From the NCBI RefSeq assembly GCF_030127105.1, contig NZ_CP126161.1:3100001-3164000 (forward strand): a stretch of 64,000 nucleotides of DNA. Reading direction: 5' to 3'. Below are positions 1 to 64,000 of the stretch, one piece after another. The notes under the pieces were generated by a model. That model was not told where the DNA came from. It saw nothing but the letters and a program-made list of their open reading frames with translations, and did no database searches. Position 1 is the stretch's first letter. Each line of letters opens with the position of its first letter. The DNA is from Haloarcula pelagica (lineage in GTDB: Archaea; Halobacteriota; Halobacteria; Halobacteriales; Haloarculaceae). A program made the position numbers and the translations under genes.

Positions 1-1030
1 GTTCGTAGGGCGTCTCGCCACGGCCCATGCGGGTGAGCATCGCGCGCGGCTCGCCCTGGTGACCGGTGACGATCGGCAGGAAGTTCTCCTTCCCTTCGTT
101 CATAATCCGCTTGAACGTCCGGTCGACCGACTTGCGGTGGCCGTACATCCCCAGGTCCTCGGGGAAGTCGACGAAGTCGAGTCGTTCCGCGGTCCCGGAG
201 TACTTCTCCATCGAGCGGCCCAGCAGGACCGGCTGACGGCCGATGTCGTCGGCGAACTCGACCAGCGACTTCACGCGGGCGATGTGACTGGAGAAGGTCG
301 TCGCGACGATACCGCCGTCGTAGTCCTCGACGGAGTACATCACGTCCTTGAGGTGGCGTCGGGCGACCGACTCCGAGGGCGTTCGGCCCTTCTTGCCGGC
401 GTTCGTACAGTCCTCGATGTACGCCAGGACGCCGTTGCCCTCGCGGCCGATCTCGCGGAACCGCTCCATGTCGATCGGGTCACCGATGACCGGCGTGTGG
501 TCCATGCGTTTGTCCAGGCCGTAGACGACCGATCCCTCGGGCGTGTGCAGCACCGGGTTGATGGCGTCGATGATGGAGTGGGTGACGTTGACGAACTCCA
601 GTTCGTTGCGGTCGCCGATATCCATCGTCTCGCCGGCCTCCATCTTGATGAGGTCGTTCTGGACCCCGAACTTCTCCTCGCCTTTGATCTGCTGTTTGAC
701 CAGTTCGATCGTAAAGGGCGTGGCGACGACCGGTGCGTCGTAGCGGTGGGCGAGCTTCGAGATGGCGCCGATGTGGTCGAGGTGGCCGTGTGTCGGCACG
801 ATCGCCTTCACGTCGCCCTCCAGATCGGACATGACCCGGTCGTCCGGGATCGCGCCCATGTCGATCAGATCGAGCGAGTGCATCCGCTCGGTCTCGACGT
901 TGTCGTGAATCAGTACCTTCGAGAGGTTCAGGCCCATGTCGAAGATGACGACGTCGTCACCTGCACGGACTGCCGTCATCTGACGGCCGACCTCTTCGTA
1001 TCCGCCGATTGTTGCGATTTCGACTTCCAT
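1..1030 (-). CDS. rnj: Ribonuclease J (partial, 3' end beyond left edge)
   Basis: This is an archaeal RNase J, a metallo-beta-lactamase/beta-CASP exonuclease that degrades and processes RNA 5' to 3'. The start ATG reads [20 protein letters not shown], typical of the family. The zinc-binding HxHxDH motif is at residues 81-86 (HGHLDH, after PT). About 343 codons are present; the C-terminal part runs off the window. It is downstream of isopentenyl phosphate kinase and mevalonate kinase on the same strand, an arrangement familiar from other haloarchaea, where a prenyl synthase gene often follows. The family call is secure; the partner off the edge is only expected from known synteny. Confidence 0.93.
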
Positions 1031-1289
1031 GGTTGTAGCTCCGAGTGGAAGCCGTCCGCGTGCACGCGGTCGGCAGTGGCGACGACGGTAACGGCTGTGA
1101 AACGGCGTCTCGATTCCGCGGCGACCCCGAGGCCAGTCGGTGGACCCGTAGCCCCGGAGTCGGAGGGGTGGACTCTCGTCCGGACGACATACACCCGTCG
1201 TCTGCCGGCCGCCGATCCGCGCCCTGCGGGCGGCCGTACGCTCGGTTACCCGGCCCTACAACGTGCCGTCTTAAAACGGTGTGGGTTCG

Positions 1290-2480
1290 CTACGACCGCT
1301 CGTCGTCGAGCCGGTCAGACAGCGGATCGCCGTCCTCGCTCTCTGTCCCGTCCGACGAGCCCGGCCGTGACTCGCCCGTCGGTTCTCCCGGGTCGGAGAC
1401 GAACGGGTCCGTTTCGTCGGCGTCGAACGACTCCGAATCGTTGATCGGTTCCGGTTCCAGTGTATCCGTGCCCGCCTCGTCCGGCGGGTCCGGGTGTGGC
1501 GAGCCACCGTCGTCGACCGCTGTCTCGAACGTCTCCGACTCGTCCGCGCCCGCTGTCGACTCCTCGGTCGGAGCCGTCTGGAACGCGTCGTCGGTCGATC
1601 CGTCGCTCCCGGTGCCGGCGTCGACAGCCCCGAACGACGCCGTGCTCTCGTCTACGTCGTCCGCCGTCGCTCGTTCGGTCGCTTGCTGTGTCTCCCCGTC
1701 GGGTGCTGTCCCGCTGTCGTCGAACTCCGTCGGGTCCGGCGGCGACCACTCCCGGGGCGGCGCGGACGGATCGGGCTCCGCTGCCGGCGGTTCCGACTGT
1801 CCGGTTCGGTCGTCACGCTCCGGGCTGTCGTCCTCGGTCGAACTGTCGGCGCCGTCGGCCGTGCCCGCCTCGGCACTCGTTTCGGTCGGCTCGGACTCGG
1901 GTGCCGTGTCGGTCTCGGCGAGCGGGTCCGACTGGGACACGGCGGCCGGCGCCTCGTTCGGGGACCGTTCGGCGGACTCCCCAGCCTCAACTGGGTCGCT
2001 CCCGCTCTCGGACTGCGTGGGATCGGGGGCTGCCGCCCCGGACTGGGGGGGCTCATTCGCCGGTTGGGTGTCGGTCACGGCCTCTTCTGGCGTCGCTGCC
2101 GGTTTCGGGGGGGACTGCTCCCGACTGGCCGCGGCCGCCTGGGGATCGGTCTGTTCCGCGTGAGCGGCGTCCGGCGCCGGTTCCTGTTCCGGCGCGTCCG
2201 GCTCCGCGCTCGCGGCGACCGCTCCGACCATCGCCGCGTCGGCGATGAGTTTGTGTAGCAGTCCGAACAGGCCCGACGCACTCAGGAGGAGGCCGACGAC
2301 GGTCACGACGATCCCCAGTATCGCCTGCGCACCGGCGTCACCGCTGGCGCCGAACGACCCGACATCGACGAGGACGTTTCCGACGGCGATCAGACCGCCA
2401 CCGATCAGGGCGACCACGAGGAGATACCCGAGGAACTTCGTTCCGTACCGGTAGACATCCGGCAACCCAACAGCAGACAT
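1290..2480 (-). CDS. Membrane-anchored protein with long acidic disordered tail
   Basis: The protein has about 396 residues. Residues 1-100 hold two hydrophobic segments (around FLGYLLVVALIGGGLIAVG and ILGIVVTVVGLLLSASGLFG) and a short linker. Roughly 300 residues of low-complexity sequence follow, rich in Asp, Glu, Ser, Thr, Pro and Ala, with no recognisable fold and probably disordered and cytoplasmic or surface exposed. I chose the internal ATG (MSAVGLPDVYRYG) because the nine upstream codons look non-coding and the downstream start lies just before the first helix. It sits between rnj and ipk on the same strand. No function can be assigned; haloarchaeal proteins of this two-helix-plus-acidic-tail form are usually labelled hypothetical. 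Confidence 0.75.
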   Translation of the reverse strand: MSAVGLPDVYRYGTKFLGYLLVVALIGGGLIAVGNVLVDVGSFGASGDAGAQAILGIVVTVVGLLLSASGLFGLLHKLIADAAMVGAVAASAEPDAPEQEPAPDAAHAEQTDPQAAAASREQSPPKPAATPEEAVTDTQPANEPPQSGAAAPDPTQSESGSDPVEAGESAERSPNEAPAAVSQSDPLAETDTAPESEPTETSAEAGTADGADSSTEDDSPERDDRTGQSEPPAAEPDPSAPPREWSPPDPTEFDDSGTAPDGETQQATERATADDVDESTASFGAVDAGTGSDGSTDDAFQTAPTEESTAGADESETFETAVDDGGSPHPDPPDEAGTDTLEPEPINDSESFDADETDPFVSDPGEPTGESRPGSSDGTESEDGDPLSDRLDDERS

Positions 2481-2522
2481 GGTTCGACCATCGACAACGG
2501 CGGGCAAATAGGTTACGCCGAG

Positions 2523-3263
2523 TCAGCCGCCGTCTCCGACTGTTGTCCCGGGGCGGTCGCCCGCGACGAACTCGGGGAGCGCGTCGGGGCCGAAGATCTG
2601 GACGGGGGCGGAAAGCGCCAGGAGCGTCCGGACCTTCCCGGCCATCCCGCCGGAGACATCCGTGGCTTCGCTCGCACCCAGCGCGTCGGCCACGTCCTCG
2701 AAGCGTTCGATCCGTTCGATCACGTCGCCGTGCTCGTCGAGGACGCCGGGGACGGTCGAACAGACCCCCACACGGTCGGCGGTGAGGGCGGTCGCGAGTT
2801 CGGCGACCAGTTCGTCTCCCGAGAGCACCGTCGCGCCCTTTCCGGCCTGGACCACCAGGTCGCCGTGTAGTACCGGGACGAAGCCTTCGTCGAGTGCAGT
2901 TCTGACTTGCTCGGCCGGCATGGTCAGTGCCCCCGCGGCGTCGCGGGCACCGGCGGAGAACGGATGGACCGGGACCGCCGGCACGCCACGCTCGGTCAGT
3001 TCGGCGACGACACGCGCGTTGAGGCGGGCCATCGCGCCGTGGATGGCCTGGACCGCCCGCGCGTCGTGTGTCCCGTCGGTCGTGCTGACGCCGTGTTCGG
3101 CCGCGTGGTGGTGGCCGAAACTCCCGCCTCCGTGGATCACGACCAGGTCGTCGTCGGCGGTGGCGACCGCGTCGGCCGCCGCCGCGAGCCTGTCGTCGTC
3201 GACCGTCTCGGGCCGGTCTTTGACTGTGACGACGCTCCCGCCGAGTTTCAGGACGGTCGTCAT
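2523..3263 (-). CDS. ipk: Isopentenyl phosphate kinase
   Basis: This amino-acid-kinase-fold enzyme phosphorylates isopentenyl phosphate to isopentenyl diphosphate, the last step of the archaeal mevalonate pathway variant that supplies isoprenoid lipid chains. Visible signatures are KLGGS at residues 6-10 and HGGGSFGH at residues 44-51, whose final His is the residue used for phosphate transfer in characterised IPKs. The length (246 residues) fits the family. The start codon overlaps the mevalonate kinase stop (ATGA), so the two are translationally coupled. The alternatives glutamate 5-kinase and UMP kinase are unlikely given the GGGSFGH motif and the operon partner. Confidence 0.95.
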   Translation of the reverse strand: MTTVLKLGGSVVTVKDRPETVDDDRLAAAADAVATADDDLVVIHGGGSFGHHHAAEHGVSTTDGTHDARAVQAIHGAMARLNARVVAELTERGVPAVPVHPFSAGARDAAGALTMPAEQVRTALDEGFVPVLHGDLVVQAGKGATVLSGDELVAELATALTADRVGVCSTVPGVLDEHGDVIERIERFEDVADALGASEATDVSGGMAGKVRTLLALSAPVQIFGPDALPEFVAGDRPGTTVGDGG

Positions 3264-4243
3264 TCCCGGCGGACCCCATCGGTGTCCAGTTCGGCGCGGA
3301 AGGCGTCCTCACAGCCTGGCGTGTACCGCAACGCGGTGAGCGCCCCGTCGGTCTCGTCCAGTGCGACGATACAGCCGCCGCCGCCGGCACCGGTCAGTTT
3401 CGCGCCCGCGGCGCCGCCCTCGCGGGCAGCCCACACCATCGCGTCCAGCGATCGCGAGGAGACGCCCAGAGCCGCCAGCAGGCCGTGGTTGAAGTTCAGC
3501 AACTCGCCCATCGAGTCGTAGTCGTCCGTGCCCAGCACGGATTCGCCTTCCCGGACGATATCGCCGATCGCACCGACCGTATCGGCCGCGAAGTCGTACT
3601 CCTCCCGGAGTTGCCGGACCCCGGCGACGAGTTCACCCGTGTCGCCCGCGCCGCCGTCGTAGCCGATGACGAAGGGGAGATTGCCGACCCCCCCGATCCG
3701 CCGGCAGTCGTCGCCCTCGACCCGGACCGCCCCACCCATCGCCGAGCAGAACGTGTCCGCGCGCGAGGCCTGGCCGTCCTGGACCGCGTACTCGACCTGA
3801 TAGGCGCGGTCGGCGATCTCTTCGGGGGTGAGTTCGACCCCCAATTCGCGCGAGGCGGCGTCGATGGCCGCGACGACGACGGCGGCCGACGAGCCCAGTC
3901 CGGCCCCCAGCGGGATGTCACTCTCGACGACGATCTCGAAGCCGGCGTCGGGCCTGTCCGCGACAGCGCGGGCCTGCGCGACGGCCTCGTTGATGTAGCC
4001 GACACCGGCGCGAACGAGTGACTCGTCGGCCTCCAGATCGGGGTGACCGTCGTCCTCACCGGTGTACTCGACGGTGTAGCCGTCGAGGGTCAGATCGTCG
4101 ACGTGGACCCGTAACCCCTCGTCGATCTCTCTGGCGGTCACCCGCGCCCGCTTCTCGATGGCACACGGGACCGCCGGCTCGCCGTAGACGACTGCGTGCT
4201 CCCCGAACAGGTACACTTTGCCGGGAGCGCTCGACGTGACCAT
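3260..4243 (-). CDS. mvk: Mevalonate kinase
   Basis: This GHMP kinase phosphorylates mevalonate to 5-phosphomevalonate in the cytoplasm. Family motifs are APGKVYLFGEHAVVYG at residues 6-21 (N-terminal substrate/ATP region), the phosphate loop PLGAGLGSSAA at 111-121, and the C-terminal KLTGAGGGGC glycine loop around 281-291. The length of 327 residues is usual. It is the first gene of the mvk-ipk pair, with a 4-base overlap with ipk. The next gene upstream, a P450, starts on the same strand but is separated by about 48 bases. Confidence 0.95.
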   Translation of the reverse strand: MVTSSAPGKVYLFGEHAVVYGEPAVPCAIEKRARVTAREIDEGLRVHVDDLTLDGYTVEYTGEDDGHPDLEADESLVRAGVGYINEAVAQARAVADRPDAGFEIVVESDIPLGAGLGSSAAVVVAAIDAASRELGVELTPEEIADRAYQVEYAVQDGQASRADTFCSAMGGAVRVEGDDCRRIGGVGNLPFVIGYDGGAGDTGELVAGVRQLREEYDFAADTVGAIGDIVREGESVLGTDDYDSMGELLNFNHGLLAALGVSSRSLDAMVWAAREGGAAGAKLTGAGGGGCIVALDETDGALTALRYTPGCEDAFRAELDTDGVRRE

Positions 4244-4291
4244 ACCCGCCCGTGGTCACCGAGGGGGTTAGGTGTTTTCGGAGCCGGCCGG

Positions 4292-5632
4292 TCACTCGCG
4301 TTCGCGGACCCGCATCGACATCTCCTGTCGCGGGTGGGCAGTCAGCGAGGGCAGCAGTTCCAGTGGCGTCTCGCCCAGGAACTCCAGTCGGTACTCGCTT
4401 GCGGTCGTCGCGGTGATGAGCTGTGCTTCGAGCATCGCCAGGTGCTTGCCGATACAGTGCCGTGGCCCGCCGCCGAACGGGAAGTACGCGAAGCGCGGCC
4501 GCTCGTTCGCCCGCTCGGGCTTCCAGCGTTCGGGGTCGAACGTCTCGGGCTCCTCGTAGAACCGCTCCGAGCGGTGGACGCCCCACTGCGGGAGCATCAG
4601 CGTCGTCCCGGCCGGCACCGAGTAGCCCGCCAGTTCAACGTCGACGGTCGGCTCCCGGAAGATGGTGTACACCGGCGGGTAGAGCCGCATCGCCTCCTGG
4701 ATCACCCACTCCAGGTAGTCCAGTTCGCGGACGTGTTCCATCCCCGGCCGGTCGTCGCCGACCACCTCGTCCAGTTCCTCGTGGACGCGGTGCTCCACGT
4801 CGGGGTGTTCCGAGAGCAGGAACCAGGTGTAGGTCAGCGTCAGGGCCGTCGTGTCGTGACCGGCAAGCAGCATCGTCATCATCTCGTCACGGAGCTGTTC
4901 CGGCGACTGCTCGCCGTCGTCGCGCGCCCGGAGCAACACGGACAGGAAGTCCATCGGCCCGTCCTCGTCGCTGCCCAGCGACCCCTCGCGGGTCGCGATG
5001 ATGTCGTTGAGGACACCGTCGAGGGTCTCGACGGCCCGGTCGAACTTCGCGTCGTCGGGCATCGGCATCCACTGCGGTGCTGCGAACCGGATCGGGTCGG
5101 GCTCGAACCGCTCGCCGAGCGGCATCAGTTGCTCCTCGATCGTCCGGACCGTCTGTTCGTCCAGTTCGACGCCCATCATCAGGTCGAGGATGACATCGAG
5201 CGTGACCCGGGTCATCGACTGCTCGGCGTCGATCACGTCGCCCTCGGCCCAGCCGGCGATTCGGTCCTCCGCGTGGCCGGTGATGCGGTCGGCCATCCCG
5301 GCCAATCGGCTCATCGAGAACGCCGGGTTCGCCAGTTGGCGCTGTCGTTCCCAGGTCTCACCTTCACTCAACAGGAGTCCGTCGCCCAGCAGGTCTCCCA
5401 GCGCGTCGCCCTGGAAATCCGGCTTCCGGAAGTTCTCGGCCTCCGAAACGAGAACCCGTTCCAGCGCCGTGGGATCACAGATCATGAACGTGTCCATCGG
5501 CCCCATGTCGAACCGTGCAACGTCGCCGTAGGCCCGTTCCAGCGCCGAGATAAACCGGAACGGGTTCCGTGCGTACGTCCGACTGCTCCCGAACAGCGGT
5601 TCCCCTTTCGGGCCCGGCGGCGTCCCTGACAT
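4292..5632 (-). CDS. Cytochrome P450 (haloarchaeal CYP174-like)
   Basis: This 446-residue protein is a full-length heme monooxygenase. It shows the I-helix oxygen-activation motif AGHDTT, the K-helix ExxR (EAMRLYPP), a PERW segment, and the heme loop FGGGPRHCIGKH with the axial cysteine at residue 393. No transmembrane anchor is visible, so it is probably soluble and depends on separate redox partners, none of which is encoded in this window. It lies between mvk and the ribosomal operon on the same strand. Haloarchaea carry a P450 of this kind (named CYP174 in Halobacterium and Haloarcula); the subfamily is inferred from memory of the family. The substrate is unknown; an isoprenoid or carotenoid is a guess from context. 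Confidence 0.93.
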   Translation of the reverse strand: MSGTPPGPKGEPLFGSSRTYARNPFRFISALERAYGDVARFDMGPMDTFMICDPTALERVLVSEAENFRKPDFQGDALGDLLGDGLLLSEGETWERQRQLANPAFSMSRLAGMADRITGHAEDRIAGWAEGDVIDAEQSMTRVTLDVILDLMMGVELDEQTVRTIEEQLMPLGERFEPDPIRFAAPQWMPMPDDAKFDRAVETLDGVLNDIIATREGSLGSDEDGPMDFLSVLLRARDDGEQSPEQLRDEMMTMLLAGHDTTALTLTYTWFLLSEHPDVEHRVHEELDEVVGDDRPGMEHVRELDYLEWVIQEAMRLYPPVYTIFREPTVDVELAGYSVPAGTTLMLPQWGVHRSERFYEEPETFDPERWKPERANERPRFAYFPFGGGPRHCIGKHLAMLEAQLITATTASEYRLEFLGETPLELLPSLTAHPRQEMSMRVRERE

Positions 5633-5678
5633 TAGATCGAGTTAGGGCTGGACACGTTTGAATCGTGTGCCAACGTCG

Positions 5679-6059
5679 TTAGCGCCACCGGCCGGGATCG
5701 AGGTCCCAGTCGGTGTGGCGCCGCGCCCAGACGCCACAGACGCCGCCGACCGCGCTGACACCGACCGTGTACGCCAGGAAGAACGCGAACACGATGCCGA
5801 GAAAGAGCTCGTAGGCGGACGACGACGGCGGGATACCGAAACCGAGCAGCCCCGCGACGTACAGCGCCGGCACGAACAGCGCGAGCAGCGGCACCATCGC
5901 TGCGATCCCGGCCAGCGTCCCGAGCCAGAGTCCCCGACCGTAGCCACCGCCGTTCCGGTGGGCCGCCACGGCGCCGCCGGCGATCGACGAGAACGGGATG
6001 ACGGAGAGCACGACCGTCACGAGCGCACCCACCCCTGCATCGGTCAGTGTCTCTCGCAT
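5679..6059 (-). CDS. DUF5518-like small membrane protein
   Basis: This protein of about 126 residues has four hydrophobic stretches (near VGALVTVVLSVIPFSS, GTLAGIAAMVPLLALFVPA, FLGIVFAFFLAYTVGV and a short glycine-rich one) and a charged C-terminal tail. I used the ATG at the MRETLTD start, since the only longer option is a TTG in a stretch that looks non-coding. It resembles its neighbour upstream on the same strand: both have an N-terminal glycine/alanine motif (GGAVAAH here, GGALAGYLEGG there) followed by three helices, suggesting an old tandem duplication. Function unknown; the DUF name is from pattern recognition. Confidence 0.7.
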   Translation of the reverse strand: MRETLTDAGVGALVTVVLSVIPFSSIAGGAVAAHRNGGGYGRGLWLGTLAGIAAMVPLLALFVPALYVAGLLGFGIPPSSSAYELFLGIVFAFFLAYTVGVSAVGGVCGVWARRHTDWDLDPGRWR

Positions 6060-6161
6060 CCTACCCGCCGTGTTTTCGCCCGGGGACAATGTACTTTCCG
6101 CGCCGGGATCGGACTGTACGTCGGCGTGTCACGACGACCGTCGATGTCGGGACACGGCGTC

Positions 6162-6536
6162 TCAGTTCCCGATGTCGGTCTCGTACTTGAGGTAGTTGCC
6201 GAGCCAGCCGCCTGCAGCGCTGAGTCCGACGACGTAGACCAGGCCGCCAACGAAGATCACCAGGAAGGCGAGGAGGCCGAACGCCCCGAAAGCCATGGGC
6301 GCCTCCAGCGCCAGCAGCCCGAACCCGACGAAGACGAACACGAAGAGGACGACCAGGACGGCGAGGCTGAACACCCCGGCGAGCAACCCGACGCGCAACC
6401 CGTCGTTCCGGTCGCCACCTTCGAGGTAGCCGGCGAGTGCGCCGCCGAACAGGGGCGCGAAGGGGACGAAAAAGTTCAGGACGGCCGTCGCGACAGCGCC
6501 GGCGATCGCGTTGAGGAGGGTGTCTTGTTCTGCCAT
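6162..6536 (-). CDS. DUF5518-like small membrane protein (paralogue)
   Basis: This protein of about 124 residues has four predicted membrane helices. It contains the motif FGGALAGYLEGGDRNDGLRVG, which is characteristic of haloarchaeal DUF5518 proteins as I know them. The ATG at 6536 follows a GTG one codon upstream; ATG is preferred. It and the gene at 5679-6059 are a tandem pair on the minus strand about 100 bases apart. There is no functional evidence beyond membrane location. Confidence 0.75.
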   Translation of the reverse strand: MAEQDTLLNAIAGAVATAVLNFFVPFAPLFGGALAGYLEGGDRNDGLRVGLLAGVFSLAVLVVLFVFVFVGFGLLALEAPMAFGAFGLLAFLVIFVGGLVYVVGLSAAGGWLGNYLKYETDIGN

Positions 6537-6617
6537 CACCTCCCGGTTCTCCCGATCCGCTGGTAACTCTTGTGTTGCGTCTACAGACAGGGACGCAGAA
6601 ACTGCGGAAAACGAGCC

Positions 6618-7409
6618 TCAGATACCGGACTCGAAGTCGTCGAGCCCGTAGGCGGGCTCGGCGCCGCGGCGGTCGAGCGTCTCGTTGGCAAGCAGCCAGT
6701 AGACGACCGACAGGGCCTTGCGACCCTTGTTGTTCGTCGGGACGACCAGGTCCACGTTGGACGTGGTGTTGTTGGAGTCACACATCGCGATGACCGGGAT
6801 ACCGACCGTGATCGCTTCCTTGACGGCCTGGGCGTCACCGATCGGGTCGGTGACGACCACGACATCGGGTTCGATGTAGCCGTCGTAGTCGGGGTTGGTC
6901 AGCGTGCCGGGGATGAACCGCCCCGTCCGGGCGCGTGCCCCGACGGCCTCGGCGAACTTCTCGGCCGGGAACCGGCCGTACTGGCGCGAGGAGGCCACGA
7001 GGATCTGCTCGGGCTCGTAGTTGGCCAGGAAGTCCGCGGCGGTGCGGATACGCTGGTCGGTCATCGAAACGTCCAGCACATACAGGCCGTCGGTCCGGAC
7101 GCGGTGGATGAACCGGTCCATGTCCTTGGTCTTTTGCTGGGTCCCGATGTGGACACCGGCGCCGAGGTAGTCGTCGACGGGGATCAGGAGATCCGCTTCG
7201 GCCTGCTCGTCGGGCATGACATCCTCGTCGAGCTGTGGCTCGTCGTCGTCCTCGGGTGTCGTTTCGGCCTCGGCCGCCTCGTCGGCGGCGTCGGCGGGCT
7301 GTTCGGCTTCCGTCTCGGTCTCTGCATCGGCGTCGACTTCTTCGTCCTCCTCGGACGGGTCGAAGTCGGACTCTGACGCGTCGAGACCTTCTTTTTCGTT
7401 GCCGCTCAT
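6618..7409 (-). CDS. rps2: 30S ribosomal protein S2
   Basis: Small-subunit ribosomal protein S2 (uS2). The core begins near residue 75 ([19 protein letters not shown]) and includes the family segment [15 protein letters not shown] and the later PDVVVVTDP and [10 protein letters not shown] motifs. The 263-residue length exceeds the usual archaeal length of about 200 because of an N-terminal extension of roughly 75 residues made almost entirely of Glu, Asp, Ala and Ser, as in other haloarchaeal S2 proteins. It overlaps the enolase gene by 4 bases and ends the ribosomal/RNA polymerase operon. Confidence 0.97.
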
Positions 7410-8611
7410 ACTGCGTTGTCCTCGATACGGATGAGTTCGTTCAGCTTGGCTGTGCGCTCGCCGCCGACCGCGCCCGTCTTGATGAACGGGGCCGCGGTCG
7501 CGACGGCGAGGTGTGCGATGGTAGTGTCCTCGGTCTCACCGCTGCGGTGGGAGACGACCGACTCGTAGCCGTTCTCGACGCCGAGTTCGATGGCGTCGAC
7601 GGCGTCGGTCAGCGTCCCGATCTGGTTTGGCTTGATGAGGATGCTGTTGGCGGCACCGGCGTTGATGCCCGCCTGCAGGCGCTCGACGTTGGTGACGAAC
7701 AGGTCGTCGCCACAGACGAGCGTCTGGTCGCCGACCCGGTCGGTCAGCTCCGCGAAGGCCTCGTAGTCGTTCTCGTCGAGGGGGTCCTCGACGTAGACGA
7801 GGTCGTACTCGTCGACCTTCTGGGCGATGTAGTCGATCTGCTCCTCGGTCGACTTGACGCCGTCGTCGTAGACGTAGCCGTCCTCCTCGGCGTCGTACAG
7901 TTCGGCACCGGCCACGTCGAGACCGAAGGTGATCGCGAAGCCGAAGTCGTCGGCGACGGTCTCGACGGCCTCGTCCATGATCTCGAAGGCCTCGTCGTCC
8001 GAGACCGACGGCGCCCAGGCGCCCTCGTCGCCCTTGCCCGCGGGCAGGTCGCGGTCGGCCAGGATGTCGTGGACCTCCTGGTGGACCGCGGCGTTGGCGA
8101 AGACGGCCTCCTCGACGCTCGGTGCGCCCACGGGGGCCGCGAGGAACTCCTGGATGTTGGTGGCGTCCGCGGCGTGTTCGCCGCCGCCGATGATGTTACC
8201 AAGCGGCGTCGGGTACTCGTTGCCCCGGAAGGTGCCACCGAGGTGCTGGAACAGCGGTGCGCCAAGCACGTCGGCGCCGGCCTTGGCCGCTGCCATCGAG
8301 ATGGCGACGGCGGCGTTGGCGCCGATCCCGGAGAAGTCGTCCGTGCCGTCGGCAGCGTGCAGCGCCGCGTCGACATCACGCTGGTTGCCGGCGTGGACCT
8401 CGCCGATGAGGCGGGGGAGCGCCTCCTCGCGAGCGTTCGCGATGGCCTCCTGGGCCGGGAGTTCGATCGCTTCGTACTCGCCGGTGCTTGCACCGCTCGG
8501 TGCCTTGCCGCGGCCGAAGCCCCCACTCTCGGTGAGGACATCGGCCTCGACGGTCGCGTTCCCACGCGAGTCGAGGACGCGGCGGAGTCGTACGTCTGTG
8601 ATGAGCGTCAT
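7406..8611 (-). CDS. eno: Enolase
   Basis: Phosphopyruvate hydratase, converting 2-phosphoglycerate to phosphoenolpyruvate in glycolysis and gluconeogenesis. The protein (401 residues) starts [22 protein letters not shown], with the family RGNxTVE segment, then [11 protein letters not shown], the metal-binding and catalytic region [11 protein letters not shown], the GDDLFVTN segment, the [13 protein letters not shown] lysine segment and the [13 protein letters not shown] signature. The start overlaps the rpoK stop and the end overlaps the rps2 start, so it is co-transcribed with the translation machinery, the standard archaeal arrangement. Confidence 0.98.
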
Positions 8612-8787
8612 TTGTGGTCACCTCGTCTGACTGTGAACGGGAGCACCCCGGCGTCGTATTCCTCGGCCGCGATGAGGATAGGCTGGGTCTGCTCCGTCTC
8701 GATGAGCACGGGTGCACCGTGGGCCAACTGCAGCGCTCGTGCGCCGAGTTTGCGGGCCTTCTCGTAGCGGCTTTCCTGTGCGTTCAT
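8608..8787 (-). CDS. rpoK: DNA-directed RNA polymerase subunit K (RpoK, Rpb6)
   Basis: This 59-residue protein begins [20 protein letters not shown] and contains [21 protein letters not shown], with a Rpb6/omega-type core that stabilises the clamp of RNA polymerase. Although short, it is clearly real: it lies exactly between rpoN and eno, its ATG overlaps the rpoN stop, and its TGA overlaps the eno ATG. Archaeal RpoK is usually 55-60 residues. Confidence 0.95.
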
Positions 8788-8984
8788 TGGTAGGGTGCGA
8801 CGATGTCGACGAGGTCCTTGTGGGAGACGAGCATCCGGCGACAGCAGTGCCGCTCGACGCCGAGTTCGTCGAGGACCTTCTCCGGGTCCTCGGGCTCCTC
8901 GGCTTCGCGGGTGCGGGCCTTGAACTCCTCCCAGTGCTCGCCGACGACGTTACCGCAGGTGAAACACCGGACCGGTACCATCAT
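8784..8984 (-). CDS. rpoN: DNA-directed RNA polymerase subunit N (RpoN, Rpb10)
   Basis: This 66-residue zinc protein begins [20 protein letters not shown]. The CFTCG near the N-terminus and the CCRRM later are the Rpb10 CX2C...CC zinc site. It helps assemble the RpoD/RpoL platform of RNA polymerase. Either of the first two Met codons could be the start. It is followed by rpoK with a 4-base overlap and preceded by rps9 with a 12-base gap. Confidence 0.97.
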
Positions 8985-8996
8985 ATCTTGGTCACC

Positions 8997-9395
8997 TCAG
9001 CGGTAGGACTTCTGGTAGCGGGCCCGTGCGCCGGGGCCGCCCCACTTCTTCGGTTCGGACTGGCGCACGTCGTTGACCAGCAGCGACCGGTCGAACTCCA
9101 TGAACGCGTCGCGGAGTTCGGCGTCGTTGGTGAAATCGACCAGGCCGCGGGCGATCGCGGTGCGGGCGGCGTCCGCCTGTCCCATCACACCGCCGCCTTC
9201 GACGGAGACCTCGACATCGATGTCGTCGCGGAGGTTCTCCTCGGCGATACGGAACGGCTCCAGCATCTTCAGCTGTGCCAGCTCCGGCTCGACCAGCTCG
9301 ACCGGCTGGGAGTCGATACGCACGCGCCCCTCGCCCTCGCGGATCGTCGCGCGGGCGACGGCGGTCTTCTTCTTTCCGGACGTGTTCGTTACCAT
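8997..9395 (-). CDS. rps9: 30S ribosomal protein S9
   Basis: Small-subunit protein uS9, 132 residues. It opens [21 protein letters not shown] and ends [14 protein letters not shown], the basic tail that reaches into the P site. The segment [20 protein letters not shown] is the family core. Its first codons overlap the end of rpl13 by 7 bases, indicating coupling inside the operon. Confidence 0.97.
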
Positions 9396-9826
9396 GTCTT
9401 GTTCGCTCCGAGTTGCTCGCTGACTTCGGCCAGCGAGACGAACCTGATGTTCGACAGTCGGTCCAGCGAGGTGCCGTCGAGAATCTCGCCGTCGTCGTCG
9501 TACGGGTTCCCGACGTAGACACGGACGTTCTCGAAGGCCTCCTGGCCGCGCTGGGTCTTGTGTGGCAGCATCCCGCGGATCGACCGCTTGAGGATGCCGT
9601 CGGGTCGCTTGGGGTAGAAGTACCCGTTGTCGTTCCCGATGTCGACGCGTTTCTTGTACTTCTCGACGATCTGGTTCTCGCGGCCGGTGATGACGGCCTG
9701 CTCGGCGTTGACCACAGCGATGGTCTCGCCGTCCAGGCCCTTCTCGGCGACCTGCGAGGCCACACGGCCCATGATACAGTCACGGGCGTCGACGACGAGG
9801 TCGGCATCGAACTCTGCGACGCTCAT
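9389..9826 (-). CDS. rpl13: 50S ribosomal protein L13
   Basis: Large-subunit protein uL13, 145 residues. Features include the N-terminal [20 protein letters not shown], followed by [12 protein letters not shown] and [15 protein letters not shown], all family hallmarks. Its start overlaps the rpl18e stop and its end overlaps the rps9 start. The order L18e-L13-S9 is conserved in archaea. Confidence 0.97.
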
Positions 9827-10173
9827 CGGATCACCCGGACCTGGGAACCGTCGGGATTGTTTTCGATTGCCTGTTCGAGTGATACAGCCTCTCCAACCTG
9901 GTCGATCTTCTTCTCGGCCGTTCCGGAGAAGTCGACGGCGGCGACGGTGACATCCTTCTGCAGGACACCGGAGCCGAGTACCTTACCGGGCACGACCACG
10001 GTCTCGTCCTCCTGGGCGTACCGCTCGATGCGGCCCAGGTTGACTTCCGCGTGTGTGCGCCGTGGCTTCTGTAGGCGCTCGGCAACGTCGCCCCAGACAG
10101 CGCCGCCCGAGCTGCGGGCGGCGGACTTCAGGTCGGCGATGAGACTACTGAGTCTCGGGTTCGTCTTGCTCAT
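9823..10173 (-). CDS. rpl18e: 50S ribosomal protein L18e
   Basis: Large-subunit protein eL18 (L15 superfamily), 116 residues, starting [19 protein letters not shown]. It includes [43 protein letters not shown]-like family sequence (continuous in the translation). It lies directly downstream of tRNA-Leu, with 24 bases between the tRNA 3' end and its ATG, and is coupled to rpl13. Confidence 0.96.
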
Positions 10174-10197
10174 ATGATTCCTCCGTTGTAGGAAAAG

Positions 10198-10282
10198 TGC
10201 AGGGAGCAGGATTTGAACCTGCGGACCCCTACGGGACAGCGCCCTGAACGCTGCGCCGTTGGCCTGACTTGGCTATCCCTGC
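10198..10282 (-). tRNA. tRNA-Leu (anticodon CAG)
   Basis: On the minus strand an 85-base cloverleaf can be drawn. The acceptor stem is GCAGGGA/TCCCTGC with discriminator A. The D arm begins TAGCCAAGTCAGGCC. The anticodon stem is CAGCG/CGCTG around the loop TTCAGGG (anticodon CAG), a long variable arm follows, and the T arm is GGTTCAAATCC. The class II variable arm fits leucine. There is no encoded CCA and no intron. It lies between rpoD and rpl18e inside the ribosomal operon. Confidence 0.97.
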
Positions 10283-10310
10283 TCGCATCAGTTCGTTTTG
10301 CGTGCCCCGT

Positions 10311-10316
10311 AAAACC
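10311..10316 (-). promoter_or_regulatory. Possible TATA box for tRNA-Leu/L18e
   Basis: TTTTAC on the minus strand lies about 30 bases before the 5' end of tRNA-Leu, in the roughly 100-base gap after rpoD. This could give the tRNA and the genes after it their own promoter, independent of read-through from S13. The match to the haloarchaeal consensus is only partial. Confidence 0.4.
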
Positions 10317-10385
10317 CCTTTCGGTCCTCGCGCTTCGGGGGCGTGCGGTCATCGGTGTCGAAGGGGTAGTTCGGGGCATCGTTCG

Positions 10386-11165
10386 TTACAGTTGGACTGC
10401 GTCTTTCAGTTCGGTCGCGCGGTCGCGGATCGTCTCGACACCGCGGACGACCAGGTCGTCCGCCGTGAGCGAGCCGTCCGTCTCGACGTGGAACACGAAC
10501 GCGTTCTCGACATCGGTCACCTCGACTTCCTTGCCGGGGTACCGCTTCGAGAGGTCGTTGTCGAACGTCTCGGTCGCGACCAGTTCGCCGTTCGTGGCGT
10601 CGCCGACGGCGTGTTCGGCCGCCTGTTCCTCGATGACGCCACGCAGGATGTTCGGTTCGTCGTCCTCGAACTCGCTTTTGTCCCCGACGACCTCGACCTG
10701 CTGGAGGTGTCGGTAGCCGACGGCGACGCCGCCCTGGTGTTTGGCGTGCTCTTTCCCGGTGTCGAGGACGGCGTCGGCCTCGACTTCGAGGCGCTGGCCG
10801 TCCTTCAGATCGATGATCGGGATGTTGTCGTCGGCGGGTTCGACCAGCGGGTCGCTGGACACGAGGTCGCCCGAGTAGGCGGTCCCGGGTCCATCGACGG
10901 CGACCGATAGCGTGACCTCCTCGCCGCGTTCGAAGTCGTCGATGTCCGTGGTCAACGGGATCAGCCCGAGCCGGAGCCCGATCTGCTCGTTGAACATCAC
11001 GCTCGTGTTCTCGATCACCCGGACGGTGTCGATGCTGAACGTGGGAACGTCGGCGACCATCGCACGGCGGATGCCGTTGGCAAAGGCCGGCGTGATACCG
11101 CGGACCAGGAATCGTGATTCCCGTTCACCGCGGTCGACGAACTCAACCTCGTAATCCTGTGTCAT
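10386..11165 (-). CDS. rpoD: DNA-directed RNA polymerase subunit D (Rpb3-like)
   Basis: This 259-residue protein starts [20 protein letters not shown] and shows the alpha/Rpb3 motif [25 protein letters not shown] and the dimerisation end [15 protein letters not shown]. RpoD pairs with RpoL and RpoN to start RNA polymerase assembly. The whole protein contains no cysteine, so the Fe-S cluster domain of some archaeal RpoD proteins cannot be metallated here; the corresponding insert remains but is cysteine-free. It follows rps11 in the conserved S13-S4-S11-RpoD order. It is not a bacterial-type sigma factor despite the shared symbol. Confidence 0.96.
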
Positions 11166-11168
11166 TGG

Positions 11169-11558
11169 TTAGAACCCGGAGTTCTTGGGCGCGCGCGTGC
11201 CGTCGTGTGGCGTCGGCGTGACATCCTCGATGCGGCCGATCTCCAGCCCGGCGCGAGCCAGGGCACGGATCGTCGCCTGTGCGCCCGGCCCGGGGGAGGT
11301 CTGCTGGTTCCCACCGGGGCCACGGACGCGGACGTGGACCTCCTCGACACCGCGGTCGAGGGCCTTCTCTGCGACGACTTCCGCCATCTGCATCGCGGCG
11401 TAGGGCGAAGCCTCGTCGCGGTTCTGCTTGACGACCGTCCCGCCGGAACTCTTCGCGAGCGTCTCCGCGCCGGTCTGGTCGGTGATCGTGATGATCGTGT
11501 TGTTGAACGATGCGTGGACGTGGGCGATACCCGTGATGCCGTCTTTCTCTTCGCTCAT
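11169..11558 (-). CDS. rps11: 30S ribosomal protein S11
   Basis: Small-subunit protein uS11, 129 residues. It contains [21 protein letters not shown], then the [14 protein letters not shown] and [11 protein letters not shown] segments, and ends [18 protein letters not shown], all typical of S11, which binds the 16S rRNA platform. Its ATG overlaps the rps4 stop; rpoD follows 3 bases later. Confidence 0.97.
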
Positions 11559-12070
11559 TCTTGTGCCTCCGCGCGCTCAGGGTGCAGTTCGTCCGCGAGC
11601 GAGCTGTTCTCGTCGAAACCGAGCGTGCTCTCGACGCCGGCCTCGACCTTCATCGACGGACGGGTCACGCGCTGGCCGTCCAGCGTGATGTGGCCGTGGA
11701 CGATGAACTGCCGTGCCTGCTCGGGCGTGTTCGCGTAGCCCTTGCGGTAGACGACCGTCTGGAGTCGTCGTTCGAGCACGTCCGTGACATCCAGCGACAG
11801 GACATCGTCGAGCGTGTCCTGTTCGTTGAGCGTCCCGTAGCGCTTGAGCCGGGCGAGGAACTCCTCGGCCTCGGTGTCGTGCTCGCCGGCGCTGCCCAGC
11901 AGTTTCCGGGCCTCGCGGCGGTACCCACGGAGCTCGGACTGTGCGCGCCAGAGCTCCTCTTTGTTCTTCAGCCCGTAGCGGCTGAGGAGGTTCGCCTCGT
12001 CGGCGATACGCTCGCCCTGGAACGGGTGGTTGGGCGTCTCGTAGAACTTCGTGTTCGATCCGAGCGCCAT
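11555..12070 (-). CDS. rps4: 30S ribosomal protein S4
   Basis: Small-subunit protein uS4 in its archaeal form, 171 residues. It begins [20 protein letters not shown] and carries an S4 RNA-binding domain toward the C-terminus ([31 protein letters not shown]). The S13 stop TAA and the S4 ATG share one base (TAATG), so the two are translated in tandem. Confidence 0.97.
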
Positions 12071-12594
12071 TATTCGTCACCCTCCTCGCCGGCTTCGGCC
12101 TGTTCTTCCTTGATCGCCTCGACGTTGACACCGATGGTGCCCTCGGTACGCCCCGTGGACTTGGTCCGCTGGCCGCGAACCTTCTGGCCGCGCTGGTGGC
12201 GGATGCCACGGTAGGAGTCGATCATCTTCATGCGGTTGATGTCCTGACGGCGGGTGAGGTTGAGGTCGTTCCCGGTCTCGTGGGTCGTCTCACCGGTGAA
12301 GTAGTCCTTCTGGTGGTTGGTCATCCACTCGGGGACCTCGTCGGCGAAGCTCTCGACGTGTTCGACAACAGTGTCGATAACGTCGTCGTCGAGCTTGCCG
12401 AAGACCGCCCGCCGGTCGACCTCTGCCCGTTGGGCGATGAGGCGAGCGGCACGCGTCCCGATGCCGTTCAGTTCTGTCAGTGCTCGTTCGACGGACTTGG
12501 TGCCGTCGAGGTCGGTCTGTCCGATACGGACGAAGTAGCGGATGTCCTCTTCTTCCTCATCCGCCTCGTCCGGGTTGGGGTCTTCTGCACTCAT
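12070..12594 (-). CDS. rps13: 30S ribosomal protein S13
   Basis: Small-subunit protein uS13, 174 residues. After an acidic N-terminus ([20 protein letters not shown]) comes [18 protein letters not shown] and [14 protein letters not shown], the helix-two-turn-helix core, and then the basic [20 protein letters not shown] tail that contacts tRNA. It is the first protein gene of the operon, about 25 bases after tRNA-Ser. Confidence 0.97.
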
Positions 12595-12619
12595 ATGTGG
12601 GTAGTCGGTTAGGGGTGAG

Positions 12620-12704
12620 CGTCGTGGCTGGGATTCGAACCCAGGAGGCTGTACGCCACAGAGTTAGCAACCCTGCGCCTTGGGCCAGGCTTGGCTACCA
12701 CGAC
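12620..12704 (-). tRNA. tRNA-Ser (anticodon GCT)
   Basis: On the minus strand this is an 85-base class II tRNA. The acceptor stem is GTCGTGG/CCACGAC with discriminator G, usual for serine. The anticodon stem CAGGG/CTCTG encloses loop TTGCTAA (anticodon GCT, reading AGC/AGT). There is a long variable arm and T loop GGTTCGAATCC. It precedes rps13 and may be cut from the same transcript, mirroring the tRNA-Leu further along the operon. Confidence 0.97.
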
Positions 12705-12790
12705 ACGCTTGTCTGAGACTCGCGCCCGCAGCACGCGGACTCGGGAGCCGGTCCCCCTACACGAGTGTATCCCAGACTATTCCGGGGTTG

Positions 12791-12798
12791 TATTTAAA
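12791..12798 (-). promoter_or_regulatory. TATA box for tRNA-Ser/ribosomal operon
   Basis: On the minus strand the sequence reads TTTAAATA, an excellent haloarchaeal TATA box in otherwise GC-rich DNA. A start about 25-27 bases downstream would fall near 12768, leaving a leader of some 60 bases before tRNA-Ser. TTTAAA is palindromic, so it could also serve the small plus-strand gene at 12890, though the spacing there is long. Confidence 0.6.
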
Positions 12799-12889
12799 CG
12801 CAACGGAAGGGAGTTCCCGCGTGAGAGCGGGGCACAGCGCCGTGTGGCTGTGTCACAACACTCACCCGTCCGGAGCACGCCCCCTGACT

Positions 12890-13189
12890 ATGGAGCGGCG
12901 AGCACTGTCCGACGGTGGAACCGCTGTCGACCCGAGGGACCGTGATGCGCTCTCCGAACACCTCCGGCGGTTCGCTGGCGACGGGGAGGTGGACGAAGCT
13001 GGCGACGGGACGCTCCGTGTACGCTTTGGCCGCTCGACGTTCGTCGCCGTCGCGCCCGATGGAACCGTGACCACGGGGATGCCTCTCCACGGGTTCGACG
13101 GGACGGCAGAACGGTTGGTGTTCGACCACGACGCCGGTGAACTCCACGTCGCGGCCGACGGCGTCAGTTACACTTTTCGCCGGCCCTGA
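12890..13189 (+). CDS. Small conserved-type hypothetical protein
   Basis: This 99-residue acidic protein starts MERRALSDGGTAVDPRDRDA and has no membrane segment, signal or metal motif. The middle reads as short beta strands (GTLRVRFGRSTFVAVAPDG, RLVFDHDAGELHVAADG), suggesting a small beta-rich domain. I chose the ATG at 12890 because translation upstream of it loses haloarchaeal character. It lies alone between the ribosomal operon promoter and moaA, convergent with moaA (1-base gap). No function is recognised. Confidence 0.65.
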   Translation: MERRALSDGGTAVDPRDRDALSEHLRRFAGDGEVDEAGDGTLRVRFGRSTFVAVAPDGTVTTGMPLHGFDGTAERLVFDHDAGELHVAADGVSYTFRRP

Positions 13190-13190
13190 C

Positions 13191-14201
13191 TCAGTCGTCG
13201 TCGGACGCCGGGGCCGGGTCGACGGCAGGGCCGCGATCGAGGTACTCCTCGTTGAGGACCCACTCGCCGTCCTCCTCGATCATGTACTCGCCGTAGTACG
13301 GGACCCGGTTGGCGACGGTCTGGCGGAACGTCTCGCGGATCTCCGACCGCGTCATCTCGCCCATCGGCCGCAGGTCGTCGGTGCGGTTGAGACAGCCCTT
13401 CAGCTTCCCGTCGTGTGTCACGCGCACGCGATGGCAGTTGTCACAGAAGGTCGAGTTCTCTACGGGGTCGACGATCTCGACCATCCCCTCGCCGTTCCCG
13501 TCGCCGCTGACCCAGTAGCGCTTTCGGTCGTGCATCTCTCGAACCTCGACCCGGTGGGCCTGGTCGGCGAGCCAGTCGTGGACCCGCTGGATGTCGATGG
13601 CCCACTCCGGGCGGCCGACCAGTTCCGGCATGTACTCGATCAACTGCAGTCGGAGGCCGTCGTGTTCGGCCACGTGATCGACCATCTCGGGGACGTAGCC
13701 GGCCGTGGGTTCGAAGACGACCATGTTCAGCTTCACCGGGTCGAGCCCGGCAGCCAGCGCCGCCTCGACGCCCTCGATCACCCGGTCGTAGGCACCACTC
13801 TGTGTGATCTCCGCGAACGCTTCCGGGTCGATCGCGTCCTGTGAGACGTTGACCCGTTCCAGGCCGGCCTCGACCAGCCCGCGTGCGCGCCCCGGGAGGA
13901 AGGTCCCGTTGGTAGTCAGCGACACCTCCATTCCGTCGGGCGTCCGGCGAATGATCTCTTCGAGGTCGTCCCGGAGCATCGGCTCGCCGCCGGTGAACTT
14001 CACCGCCTCGATGTCGAACTCCCGGGCGACCTCCAGAAAGCGGACCACGTCGTCGGTGTCCATCTCGTCGTCCTGTGGCTCCATCGGGCCGCGGGTGTCG
14101 CCCAGTCCCTCGTTGTGACAGTAGACACAGTCGAAGTTACACCGGTCGGTCAGTGACACCCGGACCTGCGAGACCTCGCGACCGTGGTCGTCCTCCAGCA
14201 C
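13191..14201 (-). CDS. moaA: GTP 3',8-cyclase MoaA (molybdenum cofactor)
   Basis: This radical-SAM enzyme makes the first molybdopterin intermediate from GTP. The N-terminal cluster motif CNFDCVYC (Cys 21, 25 and 28 from the chosen start) binds SAM, and the C-terminal FCDNCHRVR plus KGC segment supplies the second 4Fe-4S cluster. TGGEPM is the SAM GGE motif. I chose the GTG that gives [20 protein letters not shown] because a TATA box lies about 27 bases before it; the longer open frame would begin at a GTG only four bases from that box. Length about 336 residues. Confidence 0.93.
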
Positions 14202-14225
14202 GTCTCGCACTTGTGGAGCCACCAG

Positions 14226-14231
14226 TATAAA
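14226..14231 (-). promoter_or_regulatory. TATA box of moaA (decides its start)
   Basis: TTTATA on the minus strand is centred about 27 bases upstream of the GTG at 14201, which predicts a leaderless transcript. It lies too close to the GTG at 14222 for that codon to be the start. Confidence 0.65.
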
Positions 14232-14310
14232 TCAGCGGTCCAGTGCCAGTATTTGGGACCGCTCGTCGGGTGACACAATCCTTATCGGCGCTGCGGGGCC
14301 TACTCGAAGC

Positions 14311-15372
14311 ATGGACGACTCCGACGTACGCGACCGTCTCCGCTCGGTCGAAGACGCCGACCTCGGGGACGATATCGTCTCGCTTGGCCTCGTCAACAGC
14401 ATCGAGGTGACAGACGGCGAGATACGGATCGATCTCGCGCTGGGTGCGCCCTATTCGCCGGCCGAGACGGCGATGGCGAACGAGGTCCGTGAAGCGCTCG
14501 CCGACACCGACTACGACATCGACCTCTCGGCGAGCGTCGACCGTGGCGTCCCGGCCGACGAGGACCCGCTCCCGAACGTCAAGAACGTCATCGCCGTGGC
14601 CTCCGGGAAAGGCGGTGTCGGTAAATCGACTGTCGCGGTGAACCTCGCGGCCGGCCTCTCGCGGCTCGGCGCCCGCGTGGGCCTGTTCGACGCCGACGTG
14701 TACGGTCCGAACGTCCCGCGGATGCTAGACGCCGACGAGTCGCCGCGAGCCACCGACGACGAACAGATCATCCCCGTCGAGAAACACGGGATGAAACTGA
14801 TGAGCATGGACTTCCTCGTCGGCAAGGACGACCCGGTGATCTTCCGCGGGCCGATGGTCGACAACGTCCTCACCCAGCTCTGGGAAGACGTGGTCTGGGG
14901 TGGCCTCGATTACATGGTCGTGGATCTCCCGCCCGGCACTGGCGACACGCAACTGACGATGCTCCAGCAGGTCCCCGTCTCCGGCGCGGTCATCGTGACG
15001 ACGCCACAGGAGGTCGCGCTCGACGACGCCCGCAAGGGACTGCGGATGTTCGGCCGTCACGAGACGCCCGTGCTGGGGATCGTCGAGAACATGTCGACGT
15101 TCCGCTGTCCCGACTGTGGCGGCGACCACGACATCTTCGGGAGCGGCGGCGGCCGCGAGTTCGCCGAGGAGACCGACATGCCGTTCCTGGGCGAGATTCC
15201 GCTGGACCCGAGTGTCCGCGAGGGCGGTGACAGCGGCCAGCCGCTCGTTCTGGACGAAGACAGCGACACCGGCGACGCGTTCCGGCAGATCACGGCGCGA
15301 ACGGCGGACATGCAGGGGATCATCCACCGAAAGCGCCAGGCCGACGCACAGCTGACCGAACCGGAGCAGTAG
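14311..15372 (+). CDS. Mrp/ApbC-type Fe-S cluster carrier P-loop ATPase
   Basis: This 353-residue protein has an N-terminal MIP18/DUF59 domain (residues about 1-85), then a deviant Walker A GKGGVGKST at 99-107, the FDADVYGPNVPRML segment, and DLPPGTGD. The CPDC pair at residues 266-269 bridges a 4Fe-4S cluster in a homodimer. The family carries and inserts Fe-S clusters into apoproteins in the cytoplasm. Its divergent neighbour moaA is itself an Fe-S enzyme, so co-location is sensible. A CTTATC-like element lies about 30 bases before the ATG. Confidence 0.93.
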   Translation: MDDSDVRDRLRSVEDADLGDDIVSLGLVNSIEVTDGEIRIDLALGAPYSPAETAMANEVREALADTDYDIDLSASVDRGVPADEDPLPNVKNVIAVASGKGGVGKSTVAVNLAAGLSRLGARVGLFDADVYGPNVPRMLDADESPRATDDEQIIPVEKHGMKLMSMDFLVGKDDPVIFRGPMVDNVLTQLWEDVVWGGLDYMVVDLPPGTGDTQLTMLQQVPVSGAVIVTTPQEVALDDARKGLRMFGRHETPVLGIVENMSTFRCPDCGGDHDIFGSGGGREFAEETDMPFLGEIPLDPSVREGGDSGQPLVLDEDSDTGDAFRQITARTADMQGIIHRKRQADAQLTEPEQ

Positions 15373-15392
15373 CACGGAGAACAGAGAGACGG

Positions 15393-15584
15393 TTACGCTT
15401 CGACGGCGGTGTTCTGCTTGCGGGTGACGTAGCCTGCGATGCGGTTGCGGACGCCTTTCGATTCGATGTTGGTCAGTTCCTCGACGACATCCTTGTTGTG
15501 TTCGAAGTCGGCGCCGAACGCGTCGGGGTATCGCTCCATCAGGAGTCGCCCTGTCTTCTTGACGTAGGCGGGTTTGATTGCCAT
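15393..15584 (-). CDS. rps17e: 30S ribosomal protein S17e
   Basis: This small-subunit protein eS17 has 63 residues and starts [20 protein letters not shown]. The nine codons upstream of this ATG (MSPTWQSTL) are not part of the family, so the internal ATG is used. It contains [20 protein letters not shown] and a basic end. It is monocistronic, convergent with the Mrp gene, and preceded by a T-rich TATA-like element at the right distance for a leaderless message. Confidence 0.95.
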
Positions 15585-15609
15585 GAGCGTTGATTGCCAG
15601 GTGGGACTC

Positions 15610-15614
15610 AAAAA
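15610..15614 (-). promoter_or_regulatory. TATA-like element of rps17e
   Basis: A TTTTT run on the minus strand lies about 28 bases before the ATG at 15584, the spacing expected for a leaderless haloarchaeal promoter. The sequence match to a TATA box is weak; position is the main evidence. Confidence 0.4.
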
Positions 15615-15752
15615 GGGTTCGAATCACGGCCCCACGCGCGAAGCTTTATCACCCAGGTCGGGACCAGGGCCGCCGTGTCCTGACGAGCGAAGCCGGCGTG
15701 TCCCGCGGGAGCGTGAGACACCACGTCGGCCACAGCACGTCTCACCTGCTCG

Positions 15753-16346
15753 CTACCACTCGGCGTCGACAAGCTCCCCGATCCGCTCGAAGGCCGCTCG
15801 CTCGCGTTCGCTCCCGGCGGTTTCGACGACGGATTCGAAGTACGCCAGCCGATCCAGCAGTTGCTCCCGATCGTAACTGCTGACATCCAACCGCGAGGCC
15901 GCCACGGTCGCCTCGACGACGGCGGCGTGGCCCCGGTTCGTCGTCGGCACCACGCGTCGCTCGACAGCCGACTCGACGGGGTGGAGCGCCCAGTCGACCC
16001 ACCGTGTGTCCCCCTCGTTGCCGCCGTCGAGCCGTTCGACAGTCACACGGACCCACGCGTCGGTGCTGTCGACGATCGGCTCCGCCTGCTCGCGGATCGA
16101 CAGCGCCGCCTCCGCGAAGTCGACCGGGTCGCGCGTGAACTGGACGTAGCCCGTGCCACGCTCGCGGAAGTTCCGCCAGGTTCGGGTCCGGCCCCAGGTC
16201 GTCGCCGTCGCGGGACCGTCCCCGTCGGGCGCGTGGACGCCCAGCGCCGCGAGGTTCCACAGGTCGTTCGGCCCCTCGGTCGTCACGACAGTCTCGGTGA
16301 CACCGGCGAGCGCGACCGGCCAGCCGTCGGTTCGCTCTCCGCTCAC
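15753..16346 (-). CDS. DUF447 family protein (probable flavin-binding)
   Basis: The protein has 197 residues, starting from a GTG that overlaps the stop of the preceding gene (GTGA). It reads MSGERTDGWPVALAGVTETVVTT, with NLAALGVH and then TTWGRTRTWRNF and VQFTRDPVDFAEAAL, features I associate with DUF447, a split-barrel flavin-reductase-like family found in methanogens and haloarchaea. The ATG-started longer frame upstream is Arg-rich shadow sequence. It is last in a tightly overlapping group with the CitG-like, Dus-like and CofD genes. The role is unknown; a flavin or F420-linked function is inferred from fold and context. Confidence 0.75.
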   Translation of the reverse strand: MSGERTDGWPVALAGVTETVVTTEGPNDLWNLAALGVHAPDGDGPATATTWGRTRTWRNFRERGTGYVQFTRDPVDFAEAALSIREQAEPIVDSTDAWVRVTVERLDGGNEGDTRWVDWALHPVESAVERRVVPTTNRGHAAVVEATVAASRLDVSSYDREQLLDRLAYFESVVETAGSERERAAFERIGELVDAEW

Positions 16347-17182
16347 ACCTCGACCCCCCGACGGAGTGCCACGAACAGCGCGCCGGCGACCAGGTCGGCC
16401 GTCGTCCCGGGGTTGATCCCGCGGTCGACGAGTTCGTCGGCCAGTTCGGCCGCGTCCGCTTCGCCGTCGAGCACGGCCTGTGCACGTCGCTGGACCATCT
16501 CCGCCGTCTCGCGGTCCGACCGCTTCACGACGAAGGTGTCCGGCTCCCCGGCCAGCAGTTCGAGAAACACCGCGGCGCCCCTGTCCGGGACAGGTCCGTC
16601 GCCGTCGACGATCCGTTCGGCTGCACCGAACACTCGCTCGAAGCCGCCGACCCACTCGGCCGCGACGCCGTCGACTTCGGCGCTCCGGTCCATCACGTCG
16701 CACAGCGTCAGTGCGCGCTCCTCGATGGCGGGTACCGCGTCGGCACCGCGTCTGACATCTAGCGGCTCCAGGCCCGAAGGCGGGTCATCGACAGCCACGT
16801 CGACGTGTTCGAACGCTCGGTAGAAGTCCGCCGCGTCCGCGACGGTCGTCCTTTTCACGACCTCGTCCACACCGGCAGGCGTCAGGGCGTCGTCGTGAGC
16901 GGCCGCGACCAGCGGCGCGAGGAGCAACAGTGCCCCGAACTGCGTGTTGCCGGCGGACTGCTGTGCCATCCCGGCGACGGCTCGCTCGAAGACACGGCCG
17001 ACTCGCTCGCCGTCGGCAGCGCGTTCCAGGCCCGGACGCGCTCCGACGGCACCGGCCATGAAGTGCTCGAACCGGAGGTCGTCGTGATCGTGTGTGCGGT
17101 CGACGTTGCCCGGCTTCGGCGTCCCAGTCACCTCCAGCAAGAGCGCGAGTTCTGCGTCCTGTGCGATCGAGCGACCGGTCAT
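16343..17182 (-). CDS. Triphosphoribosyl-dephospho-CoA synthase (CitG)-like protein
   Basis: This 279-residue alpha-helical protein opens MTGRSIAQDAELALLLEVTG, followed by PKPGNVDRTHDHDD, the CitG/MdcB signature TPKPG(N/L)VD. It also has QQSAGNTQFGALLLLAPLV, matching the conserved N-(T/x)-x-x-G-x-(L/I) segment. In bacteria CitG makes the citrate lyase prosthetic group from ATP and dephospho-CoA. No citrate lyase or malonate decarboxylase gene is visible here, so the archaeal protein probably does related nucleotide chemistry. It overlaps the Dus-like gene at its start and the DUF447 gene at its end. Confidence 0.82.
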   Translation of the reverse strand: MTGRSIAQDAELALLLEVTGTPKPGNVDRTHDHDDLRFEHFMAGAVGARPGLERAADGERVGRVFERAVAGMAQQSAGNTQFGALLLLAPLVAAAHDDALTPAGVDEVVKRTTVADAADFYRAFEHVDVAVDDPPSGLEPLDVRRGADAVPAIEERALTLCDVMDRSAEVDGVAAEWVGGFERVFGAAERIVDGDGPVPDRGAAVFLELLAGEPDTFVVKRSDRETAEMVQRRAQAVLDGEADAAELADELVDRGINPGTTADLVAGALFVALRRGVEV

Positions 17183-17922
17183 CTTGCCACCTCTCGACGC
17201 TCCGTCTCGACGGCTTCGCGGACGGCACGCAACACGTCGCGGTCGTCGCTGGCCCGGCCGACGCTGACGGCGTCGGCGCCGTAGTCGAGGTACTCCCGGA
17301 CGCTCTCCCGTCCGCGCACGCCATTGTTGGCGATCACGAACAGGTCCGTTGTGTTCGAGAGCCGCTCGACAACTCGCTCCGAATCCATCGCGTCGACGTG
17401 GAGGATATCACCACCAGCCTGTTCGACCGTCTCGGCCACCGAGACGAGATCGACTCCCTCGACCTCGGCACGGACCTTCACAGAGACGTTTGCCCCGGTC
17501 CCGTGGGCCGCCGAGACATGCTCGGCGAGCCGGTCGCTGTCCCGCAGCAACGACTCTCCCGCCCCGGCCCGACACATCTCGGTCTGCCGACAGTGGGCGT
17601 TCAGTTCGAGGATCGTGCCGTGGTCGTGACAGACGGTCCCGATACGACGGATCGGCTCCGTCGTCGCGCTTCGGACGTTGATCCCCGGTTGGAGCGGTGC
17701 GGTTTCGAGCGCTCCGAGCTGTTCGTCGACGAACCCGACTGGATCGGCGGGGAGGAACTCGCACCGGTCGCGTTCGACCAGCCGGCGGGCAGCGTCCCGC
17801 GTCGCGTCGTCGAGCGCGATCCCACCGAGGAACGCACAGCCGACGTGCTCGGCGACGGCCCGGGCCCAGGCCGCGTCCGATTCCCCGCTCAGACTCGCCA
17901 GCGCGACGCGTGGTTCGAACAT
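17179..17922 (-). CDS. tRNA-dihydrouridine synthase-like TIM-barrel protein
   Basis: The protein has 247 residues from [20 protein letters not shown]. The barrel shows ELNAHCRQTEMCRAGAG (the N-x-x-C-R-x region of Dus enzymes, with conserved Cys), VSVKVRAEVEG, ILHVDAMDS, LFVIANNGV and ADAVSVGRAS, a standard FMN-phosphate-binding end. The closest type I know is the archaeal Dus-like family (MJ0144-like), which is shorter than true Dus and lacks its C-terminal helical RNA-binding domain. The long frame upstream of this ATG is the antisense of cofD. The ATG shares one base with the cofD stop. The substrate may be tRNA or a small molecule. Confidence 0.8.
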   Translation of the reverse strand: MFEPRVALASLSGESDAAWARAVAEHVGCAFLGGIALDDATRDAARRLVERDRCEFLPADPVGFVDEQLGALETAPLQPGINVRSATTEPIRRIGTVCHDHGTILELNAHCRQTEMCRAGAGESLLRDSDRLAEHVSAAHGTGANVSVKVRAEVEGVDLVSVAETVEQAGGDILHVDAMDSERVVERLSNTTDLFVIANNGVRGRESVREYLDYGADAVSVGRASDDRDVLRAVREAVETERREVAR

Positions 17923-18911
17923 CAGGCGGCCTCCAGCGCACGGTCGACAGCGCGTGCGACACGGTCGGAGTCCGCCGCGTCGGCCAGCGTCGTGTCGGTC
18001 CGTACGATCGGTCGGTCGAGATCGGTCGGATCGGACTCGTCGAGGACAAAGGCGTCGGCGAACGGGTAGGACGCGGCGACGCCAGCAGTACTCGGTTCGA
18101 CGCCCGTCCCGGCCATCAGTTCCGCTGCTGGTCCCGAGAACACCTCGTCGCCGACGAACGGCGAGACGGCCACTACGGTCGTCTCGTGGAGCGCTCGTTC
18201 GATCCCGTCGATCGCCGCCATCGGCCCGATCGAGGTGACCGGGTTCGACGGGCCGATCACGACCGGTTCGTCCAGTGCCGTCAGGACGGAAGCGGTCGCT
18301 TCGGCGGCCGCGGCACCGCGGAACTCGACAGCCCCGACGGGTGGCTCGCCGTTCCGGCCGACCCACCACTCCTGAAAGTGCATCGTCCCCGAAGGCGTAT
18401 CGATGAGTGTCGCCACGGGGTCGTCGCTCATCGGGAGCAACGTCCGGTCGAGCCCGAACGCATCGGCCAGGACCCGCGTGACCGCGGTCAACGACTGCCC
18501 CTCGTCCAGCAGCGAGGTCCGTGTCAGATGAACCGCACGGTCTCGGTCGCCGATGCGCATGAACTCGGCGACGCCGGAGAACCGCCGCCAGCGTGCGATC
18601 TCGCGGCCCGCTGTCTGCTTCTCGCCCGCGAGATATCGCGGGCCGTCCTCCAGGCCGGCAGCGTCGGCGAGTCGGTGGAGTTCGTCGTGTGTCTCCGCCG
18701 TGTCGCCGTCACGACCCCACCAGGTCTCACGGTCGAGGTCGCCGCCCCCGAGGAACAACACGGTGTCGAGGTCGGGACAGATCACGTGACCGCTGAGTTC
18801 AACGTCGTCGCCCGTGTTGGCGACGACGGTCGTCTCCTCGGGCGAGAAGACATCGTCGGCGCCGGCAAGCAGTTTCGGCGTGCCTGTCCCGCCGGCGAGG
18901 AACGTCACCAT
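17922..18911 (-). CDS. cofD: 2-phospho-L-lactate transferase CofD
   Basis: This enzyme transfers the phospholactyl-type group to Fo to build coenzyme F420. The protein of 329 residues starts [20 protein letters not shown], the family GGTG-TPKLL phosphate-binding loop, then [21 protein letters not shown] and GWWGRDGD-like and [17 protein letters not shown] segments, all CofD hallmarks. It heads the four-gene cluster cofD-Dus-CitG-DUF447. A TATA box lies about 28 bases upstream of the ATG. Confidence 0.95.
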
Positions 18912-18936
18912 ACGCCGACGTAGGGGGCAGTGTCGG

Positions 18937-18942
18937 TATAAA
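18937..18942 (-). promoter_or_regulatory. TATA box of the cofD cluster
   Basis: TTTATA on the minus strand lies about 28 bases before the cofD ATG, so the four-gene message is predicted to be leaderless. No other promoter-like element is evident inside the overlapping cluster. Confidence 0.65.
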
Positions 18943-19044
18943 CGTGGCCCTGTGCTCCGGCGAGTGCAGAATCATCCCTGAGAACCGGGTGCGCAGTTTC
19001 AAGTGAATTCTCTCACATGTTCCGCGTACTCGCGACACCCACCG

Positions 19045-19593
19045 ATGAACGCACATCGCTTCGCACCGGCGGCGCCCGACGAGGAGTTCGTCTTCGGTGC
19101 CTGTGCCCCCGGCTGGCACTCCGCGGCCTCCCACACCGATGCGCTCGACGACTGGATCACACAGCTCCGCGACCGGGAAGTCGAGCGGGTCTGCTGTCTG
19201 CTCCCCGGCCGCCAACTGGACGCCAGCGGCTCGAACCTCGACCGCTACCGGACGGCGTTCGGGCCGGAGAAGGTCTGTCACAGCCCGGTCCCGGACCATC
19301 ACCTCGTCCCGGAGGACCGGCTTCGCGGCGAATTACTGCCGTTTCTGGCCGACGCTCGGGAGCACGAGGAACGTGTCGTCGTCCACTGTCTCGCCGGGAT
19401 CGGCCGGACCGGTCAGGTCCTGGCCGCCTGGCTCGTTCACAGTCGGGACTACGGGCCACACCGGGCGATCGAGACCGTCGAATCGATGGGACGGGAACCC
19501 CGTGACGCCGTTCGGGCAGGCAACGCCGACGACGCGGACCTCGTCGACCTGTTGGCTGCTGTCGCTCGTGAGGGCTCCTCGAACCACGGTTGA
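19045..19593 (+). CDS. Dual-specificity/tyrosine phosphatase family protein
   Basis: This 182-residue protein starts MNAHRFAPAAPDEEFVFGAC. The active-site loop is VVHCLAGIGRTGQ, a CX5R motif with nucleophile Cys 115 and Arg 121. A candidate general-acid Asp sits upstream in VPDHHLVPED. It resembles archaeal cysteine-based protein phosphatases. The longer frame begins 14 codons earlier at a region that looks like leader, so I chose the internal ATG. It stands alone, divergent from cofD. The substrate is unknown. Confidence 0.87.
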   Translation: MNAHRFAPAAPDEEFVFGACAPGWHSAASHTDALDDWITQLRDREVERVCCLLPGRQLDASGSNLDRYRTAFGPEKVCHSPVPDHHLVPEDRLRGELLPFLADAREHEERVVVHCLAGIGRTGQVLAAWLVHSRDYGPHRAIETVESMGREPRDAVRAGNADDADLVDLLAAVAREGSSNHG

Positions 19594-20040
19594 TCGGGGT
19601 TATCACTGATGGGGCGGTTGGACGCCCGTCTCGACGCGGCTCCCGGCCGCCTCGGACGCGTCGCTGCCAAGCGGGCGTGACTCCCGTACTATCACCCCGA
19701 CAGTCCCGCATGTTGCCCCCGGTCGGCGATCCGACCCGCGGTACAGTACTCGATATCGAACCACGGTTTATGTGACTCGTCGCCCATGCCTTCTCCGGGG
19801 CCCCGTCTGACCCCGCGCTCTCCCGAGCGTCGACCCATCAATTGCCACGGGGCCCCGCTCTCGGGAGTTCTCACGAGCCGTACGCCCCCCTCATAGCAGC
19901 GGTTATGTCGACGCCGCTATCCCCCTCGCGTGGGCGCCGGCTGCCATCGGAATCGACGTACGTGGCCCCAGCGACCATCGTCCCGGCGCCCGTCTACGCG
20001 TTCCGTGTGTCCTCAGTGCCGAGCCACCGCGCCGGACTGC
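19594..20040. other. Gene-less stretch with repeated GC palindromes
   Basis: I see no convincing gene in these 447 bases; the short open frames have no start context or recognisable product. The notable content is two copies of the palindrome CGGGGCCCCG (19796-19805 and 19848-19857), each near a CTCTC block. The nearby ctcccgag and ctcgggag segments are complementary and could fold into a stem-loop. A TTTATG element near 19767 could be a promoter but leads to no evident gene. Confidence 0.4.
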
Positions 20041-20814
20041 TCACCCGAGGACGTGGTTGCGGGACATAAACGAGATGAGTTCGCTATGCAGTGCCGGTGT
20101 CGACGCGACGACAATCTCGCCCGTAACGTCGTCGACTGCCTCGATGTGTGTCACCTCACCCCCCGCCTCGGTGACGATCAGCGTCCCCGCCTTCGTGTCC
20201 CACATGTCGAGTTTTCGCTCGAAGTACACGTCGAAGCTGCCGGCGGCGACGAACGCGAGTTCCGCGGCGGCCGATCCCATCCGTCGGACGCCCCGTGTCG
20301 ACTCGACGAGCGCCCGGAAGTACTCCCGGCCGCCGTCGTCCCGACGAAGCGAGTCGAACCCGGTCACGACGACGGCGTCGGACAGGTCGACCGGTCCGGA
20401 CAACTCGAGCGGGCGCCCGTCGACGTACGCACCGTCCCCCTCGATGGCCACGAACAGGCGGTCGTCGGGGACGTAGTACACGATGCCCAGGTCCGGGCAA
20501 CCGGTTCCTTCGTAGGCGATCGACACGGAGAAGTGGGGAACGCCACTGTGGAAGTTCGTCGTCCCGTCGAGCGGGTCGATCACCCACCTGGGCCGCGGGA
20601 CGAACTCGGGCGAACGCTCCTCGGACACGACGTTGTGGTCTGGAAAGCTTCCTTCGAGGATATCGAGGATGATCGCCTCTGCCGAGATATCGGCCGATGT
20701 CCCGCTGCCGTCACACGACCCGGCGGACGCGGGCACTGGATCGAACCGATCGCGGAGGTGCTCCCCGGCGGCCCTGGCCGCTCGGAGGGCCGGCCACAGG
20801 TGTTCGTCGGCCAT
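20041..20814 (-). CDS. Inositol monophosphatase family protein (first copy)
   Basis: This 257-residue magnesium-dependent sugar-phosphate phosphatase has the metal and substrate motif WVIDPLDGTTNF (Asp 80, Asp 83), the upstream acidic pair SEE near residues 64-66 and the C-terminal metal segment LDMWDTKAGTLIVTEAGG. Archaeal members may act on inositol 1-phosphate or fructose 1,6-bisphosphate. It diverges from the glycerophosphodiesterase gene and, with the second family member at 26165-26950, brackets the glycerol-phosphate import cluster, so it may belong to that regulon. Confidence 0.93.
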   Translation of the reverse strand: MADEHLWPALRAARAAGEHLRDRFDPVPASAGSCDGSGTSADISAEAIILDILEGSFPDHNVVSEERSPEFVPRPRWVIDPLDGTTNFHSGVPHFSVSIAYEGTGCPDLGIVYYVPDDRLFVAIEGDGAYVDGRPLELSGPVDLSDAVVVTGFDSLRRDDGGREYFRALVESTRGVRRMGSAAAELAFVAAGSFDVYFERKLDMWDTKAGTLIVTEAGGEVTHIEAVDDVTGEIVVASTPALHSELISFMSRNHVLG

Positions 20815-20975
20815 GATCTGTTCGAGAAGTACCGATAGCAGCCAAATGGTGGTTGCTATGTGGCATACATACAGCTATAACTAGCTCACACGCAGTGGGG
20901 ACCGCTATGTCCGTCTATACAGACAACAGAGCGTTCATAGTCTAGTTCATAACGACACGACAGGACAGTCCGGAC

Positions 20976-21638
20976 ATGCTCGTCATCGGGCACCGGGGGT
21001 GTGCCGGACAGTACCCGGAGAACACGATTCCCGCGGTCAGAGGGGCCGCCCCACACGTCGATCTCGTCGAAGTCGACGTGGTCCCCAGCGGCTCCGGTGA
21101 CCTCGTCGTCTTCCACGACGAGACACTCGACCGCCTCACGGTTACCAGTGGTCGTGTCGACGAGACACCGGTCGAGACGCTGACGGACCTCCGCGTCGAC
21201 GGGTCGACGGCGACGATCCCGCGGTTCGAGACCGTCGTCGACGCCTGGCCCTCGGGTGTCGGCATGAACCTCGACCTCCACGATCCAACGATCGTGGACC
21301 GTGCGCTCGATATCGTGGACGGACTCGGCGAACGGATCGTCCTCTCCTCGACAGCTGTCGGGGCTATCCGCGCGGCACAGACACACCCGACAGCCGTGAC
21401 GACGGGGTATTCGTTCGATTCCGACCCCGAGGCGGAACTGGCTCGTGCCCGCGAGTTGGGCGTCGAATTCGTCCACGTCGACCACCGGCTCTGTCTCCAG
21501 TCGAGTGTCATCGAACGGGCGCACCGACAGGGGTGTCAGGTGGACGCCTGGACGCTCGCGACTTCCCAGCCCGTCGAGACACTCCGCTCACGAGGAGTAG
21601 ACGCCGTCACCGTCGATCGGTGGGACATCGTCGGGTGA
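20976..21638 (+). CDS. ugpQ: Glycerophosphodiester phosphodiesterase
   Basis: This GDPD hydrolyses glycerophosphodiesters to glycerol 3-phosphate and an alcohol. The protein (220 residues) begins MLVIGHRGCAGQYPENTIPA with the catalytic HRG at 6-8 and PENT, then VEVDVVPSGSGDLVVFHDE (metal-binding E-x-D and the second catalytic His), and ends with VDAWTLATSQPVETLRSRGVDAV. No signal peptide is visible, so it should act inside the cell on imported diesters. It sits just upstream of the UgpB-type transporter operon. Confidence 0.94.
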   Translation: MLVIGHRGCAGQYPENTIPAVRGAAPHVDLVEVDVVPSGSGDLVVFHDETLDRLTVTSGRVDETPVETLTDLRVDGSTATIPRFETVVDAWPSGVGMNLDLHDPTIVDRALDIVDGLGERIVLSSTAVGAIRAAQTHPTAVTTGYSFDSDPEAELARARELGVEFVHVDHRLCLQSSVIERAHRQGCQVDAWTLATSQPVETLRSRGVDAVTVDRWDIVG

Positions 21639-21764
21639 GAGCGCCGTCCGTCTCGGGCGCACCGGCGAGGGCGCAGTTAAGTACCCCGAACAATAGCACT
21701 ACAACCGCGACTCGTCCGGACAATAAACAATATATGTATAATTATCTGGCGTAAATAGAAAAGA

Positions 21765-21776
21765 TTTAAATTTATA
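21765..21776 (+). promoter_or_regulatory. TATA box of the ugp operon
   Basis: TTTAAA directly followed by TTTATA lies 21-32 bases before the UgpB ATG, inside an AT-rich stretch of about 80 bases (roughly 21700-21780). This predicts a leaderless message. The AT-rich stretch upstream could hold the operator of a phosphate- or sugar-responsive regulator; none is identifiable. Confidence 0.65.
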
Positions 21777-21796
21777 CTGCGGTTGGTGCCTCGTGT

Positions 21797-23221
21797 ATGG
21801 TAAATATCGGCTCGGCATGTGGGAACCGGCACGAGACAACCGCGGACGGGGTCAGCCGTCGAGGCTTTCTGACGACGGCGGGGGCCGTCGGTGCGCTCGG
21901 CCTGGCAGGCTGTAGCGGGGGCAGCGGCTCGGAGAGTGACGGCGGCGCGTCCGGCGGCAGTTCGTCCGCGGCCGTCACGATCGACTTCTGGCACATCTTC
22001 GGCGGCGAGCTGGGGACGACGCTCGAAGAGATGGCGGCGGAGTTCTCCGAACAGACCGACGGTGTGACGGTCAACGCCGTCAACAACGGCGGCTACCGAC
22101 AGAACCTGAACCAGTCGCTCCAGGCCTCCCGGGCCGGCGACCCGCCGGGGATCGCACAGATCTTCGAGATCGGGACCCGGCTGGCGCTGGACAGCGGGGC
22201 GTTCACCCCCGTCTCGGAGATCCTGCCGGAAGACGAGATGAACCTCGACGACTTCCTGCCGTCGGTCCTGAACTACTACCGGATCGATGGCAGCCTCAAC
22301 TCCATGCCGTTCAACTCCTCGAACACGATCATGCTGTACAACAAGACGGCGTTCGAGGAGGCAGGGCTCGATCCCGAGAGTCCGCCCCGGAGCCTCGCCG
22401 AGGTCCGGGAAGCCGCACAGACGATCGTCGATCAGACCGACATGGAGAGCGGGATCACCTGGCCGAACCACACCTGGATGCAGGTCGAACAGCAGTTCGC
22501 CAAGCAGGATCAGGTGCTCGTCAACAACGAGAACGGTCGCTCCGGCCGTCCCGACGGGACCTTCTTCAACTCTGAGGCCGGCCGCAACGTCTACTCGTGG
22601 TGGAAGACGATGGCCGACGAGGGGCTGTATCTCAACCCCGGGATCGAGGCCTGGGGCGAGGCCCGACAGGCGTTTCTCACCCAGAAGGTCCCGATGGTCT
22701 GGGACTCCACGTCGAACATGGTCTCGATGAAAAGCGGCGCCGACGAGAACGGCTTCGAACTGGGATCGGCGTACCTCCCGACGCCCGGCGGCGACAACAC
22801 CGGCGTCGTCATCGGCGGGGGGTCGCTGTGGGTCCCCGACGCGCTCTCGGACGCGAAGAAGGAGGCCGCCGGCCAGTTCATCGCCTATCTGACCGCGACC
22901 GAACAGCAGGCCCGCTGGCACCGCAACAGCGGCTACTTCCCGGTTCGCCAGAGCGCGATCGACACGCTGACCGACGAGGGCTGGTTCGACGAGAACCCGA
23001 ACTTCCGGACCGCCTTCGACCAGCTCCAGGACACCACCGACACGCCGGCCACGCGCGGGGCAGTCATGGGCGTGTTCCCGAAGGCCCGGACGGTCAACGA
23101 GGAGGTCTCGGTGAGCATCATCAACGGCGAGGTCGGCGTCGAAGAGGGGCTCTCACAGATGGACACACAGGTCCAGAACGCGCTGGACGGGTACAGCGGG
23201 AACTACGACGGCAGCGAGTAA
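21797..23221 (+). CDS. ugpB: Glycerol-3-phosphate ABC transporter, substrate-binding lipoprotein
   Basis: This 474-residue cluster-1 solute-binding protein is exported by the Tat path and lipid-anchored. The N-terminus has SRRGFLTTAGAVGALG with the twin arginine, and a lipobox LAGC, then a Gly/Ser/Asp linker. The mature part has DFWHIFGGELGTTLEEM, MPFNSSNTIMLYNKTAFE, and GVVIGGGSLWV, matching UgpB proteins, including the G-G-x-S-L-(W/Y) substrate loop. It heads the operon ugpB-A-E-C. Specificity for glycerol 3-phosphate or its diesters is inferred from sequence and the adjacent phosphodiesterase. Confidence 0.92.
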   Translation: MVNIGSACGNRHETTADGVSRRGFLTTAGAVGALGLAGCSGGSGSESDGGASGGSSSAAVTIDFWHIFGGELGTTLEEMAAEFSEQTDGVTVNAVNNGGYRQNLNQSLQASRAGDPPGIAQIFEIGTRLALDSGAFTPVSEILPEDEMNLDDFLPSVLNYYRIDGSLNSMPFNSSNTIMLYNKTAFEEAGLDPESPPRSLAEVREAAQTIVDQTDMESGITWPNHTWMQVEQQFAKQDQVLVNNENGRSGRPDGTFFNSEAGRNVYSWWKTMADEGLYLNPGIEAWGEARQAFLTQKVPMVWDSTSNMVSMKSGADENGFELGSAYLPTPGGDNTGVVIGGGSLWVPDALSDAKKEAAGQFIAYLTATEQQARWHRNSGYFPVRQSAIDTLTDEGWFDENPNFRTAFDQLQDTTDTPATRGAVMGVFPKARTVNEEVSVSIINGEVGVEEGLSQMDTQVQNALDGYSGNYDGSE

Positions 23222-23235
23222 GCCCCACTGTTCGC

Positions 23236-24129
23236 ATGAGCGACACTCCGAAACCGTTCGATTCGACCCCGCAGGCCGCGGTACTCCTGGTGCCGACCAT
23301 CGCGGTGCTTGTCGCGTTTCTGTACTACCCCGGCCTGGAGACGTTCCGGCTGAGCCTCTACGAGACGCTGTTCCTGGGACAACAGCGGGCCTGGGTCGGC
23401 CTCGGGAACTTCGTGGACCTGGCTACGTCCTCGACCTACCGGCACAGCTTCGGGATCTCAGTCCTCTTCGCGGCGCTCGTCGTCGGCGGGACCATGCTGC
23501 TCTCGCTGGGGATCAGCTACCTGCTCTACGAGATCGAGGTGTGGTCCTCGACGTATCTCGTGGCCGCGATCTGGCCCTACGCCCTGCCGCCCGCGGTCGC
23601 GGCGATCCTGTTGAACTTCATCCTGCATCCGAACCTCGGCATCTTCACGCACTACCTGGAGCTGCTGACGCCGTTCACGCTGGATTGGTTCAGCAACGGT
23701 ACCCAGGCGTTTCTCGTGCTGGCCGTGGTCGCGATCTGGAAGCAACTGGGGTACAACATCATCTTCATGGTCGCCGCGTTGAACAACATCCCGGACATCC
23801 TGACCGAGAGCGCCGAGATCGACGGCGTCGGGCGGCTGAAGATGCTGTACAAGGTGTACGTCCCCCTCATCTCACCGACGCTGGTGTTCCTGATCGTCAT
23901 GAACACGATCTACTCGTTTTTCTCGACGTTCCCACTCGTCGATCTCCTGACCAGCGGCGGTCCGGGCAACGCGACGAACCTCCTGATCTTCAAGCTGTAT
24001 CGGGACGCCTTCGAGTTCAGTAACCTCGGCCTGGCGTCCGCACAGTCCGTTATCCTGTTCGCGCTGGTCGCGATCCTGATGTACGTCCAGCTTCGGATCT
24101 CTGACGAATACGCACAGTACGGGGCCTGA
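23236..24129 (+). CDS. ugpA: Glycerol-3-phosphate ABC transporter permease
   Basis: This MalF-type inner-membrane subunit has 297 residues and about six membrane helices. The EAA loop that contacts the ATPase is at ESAEIDGVGRLKMLYKVYVPLI. The start ATG (MSDTPKPFDSTPQAAVLLVP) lies 14 bases after the ugpB stop; a much longer open frame extends upstream only because it runs antisense-like through ugpB. It forms the channel with the next gene. Confidence 0.92.
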   Translation: MSDTPKPFDSTPQAAVLLVPTIAVLVAFLYYPGLETFRLSLYETLFLGQQRAWVGLGNFVDLATSSTYRHSFGISVLFAALVVGGTMLLSLGISYLLYEIEVWSSTYLVAAIWPYALPPAVAAILLNFILHPNLGIFTHYLELLTPFTLDWFSNGTQAFLVLAVVAIWKQLGYNIIFMVAALNNIPDILTESAEIDGVGRLKMLYKVYVPLISPTLVFLIVMNTIYSFFSTFPLVDLLTSGGPGNATNLLIFKLYRDAFEFSNLGLASAQSVILFALVAILMYVQLRISDEYAQYGA

Positions 24130-24134
24130 TACCG

Positions 24135-25001
24135 ATGGCAACAGATACCGACACGCCGACGGCCGACGCACTGTCACTGGACCGCGGGCTCCCGGACCAG
24201 CTACTCCTGCACGGCGGACTCGTCTTCGCCATCGTGGCGATGTCCGCGCCGCTGGTCCTCGCGATCATCATGAGCACACAGACCACGACGGAGGTGTACG
24301 AAGTCACGAACCTCGGGCTCGGAAGTCAGGGCCTGGAGAACTACCGGGCGGCACTGACCGAGTACAACTTCAGCACCTACATGCTGAACTCCTTCGTCAT
24401 GAGTGTCCTGATCGTCGTGGGGAAAGTCACGCTGTCGCTGTTCGCGGCGCTCGCGCTCGTCTACTACGACTTTCCCTACGAGCGGGGCGTCTTCGTGTTC
24501 ATCCTGCTGACGCTGTTGTTGCCCGTCCCGGTCCGGATCGTCCCGCTGTTTCAGCTCATGGCGGATCTGGGCTGGACGAACACGATGATCGCACTGACCG
24601 GCCCCTACATCGCCAGCGCGACCGCGGTGTTCCTGTTCCGCCAGCACTTCATGTCGATCTCGTCGTCGCTGGTCGAGGCCGCCCGGCTCGACGGCGTCGG
24701 CCCACTGAAGTTCCTGGTCAAGGTGTTGATCCCGATGTCCCGGGGGATGATCGCCGGCGTCAGCGTCATCACGTTCATCTACGCCTGGAACCAGTTCCTC
24801 TGGCCGCTCGTGGCCGTGACCGACAAGGACAGCCAGGTGGTCCAGGTCGGTATCCGCTATCTCCAGGGGTCGGCCCAGGCCGGGCTGACCCGGTGGGGGC
24901 TCATCATGGCTGGGGCGGTCCTGGCGCTGTTGCCGCCGCTTCTCGTGTTGATCGCCCTGCACCGACCGCTGTTGAACACCTTCGCGATCCAGCAGAAGTA
25001 A
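24135..25001 (+). CDS. ugpE: Glycerol-3-phosphate ABC transporter permease
   Basis: This MalG-type permease has 288 residues and about six helices, with the ATPase-contact loop EAARLDGVGPLKFLVKVLIPMS. It begins five bases after ugpA, evidence for one transcript. Together with UgpA it makes the membrane channel of the importer. Confidence 0.92.
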   Translation: MATDTDTPTADALSLDRGLPDQLLLHGGLVFAIVAMSAPLVLAIIMSTQTTTEVYEVTNLGLGSQGLENYRAALTEYNFSTYMLNSFVMSVLIVVGKVTLSLFAALALVYYDFPYERGVFVFILLTLLLPVPVRIVPLFQLMADLGWTNTMIALTGPYIASATAVFLFRQHFMSISSSLVEAARLDGVGPLKFLVKVLIPMSRGMIAGVSVITFIYAWNQFLWPLVAVTDKDSQVVQVGIRYLQGSAQAGLTRWGLIMAGAVLALLPPLLVLIALHRPLLNTFAIQQK

Positions 25002-25004
25002 CAG

Positions 25005-26141
25005 ATGACAGATATCGAACTCACAGAGCTACAGAAAGAGTACGACGGCGTACGGGCGGTGAAAGGGATCGACCTGACGGTACGGGACGGCGAGTTCCTC
25101 GTCGTCGTCGGCCCGTCGGGGTGTGGGAAGTCGACGACGCTGCGGCTGATCGCCGGGCTCGAAGACGTGACCGACGGCACGATCGAACTCGGCGACCGCG
25201 TCGTCAACGACGTGGCGCCCAAAGACCGGAGCATCGCGATGGTGTTCCAGAACTACGCGCTGTACCCCCACATGACCGCGGCCCAGAACATGAAGTTCGG
25301 GATGAAGTCGGTCAGTGACTTCTCCGGTGAGGAGATCGACGCCCGGGTCGAGGAGGCGGCCGAGACGCTCGATATCCCGGAGCTACTGGACCGGAAACCC
25401 GAGGCGCTCTCGGGCGGGGAACGCCAGCGGGTCGCCATCGGGCGCGCTCTGGTCCGTGAACCGGACGTGTTCCTGCTCGACGAGCCGCTCAGTAATCTGG
25501 ACGCGAAACTCCGTGTCCAGATGCGCGCGGAGCTGTTGAAGCTCCACCGACAGCTCGACACCACGACGGTGTACGTGACACACGACCAGACCGAAGCGAT
25601 GACGCTCGGGGACAGGGTCGCGGTGCTCGACGACGGGCGGCTCCAGCAGGTCGCGGCGCCACAGGAGCTGTACGACTATCCGGTCAACCGGTTCGTCGCG
25701 GGGTTCATCGGTGAGCCGGCGATGAACTTCCTGCCGGTCGAGGTCCGTGGAGAGCATCCTGCGGTCGCAACACACGACGCGTTCACGCTCCCGCTGCCGT
25801 CGGCGAGCGGGCTCGACGCCGCGCGGGAGACGGACGTGGTGCTCGGGCTCCGACCCGAGGACGCCGCCCTCGCCGCGAACCGCCCCGACGCCGACCCGGT
25901 GTGTACCGCGACGGTGACGGTGACGGAACCGCTGGGCGAACAGCTCCTCCTGCACTGCACCGTCGGCGAGACGGAGGTCCAGATCAAGGTCGAACCCCGG
26001 ACCGAGATCCGGCCGGGCGACACCGTCGAGCTCTGTGTCGACGAGCAGCGACTCCACCTGTTCGAGCGAGCCAGCGGCGAGGCGCTGTATCACTCCGCCG
26101 ACGCACAGGCCCGGGCCGCCGAACGGGTCCCGGGCGAGTGA
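25005..26141 (+). CDS. ugpC: Glycerol-3-phosphate ABC transporter ATPase
   Basis: This CUT1-type ATPase has 378 residues. Walker A GPSGCGKST is at 36-44, the Q-loop is in MVFQNYALYPH, the signature is LSGGERQRVAIG, Walker B is VFLLDEPLSNLD, and the switch His is in VTHDQTEAMTLG. The C-terminal 130 residues form the MOP/TOBE-like regulatory domain (VVLGLRPEDAAL). It follows ugpE by 3 bases. Such ATPases may be shared with other sugar transporters. Confidence 0.94.
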   Translation: MTDIELTELQKEYDGVRAVKGIDLTVRDGEFLVVVGPSGCGKSTTLRLIAGLEDVTDGTIELGDRVVNDVAPKDRSIAMVFQNYALYPHMTAAQNMKFGMKSVSDFSGEEIDARVEEAAETLDIPELLDRKPEALSGGERQRVAIGRALVREPDVFLLDEPLSNLDAKLRVQMRAELLKLHRQLDTTTVYVTHDQTEAMTLGDRVAVLDDGRLQQVAAPQELYDYPVNRFVAGFIGEPAMNFLPVEVRGEHPAVATHDAFTLPLPSASGLDAARETDVVLGLRPEDAALAANRPDADPVCTATVTVTEPLGEQLLLHCTVGETEVQIKVEPRTEIRPGDTVELCVDEQRLHLFERASGEALYHSADAQARAAERVPGE

Positions 26142-26164
26142 CGGACCACGCGACCGCCAGCCAC

Positions 26165-26950
26165 ATGAGCCACGACAGAACGCTCCTCGACGACGAACGC
26201 CTCCTCGGCGCGCTCGATGTGGTCCTCGAAACGGGCGCGCTCCAGCGCGAGTCCCTCGACGAGGACGTTGTCGTCGAGTACAAGTCCCGTGGCGAACTGG
26301 TCACGGAGGTCGATAGCCGCTCGCAGGAGCGGATCGTCGCGCACCTCCGCCGCGAGTTCCCGACCCACGGCGTCCTGGCCGAGGAAGGGGCGACGGCGGA
26401 CGACCGGCGCCGGTGTCGGTGGATCGTCGATCCGCTCGACGGGACGACCAACTACTACCACGGCTTTCCGACGTTCTCGATCTCTGTCGCCCTGGAAGTC
26501 GACGGGACCCTCGAACTGGGGATCGTCTACGATGTCCCCGGAGACGACGTGTACACGGGTATCCGCGGAAGCGGAGCCTTCCGTGAGCGGACGCCGATCA
26601 CCGTCTCCGAGGAGTCGGCCCTGGAACGGTCGCTCGTCGGGACCGGCTTCGATGTCGACACGACCCCATCGGTCGAGACACTCGCCGCGATCGTCGAGAC
26701 GACACAGGGTGTCCGGCGGACGGGCTCGGCGGCCCTCGACCTGATCCATGTGGCGACGGGCCGGACCGAGGGGTTCTACCAGGGCGGGCTCAGTCCCTGG
26801 GATGTGGCGGCCGGCGCCGTCATCGTCCGCGAGGCGGGCGGGCGAATCACCGACTACGGCGGCACCGGCGGACTGGCTGGCCTCGAATCGGGCGACATCG
26901 TCGCGTCGAACGGCCTGGTGCACGACGCGCTCCGGAACCGCGTCCGGTAG
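26165..26950 (+). CDS. Inositol monophosphatase family protein (second copy)
   Basis: This 261-residue protein of the IMPase/FBPase fold has WIVDPLDGTTNYYHGFP, the acidic LAEEG segment upstream and the C-terminal SPWDVAAGAVIVREAGG. The ATG (MSHDRTLLDDERLLGALD) lies 23 bases after ugpC, so it is very likely the last gene of the ugp operon. It is clearly related to, but distinct from, the copy at 20041-20814. Family members dephosphorylate inositol or sugar phosphates; what it does for glycerol-phosphate use is unknown. Confidence 0.92.
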   Translation: MSHDRTLLDDERLLGALDVVLETGALQRESLDEDVVVEYKSRGELVTEVDSRSQERIVAHLRREFPTHGVLAEEGATADDRRRCRWIVDPLDGTTNYYHGFPTFSISVALEVDGTLELGIVYDVPGDDVYTGIRGSGAFRERTPITVSEESALERSLVGTGFDVDTTPSVETLAAIVETTQGVRRTGSAALDLIHVATGRTEGFYQGGLSPWDVAAGAVIVREAGGRITDYGGTGGLAGLESGDIVASNGLVHDALRNRVR

Positions 26951-27050
26951 CCGCGCGGGCGTTCGCCCCCAGCACACGCCGCTGTGAACCGGACCGCGTC
27001 CGGACACCGCAGCCGAACCGTTTTCACCGGAGCCGGCAAATAGCGGACCG

Positions 27051-28274
27051 ATGACAACGATCAAGGACAGCGTCCACGACCACATCGCGGTCGAGGGCGT
27101 TGCCGAAGCGTTGCTGGAGACGCCCCCCGTCCAGCGCCTCCGTCACATCTCCCAACTGGGAACCGTCACGCTGGTCTATCCCTCGGCGAACCACACCCGG
27201 TTCGAGCACTCGCTTGGGGTGTACCACCTCGCGGACCAGGCGCTCGGTCATCTCGGCATCGGGGGTCGGCAGGCCGAACGGGTCCGGGCCGCGGCGCTGC
27301 TCCACGATATCGGCCACTCCCCGTACAGCCACAACGTCGAGCACGTCGTCCACCGACACACGGGCAAGTACCACGACGACGTGCACGAACTCATCGACAG
27401 CGGCCCGGTCGCTCGCGTGCTCGACGAACACGACCTCGACCCCGACCGGGTCGCCGACCTTGTCGCCGGCGAGGGTGACCTCGGGCAACTGGTCTCGGGG
27501 GAACTCGATGTCGACCGGATGGACTACCTGGTCCGGGACGCCCACCACACCGGCGTCCCTTACGGCACGATCGACCACGAACGGCTGATCCGCGAGCTCC
27601 GCCTGGTCGACGGCGAACTCGTCCTCGACGAGGGCAACGTCCAGGCCGCCGAGTCGCTGCTGCTCGCCCGGGCGCTGATGAACCCGACCGTCTACCAGCA
27701 CCACGTCGCCCGCATCGCCAAGACGATGCTGCGCCGCGGGACCGAGCGCCTCCTGACCGCGACCAACTGGACGGCCCACGACCTGCGCCGGTGGGACGAC
27801 AACGACCTGCTGGTCAGGCTCCGCCAGTGCGAGGAGACCGCGACCTACGCCGACCGACTGAGCGACCGAAACCTCTACAAACGGGCGGTCTGGGCGGAGT
27901 ACTCGGCGGTCCCGGACGACCTGTTCGACGCCGACCACCGGGACATCCGCGCGCTGGAGGACAAGATCGCCGCGACGGCGGCCGTCGACACCGACGCGGT
28001 GCTGATCGATGTCGCGGCCGACCCCTCGATGACTGAGTCCACGAGCCGTGTCCTCGTCAACGGCGAGGTCCGGCAGTTGGGCGAGCAGTCCACGCTGGTC
28101 AGCGCGCTCCGGGCCGCACAGCGCGACCAGTGGCGACTCGGCGTGTACGCGCCGCCGTCGGCGAACGAGCGCGTCGGCGAGGCGGCGATCCGCGAACTCG
28201 GGCTGGACATCGACGGCGCCCGGATCAGCGACGTTCGAACGGGGATCCACGCGACCCTCGATGAGTTTAACTGA
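27051..28274 (+). CDS. HD-domain phosphohydrolase
   Basis: This 407-residue HD-superfamily hydrolase resembles the SAMHD1/dGTPase-like group. It has the metal ligands in TRFEHSLGVYH (His 53) and LLHDIGHSPYSHNVE (His 85, Asp 86), plus the later MDYLVRDAHHTGVPYGTID, where the last metal-binding Asp lies. The N-terminal KDSVHDHIAVEGVAEALLET and PPVQRLRHISQLG are also typical. It probably cleaves nucleotides or nucleotide-like phosphates in the cytoplasm; the exact substrate cannot be read from sequence. It is followed by the amidohydrolase after about 20 bases. Confidence 0.88.
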   Translation: MTTIKDSVHDHIAVEGVAEALLETPPVQRLRHISQLGTVTLVYPSANHTRFEHSLGVYHLADQALGHLGIGGRQAERVRAAALLHDIGHSPYSHNVEHVVHRHTGKYHDDVHELIDSGPVARVLDEHDLDPDRVADLVAGEGDLGQLVSGELDVDRMDYLVRDAHHTGVPYGTIDHERLIRELRLVDGELVLDEGNVQAAESLLLARALMNPTVYQHHVARIAKTMLRRGTERLLTATNWTAHDLRRWDDNDLLVRLRQCEETATYADRLSDRNLYKRAVWAEYSAVPDDLFDADHRDIRALEDKIAATAAVDTDAVLIDVAADPSMTESTSRVLVNGEVRQLGEQSTLVSALRAAQRDQWRLGVYAPPSANERVGEAAIRELGLDIDGARISDVRTGIHATLDEFN

Positions 28275-28295
28275 CCGTCGGACGGATCGGTAGCT

Positions 28296-29318
28296 GTGAT
28301 TCTGGAAGGAACGATCCTCCGCGGGCGCGACTTCGACCCCGTGGAGGGCCGTGTCGTCGCCGAGGACGGGGAGATCACGGGCATCGAGGAGACCGCCGTC
28401 GATAGCGACGCGATCGTCTGCCCGGCCTTTGTCAACGCCCACACGCACATCGGCGACTCAATCGCGAAGGAGGCCGGCGAGGGACTGACACTGGAGGAAC
28501 TGGTCGCCCCGCCCGACGGACTGAAACACCGGCTGCTCCGGGCGGCCAGCACGGAGGAACTCGTCGCCGGGATGCGCCGGACGATCTCGTTCATGGAAGG
28601 GGCCGGCACTGGCGCGTTCGTCGAGTTCCGGGAGGGCGGCGTCGACGGCGTCCGCGCGATCGACACGGCGCTGGCGGATTCGCCCGTCCGAAGCGTCGTC
28701 CTCGGTCGCGAGACCGTCGCGGCGATGGAGCAGGCCGACGGGTTCGGGGCCAGCGGTGCCAACGACGACGAGTTCGGCGCCGAGCGGCGCGCAACCCGGC
28801 AGGCCGGGAAGCTGTTCGGCATCCACGCCGGGGAGGTCGACGCCTCCGACATCAACCCCGCGTTGGACCTCGATCCGGACTTCCTCGTCCACATGGTCCA
28901 CGCCGCGGACATCCACCTCGATCGGGTCGCCGACAGCGACGTTCCGGTCGTCGTCTGTCCCCGCTCGAACCTCTCGACCGGTGTCGGCCGGCCGCCGATC
29001 GAGGCGCTCGCCGAGCGGACGACGGTCGCGCTGGGGACGGACAACGTGATGCTCAACAGCCCGTCGATGTTCCGCGAGATGGCCGTTACGGAGATGATAT
29101 CCGACCTCTCGGCCCGCGAAGTGCTCCGGATGGCGACGGTCAACGGCGCCGAAATCGCCGGCCTCGACTGTGGCGTGATCGAGCCTGGGCGGCCCGCTCG
29201 CCTGTTTTCCCTCGACGGCGATACCGACAACCTCGCCGGCGCACAGAACCCCGTCCGCGCGCTGGTCCGGCGCGCCGGCGTCGACGATGTCGACCGCGTC
29301 GTCCTCCCGGACACGTAG
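28296..29318 (+). CDS. Amidohydrolase family protein
   Basis: This 340-residue TIM-barrel metal hydrolase starts from a GTG. It has the metal motif FVNAHTHIGDS, a second-site His in FGIHAGEVDAS, another in HMVHAADIHLD, and the metal Asp in ALGTDNVMLNSPSMFREM. Pattern and length fit the deaminase-type amidohydrolases (cytosine, SAH or related). The immediate upstream neighbour, an HD hydrolase, could place both in nucleotide or base salvage, but that is only a guess. Confidence 0.88.
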   Translation: MILEGTILRGRDFDPVEGRVVAEDGEITGIEETAVDSDAIVCPAFVNAHTHIGDSIAKEAGEGLTLEELVAPPDGLKHRLLRAASTEELVAGMRRTISFMEGAGTGAFVEFREGGVDGVRAIDTALADSPVRSVVLGRETVAAMEQADGFGASGANDDEFGAERRATRQAGKLFGIHAGEVDASDINPALDLDPDFLVHMVHAADIHLDRVADSDVPVVVCPRSNLSTGVGRPPIEALAERTTVALGTDNVMLNSPSMFREMAVTEMISDLSAREVLRMATVNGAEIAGLDCGVIEPGRPARLFSLDGDTDNLAGAQNPVRALVRRAGVDDVDRVVLPDT

Positions 29319-29356
29319 CGCCCTTTATCCGATTCCGGCCCGTACGCTCGGACGAT

Positions 29357-29752
29357 ATGCCCCCTACCGACCGCGGACTCGGGACACTCGGCAAACTGGT
29401 CCTCGGGACCGTCGTCGTGGTCACCGCGCTCGTCGTCGCGACGGCGATCCTGGCCGTCCTCCAGAACCTCCTGGCTGCACTGCTTGGGCTGCTCGTCACC
29501 GGCCTCCTGATCGGCGGCGCAGCCTACCTCGTGTACTGGCTCGTCTCGTCGATCACCGGCGGCGAGAGCGAGTCCGCCGATGCCACCGACGGCGCCACCG
29601 CGACGACTGCGGCACCGGTCGATCCGGTCGACCGCCTCACCGAACAGTACAAGCGCGGCGAACTCACCGATGAGGAGTTCGAGCGCCGTCTCGAAGCCGA
29701 GATGACCGATGTCGACCAGGAGATCGCCGACCTCGAAGCCGAACTGGAGTGA
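29357..29752 (+). CDS. Membrane protein with SHOCT domain
   Basis: This 131-residue protein has two hydrophobic helices (KLVLGTVVVVTALVVATAIL and AALLGLLVTGLLIGGAAYLV), a short acidic linker and a C-terminal SHOCT motif, DRLTEQYKRGELTDEEFERRLE. SHOCT helices are common short oligomerisation modules at the ends of haloarchaeal membrane proteins. No function is known. It ends at the region where the universal stress gene is expressed. Confidence 0.82.
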   Translation: MPPTDRGLGTLGKLVLGTVVVVTALVVATAILAVLQNLLAALLGLLVTGLLIGGAAYLVYWLVSSITGGESESADATDGATATTAAPVDPVDRLTEQYKRGELTDEEFERRLEAEMTDVDQEIADLEAELE

Positions 29753-29811
29753 GTGTGGTATTCGATACCGAGTACCAAACTCCTAAGCTCCCGCGTGTTC
29801 GACTGTCTGAT

Positions 29812-30285
29812 ATGTACGACAGGATTCTCCTCCCAACCGACGGGACCGCCGGGATGGACGGGGTCGTCCGCCACGCGGCGGCGCTGGCAGCGACACACGG
29901 CGCCGAGATCCACGCGCTGTACGTCGTCGACACCGCCCGGTTCTCCACGCTCCCGGCCGGGATGACCTGGGAGGGGCTCACCGACATGTTCCAGACGGAG
30001 GGGGAGCGAGCGATGGACGCCGTCGAACGGCAAGCCGGCGACGTTCCGGTCCAACGGGCCATCGTGGAGGGGCGACCGAGCACCGAGATCGGCGAGTACG
30101 CACGGACCAACGACTGTGACGTGATCGTCATGGGAACCCACGGACGCGGCGGGATCGACAGACTGCTGCTGGGGTCGGTCGCCGAGAACGTGATCCGCGC
30201 CGCCCGGATCCCCGTCGTGACCGTGCCCGTCGAGGCGGCCGATCGAGACCCGCCGACAGATCGTCGCGAGGTCGCGGCCGAGTAG
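29812..30285 (+). CDS. Universal stress protein (UspA family)
   Basis: This 157-residue UspA-fold protein starts MYDRILLPTDGTAGMDGVVR. The ATP-binding signature near the C-terminus is VMGTHGRGGIDRLLLGSVAENVIRAA, matching the G-x-x-G-x9-G-(S/T) loop. The 21 codons before this ATG in the open frame do not look like the family. Members bind ATP and raise stress survival; the regulatory input here is unknown. Confidence 0.93.
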   Translation: MYDRILLPTDGTAGMDGVVRHAAALAATHGAEIHALYVVDTARFSTLPAGMTWEGLTDMFQTEGERAMDAVERQAGDVPVQRAIVEGRPSTEIGEYARTNDCDVIVMGTHGRGGIDRLLLGSVAENVIRAARIPVVTVPVEAADRDPPTDRREVAAE

Positions 30286-30286
30286 C

Positions 30287-31216
30287 TCAGACCGGTCGCA
30301 AGTGGTCACAGTCCCCGGCGGTGACGGTCACCTCGCCGTCGTCGGTGTCGACGACGAGCGACCCGGGAAACTGTACGTCGACGGCCTCGCCCTCGACCGT
30401 CCCGCCGGGCGTCTCGACCCGGACCCGCCGGCCCAGTGTCGTCGCGTACTCGCGCCAGGCCGGCAGGATACTGTCGATGTCACCCCGCAGTTCGTCGAAC
30501 GTTTCGAGCACTCGCTGTGTGAACACCCGCCTGTCGATCGGGTCGCCGCGAACGTGCTGGAGGCTCGTCGGTTCGGCGTCCGTGGGCAGCGTTGCGGGGT
30601 CGACGTTCGCGTTGATCCCCATGCCGACGACCACCCAGGAGACACGGTCGGCCTCCCCCTCCATCTCGGTGAGGATCCCGACCAGTTTCCGGTCGTCGAC
30701 GAGCACGTCGTTGGGCCACTTGATCCCCGCGTCGACGCCCGCCTCGCGGGCCGCGCGGGTGACCGCGACCGCCGCAGCGAGAGTGAACACCGGCGCGTGG
30801 GCCATCGGCACGTCCGGCCGGACGAGCACGGAGAGCCAGATGCCCCCGCTGGGAGAGGCCCACTCGCGGTCGAGCCGACCCCGGCCGCCGGTCTGCTCGT
30901 CGGCCAGTACTACCACGTCGTCGGCCCCGTCGGCCGCCAGGTCCCGCGCCCGAGCGTTCGTGCTCGGGATGCTCTCGTGGTACTCGACTTCGAAGGGCGC
31001 GTCGAGCCCGTACTCGACGGCCGCGCCGCCGAACTCCGGCACGCCCGTGAGTTCGTAGCCGCTGTCGGCGCTCTCGACTTCGAACCCGTCCTCGCGGAGC
31101 GCCTCGACGTGTTTCCAGACGGCGGCGCGTGAGATACCCAGCTCCTCGGCCAGCGCCGGGCCCGATACCGGGCCGGCGGCGAGCGCGTCGAGCACTCGGT
31201 GGCGCGTCTCCTGCAT
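30287..31216 (-). CDS. birA: Biotin-protein ligase (BirA)
   Basis: This 309-residue enzyme attaches biotin to carrier proteins. An N-terminal winged helix (ETRHRVLDALAAGPVSGPALAEELGISRAA; about residues 1-60) may let it act as a repressor too. The catalytic core follows, with SIPSTNARARDLAADGADD, the biotin/AMP loop GGRGRLDREWASP, and KWPNDVLVDDRKLVGILTE. Its target lies just upstream: the BCCP domain of the carboxylase alpha subunit at 31262-33106, separated by 45 bases, so the two are probably one operon. Confidence 0.95.
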   Translation of the reverse strand: MQETRHRVLDALAAGPVSGPALAEELGISRAAVWKHVEALREDGFEVESADSGYELTGVPEFGGAAVEYGLDAPFEVEYHESIPSTNARARDLAADGADDVVVLADEQTGGRGRLDREWASPSGGIWLSVLVRPDVPMAHAPVFTLAAAVAVTRAAREAGVDAGIKWPNDVLVDDRKLVGILTEMEGEADRVSWVVVGMGINANVDPATLPTDAEPTSLQHVRGDPIDRRVFTQRVLETFDELRGDIDSILPAWREYATTLGRRVRVETPGGTVEGEAVDVQFPGSLVVDTDDGEVTVTAGDCDHLRPV

Positions 31217-31261
31217 GGACGCGAGTACGACAGTCGACAGTAAAAAGCAGACGGAGCGCAG

Positions 31262-33106
<1,845 letters not shown>

Positions 33107-33131
33107 ACCCCGTCATACTGAGAGTCGGCCC

Positions 33132-33137
33132 ATAAAA
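33132..33137 (-). promoter_or_regulatory. TATA box of pccA-birA
   Basis: TTTTAT on the minus strand lies about 28 bases before the pccA ATG, fitting a leaderless message for the pccA-birA pair. A further TATATAAA at 33190-33197 lies between the divergent genes and could serve either strand with a longer leader. Confidence 0.55.
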
Positions 33138-33267
33138 CTATGCGGACTCCCGAACCCGCTCGCCCGACACGACAGGGCGGCGAATCGACTATATAAAGCC
33201 ATCGTCCGGCTGGCGGGGCAGCAAGCGGCGGCCGGTGTTGAAGGGGCGGTACCGACAACGGCTACGT

Positions 33268-34110
33268 ATGCCCAGAGACGTACCGCGCCGGCGGTTCCTC
33301 GCCGGCACTGTCGCCGCTGCCCTGACCGCCGTGGCCGGCTGTAGCGGGACGACCCCGTTCGTCGGGAAGCGGACGGAATCGACCGAGACAGTCCCGGTCC
33401 GCGGCGCGACCGCGCTGACCGTCCAGAACCAGACCGGCGACGTGGTGGTCCGCGGCGCCGACCGCGAGGACATCCGGGTCCATGCGGTCAAACAGGCCAG
33501 TTCCGTCAGGACGAACGTCGCGGACCTGGCGCTGGAGACGGTCCGTGAGGACGGTCGGATCCGGCTGTCCTCCCGCTGGAACGGGGACACAGGTCCCTTC
33601 GCCAGTCGCCCGTCGATGAATCTCGACGCGGAAGTCCCCGCCTCGCTGGCTGTCGAGACGGTACAGACCGATGTCGGCGACATCGAGGTGACTGATCTCG
33701 CCGGCGACCTCCAGGCCCGGACCGACACCGGGGATGTCCGCATCCGCCGCGTCGAGGGCACCGTCAGTGCGGAGTCAGACACCGGCGATGTCGACGTTCG
33801 AACGCCGGCCGCGCTGGACGGGGCGACCGCCGACACCGGCGACGTTTCTGTCGACATCCCCGCGATCGACGGCGAGACCACTGTCCAGACCGACACCGGC
33901 GACGTGGTCGCCCGCGTGGGCCCCGACCTCGACGCGACGCTCGTCGCACAGTCCTCGAACGGCAACGTGGAACTGACCGGTGTCTCGCTGTCGAACGGCG
34001 AGACCACGGGCGATGTCACCGACGAGGTGGTCCGTGGTGAGCTGGGTGATGGTGGGCCGACACTGCGCGTCGCGTCCGAGACGGGCGACGTGACCGTCCA
34101 GTCCCTGTAG
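33268..34110 (+). CDS. Tat-exported lipoprotein with DUF4097-type beta-repeat domain
   Basis: This protein of about 280 residues starts MPRDVPRRRFLAGTVAAALT with a twin-arginine motif and lipobox AGC, so it should be a lipid-anchored surface protein. The mature part is a series of short repeats of the pattern DTGDV/TGDVVVR (QTGDVVVRG, DVGDIEVTD, DTGDVRIRR, DTGDVDVRT, DTGDVSVDI, DTGDVVARV), each presumably one turn of a beta-helix, as in the DUF4097 putative adhesin family. The function in the envelope is unknown. It is followed by a sensor-domain membrane protein. Confidence 0.82.
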   Translation: MPRDVPRRRFLAGTVAAALTAVAGCSGTTPFVGKRTESTETVPVRGATALTVQNQTGDVVVRGADREDIRVHAVKQASSVRTNVADLALETVREDGRIRLSSRWNGDTGPFASRPSMNLDAEVPASLAVETVQTDVGDIEVTDLAGDLQARTDTGDVRIRRVEGTVSAESDTGDVDVRTPAALDGATADTGDVSVDIPAIDGETTVQTDTGDVVARVGPDLDATLVAQSSNGNVELTGVSLSNGETTGDVTDEVVRGELGDGGPTLRVASETGDVTVQSL

Positions 34111-34140
34111 CGGGATGGCACAGCCACACGACCGTGGATG

Positions 34141-34146
34141 TTTATA
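34141..34146 (+). promoter_or_regulatory. TATA box of the sensor-domain gene
   Basis: TTTATA lies about 30 bases before the ATG at 34174. Any start codon upstream of it, such as the one at 34138, would fall before the predicted transcription start. Confidence 0.6.
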
Positions 34147-34173
34147 CGCGTCCGGCGAGCACGGAATGACAGA

Positions 34174-34935
34174 ATGGGTCCCGCTGTCGACATGAACGCC
34201 CTCTCCCGCGGCACGCGGCGGTTCGTCGGTGCACCGGTCCGGCTACAGACCTACCGAAACCTGCTGTACCTGCTGTTGGCGTTCCCGGCCGGGTTCGTCT
34301 ACGTCTTCGTCGTCAGTTTCGGCGTGTCCCTCGGCCTCGGGCTGGCGGTCGTGCTCGTCGGGGTGGCCGTCCTGGCAGTGACCGCGGTCGTCTGTCTCGC
34401 TCTCGCCGGACTCGAACGCCGTCTCACGATCGTCCTGCTGGGCCGTGACATCGCCGCCCGGACGGCGCTTTCGGGGACGACCACCCGCGACCGTGTGGTG
34501 TCGCTGTTCACCGATCTCCGGACGTGGACGCCGCTCGCGTACCTGGTGGTGAAGTTCGGCGTCGGCCTGCTGGCCGTGCTGCTCCTGACCGCGGCGCTGT
34601 CGACCGGGCTCAGCATGCTGTTCATGCCGCTGTACTACGGCGATCCAGCGGTGTACGTCGGCCTCCCGACCGATCGCCCCGTGGAGTTCCACCCGGCGTT
34701 TTACGTGGTGTGGAACAACCTGCTAGTCGGTGTCAACGCGGTCGTCAGCGTCGGCTACTGGCGGGTTCGGACACTCCCGCAGGCGCTCGTGGTAGCCGGC
34801 GGCGGCCTCGCGGTCTCGCTGGCGACGCTGAACGCCCTCAACGCGCTTGCACACGCGACCGGGTGGCTCACCGAACGACTCCTGGGCGGGGCGTACGACC
34901 CCGTGGGTGCGATCCTGGGGTCCGGCGAGGAGTGA
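34174..34935 (+). CDS. Putative sensor-domain integral membrane protein
   Basis: This protein of about 253 residues, starting MGPAVDMNALSRGTRRFVGA, has four to six hydrophobic segments (YRNLLYLLLAFPAGFVYVFV, LGLAVVLVGVAVLAVTAVVCL, YLVVKFGVGLLAVLLLTAAL, and two later). The segment YRNLLYLLLAFPAG...F and LRTWTPLAYLVVKF are what I associate with the PF13796-type 'putative sensor' domain, usually found ahead of histidine kinase domains, here on its own. ATG 34192 (MNALSRG) is an alternative. It lies downstream of the DUF4097 lipoprotein on the same strand, so the pair could be an envelope-stress module. Confidence 0.72.
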   Translation: MGPAVDMNALSRGTRRFVGAPVRLQTYRNLLYLLLAFPAGFVYVFVVSFGVSLGLGLAVVLVGVAVLAVTAVVCLALAGLERRLTIVLLGRDIAARTALSGTTTRDRVVSLFTDLRTWTPLAYLVVKFGVGLLAVLLLTAALSTGLSMLFMPLYYGDPAVYVGLPTDRPVEFHPAFYVVWNNLLVGVNAVVSVGYWRVRTLPQALVVAGGGLAVSLATLNALNALAHATGWLTERLLGGAYDPVGAILGSGEE

Positions 34936-35277
34936 CTACATCCGGTCGGTTCGCCCGGCCGCCGTCCAGGGGTCGGTCGGTGTCTCCTCGGGGACGCGGA
35001 CGTGTCGCTGCTGGGTCGCCCGGACGCGTTCGGAGAAACTCCACTCCTTTCCGCCCCAGCTCTCCTCGGACCGTGCGGCTGCGGCGGCGGCCGCGGCCGT
35101 TGCGGCCCGCTCGCGGTCCGCGAGGTGGGCGCCGATCGCGACCGCGATGGCGGCGGCCTCCTCGGCCGACGCGTCCGGGACCTGGTTCGCGACGGACTCG
35201 ACCAGTTCGTCCTCGACTGCCGACTCGCTGTTCGTCTCGGCCGGTGCCTCGGGCTCCGTCTCTGTGTCTGTTGCCAT
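34936..35277 (-). CDS. pccX: Acyl-CoA carboxylase small subunit PccX
   Basis: This 113-residue acidic protein has a disordered N-terminus (about 1-25), a helix with [20 protein letters not shown], an Ala-rich region, and the C-terminal [20 protein letters not shown], reminiscent of the actinobacterial carboxylase epsilon subunit. In haloarchaea such as Haloferax mediterranei, PccX is reported as an essential third subunit of propionyl-CoA carboxylase; the location directly after pccB (2-base gap) matches. The symbol is assigned on that basis. Confidence 0.8.
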
Positions 35278-35279
35278 GG

Positions 35280-36830
35280 TTACAGTGGGATGTTGCCGTG
35301 TTTCCGCTCGGGTTGGTCCGCTCGCTTCCCCCGGAGCAGTTCCAGGTCGGCGATCAACCGTGGCCGTGTCTCCTGGGGTTCGAGCACGTCGTCGACGAAG
35401 CCGCGCTTGGCGGCGATGTAGGGCGTCGCGAACGCGTCGCGGTACTCGTCGATGAGTTCCTGTCGCCGGGCCTCGACATCCTCGGCCGATTCGAGTTCGT
35501 CGTCGTAGAGGACGTTGACCGCACCCTGTGGCCCCATCACCGCGATCTCGGCGGTCGGCCAGGCGTAGTTCACGTCCGCGCCGATGTGTTTCGACGCCAT
35601 CACGTCGTAGGCGCCGCCGTAGGCCTTGCGCGTGATGACAGTCAACAGCGGCACCGTCGCCTCCGAGTAGGCGTACAGCAGTTTCGCGCCGTGGTTGATG
35701 ATGGCGTTTCGCTCCTGGTCTTTGCCGGGCATGAACCCGGGCACGTCGACGAACGTGAGGATCGGGATATTGAACGCGTCACAGAACCGGACGAAGCGGG
35801 CGCCCTTCCGGGAGGCGTCGATGTCCAGCGTGCCGGCGTTGACCCGGGGCTGGTTGGCGACGACGCCGACCGCGTGGCCGTCCAGGCGGGCGAAGCCGGT
35901 GAGGATGTTGCGGGCGAAGGCCTCGGCGACCTCGAAGAAGGAGTCCTGATCGAGGACGCCGCCGATCACGTCGTGCATGTCGTAGGGCTTCTGTGGGGCG
36001 TCGGGCACCGTCTCGACCAGCGAGTCGTCCCGGCGGTCGGGGTCGTCCCACGAGTCGACACTTGGCGGGTCCTCGACGTTGTTCTGGGGGAGAAAGGAGA
36101 GCAGATACCGGATGTCGTCCATCGCGGCCTTCTCGTCGGCGGCGGTGAAGTGGGCGACCCCGGACTCGCTGGCGTGGGTCTTCGCGCCGCCGAGTTCGTC
36201 GAAGCCGACCTCTTCGCCAGTGACCGTCTCGATCACATCCGGGCCGGTGATGAACATGTGGCTGGTCTCCTCGACCATGTAGACGAAGTCGGTGATCGCC
36301 GGCGAGTACACCGCGCCGCCGGCACACGGGCCCATGATCGCCGAGATCTGCGGGACGACGCCGCTTGCCTGCTGGTTCCGGTGGAAGATGTCGGCGTAGC
36401 CAGCGAGCGAGTCGATCCCCTCCTGGATGCGGGCGCCGGCAGAGTCGTTCAGGCCAACGATGGGAGCGCCGTTCTCGATGGCCTGGTCCATCACCTTACA
36501 GACCTTCTGGGCGAACGCCTCGCCCAGCGACCCGCCGAAGACGGTGAAGTCGTGAGCGAAGACGTACACCCGGCGGCCCTCGACCTGGCCGTAACCGACG
36601 ACGACGCCGTCGCCCGGGACGTGGTTGTCGTCCATGTCGAAGTTCGTCGAGCGGTGTTCGCGCAGCGCGTCGATCTCGACGAATGTGTCGTCGTCGAGGA
36701 AGTAGTCGATCCGCTCGCGGGCGGTCAGTTTCCCCCGGTCGTGCTGTGCCTCGATGCGCTCCTCGCCGCCGCCCCGCTCGGCGGCCGACTTGCGCTCGCG
36801 GAGGTCCTCCACGCGGTCGTCGTGACTCAT
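35280..36830 (-). CDS. pccB: Acyl-CoA (propionyl-CoA) carboxylase beta subunit, carboxyltransferase
   Basis: This 516-residue carboxyltransferase has crotonase-fold N and C halves. It contains [22 protein letters not shown] and [13 protein letters not shown] (the oxyanion-hole GG/AG region), the [16 protein letters not shown] segment, and in the C half [10 protein letters not shown] and [15 protein letters not shown]. It transfers CO2 from biotin to acyl-CoA. PccB and PccX sit on one transcript; the alpha subunit gene is about 1.8 kb away with two oppositely oriented genes between. Confidence 0.95.
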
Positions 36831-37039
36831 TCGACATCACGGCTCGTGGACCCGAACATATCCGCGCTGTCGGGGGCCGACGAGAAAAGCGTTACCCGCG
36901 CGGGACTGCTCGGTGTCGAGAAGCGAGCACGGAAGGGCGTCACCGACTGCCGGGCAGCGAACCGGTGCCGAATCTCACCTGAACGACCGTGAGCGTCCGA
37001 ACCGCCGGAGTTTTGAGGGGGTGAGACCTTCGATTGCGT

Positions 37040-37663
37040 GTGAAGAACATCACGGCAACGCAGCACAACCCGTTCGGTTTCGACGCGCCGTGTGAGCCGT
37101 TCGTTCCGGGCTACGGCGACGCCAACGCCGATTTCCACGTCATCGGGGACAACCCTCGAATCCACGGCGGCAACGAGTCGGGCATCCCCTTCACGGGGAC
37201 CCCCGCCGCCGAGCGACTCCAGCGGGCGCTGCTGGCCGGCGGACTCCTGAAAGAGACGGGGACGCCGCCGACCGTCGACAAGACGTACCTCTCCTACCTG
37301 TTCCTCTGTGGCGACCGCGACCCGACGGAGGACGACTACGCCGACCACGAACCGATGTTCGACACCGAGGTTCGGGCGATCACCTCCCACGTTCTCCTCC
37401 CGGTCGGCGAGCGGGCGACCAGACACGTCTTCGCGAACATGACCGCCGAACCGGCCGACGCCGTCGACATGGACGCACTGCACGCGACGGAGGTCCGTGG
37501 CAGCGGCTGGCTCGTCTACCCGATCAAGGACCCACACGACTGGACCGACGCCGACGAGGACGCTCTGGTCGCCGCGCTGACCGCGCTGCTCGCGACCGAC
37601 TACCGGCAGGAAGCCGAACTCGGCCGGTTCCTCCCCGGGGACGATGTCTGGCGGGTCCGGTAG
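37040..37663 (+). CDS. Uracil-DNA glycosylase family protein
   Basis: This protein of about 207 residues starts from GTG (MKNITATQHNPFGFDAPC). The family-like region HVIGDNPRIHGG...GIPFTGTPAAERLQRALL resembles the GE-x-PG...GxPFVGxAG active-site loop of UDG families 4-5, but with Asp for the usual Glu and Asn for the usual Ala. It also has YLFLCGDRD and HVLLPVGERATRHVF. No four-cysteine Fe-S site is apparent. It may repair uracil or another base lesion, or be a family relative without that activity. The GTG is favoured because the upstream TTG adds only residues with no homologous look. Confidence 0.7.
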   Translation: MKNITATQHNPFGFDAPCEPFVPGYGDANADFHVIGDNPRIHGGNESGIPFTGTPAAERLQRALLAGGLLKETGTPPTVDKTYLSYLFLCGDRDPTEDDYADHEPMFDTEVRAITSHVLLPVGERATRHVFANMTAEPADAVDMDALHATEVRGSGWLVYPIKDPHDWTDADEDALVAALTALLATDYRQEAELGRFLPGDDVWRVR

Positions 37664-37687
37664 GCCGACGCGCCGTTCTCGGTCGGC

Positions 37688-38482
37688 TCAGTGCTCCAAG
37701 TCGCTCGCCGCCAGCGGCGTCGCCGTCGACCAGTAGTGGTCGAACGTCTCGTCGGCCCACGCCCGGACGGCCCCGGCGTCGGTGTCGATCCCGGCCCGGA
37801 GGATGCCGTCCTCGTCGCGCAACAGCAGGAACACCACGTCGTCGGTCACCATCGCCGCCAGCGGGATCCGCTCCTCGCGCAGTCTGATCTCGGCACCGTC
37901 GGCCGACAGCAGCGCGACCAGGCGATCGCGCAGTCCGGGATCGTCGGCGAGGGTCTCGATCGCCGTCCGCGAGAAGACGCCGCGAAACGTCTGGCCGTGT
38001 TCGCGGACCTGCTCCTGGACGGCGCCGAGGCTCTGGTCGTTGAAGGTATGCGAGAACGCTGACACCGTGTCGGCGTCCGAGAGCATGTCGACCAGCCGCT
38101 GGAGGGGCGCGTTGGGCCGGGTCTGTGTCGGCGTCGTGATCGTCGCGGCCGCCAGTTCGCGCAGATCGAAGTCGATGGCGTCGGTCGGCAGGTAGTCCAC
38201 GATCCCCCGCAGGTCCCGTTCGGTCTCGACGATCCCCAGTAGGTCGTCGAACCCCTCGGCGACCAGCCGACCGGTGGCAGTCGCGACGTACCCGCCGCTC
38301 TCGCGGCGGACCCAGGCCCTGTCCTCGAAGTCGGCGAGGATCCGCCCGAGCGTGGCCTGGGACGCTCCCGTGCGATCCGCGAGTTCGCTGCGCGTGTGGT
38401 GGCCCGCGGCCAGCGCCGACAGGACGGTCACCCGGTTGGGCGACAGCGCGAGGAACTCGATCTCCGCCAGCGCGGATTCCAT
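37688..38482 (-). CDS. HTH regulator with FilR1-like middle domain
   Basis: This 264-residue regulator has an N-terminal winged helix (LSPNRVTVLSALAAGHHTRSELADRTGAS...LGRILADFEDRAWV; about 10-75). The C-terminal part, with ETERDLRGIVDYLPTDAI, FSHTFNDQSLGAVQEQV, GVFSRTAIETL and a final WSTATPL, looks like the FilR1/DUF1724 type sensor domain of archaeal regulators. The ATG at 38482 follows nine codons that do not fit the family. It diverges from a DMT transporter gene 206 bases away and may control it. The ligand is unknown. Confidence 0.8.
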   Translation of the reverse strand: MESALAEIEFLALSPNRVTVLSALAAGHHTRSELADRTGASQATLGRILADFEDRAWVRRESGGYVATATGRLVAEGFDDLLGIVETERDLRGIVDYLPTDAIDFDLRELAAATITTPTQTRPNAPLQRLVDMLSDADTVSAFSHTFNDQSLGAVQEQVREHGQTFRGVFSRTAIETLADDPGLRDRLVALLSADGAEIRLREERIPLAAMVTDDVVFLLLRDEDGILRAGIDTDAGAVRAWADETFDHYWSTATPLAASDLEH

Positions 38483-38688
38483 ATCCGCCCGTTTCGCCCC
38501 GCCAGGCAAATGGCTTTCGTGCCGTGCAAGGATTTCACCCTGTGTCGAGCGCGTGTGGGTGAGCAGTCGTTTCTCGGCGTGTAAGGCTTTCTGAACGCCC
38601 TTATGGCCACCTGGGCCGTCTGCACAAACGTGATTTGTATCCGCTCTGCTGTCGTCGCTCCCGACGCCTCCCCAGTGGAGGTACCGCG

Positions 38689-39657
38689 ATGAGTTCCCGC
38701 CGTGTCCTCGGGCTCGCGGTCGCCGCCAGCGTCCTCTTTGGCGGGACCTTCGTCGCCGTCAAAGCGGGGCTAGACTACTTCCCGCCGCTGCTGTTCGTCG
38801 CCCTACGGTTCGACATCGCCGCGGTGGCTCTGGTCGGCTACGTCCTCGCGACGCGGTCCCGCGCCGACCTGCTCCCGCGAACTCGCGGTGACCTCGTCGG
38901 CATCGCCGCGACGGGGCTGCTCGCCATCGGGCTGACCAACGCCCTGCTGTTCGTCGGCCAGCAGTCGGCGACCAGCGCCGTCGCCGCTATCGTGTTCAGC
39001 CTGAACCCGATCCTGACGCCGGTGTTCGCCGCCCTCCTGCTCTCGACCGAGCGGCTCTCGCGCCGCGGCGCGGTCGGGATGGCCGTCGGCCTGCTGGGCG
39101 TCGCGCTGGTCGTCGACCCGGACCCGGCGATGCTCGCCGACGGCGGACTCGGGAAACTGATCCTGTTCGCCGGGGCGGTCACCGCCGCGTTCGGGAGCGT
39201 CCTCATCCGCTGGGCCGACAGCGACCTCTCCAGCACCGTCCGCGTGGCCTGGGGGCTCCCGCTTGCGGCAGCTTTGACGCACGGGTTCAGTGCCGCCGCC
39301 GGCGAGTCGGCCGCGACGGTCGTCTGGACGGTCCCGGGCCTGCTGGCGCTGGCGTACGTCGGCATCCTGGCGGGTGCGGTCGCCTACATCGCCTACTTCG
39401 GCCTGCTCGATGCGACCGGCCCGATCCGGGCGAACCTGGTGTTCTACGCCGTCCCGGCCGTCTCGACGCTGGGCGGGTGGGCGCTGCTCGACGAGGCGAT
39501 TCCCCCGACGGCCGTCGCCGGGTTCCTCGCCATCTTCGCCGGCTTCGCCGTCATCGGGAGCGAGTCCGTCGACCTCGGACGGCTCCGTCCGGGGTACGAA
39601 CCCGACGTGAACCACTTCGAGATCGACGGCGAGATCCGCGCGTTCGAGGCCGACTGA
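38689..39657 (+). CDS. EamA-type drug/metabolite transporter
   Basis: This protein of 322 residues has about ten hydrophobic helices arranged as two EamA repeats (FGGTFVAVKAGLDYFPPLLFVALRF... and a second from GKLILFAGAVTAAFGSVLIRW), followed by a short soluble tail ending FEIDGEIRAFEAD. The internal ATG MSSRRVLGLAVAAS matches the start of the first helix; the upstream codons are Arg/Cys-rich leader. DMT proteins export amino acids, sugars or drugs; the substrate is not readable. It is divergent from the FilR1-like regulator. Confidence 0.9.
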   Translation: MSSRRVLGLAVAASVLFGGTFVAVKAGLDYFPPLLFVALRFDIAAVALVGYVLATRSRADLLPRTRGDLVGIAATGLLAIGLTNALLFVGQQSATSAVAAIVFSLNPILTPVFAALLLSTERLSRRGAVGMAVGLLGVALVVDPDPAMLADGGLGKLILFAGAVTAAFGSVLIRWADSDLSSTVRVAWGLPLAAALTHGFSAAAGESAATVVWTVPGLLALAYVGILAGAVAYIAYFGLLDATGPIRANLVFYAVPAVSTLGGWALLDEAIPPTAVAGFLAIFAGFAVIGSESVDLGRLRPGYEPDVNHFEIDGEIRAFEAD

Positions 39658-39660
39658 ACG

Positions 39661-41055
39661 CTACGCCGGGGCCGCGCGACCGAACAGCGCGATACAGCCC
39701 GCGACGACCGCCACGGCGACCGCACCGGCTTGGACTGCGGTCAGCGCGACGCCGAGTACACCGCCGATCCCCGTCACGAGCGTGAACGCGAGAAAGAGGG
39801 GCAACACGACCGCGACGGCGGCGAGCCACGGTCGCCCGGCCAGCCTCGCGAGACGGCCCGCTCCCAGTTCGTACTCGTCGAGCGCGAGGCGTCCGAGCAC
39901 CCAGCCGTCGAACAGCAAGAATCCGAGCAGCCCCGCGGTGAGCGCGAGGTTGGCGATCGTATCGGCCAGCAGGGCAAACAGCGACGGCGACAGCGCCGCC
40001 CCGGTGCCGGTGACGAGAAACAGGGCGCCCACGCCGGTCGTCGCCGTGGGCCTGGACGCCCCGCGCTCGTCGACCAGATACGAGACCAGCACCTCGTAGA
40101 TGCTGATCGACGAGGAGAGCGCGGCCAGCAGGACGACGCCGAAGAACACGACGCCGACGACGCGGCTGTAGGGCAGGTCGGCGAACGCGCCGGCGAGACT
40201 GATAAACAGCGCGCCCGGCCCGCCGGCCCCTGGCTCGACCCCGAGCGAGAACAACAGCGGGAAGATCACCAGCCCGGCGAGCACGCCGATCCCGGTGTTG
40301 AGCCCGGCGATGATGGTCCCGTCGGCGGCCAGCGAGCGATCTTCACCGAGATAGGAGGCGTAGGTCAGCATCGCGCCCGCACCGACAGAGAGCGTAAACA
40401 GCGCCTGGCCCGCTGCCGCGCCGAGCACGTCGAAGAAGTTCGCCCGCAGGTAGGCAAGGTCCAGCGAGAGATAGAAGCCGTAGCCGCCCGCGGCCCCGTC
40501 CAGCGTCCCCGCCCACACGGCCAGGCCGCCGAGCATGAGGACGATCCCGGGCACCATCACCGTCGTCGCGACTTCGATCCCGCGGTCGACGCCGACGTAG
40601 ACGACGGCCGCCGTCGCCAGCAGGAAGAGGGCGTGAAAGCCCGCGGCGCCGACGCCGTAGTCGATCGCCGCGAAGTACTGCTGTGGAGCCTGGAAGTACG
40701 CGCCGGTCGCGCTGGCGAGCGTGTACCGGAGGACCCACCCGCCGACGACCGAGTAGAACGAGAGGACGACGACCGACGCGAGCAGGGCGATCCCGCCGAG
40801 CGGGCGCCAGCGGTCCCCGCCGAGTGCGCCGAAGGCACCGACCGGGTTGCGGCCGCTCCGTCGGCCGATCACCATCTCGCCGAGCAGTCCCGGGACGCCG
40901 ACGAGGACGACGACGAGCAGATACAACAACAGGAACGCGCCGCCGCCGTTCTGTGCGGTCAGCCAGGGGAACCGCCAGATGTTCCCCAGGCCGACGGCGC
41001 TGCCGACGGCCGCGAGGACGAACCCGACTCTGGTCCGCCAGGTCGCTCTGGTCAT
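39661..41055 (-). CDS. Sodium-dependent transporter (NSS/SNF family), copy 1
   Basis: This 464-residue transporter starts MTRATWRTRVGFVLAAVGSAVGLGNIWRFPWL-like (the GSAVGLGN...WRFP motif of the LeuT fold is split here over two phrases) and has about eleven or twelve helices. It probably imports amino acids with sodium. The ATG is chosen over the longer frame because TM1 begins directly after it. The neighbouring gene on the same strand is a paralogue. Confidence 0.92.
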   Translation of the reverse strand: MTRATWRTRVGFVLAAVGSAVGLGNIWRFPWLTAQNGGGAFLLLYLLVVVLVGVPGLLGEMVIGRRSGRNPVGAFGALGGDRWRPLGGIALLASVVVLSFYSVVGGWVLRYTLASATGAYFQAPQQYFAAIDYGVGAAGFHALFLLATAAVVYVGVDRGIEVATTVMVPGIVLMLGGLAVWAGTLDGAAGGYGFYLSLDLAYLRANFFDVLGAAAGQALFTLSVGAGAMLTYASYLGEDRSLAADGTIIAGLNTGIGVLAGLVIFPLLFSLGVEPGAGGPGALFISLAGAFADLPYSRVVGVVFFGVVLLAALSSSISIYEVLVSYLVDERGASRPTATTGVGALFLVTGTGAALSPSLFALLADTIANLALTAGLLGFLLFDGWVLGRLALDEYELGAGRLARLAGRPWLAAVAVVLPLFLAFTLVTGIGGVLGVALTAVQAGAVAVAVVAGCIALFGRAAPA

Positions 41056-41104
41056 TGTCCGCTGGTCCGTACCGAGAGCGAAAAGGCTGACGGGATGCCG
41101 TTCG

Positions 41105-42448
41105 TCAGAACGGCTGGACGACGGCGGGGTCTTCACCCAGGAACATCGTCTCGACGCCCAGGCCGAGCGTCGCGAGGATGCCGGCGACGACGACCAACCG
41201 GAGCGCCCACAGCCACACCGGCCCGAACCAGCCGAGGCCGCCGGTCCCCTGCCGGAGTTCTTCGAGGGCCTCCTCGCCCAGTACCCAGCCGACGAAGACG
41301 ACGACGAGCAGCGCCGACAGCGGGAGGAACAGCTGGTACGCGAAGTTGTCGAACCAGGTCAGCCAGACGGTGTCCCACGCCGATGGCAGGCCCAGCACGA
41401 ACAGGCCGACGCCGATCCCGGTCGCCAGCACGGGCCGGGAGACACCGAAGTTGTCGTTGGCCCAGGCGACGCTGACCTCCAGGAGGCTGATCGCCGAGGA
41501 CAGCGCCGCGATGAGGACGACCCCGAAGAAGGCGACGCCGAACAACCGCCCGAACGGGACGGAGCTAAAGCCCGACGCGGTGGCGACGAACAGCGCACCC
41601 GGTCCGCCGGTCGTCGCCGTGATCTGGTAGTCGATCGTCAGCAGGATCGGGAACACGACCAGGCCGGCCAGCACACCGACGAGCGTGTTCATCACGACGA
41701 TGACGCCGCCGTCGAAGACGAGGTTGTCGTCCTCGCCGACGTACGAGGAGTAGGTGATCATGATCGCCATCCCCAGCGAGAGGGTGAAAAACGCCTGGCC
41801 GACGGCGAAGGGGATGATGCTCGCCGCGTTGTCGATCATCGTCCCCAGATCCGGCGAGAGGAAGAAGGCGTAGCCGGCGCCGGCGCCCGGCAGCGTCGCC
41901 ACCCAGGCCGCGAGCGCGAGCATCAACACGACGATGCTCGGGACCATCAGCGTCGTGGCCTTCTCGATCCCGTCTTCGATGCCCAGCGCGACGATCCCGA
42001 CGACCAGCGCCAGGAACAGCGCCTGTGCCAGCACCGCCTCGGGACCCGCCGAGACGGCGCCGAAGTAGCCGCCGGGGTCACCGAAGTACGCCCCGGTCGC
42101 ACTGCCCAGGATGTACCGGAGGACCCACCCGCCGACGACGTTGTAGTACGAGAGGATCCAGAACCCGGTGACGATACCGATCCCGCCGACGATTCGCCAG
42201 CCGCGGTGGCCCAGTTCCCCGAAGGCGTCGACGGCGTTGACGTTGGTGCGCCGTCCGAGCACGAACTCCGCGAGCATCGCCGGGAAGCCGATGAAGAGGA
42301 CGGCGATCAGGTAGAAGGCGACGAACGCCGCGCCGCCGTTGGCCCCCGTCTTGAACGGGAACTGCCAGAGGTTGCCCAGTCCGACTGCGCTGCCGACGGC
42401 CGCGAGGATGAAGCCGAGCCGCGTCGTCCACGTCTCTCTGTCGCTCAT
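41105..42448 (-). CDS. Sodium-dependent transporter (NSS/SNF family), copy 2
   Basis: This 447-residue LeuT-type transporter has the TM1 motif LAAVGSAVGLGNLWQFPF near the N-terminus and about eleven helices. It resembles copy 1 (VGGWVLRYILGSATGAYF here against VGGWVLRYTLASATGAYF there), so the two arose by tandem duplication or form a functional pair. The gap is about 50 bases. No small associated gene (such as the MetS of bacterial MetPS) is seen. Confidence 0.92.
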   Translation of the reverse strand: MSDRETWTTRLGFILAAVGSAVGLGNLWQFPFKTGANGGAAFVAFYLIAVLFIGFPAMLAEFVLGRRTNVNAVDAFGELGHRGWRIVGGIGIVTGFWILSYYNVVGGWVLRYILGSATGAYFGDPGGYFGAVSAGPEAVLAQALFLALVVGIVALGIEDGIEKATTLMVPSIVVLMLALAAWVATLPGAGAGYAFFLSPDLGTMIDNAASIIPFAVGQAFFTLSLGMAIMITYSSYVGEDDNLVFDGGVIVVMNTLVGVLAGLVVFPILLTIDYQITATTGGPGALFVATASGFSSVPFGRLFGVAFFGVVLIAALSSAISLLEVSVAWANDNFGVSRPVLATGIGVGLFVLGLPSAWDTVWLTWFDNFAYQLFLPLSALLVVVFVGWVLGEEALEELRQGTGGLGWFGPVWLWALRLVVVAGILATLGLGVETMFLGEDPAVVQPF

Positions 42449-42592
42449 GGTCGCCGGCGCTACCGCGTTGTCGGTGTTAACGCCTGTGATTCCGTCTCCG
42501 GTCCGGGACTCGTCGAACGGCGCGGCACGGCTGGGGAACCGGACCTCGACCCCGAACTCGACCGCGCCTGAGGGCTCCGCGCCCAGCCCGCT

Positions 42593-43303
42593 TCAGGCCT
42601 CGCCGTAGACGGGCACGGCGGCCCCGCTGGTCACGCTGGCTGCATCCGAACAGAGGAACAACATCACGGCGCCGATCTGTTCGGGGTCGACCCACTCCTC
42701 GAAGTCGGCGTCTGGCATCATCTCGCGGTTCATCGGCGTGTCGATGACGCTCGGCATCACGGAGTTGGCCCGAACGGTGCCGAGGTTCTCCTCGGCGATC
42801 GTCTCGGTCAGGAGCCGTACACCGGCTTTCGTCGCCCGGTAGAGGCCGTCACCGCTCCCACCCTCCAGCGAGGAGCGGGCCGAGACGGAGACGATTGCGC
42901 CCTCGGTCTCCTGGAGGTGCGGGACGGCGTGTTTCGACGCCAGGAACATCGTCTTGAGGTTCACGTCGAACAGGAAGTCGAAGGTGTCGGCGTCGGTCTC
43001 GTGGAGCGGGTCGCCGCCGCGCCAGGTGCCGGCGATGTTCAGGAGGTAGTCCAGCCGGCCGTGTTCGTCGACGACACGCTCGACGACCGCGGACACGTCG
43101 TCCTCGTCGGTGAAATCGCCCTGGTGGAAGTCGATCTGGTCGGGGTCGGACAGCTGGAAGTCCTCGCTGTCCGGTTCGATCACGTCGGCGCCACAGACCG
43201 TCGCGCCGGCGTCCAGGAAGGCGTTCGCGACCGCACTGCCGAGCGCGCCGCCGACACCGGTCACGAGCGCTACCTCGCCGTCGAAGTCAAACTCGACTGA
43301 CAT
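42593..43303 (-). CDS. Short-chain dehydrogenase/reductase
   Basis: This 236-residue SDR has the NAD(P)-binding TGVGGALGSAVA near residues 15-26, LLNIAGTW (the NAG-like motif), the catalytic Ser in SVSARSS and Tyr-Lys in YRATK, then SVMPSVIDTPMNREMMPD. It is likely an oxidoreductase of unknown substrate. An acidic Asp at the end of the second beta strand (CGADVIEPD) suggests NAD preference. The next gene upstream on the same strand is the quinone oxidoreductase. Confidence 0.92.
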   Translation of the reverse strand: MSVEFDFDGEVALVTGVGGALGSAVANAFLDAGATVCGADVIEPDSEDFQLSDPDQIDFHQGDFTDEDDVSAVVERVVDEHGRLDYLLNIAGTWRGGDPLHETDADTFDFLFDVNLKTMFLASKHAVPHLQETEGAIVSVSARSSLEGGSGDGLYRATKAGVRLLTETIAEENLGTVRANSVMPSVIDTPMNREMMPDADFEEWVDPEQIGAVMLFLCSDAASVTSGAAVPVYGEA

Positions 43304-43333
43304 ACACGGAGGGAGGGGCGGCGAGCGGATAAA

Positions 43334-44287
43334 TCAGGGGGTGACGACCAGTTTCCCCAGGAAACTCTCGTCGAGGACGGCCCGCTGGGCGTCGGCGACC
43401 TCGGCGAGGTCGTACTCGCGTACGACCACGGGTTCGATCGCGCCGTCGGCGGCAAGCGTCGCCAGCCGAGCCAGCACCGCGCCGAACTCCGGTGTGTTGA
43501 ACATCGAGACGTGGTGGACGGAGAGGGCCTTCGCCCGACAGGCCGGCACGTCGGCGAACGTCGCCGAGGAGTCGGTGTTCCCGATGGCCGCGATCCGGCC
43601 GCCCTGGGCGGCGACCCGGGCGTCGAACGAGAGGTAGTCGTCGAGCCGGTGGTCCAACAGTACGTCCGGCCGCCCGGCCGCGACGACCGCGTCGTCGAGG
43701 TCGTCCCGGCGGTAGTCGAGGGCGTCGTCGGCGCCCAGGTCGATCAGCCTGTCGTGGTAGGTCGGCGAGGCCGTCGTCGTCACCCGGGCACCGGTCGCGG
43801 CGGCCAGTTGGATCGCGAGGTGGCCGACGCCGCCGCTCCCGCCGTGGACGAGCACCCGCTCGCCGGGTTCGAGCGAACAGGCCGCGACGAGTGACTGCCA
43901 GGCGGTCACGCCGACCAGCGCCATGGCCGCGCCCTCGGCGAACGACAGCGACTCGGGGAGCTCGGCGACCGCCGACGCCGGCGCGGCGACGTACTCGGCA
44001 CAGGTCCCCTGCCGCGAGTTCCCCAGCCCGGTCGCGAACACCCGGTCGCCGACCGCGAAATCGGTTTCGTCGCCGGCCTCGACGACCGTCCCGGCCACGT
44101 CACTGCCGGGGATCCACGGCAACTCGGCGGGCTCGTACGCCCCTTCCCGGAAGTAGGTGTCGACCGGGTTGACCGCGGCCGCTTCGACGGCGATCAGTAC
44201 CCCGTCGACCGCGGACACCGGCCGCTCGGTCTCGACGAGTTCCAGCACCTCCGGACCACCGTACTCGGTGAATTGCACAGCGCGCAT
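43334..44287 (-). CDS. Zinc-free medium-chain quinone oxidoreductase
   Basis: This 317-residue MDR family protein starts MRAVQFTEYGGPEVLELVE. It has EAAAVNPVDTYFREGAY, IPGSDVAGTVVEAGDE, and the nucleotide loop VHGGSGGVGHLAIQLA with the AATGARVTTTAS segment. There is no zinc site, as expected for the quinone reductase branch. It probably reduces quinones or enones with NADPH. It sits on the same strand as the SDR. Confidence 0.9.
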   Translation of the reverse strand: MRAVQFTEYGGPEVLELVETERPVSAVDGVLIAVEAAAVNPVDTYFREGAYEPAELPWIPGSDVAGTVVEAGDETDFAVGDRVFATGLGNSRQGTCAEYVAAPASAVAELPESLSFAEGAAMALVGVTAWQSLVAACSLEPGERVLVHGGSGGVGHLAIQLAAATGARVTTTASPTYHDRLIDLGADDALDYRRDDLDDAVVAAGRPDVLLDHRLDDYLSFDARVAAQGGRIAAIGNTDSSATFADVPACRAKALSVHHVSMFNTPEFGAVLARLATLAADGAIEPVVVREYDLAEVADAQRAVLDESFLGKLVVTP

Positions 44288-44327
44288 TGGGAAACCGTCC
44301 GGCGGTACGGGCAAAACGCTTGCGCCG

Positions 44328-45059
44328 CTACAGCGTCGCCAGCGTCTGTCGGAGTTTGATGGTGGCCGTCATCAGGGTCGTCGCGGTCATGATGACGAAC
44401 ACGACCTGGACGTGGAGGACGACGGCCCGGTCCAGGCCGGCGAGCGTCGCCAGGTCGACGCCCGGGATCAACGCCCCGAACAGCAAGACGGGCAGCAGGT
44501 GGCGCAACAGCGTGTCGATGACCGTCCCCTGGACGCGGCTCTCGGCGGCACCGCGGTGACCGAAAGAGATGCCCGCGGCGGCGAAGGCGACGCTGCTGAC
44601 GCCCATCACGGCGATGACGAACGGGTGTCGGCCCACGAGTGCTAGCCCGACGCCGACGACCGCGACCGCCAGGACAGCGGCCCGGGTCAGCGTGGCTTCG
44701 TAGGCCGCCAGTCCCGTCTCGGCGGGCGGGACGATGCTGCGATACAGGAGTCGCATCGTCGCCGCCAGGACCAGAACGTGAGCGAGGACGAGGCTGCTCT
44801 TGATCGGCAACCGCAGCGTCGTCACGATTTCGAGGACGCCAAGCAGGGCGAACCCGACCGCGAGGGCGCCGACGGCGACGAGCGCGTCCCACAGCCGTCC
44901 CTCCGTCGCCAGGTCGCTCGCCTGTCGGTTCAGATACGCGTAGAGACTAAACCGCGCCCCGAGCACGGCGAGCAACACCAGCGCGATGAAGAAGATGAAC
45001 GTGAGGTTGGGATTGTCCGCGACGAACTGTAACTCGACCCTGACTCCCCCTACTTGCAC
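44328..45059 (-). CDS. Multi-pass membrane protein of unknown function
   Basis: This 243-residue protein, started by a GTG 3 bases after the kinase stop, has about six hydrophobic segments (LTFIFFIALVLLAVLGAR, LVAVGALAVGFALLGVL, SLVLAHVLVLAATMRLLY, AAVLAVAVVGVGLALVG, FVIAVMGVSSVAFAAAGISF, VVLHVQVVFVIMTATTLM). There are no catalytic or ion-channel motifs that I recognise. It is tightly downstream of the pseudokinase gene and may form an operon with it. Confidence 0.7.
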   Translation of the reverse strand: MQVGGVRVELQFVADNPNLTFIFFIALVLLAVLGARFSLYAYLNRQASDLATEGRLWDALVAVGALAVGFALLGVLEIVTTLRLPIKSSLVLAHVLVLAATMRLLYRSIVPPAETGLAAYEATLTRAAVLAVAVVGVGLALVGRHPFVIAVMGVSSVAFAAAGISFGHRGAAESRVQGTVIDTLLRHLLPVLLFGALIPGVDLATLAGLDRAVVLHVQVVFVIMTATTLMTATIKLRQTLATL

Positions 45060-45062
45060 CGG

Positions 45063-46460
45063 CTACTCACCACTATCGGTCACTGGGTCGCCCAGGGCAC
45101 GTAGCTCTTGTGTAAGCTGGCTTACGGTTTCGTAGCGCGCGAGCTTCTGGCGGGCCATCGCCTTCCCGACCACGTCGTCGACTGCCGGTGGGACGGCCGC
45201 CACGTCGCTCGGTGCGGGACCCTCGCCGGCCACGACCCGCTCACGGACGGTGTCGAACGAGCCGGTGACGGGTGCGCGGCCGGTGAACAGCCGGAAACAG
45301 ACGGCGCCGAGCTGATAGATGTCGGTCGCGTGGTCGATGCGACCGAACCGGCGGTCGTAGTACTCCGGGGCGGCGTAGCGCGGGTCGAGGTAGCTCGCAG
45401 GGTCGAAGTGGTACCGGTAGATGTGCAACAGTCCGACGTTGTCAAGCAGCGGCGCCTGTCGCTCGTCCTCGGTGAGCACGTTCCCGTAGTACGCGACGTT
45501 CTCCGGATCGATCCCGCCGTGGACGATCCCCTGCTCGTGGAGTGCCGTGACCGTCCTCGCCAGCCGGGTGGCGTGCCAGACCGCGTCGGCCGGATCGAAG
45601 GCGTCCCGATCCGCGAGCGTCTCCGCGGTGTACTCCGTCGCGATCCACGGTCCCGGTTCCGTGTGCCAGCCGTACAGCGTCAGGACGTGCTCGATGTCGC
45701 TCGCGCTCGCCCAGTCGTCGAGCCGGGGGCGCAGGTCGGCGAGGAACTCTTCTTCGCTACCGGGGCCATGCAACAGCCTCAGCCCGAGCGCGTACTCCTC
45801 GTCGTCGCGCGTCCCGAGCGTGCGGTAGCTGTCGCCGTAGCGGCGGCTGTCCCGCGGCGCCAGGATCGACAGCCCGTCGAACGGGCTCTCGTGCTCGACG
45901 ATCGGGAGCCAGTCGGCGTCGGCGACCAGTGGCGTGCCACCGAGCCGGTCGTCGCCCTCGCCTCCGGCGTCCTCGGCACGGTCGCCGTCGGTCTCCTCGT
46001 CGTCGGTGTACACCTGTCGTGGGCCGTAGCCATCGCCCTGGCCGGGCAGTGTCGTCCGGCCGATATCGCGGTTCGACAGCGGCGAGCGGTCCAGCAGGGC
46101 GTTCCCGCGCCCGCGCTCGGTCCGCCGTCGGACGCGCTCGCCCGCCTCGCTGTCGAGGCTGTCGAGCACCGTCGAGACGGCGTCGGGATAGCTGACGGCC
46201 AGATACGACAGCGCCAGCTCCGTCGCCGGGCTGTCCGCGTCGACGCGGTCGGCGAGGCGACGAACGACGACCGACACCGCGTCCGGGTGAGCGTCGGCCA
46301 CGAGACAGAGTGCGGTCGCCGCTCCCAGGCGGACCTGCCGGTCGCCGACATCGAGCAGTCCCAACAGTGCGGGGATCCGCTCGCGGCTGGTGTCCTCGCC
46401 CGTGATGATCTCGGCGATGAGCTGTCGCGGGTCCCGCGCCCCCGGCGCGTCGGCTGACAT
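45063..46460 (-). CDS. Protein kinase-like (probable pseudokinase) with HEAT-type N-terminus
   Basis: This protein of about 465 residues has an N-terminal alpha-helical HEAT-like part (about 1-110, LLGLLDVGDRQVRLGAATALCLV and repeats), an acidic linker, and a kinase-fold C-terminal part. The catalytic loop reads HGGIDPENV at about 314-322, so the Asp of HRD is Gly and the following Lys is Asp; the DFG region reads LDNVGL; and the beta-3 VAIK lysine is not evident (YALGLRLL). The APE-like YAAPEYYD and the DIYQLGAVCFRLFTG segment are intact. I infer a catalytically weak or dead kinase. It is divergent from the HtrII-like gene. Confidence 0.75.
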   Translation of the reverse strand: MSADAPGARDPRQLIAEIITGEDTSRERIPALLGLLDVGDRQVRLGAATALCLVADAHPDAVSVVVRRLADRVDADSPATELALSYLAVSYPDAVSTVLDSLDSEAGERVRRRTERGRGNALLDRSPLSNRDIGRTTLPGQGDGYGPRQVYTDDEETDGDRAEDAGGEGDDRLGGTPLVADADWLPIVEHESPFDGLSILAPRDSRRYGDSYRTLGTRDDEEYALGLRLLHGPGSEEEFLADLRPRLDDWASASDIEHVLTLYGWHTEPGPWIATEYTAETLADRDAFDPADAVWHATRLARTVTALHEQGIVHGGIDPENVAYYGNVLTEDERQAPLLDNVGLLHIYRYHFDPASYLDPRYAAPEYYDRRFGRIDHATDIYQLGAVCFRLFTGRAPVTGSFDTVRERVVAGEGPAPSDVAAVPPAVDDVVGKAMARQKLARYETVSQLTQELRALGDPVTDSGE

Positions 46461-46609
46461 CTCGGCTCCCACTCGGACTAGGACGCTCGTCCCGCATTAT
46501 GCTACCGGGGGTCACGGTGCCACAGAGACGGTCGCAGTCACGACACGCCGCCCACCGAACGGCACGACCGCCCCCTGTTTATCACTGGTGAGAATAGGGG
46601 ATCAACGCT

Positions 46610-46615
46610 TTAGAA
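46610..46615 (+). promoter_or_regulatory. TATA box of htrII-sopII
   Basis: TTTAGA is centred about 27 bases before the transducer ATG, as expected for a leaderless haloarchaeal message. The downstream rhodopsin gene begins only three bases after the transducer stop, so this single promoter should serve both. Confidence 0.5.
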
Positions 46616-46638
46616 CGATTTCTCCATAGAGGGGACAG

Positions 46639-48960
46639 ATGACCGAAAAGAGGGACACGCCGCTCCCGAGCGTCGTGGGGGACAGCTACGCCGCGCGGCT
46701 CGGCGTCGCACTCGCGTTCGCGATCGTCGTCGTCGTCGCGTTCGGTGCCGTCATCAGCGTTCAGGCCTCGGCCACGCTGGAAGAGGACGTGGCCGGCGAC
46801 ATGACGGCGCTGTCGGAGACTCAGGCCGGGCAGTTAGACGCCTGGCTGACCACGACGCGCCGGGACGTGCGGACGACATCTCGACTGCCCGTCTTCACCG
46901 AGGGGTCCGCCACGGAACGACAGGCCAGACTCGAACAGTTGATCGAAGCCGATGCCGTCCCGCCGGACGTGGTCGCGGTTCACTACGTCAACACGGAGAC
47001 GGGACGGATCGAGGCGAGTTCGAACCAGCAGTTCGTCGGCGTCGACGCCGCCGAACAGGGGGCGCCGTTCGCGACCGACCCACCGGCGTTCGAGGGTCCG
47101 GACGATACCCACGTCACACGCCCGTTCACCGTTTCGATCGTCGATCACCCGATCATCGCCGTCGTCTCGCCGGTCCCCGGCGCGGAGAACCGGGCGCTCG
47201 TCTACATGACCGATCTCGGGGCGAAAGCCGACGAGATCTCGAACCAGCGCGAGGGGTCGTTCACGACGGTCGTCAGCACCGACGGACAGTTCGTCTCCCA
47301 TCCGAACGTCTCGATGATCGGTGCGACGGCCCCGGTCGCCGAGGCGGATGGCAGTCCACTCCGGTCGCTCGACGCCAGCGAGAGCGACTTCGTCGAGACG
47401 GAGTCGATGCTGATGGGGCTCACTCGGCTCTCGTCACACGACTGGGTCGTGATGGTCCACTCGAACCCAGCTCAGGCTTACGCGCTCAGCAGCCAGATCA
47501 ACTCCGATCTCGTCGGTCTGATCCTCCTGGCGATCATCAACCTCGGGCTGGTCGGGGTCACGATCGGCGGCAACACGATCGTCTCGTTGCGGCGGCTCTC
47601 GACGAAAGCCGAAGCGATGGCGGACGGCGATCTCGATGTCGACCTCGGAACCTCCCGGACAGACGAGTTCGGGACGCTGTACTCGGCGTTCGACAACATG
47701 CGGACCAACCTCGACGAACAGATCTCCGCCGCCGAGCGCGCACGCGAGGCGGCCGAGGAGGCCAAACAGGAGGCCCAACAGGCCCGGACGGAAGTCGAAC
47801 AGGAGCGCAACGAGATGGAAGCGCTCTCGGGCCACCTCGAACTCAAAGCCCAGGAGTACAGCGAGGCCCTCGAAGCGGCGGCCGACGGCGACCTGACCGC
47901 TCGCGTCGACACCGACAGCATGAGCGACGCGATGGCGGAAGTCGGCACGGAGATCAACAGCACGCTCGACGCCCTGGAAGCCCTCATCGCGGACGTACAC
48001 GCCTTTACCGGGAACGTGATGGACTCCAGCAAGCGCGTCGAGTCCAACGCCCAGCGGGTCGACCGGGCGAGCCAGCAGGTCTCGAACTCCATCGAGGAGA
48101 TATTCGAGGGGACGACCGAACAGAACGAGGGGCTCGAATCCGCCGCCGGCGAGATGGAGAACCTCTCGGCGACGGCCCAGCAGGTCGCGTCCTCGGCTCA
48201 GCAGGTCGCGGACATGTCCCAGTCGGCCGCCGAAGTCGGCGAGGACGGCCGGGAAGCCGCCCAGGAGGCGATCACCGAGATGAACGCCATCGAGGACCAG
48301 ACCGAGGCGACCGTCGAGGAGATCACCGCGCTCGACGACGAACTCGACGAGATCGGGGAGATCGTCGGCGTCATCACCTCGATCGTCGAACAGACGAACA
48401 TGCTCGCGCTGAACGCCTCCATCGAGGCGGCCCACGCCGACGGCCAGGGCGAGGGGTTCGCCGTCGTCGCCGACGAGATCAAGTCCCTCGCCGAGGAGAC
48501 CAAGGAGGCCGCCGGCGACATCGAGGCCCGGATCGAGCGCATCCAGTCTCAGGCCGGCGAGACCGTCGCGACGATGGAGTCGACCAGCGAGCGGATCACC
48601 GAGGGCGTCGGGACCGTCGAGGAGACCGTCGACGCCTTGGAGACGATCGTCGAGTACACCGAGGAGGTCGACACCGGCATCCAGGAGATCGACCGTGCAA
48701 CCGAGGAACAGGCCCGCACGGCTCAGGAGGTGATGGGGACGATCGACGACCTGACCGGTATCAGCCGACAGACCGCCACCGAGGCCGACACCGTCGCCGG
48801 CGCGGCCGAGGACCAGGCGGCCTCGATCGCACAGGTCTCCGACTCCGCCGGTGAACTCCAAGCACGCGCGGCGGAACTGGAATCGCTGCTCGAACGCTTC
48901 GAGGTCGACGCTGCCCCGGACGGCGAGGGCGGGCAGGCGACCGCTGCGACCGACGACTAA
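46639..48960 (+). CDS. htrII: Sensory rhodopsin II transducer (HtrII-like methyl-accepting protein)
   Basis: This 773-residue transducer has TM1 at about 21-43 ([20 protein letters not shown]), a large extracellular domain from 44 to about 289 that looks like a Cache-type ligand sensor, and TM2 at about 290-313 ([20 protein letters not shown]). It continues with a HAMP domain at about 314-367, a second HAMP-like helix region at 412-455, and the MCP signalling hairpin at about 574-620 ([20 protein letters not shown]). Size and layout match the Halobacterium HtrII type, which also senses serine, rather than the short Natronomonas HtrII. The identity is given by the adjacent rhodopsin; whether it binds an amino acid is inference. 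Confidence 0.88.
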
Positions 48961-48962
48961 CG

Positions 48963-49670
48963 ATGGATACGATCACGACCTGGTTCACGCTGGGACTGCT
49001 TGGCGAACTGCTGGGGACGGCCGTACTGGCCTACGGTTACACGCTCGTCCCCGAGAGCGACAGACGGCGGTACCTCCTGTTGGTCGCGATCCCCGGGATC
49101 GCCGTAGTGGCGTACGTACTTCTGTTCCTGGGGATCGGGACGATCCAGAGCGACGGCCACACGGTCTACGTGGTCCGGTACGTCGACTGGCTGTTGACGA
49201 CGCCGATCAACGTCCTCTACCTGGGGCTGCTGGCCCACGCCTCCCGGCAGGACATCGGCACGCTCGTCGGACTCCAGGCGCTGACGATCGTCTTCGGGTT
49301 CGCGGGGGCCGTGACTGCTTCCCCCCTGAGCTACGGGCTGTTCGCGCTCGGCGGAGCGGCCTTTGCCGGCGTCGTCTATCTGCTGTATCGCGATGTCGCG
49401 GCCGCCGCGACGGCCTCGCTCTCCGATCTCGAAGCCGGGCTCTACCGGACGCTACGGAACTTCGTGGTCGTCCTGTGGCTGGTCTATCCCGTCGTTTGGC
49501 TGTTGAGTCGGGCGGGTATCGGTATCATGGACGTGGAGACGACCGCGCTCGTGATCACGTATCTCGACGTAGTGACGAAGGTCGGCTTCGGCCTGATCGC
49601 GCTCTACGGGCGGACGACGCTCGTCTCGGTCGGCGAGACGGACGCCGGGAGTGCGATCGCCGACGACTGA
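48963..49670 (+). CDS. sopII: Sensory rhodopsin II (blue-light phototaxis receptor)
   Basis: This 235-residue seven-helix retinal protein has the retinal lysine Lys 206 in YLDVVTKVGFG, counterions Arg 72, Asp 75 and Asp 202, and retinal-pocket Trp 172, Tyr 175 and Trp 179 (LWLVYPVVWLL). Thr 205 corresponds to the SRII signalling threonine (Thr 204 in Natronomonas), where bacteriorhodopsin has Ala. The proton-donor site (Asp 96 in bacteriorhodopsin) is Tyr 86, so it is not a pump. Phototaxis repellent signalling through the upstream transducer is expected. SRI or a middle rhodopsin is less likely because of Thr 205 and the helix F/G sequence. Confidence 0.9.
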   Translation: MDTITTWFTLGLLGELLGTAVLAYGYTLVPESDRRRYLLLVAIPGIAVVAYVLLFLGIGTIQSDGHTVYVVRYVDWLLTTPINVLYLGLLAHASRQDIGTLVGLQALTIVFGFAGAVTASPLSYGLFALGGAAFAGVVYLLYRDVAAAATASLSDLEAGLYRTLRNFVVVLWLVYPVVWLLSRAGIGIMDVETTALVITYLDVVTKVGFGLIALYGRTTLVSVGETDAGSAIADD

Positions 49671-49732
49671 GCCGCTGTTGACGACGTTCCGGTCAGAAAA
49701 TCCACCCACTCCACGCACGGCCGACGGCGCCG

Positions 49733-50692
49733 TCAGTGGATGCCCATCGCTTCGATCTGTTCCTGGTACCGGTTCCGGATCGTCACCTCGGTCACCTGTG
49801 CCACGTCGGCGACCTCCCGCTGTGTCTTCTTCTCGTTACATAGCAGCGAGGCGGCGTAGATGGCCGCGGCGGCGTAGCCCGTCGGGGACTTGCCCGAGAG
49901 CAGGCCCTGCTCGGCGGTCTTGTCGATGATCTCGTTTGCCTTGGACTGGACCTCCTCGGAGAGTTCCAGTTCCGAGGCGAAGCGAGGGACGTACTGTTTG
50001 GGGTCGACCGGCTCCATCTTCAGTTCCAGTTCCTGGGCGACGTACCGATAGGTCCGGCCGATCTCCTTCTGTTCGACCCGGGAGACATCGGAGACTTCTT
50101 CCAGGCTCCGAGGGATGCCCTCCTGTCGACAGGCCGCGTAGAGGCAGGCCGTCGCGACGCCCTCGATGGAGCGCCCGCGGATGAGGTCCTCGTCCAGCGC
50201 GCGGCGGTAGATGACCGACGCGACCTCCCGCACCGAGCGCGGGACACCCAGTGCGGAGGCCATGCGGTCGATCTCGGAGAGCGCGAACTGGAGGTTGCGC
50301 TCGCCGGCGTCTTTCGTTCGGATGCGTTCCTGCCACTTTCGTAGTCGGTGCATCTGGCTGCGCTTCTCCGAGGAGAGCGAGCGCCCGTAGGCGTCCTTGT
50401 CCTTCCAGTCGATCTGGGTCGTCAGTCCCTTGTCGTGCATCGTCTGGGTCGTCGGCGCCCCGACCCGGGACTTGGACTGTCGCTCCGAGTGGTTGAACGC
50501 CCGCCACTCGGGGCCCCGGTCGATGTTCTCGTCCTCGATGACGAGGCCACAGTCCTCACAGACGAGTTCACCGCCCCCGTCGCTCGAAATGGACTCCGAC
50601 TCACATTCCGGACACGTCTGCTGGCCCGTGTCCTCGGACTCCTGCTCGCGCTCCACCTGGTCCGTGTCCCGCTGGCGCGTCGGCCGTTCCAT
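49733..50692 (-). CDS. tfb: Transcription initiation factor TFB
   Basis: This 319-residue TFB has an N-terminal zinc ribbon (CPEC at 27-30, CEDC at 45-48), the B-finger/linker region including [20 protein letters not shown], and two cyclin repeats (from about 110, [20 protein letters not shown], and from about 220, [19 protein letters not shown]). It bridges TBP at the TATA box and RNA polymerase. Haloarchaea encode several TFBs; this is one of them and there is no way here to say which. Its own TATA box gives a leader of only a few bases. Confidence 0.96.
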
Positions 50693-50720
50693 GTGTTCTT
50701 TTAAGGAGAACGTTCTGACC

Positions 50721-50729
50721 TATATAAAT
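50721..50729 (-). promoter_or_regulatory. TATA box of tfb
   Basis: On the minus strand the sequence reads ATTTATATA, a near-perfect archaeal TATA box centred about 32 bases before the tfb ATG. The gene for a general transcription factor would thus have a strong promoter and a very short leader. Confidence 0.7.
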
Positions 50730-50884
50730 GTTGTGCTGAAAGCAAAAACCTCCCTGACAGCAGGTGACAGCCGGCCACAAGGCATTTACTCGATATTCTT
50801 TCCGGACAAATTATCGCCGGCGGCCGTGCCCCACGGACCAGAACGGCCAATAGTCAGACGTGAAAACAGAACTCCCGTCAGGTC

Positions 50885-51469
50885 ATGAGTCAGGGACCGC
50901 CCACCGAGGACGAGGACGAGATCGGAACGCTGTTCGATGAACTGGAGGAACTCGAAGCGCTTGTCGACAGTCCAGCCGAACGTGAACAGGTCAGGGACGC
51001 GATGCGGGCCGCCACAGAAGTTCAGGACAGCGATCCGGTCGTCTTCGGGCGTGTCGTCTGGGGGTTCGACCGCAGCGACCTCGCGGAGGCGACGCTTGGC
51101 TCGCTGTTGTTCGGTATCCCGATGGCGGTCGAGGGTGGGACCATCGACGCCGGCCGGCACATCGCTCGGCACCCGCTGTTTCTCCTCGGGACGCTCGTGG
51201 CCGCCATCGCGATGGTCATCGGTATCCTCTACGTCGCCGATATCCAGGACGTGCGCGTCGCGAACGCCATCTTCGGGTTCGTCCCACGCCGGCTGGTCGG
51301 GGTGACCGGGACCGCCTTCTTCGTCTCGGTCACACTGCTTACGTCCTGGGGGATGGTCGAGTGGTCGACGGAGTCGGCGGCCCTCCTCGAATCGCTCTCG
51401 ATCTGTACCGTCGCGTTCGTTCCCATGTCGATCGGCGCCGCACTGGGGGATATCCTCCCGGGGAGCTGA
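50885..51469 (+). CDS. DUF2391-type integral membrane protein
   Basis: This 194-residue protein has an acidic soluble N-terminus of about 60 residues, then helices around LGSLLFGIPMAVEGG, PLFLLGTLVAAIAMVIGILYV, GVTGTAFFVSVTLLTSWGM and SICTVAFVPMSIGAALGDIL. The ARHPLFLLGTLVA and FGFVPRRLVGV segments look like DUF2391. It is divergent from tfb and monocistronic. No function is known. Confidence 0.72.
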   Translation: MSQGPPTEDEDEIGTLFDELEELEALVDSPAEREQVRDAMRAATEVQDSDPVVFGRVVWGFDRSDLAEATLGSLLFGIPMAVEGGTIDAGRHIARHPLFLLGTLVAAIAMVIGILYVADIQDVRVANAIFGFVPRRLVGVTGTAFFVSVTLLTSWGMVEWSTESAALLESLSICTVAFVPMSIGAALGDILPGS

Positions 51470-51524
51470 CCACCGAACCGACAGTGTGTCACCGACTCAC
51501 GGTGTCCGGGGCGTTTGGCAATCG

Positions 51525-51530
51525 TTAAAA
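51525..51530 (+). promoter_or_regulatory. TATA-like box of the zinc-finger/EF-1beta operon
   Basis: TTAAAA is centred about 27 bases before the ATG at 51554, the spacing of a leaderless promoter. It would also drive the EF-1beta gene, which starts two bases after the zinc-finger stop. Confidence 0.55.
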
Positions 51531-51553
51531 GCCGCGGTCGGATACGGGGTGGT

Positions 51554-51733
51554 ATGAGCGAGAGCCAACAGAAGCGGACGCAGAAATGCGTCTCGTGTGG
51601 CATCAACATTGCCGGCACGAACGCCGCTGCGTTCAAGTGTCCCGACTGCGGGCAGCAGATCTACCGGTGTGCGACCTGCCGGAAGCAGAGCAACCTGTAC
51701 AAGTGTCCTGACTGCGGCTTCACGGGGCCATAA
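51554..51733 (+). CDS. 59-residue double zinc-ribbon protein (HVO_2753-like)
   Basis: This tiny protein, starting [20 protein letters not shown], has four CPxCG-type pairs (CVSCG, CPDCG, CATCR, CPDCG), enough for two zinc sites. The length of 59 residues and the position directly before EF-1beta match the Haloferax protein HVO_2753, a structurally studied small zinc finger protein linked to swarming and biofilm formation. The longer frame upstream is rejected because the TATA-like box and the conserved start coincide with this ATG. Confidence 0.9.
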
Positions 51734-51735
51734 CG

Positions 51736-52002
51736 ATGGGGAAAGTCGCTGCCAAGATCAAGGTCATGCCACAGAGCCCGGAAGTCGACCTCGACGACCT
51801 CCAGGAACGCCTGGAAGGTGCGCTTCCGGAGGGTGCCAAGATCAAGGGCTTCGAGCGTGACGACGTGGCCTTCGGGCTCGTCGCGCTGTTCCCGACGGTC
51901 ATCATCCCGGACGAGTCCGGTGGGACCGACGCCGTCGAGGAGGCCTTCGCCGATGTCGACGATGTCGAATCCGTCGATGTCGACAGCGTCGGCCGCCTGT
52001 AA
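51736..52002 (+). CDS. ef1b: Elongation factor 1-beta (aEF1B)
   Basis: This 88-residue nucleotide exchange factor for EF-1alpha starts [20 protein letters not shown]. It has [17 protein letters not shown] and ends [19 protein letters not shown], covering the whole archaeal EF-1beta fold (the C-terminal domain of the eukaryotic protein). It is two bases after the zinc-finger gene, so both are probably translated from one message. Confidence 0.96.
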
Positions 52003-52083
52003 CGCTGCACCGCGGTTTTCTCGTTTCCGCTCGTCCGCGTAGTCGCATCTCCAGGCGTCCGTGTCGCGGCCGCGGAACGCACG

Positions 52084-52091
52084 TTTTATTA
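52084..52091 (+). promoter_or_regulatory. TATA box of rpl21e-rpoF
   Basis: TTTTATTA is centred about 31 bases before the rpl21e ATG. The transcription start should fall within a few bases of the start codon. Confidence 0.6.
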
Positions 52092-52118
52092 GGGCGACCG
52101 GACAAGCGGAGGGCAAGA

Positions 52119-52409
52119 ATGCCTAGTTCCAACGGACCCCTCGAAGGGACGCGTAACAAGCTCAAGAACAAGCCACGCGACCGCGGCATGTCACCGCCCC
52201 AGCGCTCGGTCGAGCAGTTCGAGACCGGTCAGAAGGTCCACCTCAAGATCGACCCGTCCGTTCCGGACGGCCGATTCAACCCGCGCTTTGGCGGCCAGAC
52301 CGGCACCGTCGTCGGCGAGCAGGGCACCGCCTACAAGGTCGAGATCGTCGACGGCGGCAAATCGAAGACGGTCATCACCAAGCCCGCGCACCTCCGCAGC
52401 CAGGAATAA
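52119..52409 (+). CDS. rpl21e: 50S ribosomal protein L21e
   Basis: Large-subunit protein eL21, 96 residues, starting [20 protein letters not shown]. It has the SH3-like core [21 protein letters not shown] and [21 protein letters not shown]. The order L21e-RpoF-DUF655-KsgA-HemK2 is common in euryarchaea. rpoF follows after four bases. Confidence 0.97.
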
Positions 52410-52413
52410 CTGC

Positions 52414-52770
52414 ATGACCATCTTCAAAGAAAAGGTCAGCGAGGAGTACCTGACGACCGCCGAGACGAAAGAGATCCTCGAAGGGCTGGAGATGGAGCGG
52501 GCCGCCGACGAGGACCGCGAGATGCGCTACGAACTCAAGCGCGCAATCGAGCACGTCAACCGGTTCACGCTGCTCGATCCGGCGGAGTCCCGCGAGTTCG
52601 TCGACCAGCTTCAGGAACTGGAGAAAGTCGACGAGGCCACCGCGTACAAGATCGCCAACCTCCGCCCGCTCGACCGGGACGAACTCCGTGCCGTGTTCGC
52701 ACAGGAACGGTACTCGCTGTCGGGCGACGAACTCGACGAGATTCTCGGCATCGTCAGCCAGTACGCCTGA
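52414..52770 (+). CDS. rpoF: DNA-directed RNA polymerase subunit F (Rpb4)
   Basis: This 118-residue subunit forms the stalk of RNA polymerase with RpoE. It starts MTIFKEKVSEEYLTTAETKE and shows the Rpb4 helical core: ELKRAIEHVNRFTLLDPAES, then ELEKVDEATAYKIANLRP and a final DELDEILGIVSQYA. The true ATG is four bases after rpl21e; the longer upstream frame is a shadow of rpl21e. Confidence 0.95.
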   Translation: MTIFKEKVSEEYLTTAETKEILEGLEMERAADEDREMRYELKRAIEHVNRFTLLDPAESREFVDQLQELEKVDEATAYKIANLRPLDRDELRAVFAQERYSLSGDELDEILGIVSQYA

Positions 52771-52788
52771 GCGCGGTCGACAGCCCCG

Positions 52789-52793
52789 TTTTT
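52789..52793 (+). terminator. Possible oligo-T terminator after rpoF
   Basis: TTTTT in otherwise GC-rich sequence lies about 20 bases after the rpoF stop. Short T-runs without a hairpin are the usual archaeal termination signal, so transcription of the L21e-RpoF unit may end here. Confidence 0.4.
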
Positions 52794-52869
52794 CCGTCCG
52801 CTCGTCGCTGCGGCCTGTCGGCGACGGCGCCGACGCCCGGCGCGGTCGGGATAGTCCGTATCCCTCGCC

Positions 52870-52876
52870 ATTAAGT
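52870..52876 (+). promoter_or_regulatory. Possible TATA box of the DUF655 gene
   Basis: ATTAAGT is centred about 27 bases before the ATG at 52900, a fitting distance for a leaderless message, though the sequence is a weak match to consensus. Confidence 0.4.
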
Positions 52877-52899
52877 GTGCTCTGGTCGTACCGCAGTCT

Positions 52900-53478
52900 A
52901 TGAGTGACACGGAGAGCGACGACGGTGCAACTATGACGGGTGTCGTCATCGATGTCCTCCCCCACGGGCGGGCCTCGGACGACCGTCCCCAGCACCAGAA
53001 AGATCCGCTCGCGTTCGTCCTCGGGATCGAGGAGTTCTACATCTACGAACTCGTCTTGGACGGTGACTCGGATGTCTCGATCGGTGACCGGGTCGATCTG
53101 ACTGCCTTCGGCCGTATCAACGAGGTCGACTTCGAGGACCTCCCGAGCGGGGCCCGCTCGGAACTGGAGTACGTGGTCGAGGAGGTCGTCGAGGACAACG
53201 AGCGGCGGTTCGTCGACTTCTACAACGACGCCCAGCCGATCACCCTCCGCCTCCACCAGTTGAACCTCCTGCCGGGAATCGGGAAGAAACTGCGCAACTC
53301 GATCCTCGACGAGCGCAAACGCAAGCCCTTCGAGAGCTTCGAGGACCTCCAGGAGCGTGTCAGCGGCCTCCACAATCCCGAGGAAGTCCTCGTCGAGCGG
53401 ATCCTGGAGGAACTGCGTGAGGACGACCTGAAGTATCGGACGTTCGTGCGCCGGTCGGAGCAAGGCGAGGGCGAGTGA
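52900..53478 (+). CDS. DUF655 protein (putative RNA-binding, OB fold plus HhH)
   Basis: This 192-residue protein has an N-terminal OB-like part (GVVIDVLPHGRA, GIEEFYIYELVLDGD, IGDRVDLTAFGRIN) and a helix-hairpin-helix in NLLPGIGKKLRNSILDER. It is the archaeal DUF655 family, found beside ksgA and rpoF and presumed to act on RNA or in rRNA processing. Its last five codons and stop fall inside the first copy of a 60-base tandem repeat, so the C-terminal EQGEGE may be set by the repeat. Confidence 0.88.
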   Translation: MSDTESDDGATMTGVVIDVLPHGRASDDRPQHQKDPLAFVLGIEEFYIYELVLDGDSDVSIGDRVDLTAFGRINEVDFEDLPSGARSELEYVVEEVVEDNERRFVDFYNDAQPITLRLHQLNLLPGIGKKLRNSILDERKRKPFESFEDLQERVSGLHNPEEVLVERILEELREDDLKYRTFVRRSEQGEGE

Positions 53479-53735
53479 AGCGAGGCCTCGAAGCGGAACG
53501 GAGAGAGCGGAGCCGTGGAGCAAGGCGAGGGCGAGTGAAGCGAGGCCTCGAAGCGGAACGGAGAGAGCGGAGCCGTGGAGCAAGGCGAGGGCGAGTGAAG
53601 CGAGGCCTCGAAGCGGAACGGAGAGAGCGGAGCCGTGGAGCAAGGCGAGGGCGAGTGAAGCGAGGCCTCGAAGCGGAACGGAGAGAGCGGAGCCGTGGAG
53701 CAAGGCGAGGGCGAGTGAAGCGAGGCCTCGAAGCG
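53457..53735 (+). repeat. Perfect 60-bp tandem repeat (about 4.65 copies)
   Basis: Four identical 60-base units (53461-53520, 53521-53580, 53581-53640, 53641-53700) are followed by a 35-base partial unit to 53735, and a shared GGAG extends the first copy to 53457. No mismatch is seen among full copies. Each unit holds GGCGAGGGCGAGTGAAGCG and AGGCCTCGAAGCGG. The first unit contains the DUF655 stop, so the array probably grew from the end of that gene. Because 60 is divisible by three, open frames run through it on both strands; these are not genes. The array separates DUF655 from ksgA. Confidence 0.98.
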
Positions 53736-53765
53736 AGACGGGTCGGCCGACAGCGCGAGTAGGCG

Positions 53766-53770
53766 ACTTT
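53766..53770 (+). terminator. Possible oligo-T terminator before ksgA
   Basis: TTTTT lies about 30 bases after the repeat array and 29-33 bases before the ksgA ATG. It could end the DUF655 transcript or, in view of its position, act as a poor TATA element for ksgA. I cannot separate the two. Confidence 0.3.
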
Positions 53771-53798
53771 TTCAATCGCGGCCCGTCTACGGGGGGTA

Positions 53799-54656
53799 AT
53801 GACCGACACAGCGACCGGTGGGCGTGATCCCGACGCGCTCGTCCGCCGGGCCGGCAAACGCGCCGACACCCGCCAGGACCAGCACTTCCTGGTCGACGAC
53901 CGCGTGCTCGACCGGATTCCCGACTACGCGACCGAGACAGGGATGGACTGCTCGCACGTCCTCGAAGTCGGTGCGGGCCCCGGCGCCCTGACCGATCGGT
54001 TGCTGACCGCGGCCGACCGCGTGACCGCCATCGAGCGCGACCCCGACTTCGCGGCCCACCTCCGTCAGGAGTTCGCCGACGAGATCGGCACCGATCGACT
54101 GACCGTCGTCGAGGGGGACGCCCTGGAGGTCGACCTTCCCGACTACACCGCGAGTATCTCGAACCTCCCGTACGGCGCGTCCTCGGAGATCGCCTTCCGG
54201 CTCCTCCCCCGACAGCGGCCGACAGTACTGATGTTCCAACAGGAGTTCGCCGAGCGGATGGCCGCCGAGCCCGGGACCGACGACTACGGCCGGCTCTCGG
54301 TCACCGCCGGCCACTACGCCGAAGTCGAGGTCGTCGAGACGGTGCCGAAGGAGGCGTTCGACCCGCAACCTCGCGTGACGAGCGCGCTCGTACGGACGAC
54401 GCCACGTGAGCCCGACTACTCGGTGCCTGACGACGACTTCTTCATGGACTTCCTGCGGGCGGTGTTCACACAGCGCCGGAAGACGATGCGCAACGCCGTC
54501 CGGAACACGGTCCACATCTCGGGCCTGGGCGACGCGGACGCCGTCGTCGAGGCGGCCGACGAGGACCGCATGAGCGCCCGTGCGGGCAACCTGACCCCGG
54601 CGGAGTTCGCCGCGCTGGCGACGCTGGCCCACGAGGTCGGCGAGCCGGAGGCGTAG
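53799..54656 (+). CDS. ksgA: 16S rRNA dimethyladenosine transferase (KsgA/Dim1)
   Basis: This 285-residue SAM-dependent enzyme dimethylates two adjacent adenines near the 3' end of 16S rRNA. It has DQHFLVDDRVLDRIPDYA, the SAM loop LEVGAGPGALTDRLL, VEGDALEVDLPDY, and the catalytic NLPYGASSEIAF (an N-L-P-Y motif). The C-terminal helical domain follows. It opens an operon with the next gene, whose ATG is two bases after its stop. Confidence 0.96.
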   Translation: MTDTATGGRDPDALVRRAGKRADTRQDQHFLVDDRVLDRIPDYATETGMDCSHVLEVGAGPGALTDRLLTAADRVTAIERDPDFAAHLRQEFADEIGTDRLTVVEGDALEVDLPDYTASISNLPYGASSEIAFRLLPRQRPTVLMFQQEFAERMAAEPGTDDYGRLSVTAGHYAEVEVVETVPKEAFDPQPRVTSALVRTTPREPDYSVPDDDFFMDFLRAVFTQRRKTMRNAVRNTVHISGLGDADAVVEAADEDRMSARAGNLTPAEFAALATLAHEVGEPEA

Positions 54657-54657
54657 G

Positions 54658-55251
54658 ATGGGCGACGGAGACAGCGGCCGGCCGTCGCTGGCCGACCAGC
54701 GCGGGGTCGAATCCGTCTACCAGCCCGCGGAGGACTCGGCACTCCTGGCTCGGACTGCCCGCGAGCACGTCGTACCGGGGACGCGAGCACTGGACGTAGG
54801 CACCGGCTCGGGCTACGTCGCCGCGGAGATGGCCGACGCGGGCGCCGACGCGGTGGGGGTCGATCTCAGCCCGCTGGCGTGCCGCCAGGCCTACGAACAC
54901 GGTGTTCCGGTCGTCCGGGGGAACCTCGTCGACCCCTTTCAGTCCGGGAGTCTCGACTTGGTGGCGTTCAACCCGCCGTACCTCCCGACGCCGTCCGAGG
55001 CCGAGTGGGACGACTGGATGGAACACGCCCTCTCGGGCGGCGAGGACGGGCGTCGGCTCGTCGATCCGTTTCTGGCGTCGGTCGGCAGAGTGCTCGCGCC
55101 GGACGGCGTGGCGTTGCTCCTAGTCAGCAGTCTCACCGATCCCGACGCAGTCCTCGAATACGGGGCCGATCACGGCCTCACCGGCGAGCGCGTCGCCAGC
55201 GAGAGCCATCCGTACGAGGAACTCGTCGTCCTGCGGTTCTCGCCCAAATAA
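54658..55251 (+). CDS. HemK2/MTQ2-type protein glutamine methyltransferase
   Basis: This 197-residue class I methyltransferase has SVYQPAEDSALLARTARE, the SAM loop DVGTGSGYVAAEMADAGAD, and the catalytic FNPPYLPTPSE (NPPY motif). The archaeal relatives methylate the glutamine of the release-factor GGQ motif and partner with a Trm112-like protein. The position after ksgA, starting two bases after its stop, agrees with a translation role. Confidence 0.9.
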   Translation: MGDGDSGRPSLADQRGVESVYQPAEDSALLARTAREHVVPGTRALDVGTGSGYVAAEMADAGADAVGVDLSPLACRQAYEHGVPVVRGNLVDPFQSGSLDLVAFNPPYLPTPSEAEWDDWMEHALSGGEDGRRLVDPFLASVGRVLAPDGVALLLVSSLTDPDAVLEYGADHGLTGERVASESHPYEELVVLRFSPK

Positions 55252-55263
55252 TTACTTCAGAGC

Positions 55264-55270
55264 ATTTTTT
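55264..55270 (+). terminator. Oligo-T terminator after the methyltransferase
   Basis: A run of six T residues about 13 bases after the stop, in an AT-rich patch, is a good candidate for archaeal termination of the ksgA operon before the metE promoter. Confidence 0.55.
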
Positions 55271-55281
55271 CGAATAGGAAA

Positions 55282-55288
55282 TATTAAA
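55282..55288 (+). promoter_or_regulatory. TATA box of the metE pair
   Basis: TATTAAA is centred about 29 bases before the ATG at 55314, predicting a leaderless transcript for both MetE-related genes. Confidence 0.6.
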
Positions 55289-55313
55289 GCCCGTCATTTC
55301 GTATCCCGGTGTA

Positions 55314-56312
55314 ATGACACAGGTAGTTGCCACGACCCCCGGTCTGTTCCCGCTCCCGGACTGGGCCAAAGACGAACTGGCCGACCTGAAGGGCCACCAG
55401 AAGACAGACCTCGTCTCCGGCGACGAGGGCGCCGAGATCGAGGACGCCTACGACCGCGTCCGCGCCGAACTGATCGAGACACAGCACGACGCCGGCCTCG
55501 ACCGGATCGTCGAGGGACAGGGCCGCTGGGACGACATGCTCGCACACCCGCTTGCGGTCCACAGCGAGGTCGAGACCCGCGGGATCGTCCGCTACTACGA
55601 CAACAACAACTTCTACCGAGAGCCGGTCGTCCAGGGCGACCTCTCCGCCGACGGTGGCGACGTGGCTGCGGACCTCGGCGCCGCGGCCGACCACGTCGAC
55701 GAGGGCCTCCAGGCGGTCCTCCCCGGACCGTACTCGCTGGCCGACCTGGCGACCGACGAGCACTACGGTGACGAGGCGGAGTTCCTCTCCGCGGTCGCCG
55801 ACTTCCTCGCCGAGGAGGTTCGCTCGTTCCCCGAAGTCGAGACGCTGTTCCTGCTGGAACCGTCGCTGGTCGAGAACGCGCCCGAGGACGGCGCCGACGA
55901 GCGCGCGAGCGAGGCCGTCGACGCCGTCGCGAGCGCCGCCGACGCCGAGGTCGTCACCCACACCTACTGGGGTGCGCTCGAAGAGAAGGTCTACGCGCAT
56001 CTGATGGACGCCGACATCGACGCCATCGGCTTCGATCTGATCGCCGACCACGACAAGAACGTCTACAACGTTCAGGAGTACGGAACCAAGGACGATGTCG
56101 CCCTGGGCGTCGTCGACGGGCAGAACACGCTCGTCGAGGCCCCCGAGACGATCCGTGACCGGATCGACTGGTTCGAACAGCAGACAAACACCACGTACGA
56201 CACCGTCTACGCGACCGCGAACACAGAGCTGTTTTACCTCCCGGTCAACAAGTTCGCGGACAAACTGGAAGCGCTCGCAAACGCAGCCGATCTGGAGGAG
56301 GTCGAAGCATGA
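55314..56312 (+). CDS. MetE-related protein without zinc ligands
   Basis: This 332-residue UroD/MetE-type barrel resembles the cobalamin-independent methionine synthase family (TTPGLFPLPDWAKDELADLK, QGDLSADG, LPGPYSLADLATDEHYGD, FLLEPSLVEN). The usual zinc ligands are absent: where the catalytic protein has HVCYGDY and SPDCG, this one has HTYWGAL and TANTELF, and the whole protein has no cysteine. It overlaps the next gene by four bases, so the two are made together, and it may be a structural, folate- or methyl-donor-binding partner. Function is inferred. Confidence 0.82.
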   Translation: MTQVVATTPGLFPLPDWAKDELADLKGHQKTDLVSGDEGAEIEDAYDRVRAELIETQHDAGLDRIVEGQGRWDDMLAHPLAVHSEVETRGIVRYYDNNNFYREPVVQGDLSADGGDVAADLGAAADHVDEGLQAVLPGPYSLADLATDEHYGDEAEFLSAVADFLAEEVRSFPEVETLFLLEPSLVENAPEDGADERASEAVDAVASAADAEVVTHTYWGALEEKVYAHLMDADIDAIGFDLIADHDKNVYNVQEYGTKDDVALGVVDGQNTLVEAPETIRDRIDWFEQQTNTTYDTVYATANTELFYLPVNKFADKLEALANAADLEEVEA

Positions 56313-57382
56313 CAGGCCCACGAGAGCAGTTCCGACCGGCGAATCACCCCAACGACAACTTCCTGCTGACGACCGTCGTCGGCTCTTACCCCAAACCCAA
56401 GTGGCACGACCGCGCCCGCGAACAGTTCGAGGACGAGGACGCCGACTTCGGTGAGGAGGAGTGGGAGGAGTCGAAAGACGACGCCTCGCGGCTCATCACC
56501 CACGAACACGAGCGCTGTGGGATCGACGTGGTGTGTGACGGCGAGATGCGGCGCAACGAGATGGTCGAGTACTTCGCCCACCGGATCGACGGCTACGAGT
56601 TCAACGGCCGCGTGAAGGTGTGGGGACACAACTACTTCGACAAGCCGAGCGTCGCCGACGAGGTCGAGTACGGCGAGCAGTGGCTCGTCGAGGAGTTCGA
56701 GTTCACCGACGAGGTGGCCGAGCGTCCGGTCAAGGTCCCGATCACGGGCCCGTACACCCTGGCGAACTGGTCGTTCAACGAAGTGTACGACAGCGAGGAG
56801 CAACTGGCCTACGAACTCGCGGACCTCGTCAACGAGGAGATCGAGGCGCTGGTCGAGGCCGGCGCCCGCTACATCCAGATCGACGAGCCCGCCCTCGCCA
56901 CGACGCCGGACGACCACGCCATCGTCGGCGAGTGTCTCGAACGCATCGTCGACGACATCCCCGAGGACGTGCGCCTCGGGCTTCACGTCTGTTACGGCGA
57001 CTACTCCCGGATCTACCCGGAGATCCTCGACTACCCCGTCCACGAGTACGACCTCGAACTCGCCAACGGCGACTACGAGCAACTGGACGTGTTCAAGGAC
57101 CACGAGTTCACGAAGGACTTCGCGATGGGGGTCCTGGACGCTCACACGGCCGAAGTCGAGTCGGTCGAGGAGATCAAGGACAACATCAAGAAGGGACTGG
57201 AAGTCGTGCCGCCCGAACGGCTCACCGTCTCCCCGGACTGCGGCGTGAAGCTCCTGCCCCGCGAGATCGCACGCGGCAAGATGGAGAACATGGTGCAGGC
57301 GGCACGCGAGATCGAGCAGGAACTCGACGCCGGTGAGATCGACGTGGTCGCGAGCGGTGCGCAAGCGAGTGCGGACGACTAA
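56309..57382 (+). CDS. metE: Cobalamin-independent methionine synthase (archaeal MetE, catalytic)
   Basis: This 357-residue protein corresponds to the C-terminal catalytic half of bacterial MetE. It contains VVGSYPKPKW near the N-terminus, ITGPYTLANWSFNE, the IQIDEPALATTPDD segment, and the zinc ligands in LGLHVCYGDYSRIYPEI (His and Cys of HxC) and in SPDCGVKLLP (third Cys). It methylates homocysteine with an as yet unknown methyl donor. The last 95 bases and stop are repeated exactly at 57580-57682. Confidence 0.9.
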   Translation: MTGPREQFRPANHPNDNFLLTTVVGSYPKPKWHDRAREQFEDEDADFGEEEWEESKDDASRLITHEHERCGIDVVCDGEMRRNEMVEYFAHRIDGYEFNGRVKVWGHNYFDKPSVADEVEYGEQWLVEEFEFTDEVAERPVKVPITGPYTLANWSFNEVYDSEEQLAYELADLVNEEIEALVEAGARYIQIDEPALATTPDDHAIVGECLERIVDDIPEDVRLGLHVCYGDYSRIYPEILDYPVHEYDLELANGDYEQLDVFKDHEFTKDFAMGVLDAHTAEVESVEEIKDNIKKGLEVVPPERLTVSPDCGVKLLPREIARGKMENMVQAAREIEQELDAGEIDVVASGAQASADD

Positions 57383-57390
57383 GCGAGGGA
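57288..57390 (+). repeat. 103-bp direct repeat, copy 1 (end of metE)
   Basis: This stretch, covering the last 31 or so codons of metE, its stop and eight bases beyond, is identical to 57580-57682. Before and after the two copies the sequences differ (cgcgaacg follows copy 1, while acccaccg follows copy 2). Confidence 0.97.
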
Positions 57391-57579
57391 CGCGAACGGA
57401 GAGGGATCGCAGGTCACCGAGGTAGTCGGGCGGCATCGCCGTTCGACGACACGGTGAACCGCTTCACCGGACACCCGAGCGAACGTAGTGAGCGAGGGTC
57501 CGGCCTTTTTCCCCACGTTTTTACCCGGAGTGGTAGCCGAGCACCACGAGGCTACCCGACGAGGTAAAAAGTGGGAGCG
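57391..57579. other. 189-bp insert between the repeats, structured and non-coding
   Basis: This stretch holds no plausible gene. It includes a near-palindromic CCCGAGCGAACGTAGTGAGCG segment at about 57476-57496, then a run of T after GGCC, and the long inverted repeat described separately. Its boundaries are set exactly by the two 103-bp copies. It could be a small inserted element, or what remains of one. Confidence 0.6.
57512..57575. repeat. Nested inverted repeat in the insert
   Basis: The outer arms are CCCACGTTTTTACC (57512-57525) and GGTAAAAAGTGGG (57563-57575), complementary except for one extra G. Inside are GGTAGCC (57532-57538) and GGCTACC (57550-57556), fully complementary. The nest can form a long hairpin or cruciform. 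It could act as a transcription terminator for metE or mark an element end. Confidence 0.8.
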
Positions 57580-57682
57580 ACATGGTGCAGGCGGCACGCG
57601 AGATCGAGCAGGAACTCGACGCCGGTGAGATCGACGTGGTCGCGAGCGGTGCGCAAGCGAGTGCGGACGACTAAGCGAGGGA
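57580..57682 (+). repeat. 103-bp direct repeat, copy 2 (orphan metE tail)
   Basis: This is an exact copy of the metE 3' end (57288-57390) without the rest of the gene. It contains the ATGGTGCAGGCGGCACG start and the same stop, so a 33-residue frame exists but is not likely a gene. Perfect identity means the duplication is recent or maintained by gene conversion. Confidence 0.97.
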
Positions 57683-58020
57683 ACCCACCGGCCGACTCTG
57701 GTGAAGGTTTCACACTCGACACGCAGCCGTTTGGATCGCCGGATCGGCACCTCTCTAGACGAAGTACTGTTCGACGATAGTCGAACTACGTTACGTCGTT
57801 AGATACTTCGAACGCACCACAATCGCCAGCAGAATCGATACAGACTACGTACCAGATTGTCGATATTGGATGCAGAGATAAAAACGTAAGTGTACGGAAT
57901 TAGCACTTGATAGGCCTTCTGTAGCGTATTTTCTTACGAAGGCATTAATGTGTAAGTGCCGCTACATAATCTTGGGAAAGAGTTTAGTTGTCGTCAGGTA
58001 AATCTCAGAGCGAGAGAGCT
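57683..58020. other. AT-rich gene-less stretch
   Basis: From about 57770 to 58000 the sequence drops to roughly 43-46% GC by eye, far below its surroundings, with elements such as TAAAAACG, TATTTTCTTACG and repeated GTAAGTG. I see no gene. It may be a promoter region of the HTH gene at 58021, or an acquired remnant next to the duplicated metE tail. Confidence 0.6.
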
Positions 58021-58533
58021 ATGACAGGCGACACACACCTCCGAGCGGAACTGTATCTCCGGGGAGACACCTACGGGACCTTCGACGCACAACAGCAGGT
58101 CCTCAATCGGGTCAAGCGACTCGAAGCAAACGGTGTCTTCAGCGAGTCGATGCTCGCCGGGGAGTGGCAGCGTATCCGGACGATGGCCGAGGACAAACGT
58201 TCCGGAGCGCTGGCGACCTACGAGGAGTTCCGCGACTGGGCCGACCGGAACAGCTACTCCCTGGAGCCGGCCTTCGAGCGCCGGACCCGGAGCTTCGTCG
58301 GGCTGGATCGGGTCGACGACGTGGTCGTCTTCCCCGTGGTCTCGCTGGCGATGTACGACGGGAGCCAGCTGAAGGGCGTGTTCCCGTGTACGGACGAGGA
58401 CAGGACCTACACCGTCGGCGACGCCCTCGAAGCGTTCGAGCGCGGTGACGCCGACTGGCTGGCGCAGTTCGACTCGGTCACGGTGGGCCGGACCCAGCCG
58501 TGGCTCGAACCGGGCGTCGACGTGACGCCCTAA
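58021..58533 (+). CDS. Haloarchaeal HTH-domain-like hypothetical protein
   Basis: This 170-residue protein starts MTGDTHLRAELYLRGDTYGT. The N-terminal part (FDAQQQVLNRVKRLEANGVF) and the following acidic and helical middle resemble the small haloarchaeal family that carries an atypical HTH; the C-terminal part is FPVVSLAMYDGSQLKGVFPC and VGDALEAFERGD. I recognise the style but not a named function. The ATG at 58021 is preferred over an upstream start 11 codons earlier that has no family look. The AT-rich stretch before it probably holds its promoter. Confidence 0.65.
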   Translation: MTGDTHLRAELYLRGDTYGTFDAQQQVLNRVKRLEANGVFSESMLAGEWQRIRTMAEDKRSGALATYEEFRDWADRNSYSLEPAFERRTRSFVGLDRVDDVVVFPVVSLAMYDGSQLKGVFPCTDEDRTYTVGDALEAFERGDADWLAQFDSVTVGRTQPWLEPGVDVTP

Positions 58534-59675
58534 CCGCGCAGCGCTTCGACCGGTTCCTCGCTGGCCGCTTTCCAGGCGGGATAGAGCCCACTGAGGATGC
58601 TCGTGACCACGCCGAAGGCAAAGGCCGACCCGACGTACCACGCGTTGGCGAGCCTGAACACCGCCGTCGCGTCGCCGACGGTGTAGTGATTGATCGCCAG
58701 CCCCGCGCCGATGCTCAACACGACGCCGATCAGGCCGCCGACGACTCCCAGCAACGCGGCCTCCATCAACATCACCTTCAGTACGTCGCGTTTCTGGTAG
58801 CCGACCGCCCGGAGAACGCCGATCTCCTCGCGGCGCTCGACGGTCGACATCAGCATCACGTTCAGGATCGAGATGCCGGCGACCAGCAGCGAGATCGAGG
58901 CGATCCCGACCAGGATGGTGTTGACGATCTGGAAGGTCTGGCGGATCTGATCGACGAGCGAACCGAGTTCGCTGACCTGGACACGCTCCTCCCGGTCGTT
59001 GAGTTCCTGACGAATCCGCATCGCGGTCGCGTTCGCCTCCGAGCCCGAAGGCGCGGTGATGTACACCTGCGAGTAGCCGGGGTCGTCGATCTGGTTCGAC
59101 GGGACGATCACGCGGTTCGCGGGGTTGAGCTGGGAGAACGTCTCCCCGTCTTCGAGCACCGCTCGCACCCGGACCGAGGTCCCGTTGACCGTGATCGTGC
59201 TCCCGCTGTCGATGTCGTACTCCTCTGCGATCGAACTTCCCACGAGGGCACCTGAACGGAACGGTTCGGGGACCCGCCCGTCACTCGCTGTGTACACCTC
59301 CGCTGGATTGTCGATTCCGTATATGAACTCCTGTGACGATCTGTCCCGTGCGTACTGGACTTCGACGATATCGGTTCGTACGGGTGTGACCGTCGTCCCT
59401 GGTCCGACGACCCGCTGGATGTCCCGGATGTCCCGGTCGTTCAGGTACTCGACGCCCTCGTTGGTGTTCGGTGACACCGTCACCTGGTTCCCGATGTCTC
59501 CGAGGTTCTGCGTGATCGAGTACCGCAGCGAGACGCCGAACATCCCCAGCGACGCGATGGCGATGACGCCGATGACGATGCCCAGTGCCGCGAGCAGCGA
59601 GCGCATCTTGGTCCGCGTGAGGTTCCGCCGTGCCATCAGTGCCGCCGGGAACCGGCGGTAGATCGGTTCAAGCAT
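58530..59675 (-). CDS. MacB/FtsX-type ABC transporter permease
   Basis: This 381-residue protein has an N-terminal helix ([24 protein letters not shown]), a large extracellular domain from about 50 to 250, and three C-terminal helices ([35 protein letters not shown], and [19 protein letters not shown]). The [14 protein letters not shown] start and [13 protein letters not shown]-like end are FtsX/MacB hallmarks. It works with the ATPase at 59668-60348, which overlaps it by eight bases, in mechanically driven export or signalling rather than uptake. Confidence 0.93.
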
Positions 59676-60348
59676 CGATCTCCTCCCGACCGATCGTCCC
59701 GTCGACGAGATGGACCGTCCGGTCGACGTACTGGTTGACGAGTTCGTCGTGGGTGACCGCGACGATCGCGACGTTCTCCTCGTCGGCGATCCGTTGGAAC
59801 TCGTCGAGGATCTTCCGCCCGGTCTTCCGATCGAGGTTCCCCGTCGGCTCGTCCGCGAGGACGATCCGCGGGTCGTTGATCAGCGCCCGGGCGATGGCGA
59901 CGCGCTGTTTCTGCCCGCCGGAAAGTTCGTCCGGCCGGTGGTCGAGTCGGTCGCCCAGCCCCATCCGTTCGAGGAGGTCGACGGCCCGCGGACGGGTGTC
60001 GGGGTTCCGGTCGAACAGTTGCGGGACTTCGACGTTCTCGACGGCGTTCAGCGTCGGCAGCAGGTAGAAGTGCTGGAAGACGAACCCGATCTTCCGTTTC
60101 CGGAGCGCGGTCCGCTTCCGGTCGCCGAGGTTCGTCACGTCCCGCCCGTCCAGCAGGACCGTCCCCTCGGTCGGGGTCGAGAGCAACCCCAGGATGTTCA
60201 GGAGCGTCGTCTTGCCACTCCCGCTGGGACCCATGATCGAGACGAACTCGCCGGCGTCAAGCGTGAAGTCGATCCCGCCGAGCGCCTCGAGCACCTGGCC
60301 GCCGGTCCGGTACCGCTTGACGAGGTGTTGCGCGTCGATGACGCTCAT
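59668..60348 (-). CDS. MacB/LolD-type ABC transporter ATPase
   Basis: This 226-residue ATPase has Walker [10 protein letters not shown] ([15 protein letters not shown]), Q-loop [10 protein letters not shown], the signature [12 protein letters not shown], Walker [13 protein letters not shown], and switch His in [10 protein letters not shown]. The family partners FtsX-type permeases. It overlaps both neighbours, so the exported protein, ATPase and permease genes are one operon. Confidence 0.95.
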
Positions 60349-61838
60349 ATCTCCTCGTCACCGCGGCGATACCACCTGACGAGGACGACGACGATGACCA
60401 GCGCGGCGATTGCGCCGACACCGACGACGGGCAACAGACCGCCGAAGAGGCCGCCCCCACCGCCGTTGGCGTTCTGGTTCGGTCGGACGGGGACGGCCGG
60501 CTCTGCTGCCGTTACGTCGACCCGGAAGGTCTGGCGTTCGCGCTCGCCGTCGACGAGGTAGCTGACTTCGACCGGGACCGACGTGACGTTCCCGTCGGTC
60601 CGGGCGTAGACATCGAAGGAGACGAAGTCACTGGAGGGGACCGTCCCGACGAAGTACTCCTTGTTCGGGAACGCGGGCGTGACCTGCTCCGTGTCGACCA
60701 CCGAGACGAGGACGCTGTTCGCCTCGGTCATGCCGACGTTGCTCGCGCTGCCAGAGATCTGGAGCTGTCCGCCCTGGCGAACGACATCGAGGCCGGTCAA
60801 GGTGATCGCCCCCGGCGCCGACCGGAGTTCGGTCGTCGTCGTCGTCGTCCGCTGGCGCGTCCCGACCTCGTACTCCGCGGCCACGTCGACGTTTGCCATC
60901 GGCTCGGTGAGCGTGGCGTTGAGTCGGACCGACTCCGAGGTGCCCGCGGGGATCTCCTCGACGATCGACCGCCGGAACGTCGCGTTGTCCGAGGTGGCGG
61001 TGACGACGACGCTCTCGACCGGGGTGTTCCCCTGGTTGATAACGTCGACCGACAGCGCGCGGTCTTCGCCGCTCCCGACCGGCGAGGCGTCGAGCGAGAC
61101 GCCCTCACGCAGTCCGTCCGGCCGGATCGTCTTCGTCCGGGTCACCGTCCGCTGGGTGTCACCGTTGATGGTGTAGTGGAGTGTCGCACTCACGGGCTGG
61201 GTCCCGGACCGCTCGGGTCGGAACCTGAACGACGCCGTCTGGACCTGGTTGCTGTCGATCGAGGCGAAGACGGTTCTGTCCTCGATCATCTCGACCGTCC
61301 GGCCGTCGACCACCAGTTCGACGTTCGAGATCGGTGTGTCGAGCCCGTTCGCGATGGTGACCGTCCCGCTCGACTCGACGCCGACGACGGACTCGTTGGT
61401 CTTGATGTCCAGCTGTGGGTGCCGTTCACGAACGTTTACCGTCACCGGGTACCGGAGCTGCACCGCGTTCCCCGTGGCGGTGTTGACACCGTAGACGAAC
61501 ACGCGGATGTCCCGTTTCCCCTCGGTGTCGAAGGTGTAGGTCAGTGGCACGTCGAGTTCCGATCCCGGTGAGATCGTCCCGACGCTTTCGATCCGCTTGA
61601 GTTCGTCGACGCCGAAGCCGCTCCCCCGGAGCGCGACCGAGCGGATCTCCAGGGAGCCGTTGCTGCTCTCTAGGTTCCTGATCGTCGGCGTGATCGTGAC
61701 CGTCTCGCCCGGCGCGGGCGAACTCGGTGAGAGTGTCACGTCCGCGACGGAGGCGTTGACGCCGTTTGCCGTCACGGCGATCGGGACAGTTCCGACCAGT
61801 ACCATCAACCCGACCAACAGGGCGGTCAGGCGACGCAT
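60345..61838 (-). CDS. Exported Ig-like (CARDB-type) membrane-anchored protein
   Basis: This 497-residue protein starts with a signal peptide (MRRLTALLVGLMVLVGTVPI), followed by at least three Ig-like or CARDB-like domains (SVADVTLSPSSPAPGETVTITPT; TNESVVGVESSGTVTIANG; VDVINQGNTPVESVVVTAT; LDVVRQGGQLQISGSASNVG). It ends in a Gly/Asn linker, one C-terminal helix (VGVGAIAALVIVVVLVRWY) and a short charged tail. It should be displayed on the cell surface with most of its mass outside. Its start codons and operon suggest it works with the MacB-like transporter as a periplasmic-side partner or adaptor. Confidence 0.85.
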   Translation of the reverse strand: MRRLTALLVGLMVLVGTVPIAVTANGVNASVADVTLSPSSPAPGETVTITPTIRNLESSNGSLEIRSVALRGSGFGVDELKRIESVGTISPGSELDVPLTYTFDTEGKRDIRVFVYGVNTATGNAVQLRYPVTVNVRERHPQLDIKTNESVVGVESSGTVTIANGLDTPISNVELVVDGRTVEMIEDRTVFASIDSNQVQTASFRFRPERSGTQPVSATLHYTINGDTQRTVTRTKTIRPDGLREGVSLDASPVGSGEDRALSVDVINQGNTPVESVVVTATSDNATFRRSIVEEIPAGTSESVRLNATLTEPMANVDVAAEYEVGTRQRTTTTTTELRSAPGAITLTGLDVVRQGGQLQISGSASNVGMTEANSVLVSVVDTEQVTPAFPNKEYFVGTVPSSDFVSFDVYARTDGNVTSVPVEVSYLVDGERERQTFRVDVTAAEPAVPVRPNQNANGGGGGLFGGLLPVVGVGAIAALVIVVVLVRWYRRGDEEI

Positions 61839-61968
61839 TCGACACCCCCCGCCACCGCTACTCGTTGGAGGTGCAGTTCGACATCGCCGACAGGGACCAC
61901 TGTCATGACCGGCCCTGCGGCCACAAATCGTATAAGCTTGGCTCTTTCGGCTGCGAGGAGACAGCGTG

Positions 61969-62982
61969 TCAGGTCGGGAGCGCGTCGATCAGCCGCTCGA
62001 ACTGTTCGCGGTACTGCGCCTCCGCACGCGCCGTCGCCAGCCCCGACTCGTCGGCGAAGACGGCGTCGAAGCCGGCCATCCGCCAGAGCAACGTCGAGAG
62101 CTGATACAGCGGCCGTCGCTCCTCGTAGCCCTGTGCGAAGTCCATCGGACGAAACTCCCTGTATCCGGTGTGGAACCGCTGGCGGAGCGTCTCCTTGACG
62201 TGTGGATCGTCGAACGAGGAGTCTATGAAGAGAAACTCGGTCTGTGCGAGGTTGTACTCCGGCAGTGCGGCCAGCACGTCCTGCCAGTCGAGCACGGCCG
62301 TGATCGGCCGCTGGTCGTCGGGCTCGAAGAGGAGGTTCGCCGGCCGGAAGTCGTCGTGGACCAGCCGCGGGATGCCGTCGTCGGGGACGATATCCAGCGC
62401 CGGTTCGATCCGGTCTCTGGCGCGGGTCGTGAGGTTCTCGAACGGCGTCCCGTCGAGCCGCGTCAGGTGAGCGCGGGTGAGCTGCTCGAAGTAGTCCCGC
62501 CAGCTCCCCATCCAGTCCCGGACGATGATCCGGTCGTTGTGCAGGTCCAGGCGGCCGAAGGCCTCGAACCCGATCTCCGAGTGCATATCCCCCAGGACCC
62601 GCCCGGCCTGGGTCATCACGCGCTGTCGTTCGTCCTCGGTGAGCGTCGCGAACTCCTCGGCGAGGTTGCGCCCGTGGACCCGTTCGGTGACGAAGTACGG
62701 CGGGACATCCGCCTCGGGCTCCTGTTTGAAGACGAGGATCCGCGGCACCGGAACGTCGGTCCGGTCGGCGACGTACTCGTGGAGCCGCGGTTCGACCTCG
62801 AACGGGATGTTGCCCTCGGGCTTGAACTTCACGACCACCTCGTACTCCTCGCCCCCGTGAGCCATCGTCACGATGTAGACATCACTCTGGTGCCCCCCGC
62901 CTGGCGTCTGGAAGGTGAACCCGTCGTGGTCGGGTCCGGACTCCCGGAGGACCGCTGCGATATCCGATTCCGGCGTCGACAC
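61969..62982 (-). CDS. Aminoglycoside-phosphotransferase-like (APH-fold) kinase
   Basis: This 337-residue protein starts at a GTG. It has GGGHQSDVYIVTMAHGGEEY and VVVKFKPEG (the ATP-site lysine), FVTERVHGRNL, the catalytic loop LVHDDFRPANLLFEPDD (H-D-D-x-x-P-x-N) and the metal-binding VLDWQDVLAALPEYN. This is an APH-type fold used for small-molecule kinases in archaea. The substrate is unknown; an antibiotic target is unlikely in a haloarchaeon. It is separated by about 130 bases from the exported-protein gene. Confidence 0.86.
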   Translation of the reverse strand: MSTPESDIAAVLRESGPDHDGFTFQTPGGGHQSDVYIVTMAHGGEEYEVVVKFKPEGNIPFEVEPRLHEYVADRTDVPVPRILVFKQEPEADVPPYFVTERVHGRNLAEEFATLTEDERQRVMTQAGRVLGDMHSEIGFEAFGRLDLHNDRIIVRDWMGSWRDYFEQLTRAHLTRLDGTPFENLTTRARDRIEPALDIVPDDGIPRLVHDDFRPANLLFEPDDQRPITAVLDWQDVLAALPEYNLAQTEFLFIDSSFDDPHVKETLRQRFHTGYREFRPMDFAQGYEERRPLYQLSTLLWRMAGFDAVFADESGLATARAEAQYREQFERLIDALPT

Positions 62983-63093
62983 TACGACCCGCTATGCGAG
63001 AGGGACAGATAAAACTGGTAGTCACGCCGTCCGGGGGCTGTCCCGGCGACCGGGAGAGACAGTGACTTGACGGACCGGGCCGGAAAGAGACGT

Positions 63094-63591
63094 ATGCCAG
63101 CACTCGTGTTGGTCGCCGGGGTCGCCCGGACCGGCGTCATCGGCGACGGCGAGACGATCCCGTGGCACTACGAGCAGGACGAACAGCAGTACAAGTCCCG
63201 TGTCTCGGGACACCCCGTGATCGTGGGTCGCCGAACCTGGGCGAGCATGACCGACGTGGCGGGCACACATCCCGTCGTGGTCACGAGCACGCCCGACGAG
63301 TACGAGGCCGAGAACGCCACGTTCGTCTCGTCGGTTCCCGCAGCGGCCGAGGCGGTCGCCGCCCACGGCGAGACGGGCTACGTCATCGGCGGCCAGTCCA
63401 TCTACTCGATGTTCCTCCCGTACGCCGACCGCGCATTCGTCTCGGAGCTCCCGGCGGTCGCCAACGGGGCGGCGGTGTTCCCGTATCTCGGGACCGACTG
63501 GACCGTCACCGGCACCGAGCGCTACGACGAGTTCGATGTCGTCGAGTACACCAACGAGGACCCACTGCCGCCCGCGGCCGCCGAGAGATAG
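63094..63591 (+). CDS. folA: Dihydrofolate reductase
   Basis: This 165-residue DHFR starts MPALVLVAGVARTGVIGDGE. It has the Met20-loop-type ETIPWHY, PVIVGRRTWASM, VVVTSTPDEYE, GYVIGGQSIYSMFL and a C-terminal VTGTERYDEFDVVEY. It reduces dihydrofolate with NADPH and makes tetrahydrofolate for thymidylate and C1 metabolism. The TTG upstream is rejected. The partial dihydropteroate synthase follows 57 bases later, probably a folate cluster. Confidence 0.95.
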   Translation: MPALVLVAGVARTGVIGDGETIPWHYEQDEQQYKSRVSGHPVIVGRRTWASMTDVAGTHPVVVTSTPDEYEAENATFVSSVPAAAEAVAAHGETGYVIGGQSIYSMFLPYADRAFVSELPAVANGAAVFPYLGTDWTVTGTERYDEFDVVEYTNEDPLPPAAAER

Positions 63592-63647
63592 CGACGCGAG
63601 CCACCGCAACCGCCAACGCTTACCCTGCGCAGTCCTACCGATCGACT

Positions 63648-64000
63648 ATGCACACGGTCGACGCGGCGGGACTCGCGATCGGCGACGACCAGCCACCACG
63701 CATCATGGGTGTGCTGAACGTCAGCAAGGAGTCCCCCTACGACCCCTCCGTCTACGACGAGCCCGACGAGGCGGCGGCCTACGTCGACGAGGAGCTGATC
63801 GGCGAAGGCGCCCACATCGTCGACGTGGGGCTGGAGTCGGCGAACAAGCGCCTCGACGTGCTCTCGGCCGAACAGGAGCTCGACCGGCTGGAGACGGCCG
63901 TCGAGACGATCGAATCGGTCGGCGGCGACGCGGTCTTCTCGATCGAGACCCGCTACGCCGAGGTCGCCGAGGCGGCACTCGACGCCGGCTTCGACATGGT
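63648..64000 (+). CDS. folP: Dihydropteroate synthase-like (partial, cut at right edge)
   Basis: This gene begins MHTVDAAGLAIGDDQPPRIM and shows MGVLNVSKESPYDPSVYDEP and VDVGLESANKRLDVLSAEQE, corresponding to the family GVxNVTPDSFSDGG and DIGGESTRPG motifs, both divergent (the usual serine and asparagine are partly replaced). It is 118 codons before the window ends. In other haloarchaea the gene continues as a fused dihydropteroate/dihydrofolate synthase; that cannot be seen here. Confidence 0.8.
   Translation, partial: MHTVDAAGLAIGDDQPPRIMGVLNVSKESPYDPSVYDEPDEAAAYVDEELIGEGAHIVDVGLESANKRLDVLSAEQELDRLETAVETIESVGGDAVFSIETRYAEVAEAALDAGFDM

Follow-up and report, generated by a model that had tools for sequence, protein, structure and literature searches.

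In the SRII systems studied so far, the light signal passes from the isomerised retinal through strain on the Thr204-Tyr174 pair to a tilt of helix F, a rotation of TM2 in the transducer HtrII and on through the HAMP domain to CheA (PMC3274258, PMC11992208). Both residues of the pair are needed for signalling, Thr204 being reported as essential in NpSRII of Natronomonas pharaonis (PMC11992208, PMC3274258), and the SRII of Haloarcula marismortui (HmSRII) mediates negative phototaxis at 468 nm (PMC6450946). A chemical input is reported for Halobacterium salinarum, whose HtrII is listed in PMC3579733 as a receptor for blue light (repellent) and serine (attractant), and in PMC3274258 for the same two stimuli, both papers citing Hou et al. 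1998 for the serine taxis. For dCache receptors as a class, an amino-acid-binding motif has been published (PMC11237719).

The locus described here belongs to the 4.46-Mb genome of Haloarcula pelagica and was analysed within a 64-kb stretch of DNA (position 3.10-3.164 Mb), referred to as the window. Its features are:

46579-46595, plus strand: promoter element TTATCA-N4-TGARAAT, an imperfect inverted repeat and candidate operator (perfect match; kept in relatives)
46607-46613, plus strand: TATA-like box CTTTA, ~28 nt ahead of the htrII start (core TTTA unchanged in all 9 upstream regions aligned)
46639-48960, plus strand: HtrII-type transducer gene, 773 aa (frame confirmed; Pfam matches)
46681-46761, plus strand: TM1 of HtrII, residues ~15-41 (hydropathy)
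46762-47502, plus strand: extracellular dCache sensor of HtrII, residues ~42-288 (AlphaFold, VIA, A2 profile)
47503-47571, plus strand: TM2 of HtrII, residues ~289-311, holding Ser289 and Asn301 (hydropathy)
47569-47715, plus strand: HAMP domain of HtrII, residues 311-359 (Pfam PF00672, 45 bits, 1.3e-11)
48211-48759, plus strand: MCP signalling domain of HtrII, residues 525-707 (MCPsignal PF00015, 144.1 bits, 4.8e-42)
48963-49670, plus strand: sensory rhodopsin II gene (sopII), 235 aa (Pfam, PDB match, residues, trees)

Both genes are co-directional, with the transducer upstream and a gap of 2 nt between htrII and sopII. The initial annotation had placed the system at 46639-49670, and its coordinates, both genes and the residues that it named were right; its reading of the genes as an SRII/HtrII phototaxis pair is supported. 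In an archaeon of Haloarcula/Halomicroarcula type, the two genes very probably make up an htrII-sopII operon that serves blue-light avoidance together with dCache chemosensing. The divergent neighbour (45063-46472, minus strand) encodes a protein with a protein-kinase-like C-terminal part, slightly under the Pfam cut-off, and head-to-tail repeats coding for KRGLEAERRERSRGARRGRV are found at 53475-53762, right after a DUF655 gene.

Hydropathy and Pfam identify two TM helices, a HAMP domain and an MCP signalling domain in the window HtrII, and hydropathy places ~247 residues outside the membrane, in agreement with the ~245 first estimated. The Pfam Htr2 TM model, which spans a sensor-less TM1-TM2, scored 15.9 bits (cut-off 25), and the H. 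salinarum-type transducer (locus L098) likewise lacks a listed match. When the sensor-domain profile was run over 242 genomes of the class, 55 of them proved to have a long transducer, at E-values of 2.3e-65 or better, followed after a gap by a match at 8.5e-45, the remainder being weaker. An SRII-type rhodopsin lies directly downstream in all 40 strong long-transducer loci that were read out. Sensor-less transducers (~445-590 aa from the first Met) pair with 14 other SRIIs, including that of the Natronomonas-type locus L112. The long HtrII is the commoner form in the class sample and the short Natronomonas form the less common one, which overturns the rarity implied at the outset; the phrase "cytosine-lacking short HtrII" used there was garbled, although the intended contrast with the sensor-less Natronomonas form is correct. 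The tree calls for about three changes between long and short transducers, of which supported branches make two or more unavoidable. These data indicate that haloarchaeal HtrII commonly links a light receptor and a chemosensor-type domain within a single transducer, and that this is not a Halobacterium oddity. In one locus of Halomicroarcula sp. SYNS111 (L004, upstream of 4998), htrII is open only over its C-terminal part, the N-terminal half being out of frame through mutation or sequencing error.

An AlphaFold model of residues 40-292, computed with 14 natural homologues as input, reached a pLDDT of 87.2 and a pTM of 0.84, and shows the long helix and two PAS-like modules that define the dCache_1 fold. 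Comparison of such a model with solved dCache sensors had been suggested in the initial annotation, and its outcome supports the proposed fold: the best solved matches in Foldseek were amino-acid-binding dCache domains (Mlp24, CtaA, Mlp37, PctA; E from 7.6e-12), and VIA gave Z 20.6 against Mlp24 with proline (rmsd 2.7, 223 aligned) and Z 20.5 against Mlp37 with serine (rmsd 3.0, 231 aligned). At the level of sequence, a 49-row sensor profile (A2) matched Mlp37, PctB, PctA, CtaA and Mlp24 among the PDB sequences at 6.5e-08 to 3.4e-05, and each of the 49 HtrII sensors hit the Pfam model dCache_1, with E no higher than 0.1 and 3.5e-13 for the best of them. The window sensor alone reached 14.6 bits against the same Pfam model, below the gathering cut-off of 45, and as a single sequence it matched nothing among the PDB sequences. 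Because it falls under the Pfam cut-off, yet the family profile matches solved dCache chains, the window sensor counts as a divergent dCache on the evidence of fold and profile, not as a Pfam-level match. A profile of the distal half (A3) gave chance matches only, and no residue-level mapping of the upstream pocket half to PctA.

In dCache domains ligands bind in the membrane-distal module. Among the HtrII sensors this module is also the richer in columns conserved at 85% or more, with 28 of 86 against 9 of 72 for the proximal one (p = 0.004); several residues do not vary in any of the 49 sensors. The conservation of the distal module is consistent with a putative working ligand pocket, for which Tyr116, Ser127, Ser128, Gln140, Phe144, Phe163, Asp169, His170 and Asp192 are candidate lining residues. 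Judged by fold and conservation, the membrane-distal half of the HtrII sensor is a probable binding site for a small molecule.

One explanation is that the window sensor recognises serine through a non-canonical pocket, as is reported for H. salinarum HtrII. The domain is orthologous and occupies the same operon position, the H. salinarum protein is listed in PMC3579733 as a serine attractant receptor, and serine-bound Mlp37 is, with Mlp24, among the nearest solved folds. Against this, the published amino-acid motif was found in none of 58 HtrII sensors, L098 included, and its core [RK]xW[YFW] was likewise absent from all 58, both scans being run without a positive-control sequence. The genome that carries L098 encodes a BR that, outside the N-terminal edge of a 260-residue alignment, matches that of H. 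salinarum (PDB 1m0k), and for this reason L098 is taken to stand for H. salinarum HtrII. Its sensor shares only 36.9% identity with that of the window and differs at two positions of interest: position 170 is His in the window and Phe in L098, and position 192, which in our alignment corresponds to the pocket Asp that binds the amino group, is Asp in the window and Asn in L098. The combination His170/Asp192 occurs in 27 of the 49 sensor rows and Phe170/Asn192 in 17; a coupling of the two positions was considered and rejected, as the pairing follows lineage and only 3 supported independent contrasts exist. Taken together, we consider serine recognition by the window sensor doubtful. As the motif is absent and the window and L098 differ at 192 and 170, the serine specificity should not be transferred from H. 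salinarum to the window HtrII, for which serine is a possible ligand but not one favoured by the motif. The likeness to the Halobacterium HtrII that had been drawn initially holds for the architecture, but not for the serine that was carried over with it. Any serine binding by H. salinarum HtrII would take place in an unusual pocket, and the standard amino-acid pocket is unlikely to underlie the serine sensing reported for it.

The Halobacterium transducers BasT and CosT dock the binding proteins BasB and CosB, and a sensor that no longer binds a ligand could serve as such a dock, or as a mere structural spacer. This would fit the loss of the amino-acid motif and the finding that the Trp and Tyr carried by most other sampled haloarchaeal dCache domains are both Phe in the window sensor (Phe144 and Phe163). 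We nevertheless think it unlikely, as the strongly conserved columns cluster in the ligand-binding module, several residues are fixed throughout the 49 sensors, and no recognisable binding-protein gene is present among the neighbours checked. A sensor that binds a small molecule is the reading that we favour.

The rhodopsin matches Pfam Bac_rhodopsin at 9.9e-62, and its key residues are Arg72, Asp75, Tyr86, Tyr175, Asp202, Thr205 and Lys206. It possesses the retinal lysine (Lys206) and the counter-ion (Asp75) of a sensory rhodopsin and, as had been noted from the start, no proton donor, Tyr86 occupying the site of Asp96 in BR. Its top PDB match is NpSRII (159.8 bits), followed by archaerhodopsins (~125). 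In a tree of 94 rows there is a single starred clade for each of HR, SRI and SRM, and a single weakly supported group for BR (support 54), all of them outside the clade of the window rhodopsin, which falls within a starred set of 8 rows (itself and 7 long-transducer SRIIs) and also within a larger starred set, of 27 rows. When 69 rows were used for a further tree with bootstrapping, the window rhodopsin grouped with Haloarcula/Halomicroarcula proteins at 100/98, and its named relatives are from Haloarcula, Halomicroarcula, Halomicrobium, Halovenus and Salinibaculum. The comparison with SRI, SRII and SRM proposed in the initial annotation has in this way returned an SRII, and the whole genome encodes BR, HR and this SRII as its only rhodopsins. 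The alternatives of a pump, or of an attractant receptor resembling SRI, are extremely improbable: the protein shares their superfamily and has a transducer partner, but it lacks the Asp96 carboxylate (Tyr86), carries the SRII residues, and lies apart from SRI, SRM, BR and HR.

The signalling pair Thr204/Tyr174 of NpSRII corresponds to Thr205/Tyr175 in the window SRII, although this pair is not universal in the family. Residue 205 is Thr in 11, Ser in 21 and Ala in 18 of 50 long-transducer SRIIs, and Thr in 13 of the 14 SRIIs with a short transducer. Tyr200 is conserved without exception in the 62 SRIIs where that site could be read. Since long-transducer SRIIs often carry Ser or Ala at 205, the Thr204 signalling rule may not hold generally. 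The naming of Thr205 as the SRII signalling threonine was correct as to its position next to Lys206 but too simple as a rule. A tie between Thr205 and short transducers was also considered, and there are too few independent changes for a test. Among other opsins encountered, the counter-ion Asp is replaced by Gln in L119 (G239, RYAQWLLATPL) and L120 (G005, KYGQWLLATPL), both of which adjoin short transducer-like ORFs, and L153 (G099, 1483-2184), from a Natronomonas-like genome, encodes an opsin-like protein whose retinal lysine is replaced by Met, directly next to an MCP gene.

The residues of the signalling path are present in the window pair, with Thr205, Tyr175 and Tyr200 in SRII and Ser289 and Asn301 in TM2 of HtrII, the latter two being the aligned counterparts of Ser62 and Asn74 in HtrII of the Natronomonas type. 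By analogy with the studied homologues, from which the repellent sign is also taken, blue light would isomerise the retinal on Lys206, strain would reach the SRII/HtrII membrane interface via the Thr205-Tyr175 bond, TM2 and HAMP of HtrII would then move, and the altered CheA activity would change archaellum switching so as to produce blue-light avoidance. We propose that the dCache domain, with its small molecule bound, would feed the same TM2-HAMP path, and that the receptor would therefore integrate light and a chemical cue. The genome also encodes CheA, CheW and CheR, archaellins and two BCD retinal-forming enzymes; a stop flagged inside a CheW-domain match proved to be the normal end of cheA.

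Upstream of htrII lies the element TTATCACTGGTGAGAAT, which ends 43 bases before the ATG and is followed by the TATA-like CTTTA. It is the sole site in the window with at most 1 mismatch (0.01 expected), and is similarly placed in nearly all Haloarculaceae htrII loci. When up to 1 mismatch is allowed, the looser pattern TATCA-N4-TGA[ATG]A is present in 35 of 49 homologous loci, at an almost constant position ahead of htrII; 500 base shuffles gave 0.24, a figure that overstates independence as the loci are related, and reversed sequence gave 0. Besides the window, the element was noted upstream of htrII in L005-L016, L081-L088 and L121-L134. At the centre of the element the four bases differ between htrII loci, and some family members have the full palindrome TATCA-N4-TGATA. 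Because its place is fixed while its central bases are free, the element looks regulator-bound, and judged on these sequence features it is likely to be an operator of SRII-HtrII operons. If CTTTA is indeed the TATA box, the promoter is probably leaderless. A limited literature search found no published description of the element, which offers a concrete handle on the regulation of htrII-sopII operons. A taxis-wide regulon was looked for and not found, the other genomic near-matches lying near unrelated genes; one of them precedes a gene for a putative KaiC-like ATPase.

Tentatively, we suggest as a possible broader picture that HtrII sensors form a dCache subfamily of their own with a non-standard pocket, perhaps for serine in Halobacterium and for another ligand in Haloarcula, and that a dedicated regulator acts on the TATCA-N4-TGATA-like palindrome. 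If so, light and a chemical cue would be joined at the receptor, and regulation of the operon would be conserved across the order.

The wider relatives of the sensor are the dCache_1 amino-acid receptors PctA, Mlp37, Mlp24 and CtaA, which share its fold (Z ~19-21) and show significant profile similarity; unlike them, the window sensor lacks the Arg-x-Trp-aromatic core and has Phe163 at the position of the pocket Tyr. NpSRII/NpHtrII of Natronomonas pharaonis shares the signalling residues, including Thr204/Tyr174, and the TM2 interface residues Ser62/Asn74, but in the Natronomonas-type L112, whose rhodopsin is 98% identical to NpSRII, the transducer is ~534 aa long and without an extracellular sensor. 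Halobacterium salinarum (L098) resembles the window in its operon order, its SRII rhodopsin and a long HtrII that bears the same dCache domain, and differs in having Ser for Thr at 205, Ser for Asn at 301, and Phe170/Asn192 for His170/Asp192 in the sensor. Closest are the SRII/HtrII pairs of Haloarcula vallismortis (L011) and H. marismortui, with the same gene order and transducer length (773-774 aa); in H. vallismortis, reportedly covered by a 1995 PNAS paper on SRII and HtrII that PMC3579733 cites, the sensor domain and the rhodopsin are each 72% identical to those of the window, and apart from Phe in place of Tyr86 there is species-level divergence only. As the same pair is common among relatives and the long transducer form is widespread, the SRII/HtrII pair of the window is an ordinary member of an already known system.

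Follow-up and report, generated by a model that had tools for sequence, protein, structure and literature searches.

How does a protein-coding gene come to end inside a perfect tandem repeat, and is such a repeat peculiar to its locus? The question arises at the 3′ end of a DUF655 gene in Haloarcula pelagica, within the 64,000-nucleotide stretch of DNA analysed here (the window, whose forward-strand positions are used throughout). Using Tandem Repeats Finder, we identified at 53457–53735 an array with a period of 60 bp, 4.7 copies, 100% matches and no indels, which scored 558; the runner-up tandem repeat of the 64-kb window scored only 85. Direct comparison resolved the array into four full, mutually identical units and a fifth that matches over 39 bases (4.65 copies), as an earlier note made from the sequence had described it. 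Such perfection is far beyond chance. DUF655 (52900–53478) finishes with GAG CAA GGC GAG GGC GAG TGA within copy 1, and the proposal that the first copy supplies its last codons and stop is supported. Outside the array, the 4.46-Mb genome (four contigs, estimated 99.96% complete) contains no near-identical copy of the unit; after the five array places, the best match had E = 0.43. The features of the locus are given below, where R1 denotes a covariance model whose E-values are rough and G000 the H. pelagica genome.

50885..51469, plus strand: upstream gene, an empty site here, with TGA and then an 84-bp spacer without an R1 match (orthologues in genomes G002 and G010 have an element right after TAG).
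52900..53478, plus strand: DUF655 gene (PF04919, 207.5 bits).
53457..53735, plus strand: perfect tandem array, 4.65 units of 60 bp (Tandem Repeats Finder and direct comparison).
53457..53516, plus strand: unit 1, covering the last six codons and TGA stop of DUF655 (R1 match G000:C1:3153458-3153517, 64.3 bits).
53466..53490, plus strand: hairpin A of unit 1 (CGAGG...CCTCG), with the TGA stop in the loop and one G.G mismatch here (sequence; pairs from 13 units of the DUF655–ksgA locus in eight genomes).
53498..53516, plus strand: hairpin B of unit 1 (ACGG...CCGT), its core out of register (decayed) here (sequence, with relatives compared).
53517..53576, plus strand: unit 2 (repeat finding, R1 and direct comparison, as for the next three).
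53577..53636, plus strand: unit 3.
53637..53696, plus strand: unit 4.
53697..53735, plus strand: partial unit 5 (39 bases).
53768..53775, plus strand: T-rich tract before ksgA, putatively promoter-like or terminator-like (by eye, 30 spacers; no hit when bacterial-type consensus was scanned for).
53799..54656, plus strand: ksgA, rRNA adenine dimethylase (PF00398, 171 bits).

We compared this spacer with those of relatives, using a collection of one genome per species and gene calls from a crude codon-usage finder written for the analysis. DUF655 was present in 140 of the 145 genomes searched, and the comparison covered 30 DUF655 loci, all from one genus and oriented beforehand. The distance from DUF655 to ksgA ranged from about 37 to 320 bp, the window's own being the longest, in agreement with the earlier suggestion that this distance can change. 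In the nearest relative (G014, with a DUF655 95% identical), the spacer holds three diverged units and a degenerate fourth; further diverged units were found in G029, G002, G001, G026, G010 and G007, and partly in G008. Unit listing by script on 14 of the 30 loci gave two or more anchors in nine, one in three and none in two, while the remaining 16 spacers were assessed by eye. Units within a single array share 91.7–96.7% identity in G014, 85.7% in G029 and 63–68% in G001 and G002, and the H. pelagica units are 77–88% identical to those of G014. Since its own units are identical while those of relatives have diverged, the window's array is the youngest or the best homogenised, which bears out the view that it is young or kept uniform. 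Taken by itself, a young array at the end of DUF655 is an ordinary event.

All 30 spacers also carry, by eye, a CTTTT(T)C tract downstream of the units and shortly upstream of the ksgA ATG, which may serve as a promoter or terminator of ksgA; with this tract kept throughout, the idea that copy number affects ksgA is doubtful. In the window, a T5 run at 53768 starts 33 bases past the array's last base. A scan of 52700–54000 for the bacterial-type terminator consensus only (stem-loop plus T run, loops of 3–8) returned no intrinsic terminator, and we rejected a terminator of that type at the array. Two other spacers stood out. Locus L086 (Halophilic archaeon SHRA6) has an unrelated 28-bp tandem repeat at 2612–2787 (6.2 copies, 94% matches), and at L056 the two genes lie 1475 bp apart, with a large insertion that appears by eye to include an IS605/TnpB-type gene on the reverse strand.

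Alignment of the units revealed that each consists of two successive hairpins with complementary arms, which vary widely between units yet still pair. The share of paired cells, over 16 pairs scored in 13 units of eight genomes, was 95.1% compared with 83.9% in shuffles that ignore the relatedness of the units, and 27 cells had changed on both sides compared with 10.2; neither value was reached in any of 500 shuffles. Coarser, weaker measures gave smaller differences, with 8 pairs showing both-side change against 5.1 shuffled (6/500 shuffles reached this value) and 17 further pair types against 13.8 (11/500). When the 13-unit alignment was slid, pairing fell to 34–48%. G.U and A.C mismatches numbered three and one, too few for this asymmetry to test RNA selection, and the measure was dropped. 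In the window's own unit, hairpin A has a G.G mismatch and the core of hairpin B is displaced, and the unit folds no better than its shuffles (DNA z 0.14; 341-nt RNA z −0.42), whereas an element of G002 described below folds better than shuffles (DNA z −3.1). As the hairpins of the own unit have decayed, copy number here may be neutral, and a strong function of the copy number at this locus is probably absent.

Many of the hairpins are closed by the core GA-NC-GNA-GN-GA. Among 493 cores with complementary inner pairs, drawn from loci enriched for the family, perfect stems of at least 4 bp were present in 208, compared with 13 expected when flanks were shuffled, and the loop-closing pair was C-G in 195 of these 208. 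The core GAGCGNAGCGA had arms of at least 4 bp in 9 of 24 cases in the H. pelagica genome and 10 of 22 in G002 (19/46 in total), using 400-kb samples of which that of G002 was evenly spaced and the other partly placed with core matches in view; shuffling predicts about 1 and 0.75, respectively, and the pattern read backwards gave 0/23. Armed cores were intergenic in 54 of 55 cases from three genomes, while 36 of the 69 cores with arms of 0–1 bp lay in predicted genes. In a de novo survey of hairpins with an 11-nt loop and arms of 7 bp or longer, the core was absent from the 25 loops listed for H. pelagica and appeared 3 + 1 times among the 25 listed for G002.

A second hairpin class has the same GAGCGNAGCGA core nested in longer arms ending GGATTTGAACC...GGTTCAAATCC, for example at L199, L191, L161 and L203 of the H. 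pelagica genome, L185 of G002 and L249 of G010; these arm ends resemble what we take to be tRNA T-arm sequence. In the G002 sample (L169–L188), five hairpins with perfect arms of 7 bp or longer share the loop ATCGGAGACAA, which may mark another repeat family. The C-GNA-G loop of the core is also found in GNA-loop mini-hairpins such as d(GCGAAGC), described as extraordinarily stable and nuclease resistant as DNA (PMC4686876). In the available portion of that source these are a short oligonucleotide motif, while here the core sits inside longer genomic hairpins, flanked by GA/GA. By analogy, such stability hints at a DNA-level role for the repeat.

Searches with R1 revealed that the unit belongs to a dispersed family. 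The H. pelagica genome contains at least 28 matches at E ≤ 1 and at least 19 at E ≤ 0.01, five of the latter being the array, with further tandem sites such as C1:1973046 and 1973108. At E ≤ 0.01, all 32 genomes of the genus, including this one, have matches (at least 3–118 each), as do, across the order, at least 95 of the 117 that were sampled, representing at least 40 of 48 genera; per-genome counts are lower bounds, as the best 150 candidates were scored per genus genome and the best 46 per order genome. A reversed-sequence control model of the same units (R2), for which we know of no genome that it does match, found nothing in H. pelagica, G002 and G010, where R1 found at least 19, 93 and 118 matches. 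Four of 19 non-array matches inspected in H. pelagica fall inside predicted genes, and some such matches are probably false. The sole Rfam match in the window was a tRNA, with none above gathering over the array, and across eight element loci the single match at E ≤ 1 was a guanidine-II riboswitch away from the element and below gathering (L265, 2344–2387, near C1:1939310 of the own genome; 26.1 bits against 32, E 0.15). A known RNA family was accordingly rejected for the array and for the elements of these eight loci. We saw no earlier description of the repeat in the open PMC literature, which leaves most subscription journals outside its scope, and this double-hairpin family, widespread in Halobacteriales, is apparently undescribed so far. 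Given the dispersed copies and the older, diverged ones at the same place in relatives, the earlier proposal that the array simply grew from the DUF655 end is not supported as it stands.

We next examined where family members lie relative to genes. In G002 (Haloarcula rara), at least 93 R1 units form 67 clusters, 47 of them after a same-strand gene, 11 after an opposite-strand gene and 9 inside predicted genes. The stop of the upstream gene was overlapped in 34 of the 67, and in 20 cases the unit started exactly 6 nt before the gene end, which places the stop at model positions 4–6. The overlapped stop was TAG in 27 of the 34 clusters, compared with 125 of 420 (30%) sampled G002 genes (binomial p = 3e-9), and the units on which R1 was trained have no TAG at that position. 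A preceding G was not clearly favoured (16/27 anchored clusters against 61/125 other TAG genes), and GTAG is doubtful as the tag. Where a stop was followed by CGAG in gene samples of H. pelagica and G002, it was TAG in ten cases and TGA or TAA in none. In H. pelagica, TAG heads five of the 19 non-array elements inspected, at 1973046, 1990237, 1274017 (minus strand), 425811 and 1874336. TAG is also frequent in internal units, so the element may in some cases bring the stop rather than choose it.

In a second mode of anchoring, TGA lies inside hairpin A and the element contributes the protein tail, as in DUF655 (GEGE). The same arrangement occurs in several other genera in a protein with a shared C-terminus and tails such as GEAE, which was rhodanese-like by Pfam in both cases examined. 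At L458 (G117), two adjoining paralogues with a rhodanese-like C-terminus have the element-type tails GEAE and GEAD, then hairpin-like sequence. The earlier note had remarked that later copies of the array share the stop of the first; the TGA-containing 60-mer of copy 1 does recur in them, but a built-in stop is a family trait of anchored first units. Members of the family are thus often anchored to stop codons, a claim made because of the element clusters and the sets of orthologues, not the genome-wide count of hairpins at +1. Stems of at least 8 bp exactly at +1 followed 4/125 TAG, 2/222 TGA and 1/73 TAA stops in the G002 sample and 0/474 stops in the H. pelagica sample, and we rejected a genome-wide excess, weak in the one and nil in the other.

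Orthologous loci record turnover of the elements. The S-adenosylhomocysteine hydrolase gene (AHCY) is present in 31 of the 32 genus genomes, and at all 30 loci compared its stop is TAG. In 26 of these 30, base +1 opens a perfect stem of 6 bp or longer, the H. pelagica copy being among the other four, and the 30 loci have 15 different first hexamers. The location of the element is therefore kept across the genus while its hairpins are replaced. For the gene at 50885–51469, both neighbours were readable in 20 of 111 loci, and the spacer measured 70–92 bp in 19 loci from 16 distinct genomes, three of which contribute two loci each; none of the 16 has an R1 match there. In G002, about 103 bp of additional sequence separate the TAG of this gene from the retained spacer. 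The array of G010 starts at the same point and is longer, and its first hairpin differs from that of G002 whereas the last is similar; both spacers match R1. This is one filled/empty site for the element, at one locus in two related species, with the element directly after TAG and, as judged by eye like its ends, no apparent target duplication. Among 20 further loci picked for their strongest or tandem R1 matches, four contain perfect 61–62-bp arrays of 3.0–3.8 copies (G034, G069, G025 and G058); expansions like the window's therefore recur.

Together, these results make it probable that one member of a dispersed haloarchaeal repeat family, REP-like and anchored to stops, has recently expanded in tandem to give the array. 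The family unit, of about 62 nt, comprises hairpin A, with arms free to vary, followed by hairpin B, often with the GNA-loop core, and conserved linkers. Arrays are mostly intergenic and run in the same direction as the upstream gene, with the first unit fixed to its stop in about half of the clusters examined, either with TAG at the foot of hairpin A or with TGA in its loop; where the stop lies inside the unit, the element provides the last codons. An element can appear directly after a TAG, and units are gained, lost and homogenised within arrays; the expansion probably came about when identical units recombined unequally or slipped during replication. We suggest that spread is REP-like and at the DNA level, via single-strand hairpins, with TAG as target or landing point. 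Several observations weigh against parts of this account: no mobilising enzyme was found, and counts of Y1_Tnp genes do not track those of elements; half of the G002 clusters have no overlap with a stop, and predicted genes contain some of the weak matches; the filled/empty comparison concerns one gene in two species that are related; TAG is frequent in internal units, and the stop may hence come from the element; folding of the H. pelagica unit is no stronger than that of its shuffles; and the mismatch counts are too few. The genus-wide position at AHCY would fit a function equally well.

A serious rival, to which we give somewhat less than an even chance, is indeed that the hairpin arrays function in mRNA as 3′-UTR elements starting from the stop codon, as a shield of the 3′ end or in termination of transcription or translation. 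Structure rather than sequence would then be selected, so that arms drift with compensation, as the covarying arms and their replacement at a kept AHCY position would suggest. The sense orientation (in G002, a same-strand gene precedes 47 of the 58 clusters that lie outside predicted genes) and the start of the stem at or adjoining +1 in TAG-anchored cases point the same way, although TAG-directed insertion would be expected to yield that orientation too. Hairpins have been mapped near transcript ends of haloarchaeal genes before, in Haloferax volcanii, where 503 termination sites have hairpins upstream of them and termination by the one hairpin put to the test was 59% (PMC7237163). The authors clustered structures found at termination sites; a repeat family, anchoring at stops and tandem arrays do not figure in the accessible part of the paper. 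Against an RNA role, many congeners have a short DUF655–ksgA spacer without visible units, G.U mismatches do not clearly exceed A.C, and the array here expanded despite decayed hairpins.

It is unlikely, in our judgement, that the elements are true REP or IS200/IS605 derivatives, like the PATEs of Haloquadratum, with a Y1 HUH transposase recognising the hairpin and inserting it 3′ of TAG. There are resemblances: a hairpin whose foot carries a short tag recalls the 5′ GT[AG]G found at that place in canonical REPs (PMC6006769), and the insertion immediately after TAG, by eye without target duplication, recalls IS605-type insertion, which uses a 4–6-bp target (PMC3119063). The enzyme does not follow the elements, however. 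Y1_Tnp genes occur in 21 of the 32 genus genomes, their number is uncorrelated with that of elements (rho −0.05, p 0.78), and the 11 genomes without them have at least 14–61 R1 matches. The 30 Y1_Tnp loci show no REPtron-like flanking and a single weak R1 match (E 0.016), and no cognate RAYT/TnpA_REP gene flanked by repeats was found in the genus genomes. With counts uncorrelated and Y1 genes not flanked by repeats in the genus genomes, a Y1- or RAYT-driven REP was set aside as improbable. Two equal-scoring Y1_Tnp copies on contig C3 of H. pelagica (11149–11510 and 226429–226790) each gave two partial matches in short frames and are therefore probably broken.

Like bacterial REP/BIME elements with their RAYT (TnpA_REP), the family consists of high-copy short palindromes in intergenic DNA, with clusters, a variable tandem number and a foot tag. 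It differs in that the tag is the gene's own TAG, or a TGA in the loop, with no clear preference for GTAG over other TAG, and in its variable arms, archaeal hosts and lack of an associated Y1 gene found in the genus. Its units are direct repeats: clusters run head-to-tail as double hairpins, the inverted pairs of BIMEs or REPINs were not seen within them, and clusters of opposite strands share a locus in few cases (L352, L353, L356, L359 and L362). Haloquadratum PATEs are the nearest described haloarchaeal kind found, being likewise transposase-free and palindromic and without terminal inverted repeats (PMC3119063, in part). The same source reports that a strain in which every TnpA gene is a pseudogene nevertheless has strain-specific IS605-type insertions, a situation similar to that of the present family. 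PATEs, as presented there, have near-terminal palindromes between defined ends, while the units here are 62-nt tandem double hairpins, often stop-anchored, for which we found no transposon link; no core between palindromes, the PATE or IS605-type layout, was seen in the elements examined.

A plain neutral minisatellite, in which slippage duplicated the DUF655 end in this lineage and nothing more, comes near the earlier reading and is improbable as the full explanation. The head-to-tail perfect units do make the array a minisatellite or VNTR, its hairpins are decayed, and an unrelated repeat fills the same spacer in L086, but diverged units stand at the same place in congeners, their arms covary and the family is dispersed at other stops of the same genome. 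Covariation, R1 counts and the reversed control contradict an isolated minisatellite as the whole account, which we rejected, although for the last step, the expansion, it may be true. That the copy number is an assembly artefact is very improbable: perfect repeats are easily miscounted, and the perfect 3–4-copy arrays in other genomes might suffer the same fault, but the genome is nearly complete by estimate and G014 and other species have their own multi-unit arrays in the same spacer.

Preferring a recent expansion within a stop-anchored family, we tentatively put forward a broader view, which may well prove wrong: that this is a hitherto undescribed class of archaeal nucleic-acid elements with the host stop codon as a part of their own, which would land 3′ of TAG or overlap TGA, keep interchangeable pairing arms, spread and re-expand in tandem across Halobacteriales, and, with no Y1 transposase resident, rewrite the ends of genes and their 3′ UTRs. 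The orthologous array sets at AHCY, the rhodanese-like gene and DUF655 let the turnover of units be followed. The interest of the locus rests on the family across Halobacteriales, which deserves follow-up as a lone young array would not. If the broader view is true, the stop codons of many haloarchaeal genes would be part of a structured repeat at the gene end, with effects on the annotation and study of 3′ UTRs, C-terminal tails and transcript ends, and haloarchaea would offer an archaeal equivalent of REP elements, one that follows a clear rule of anchoring: TAG, then a hairpin.
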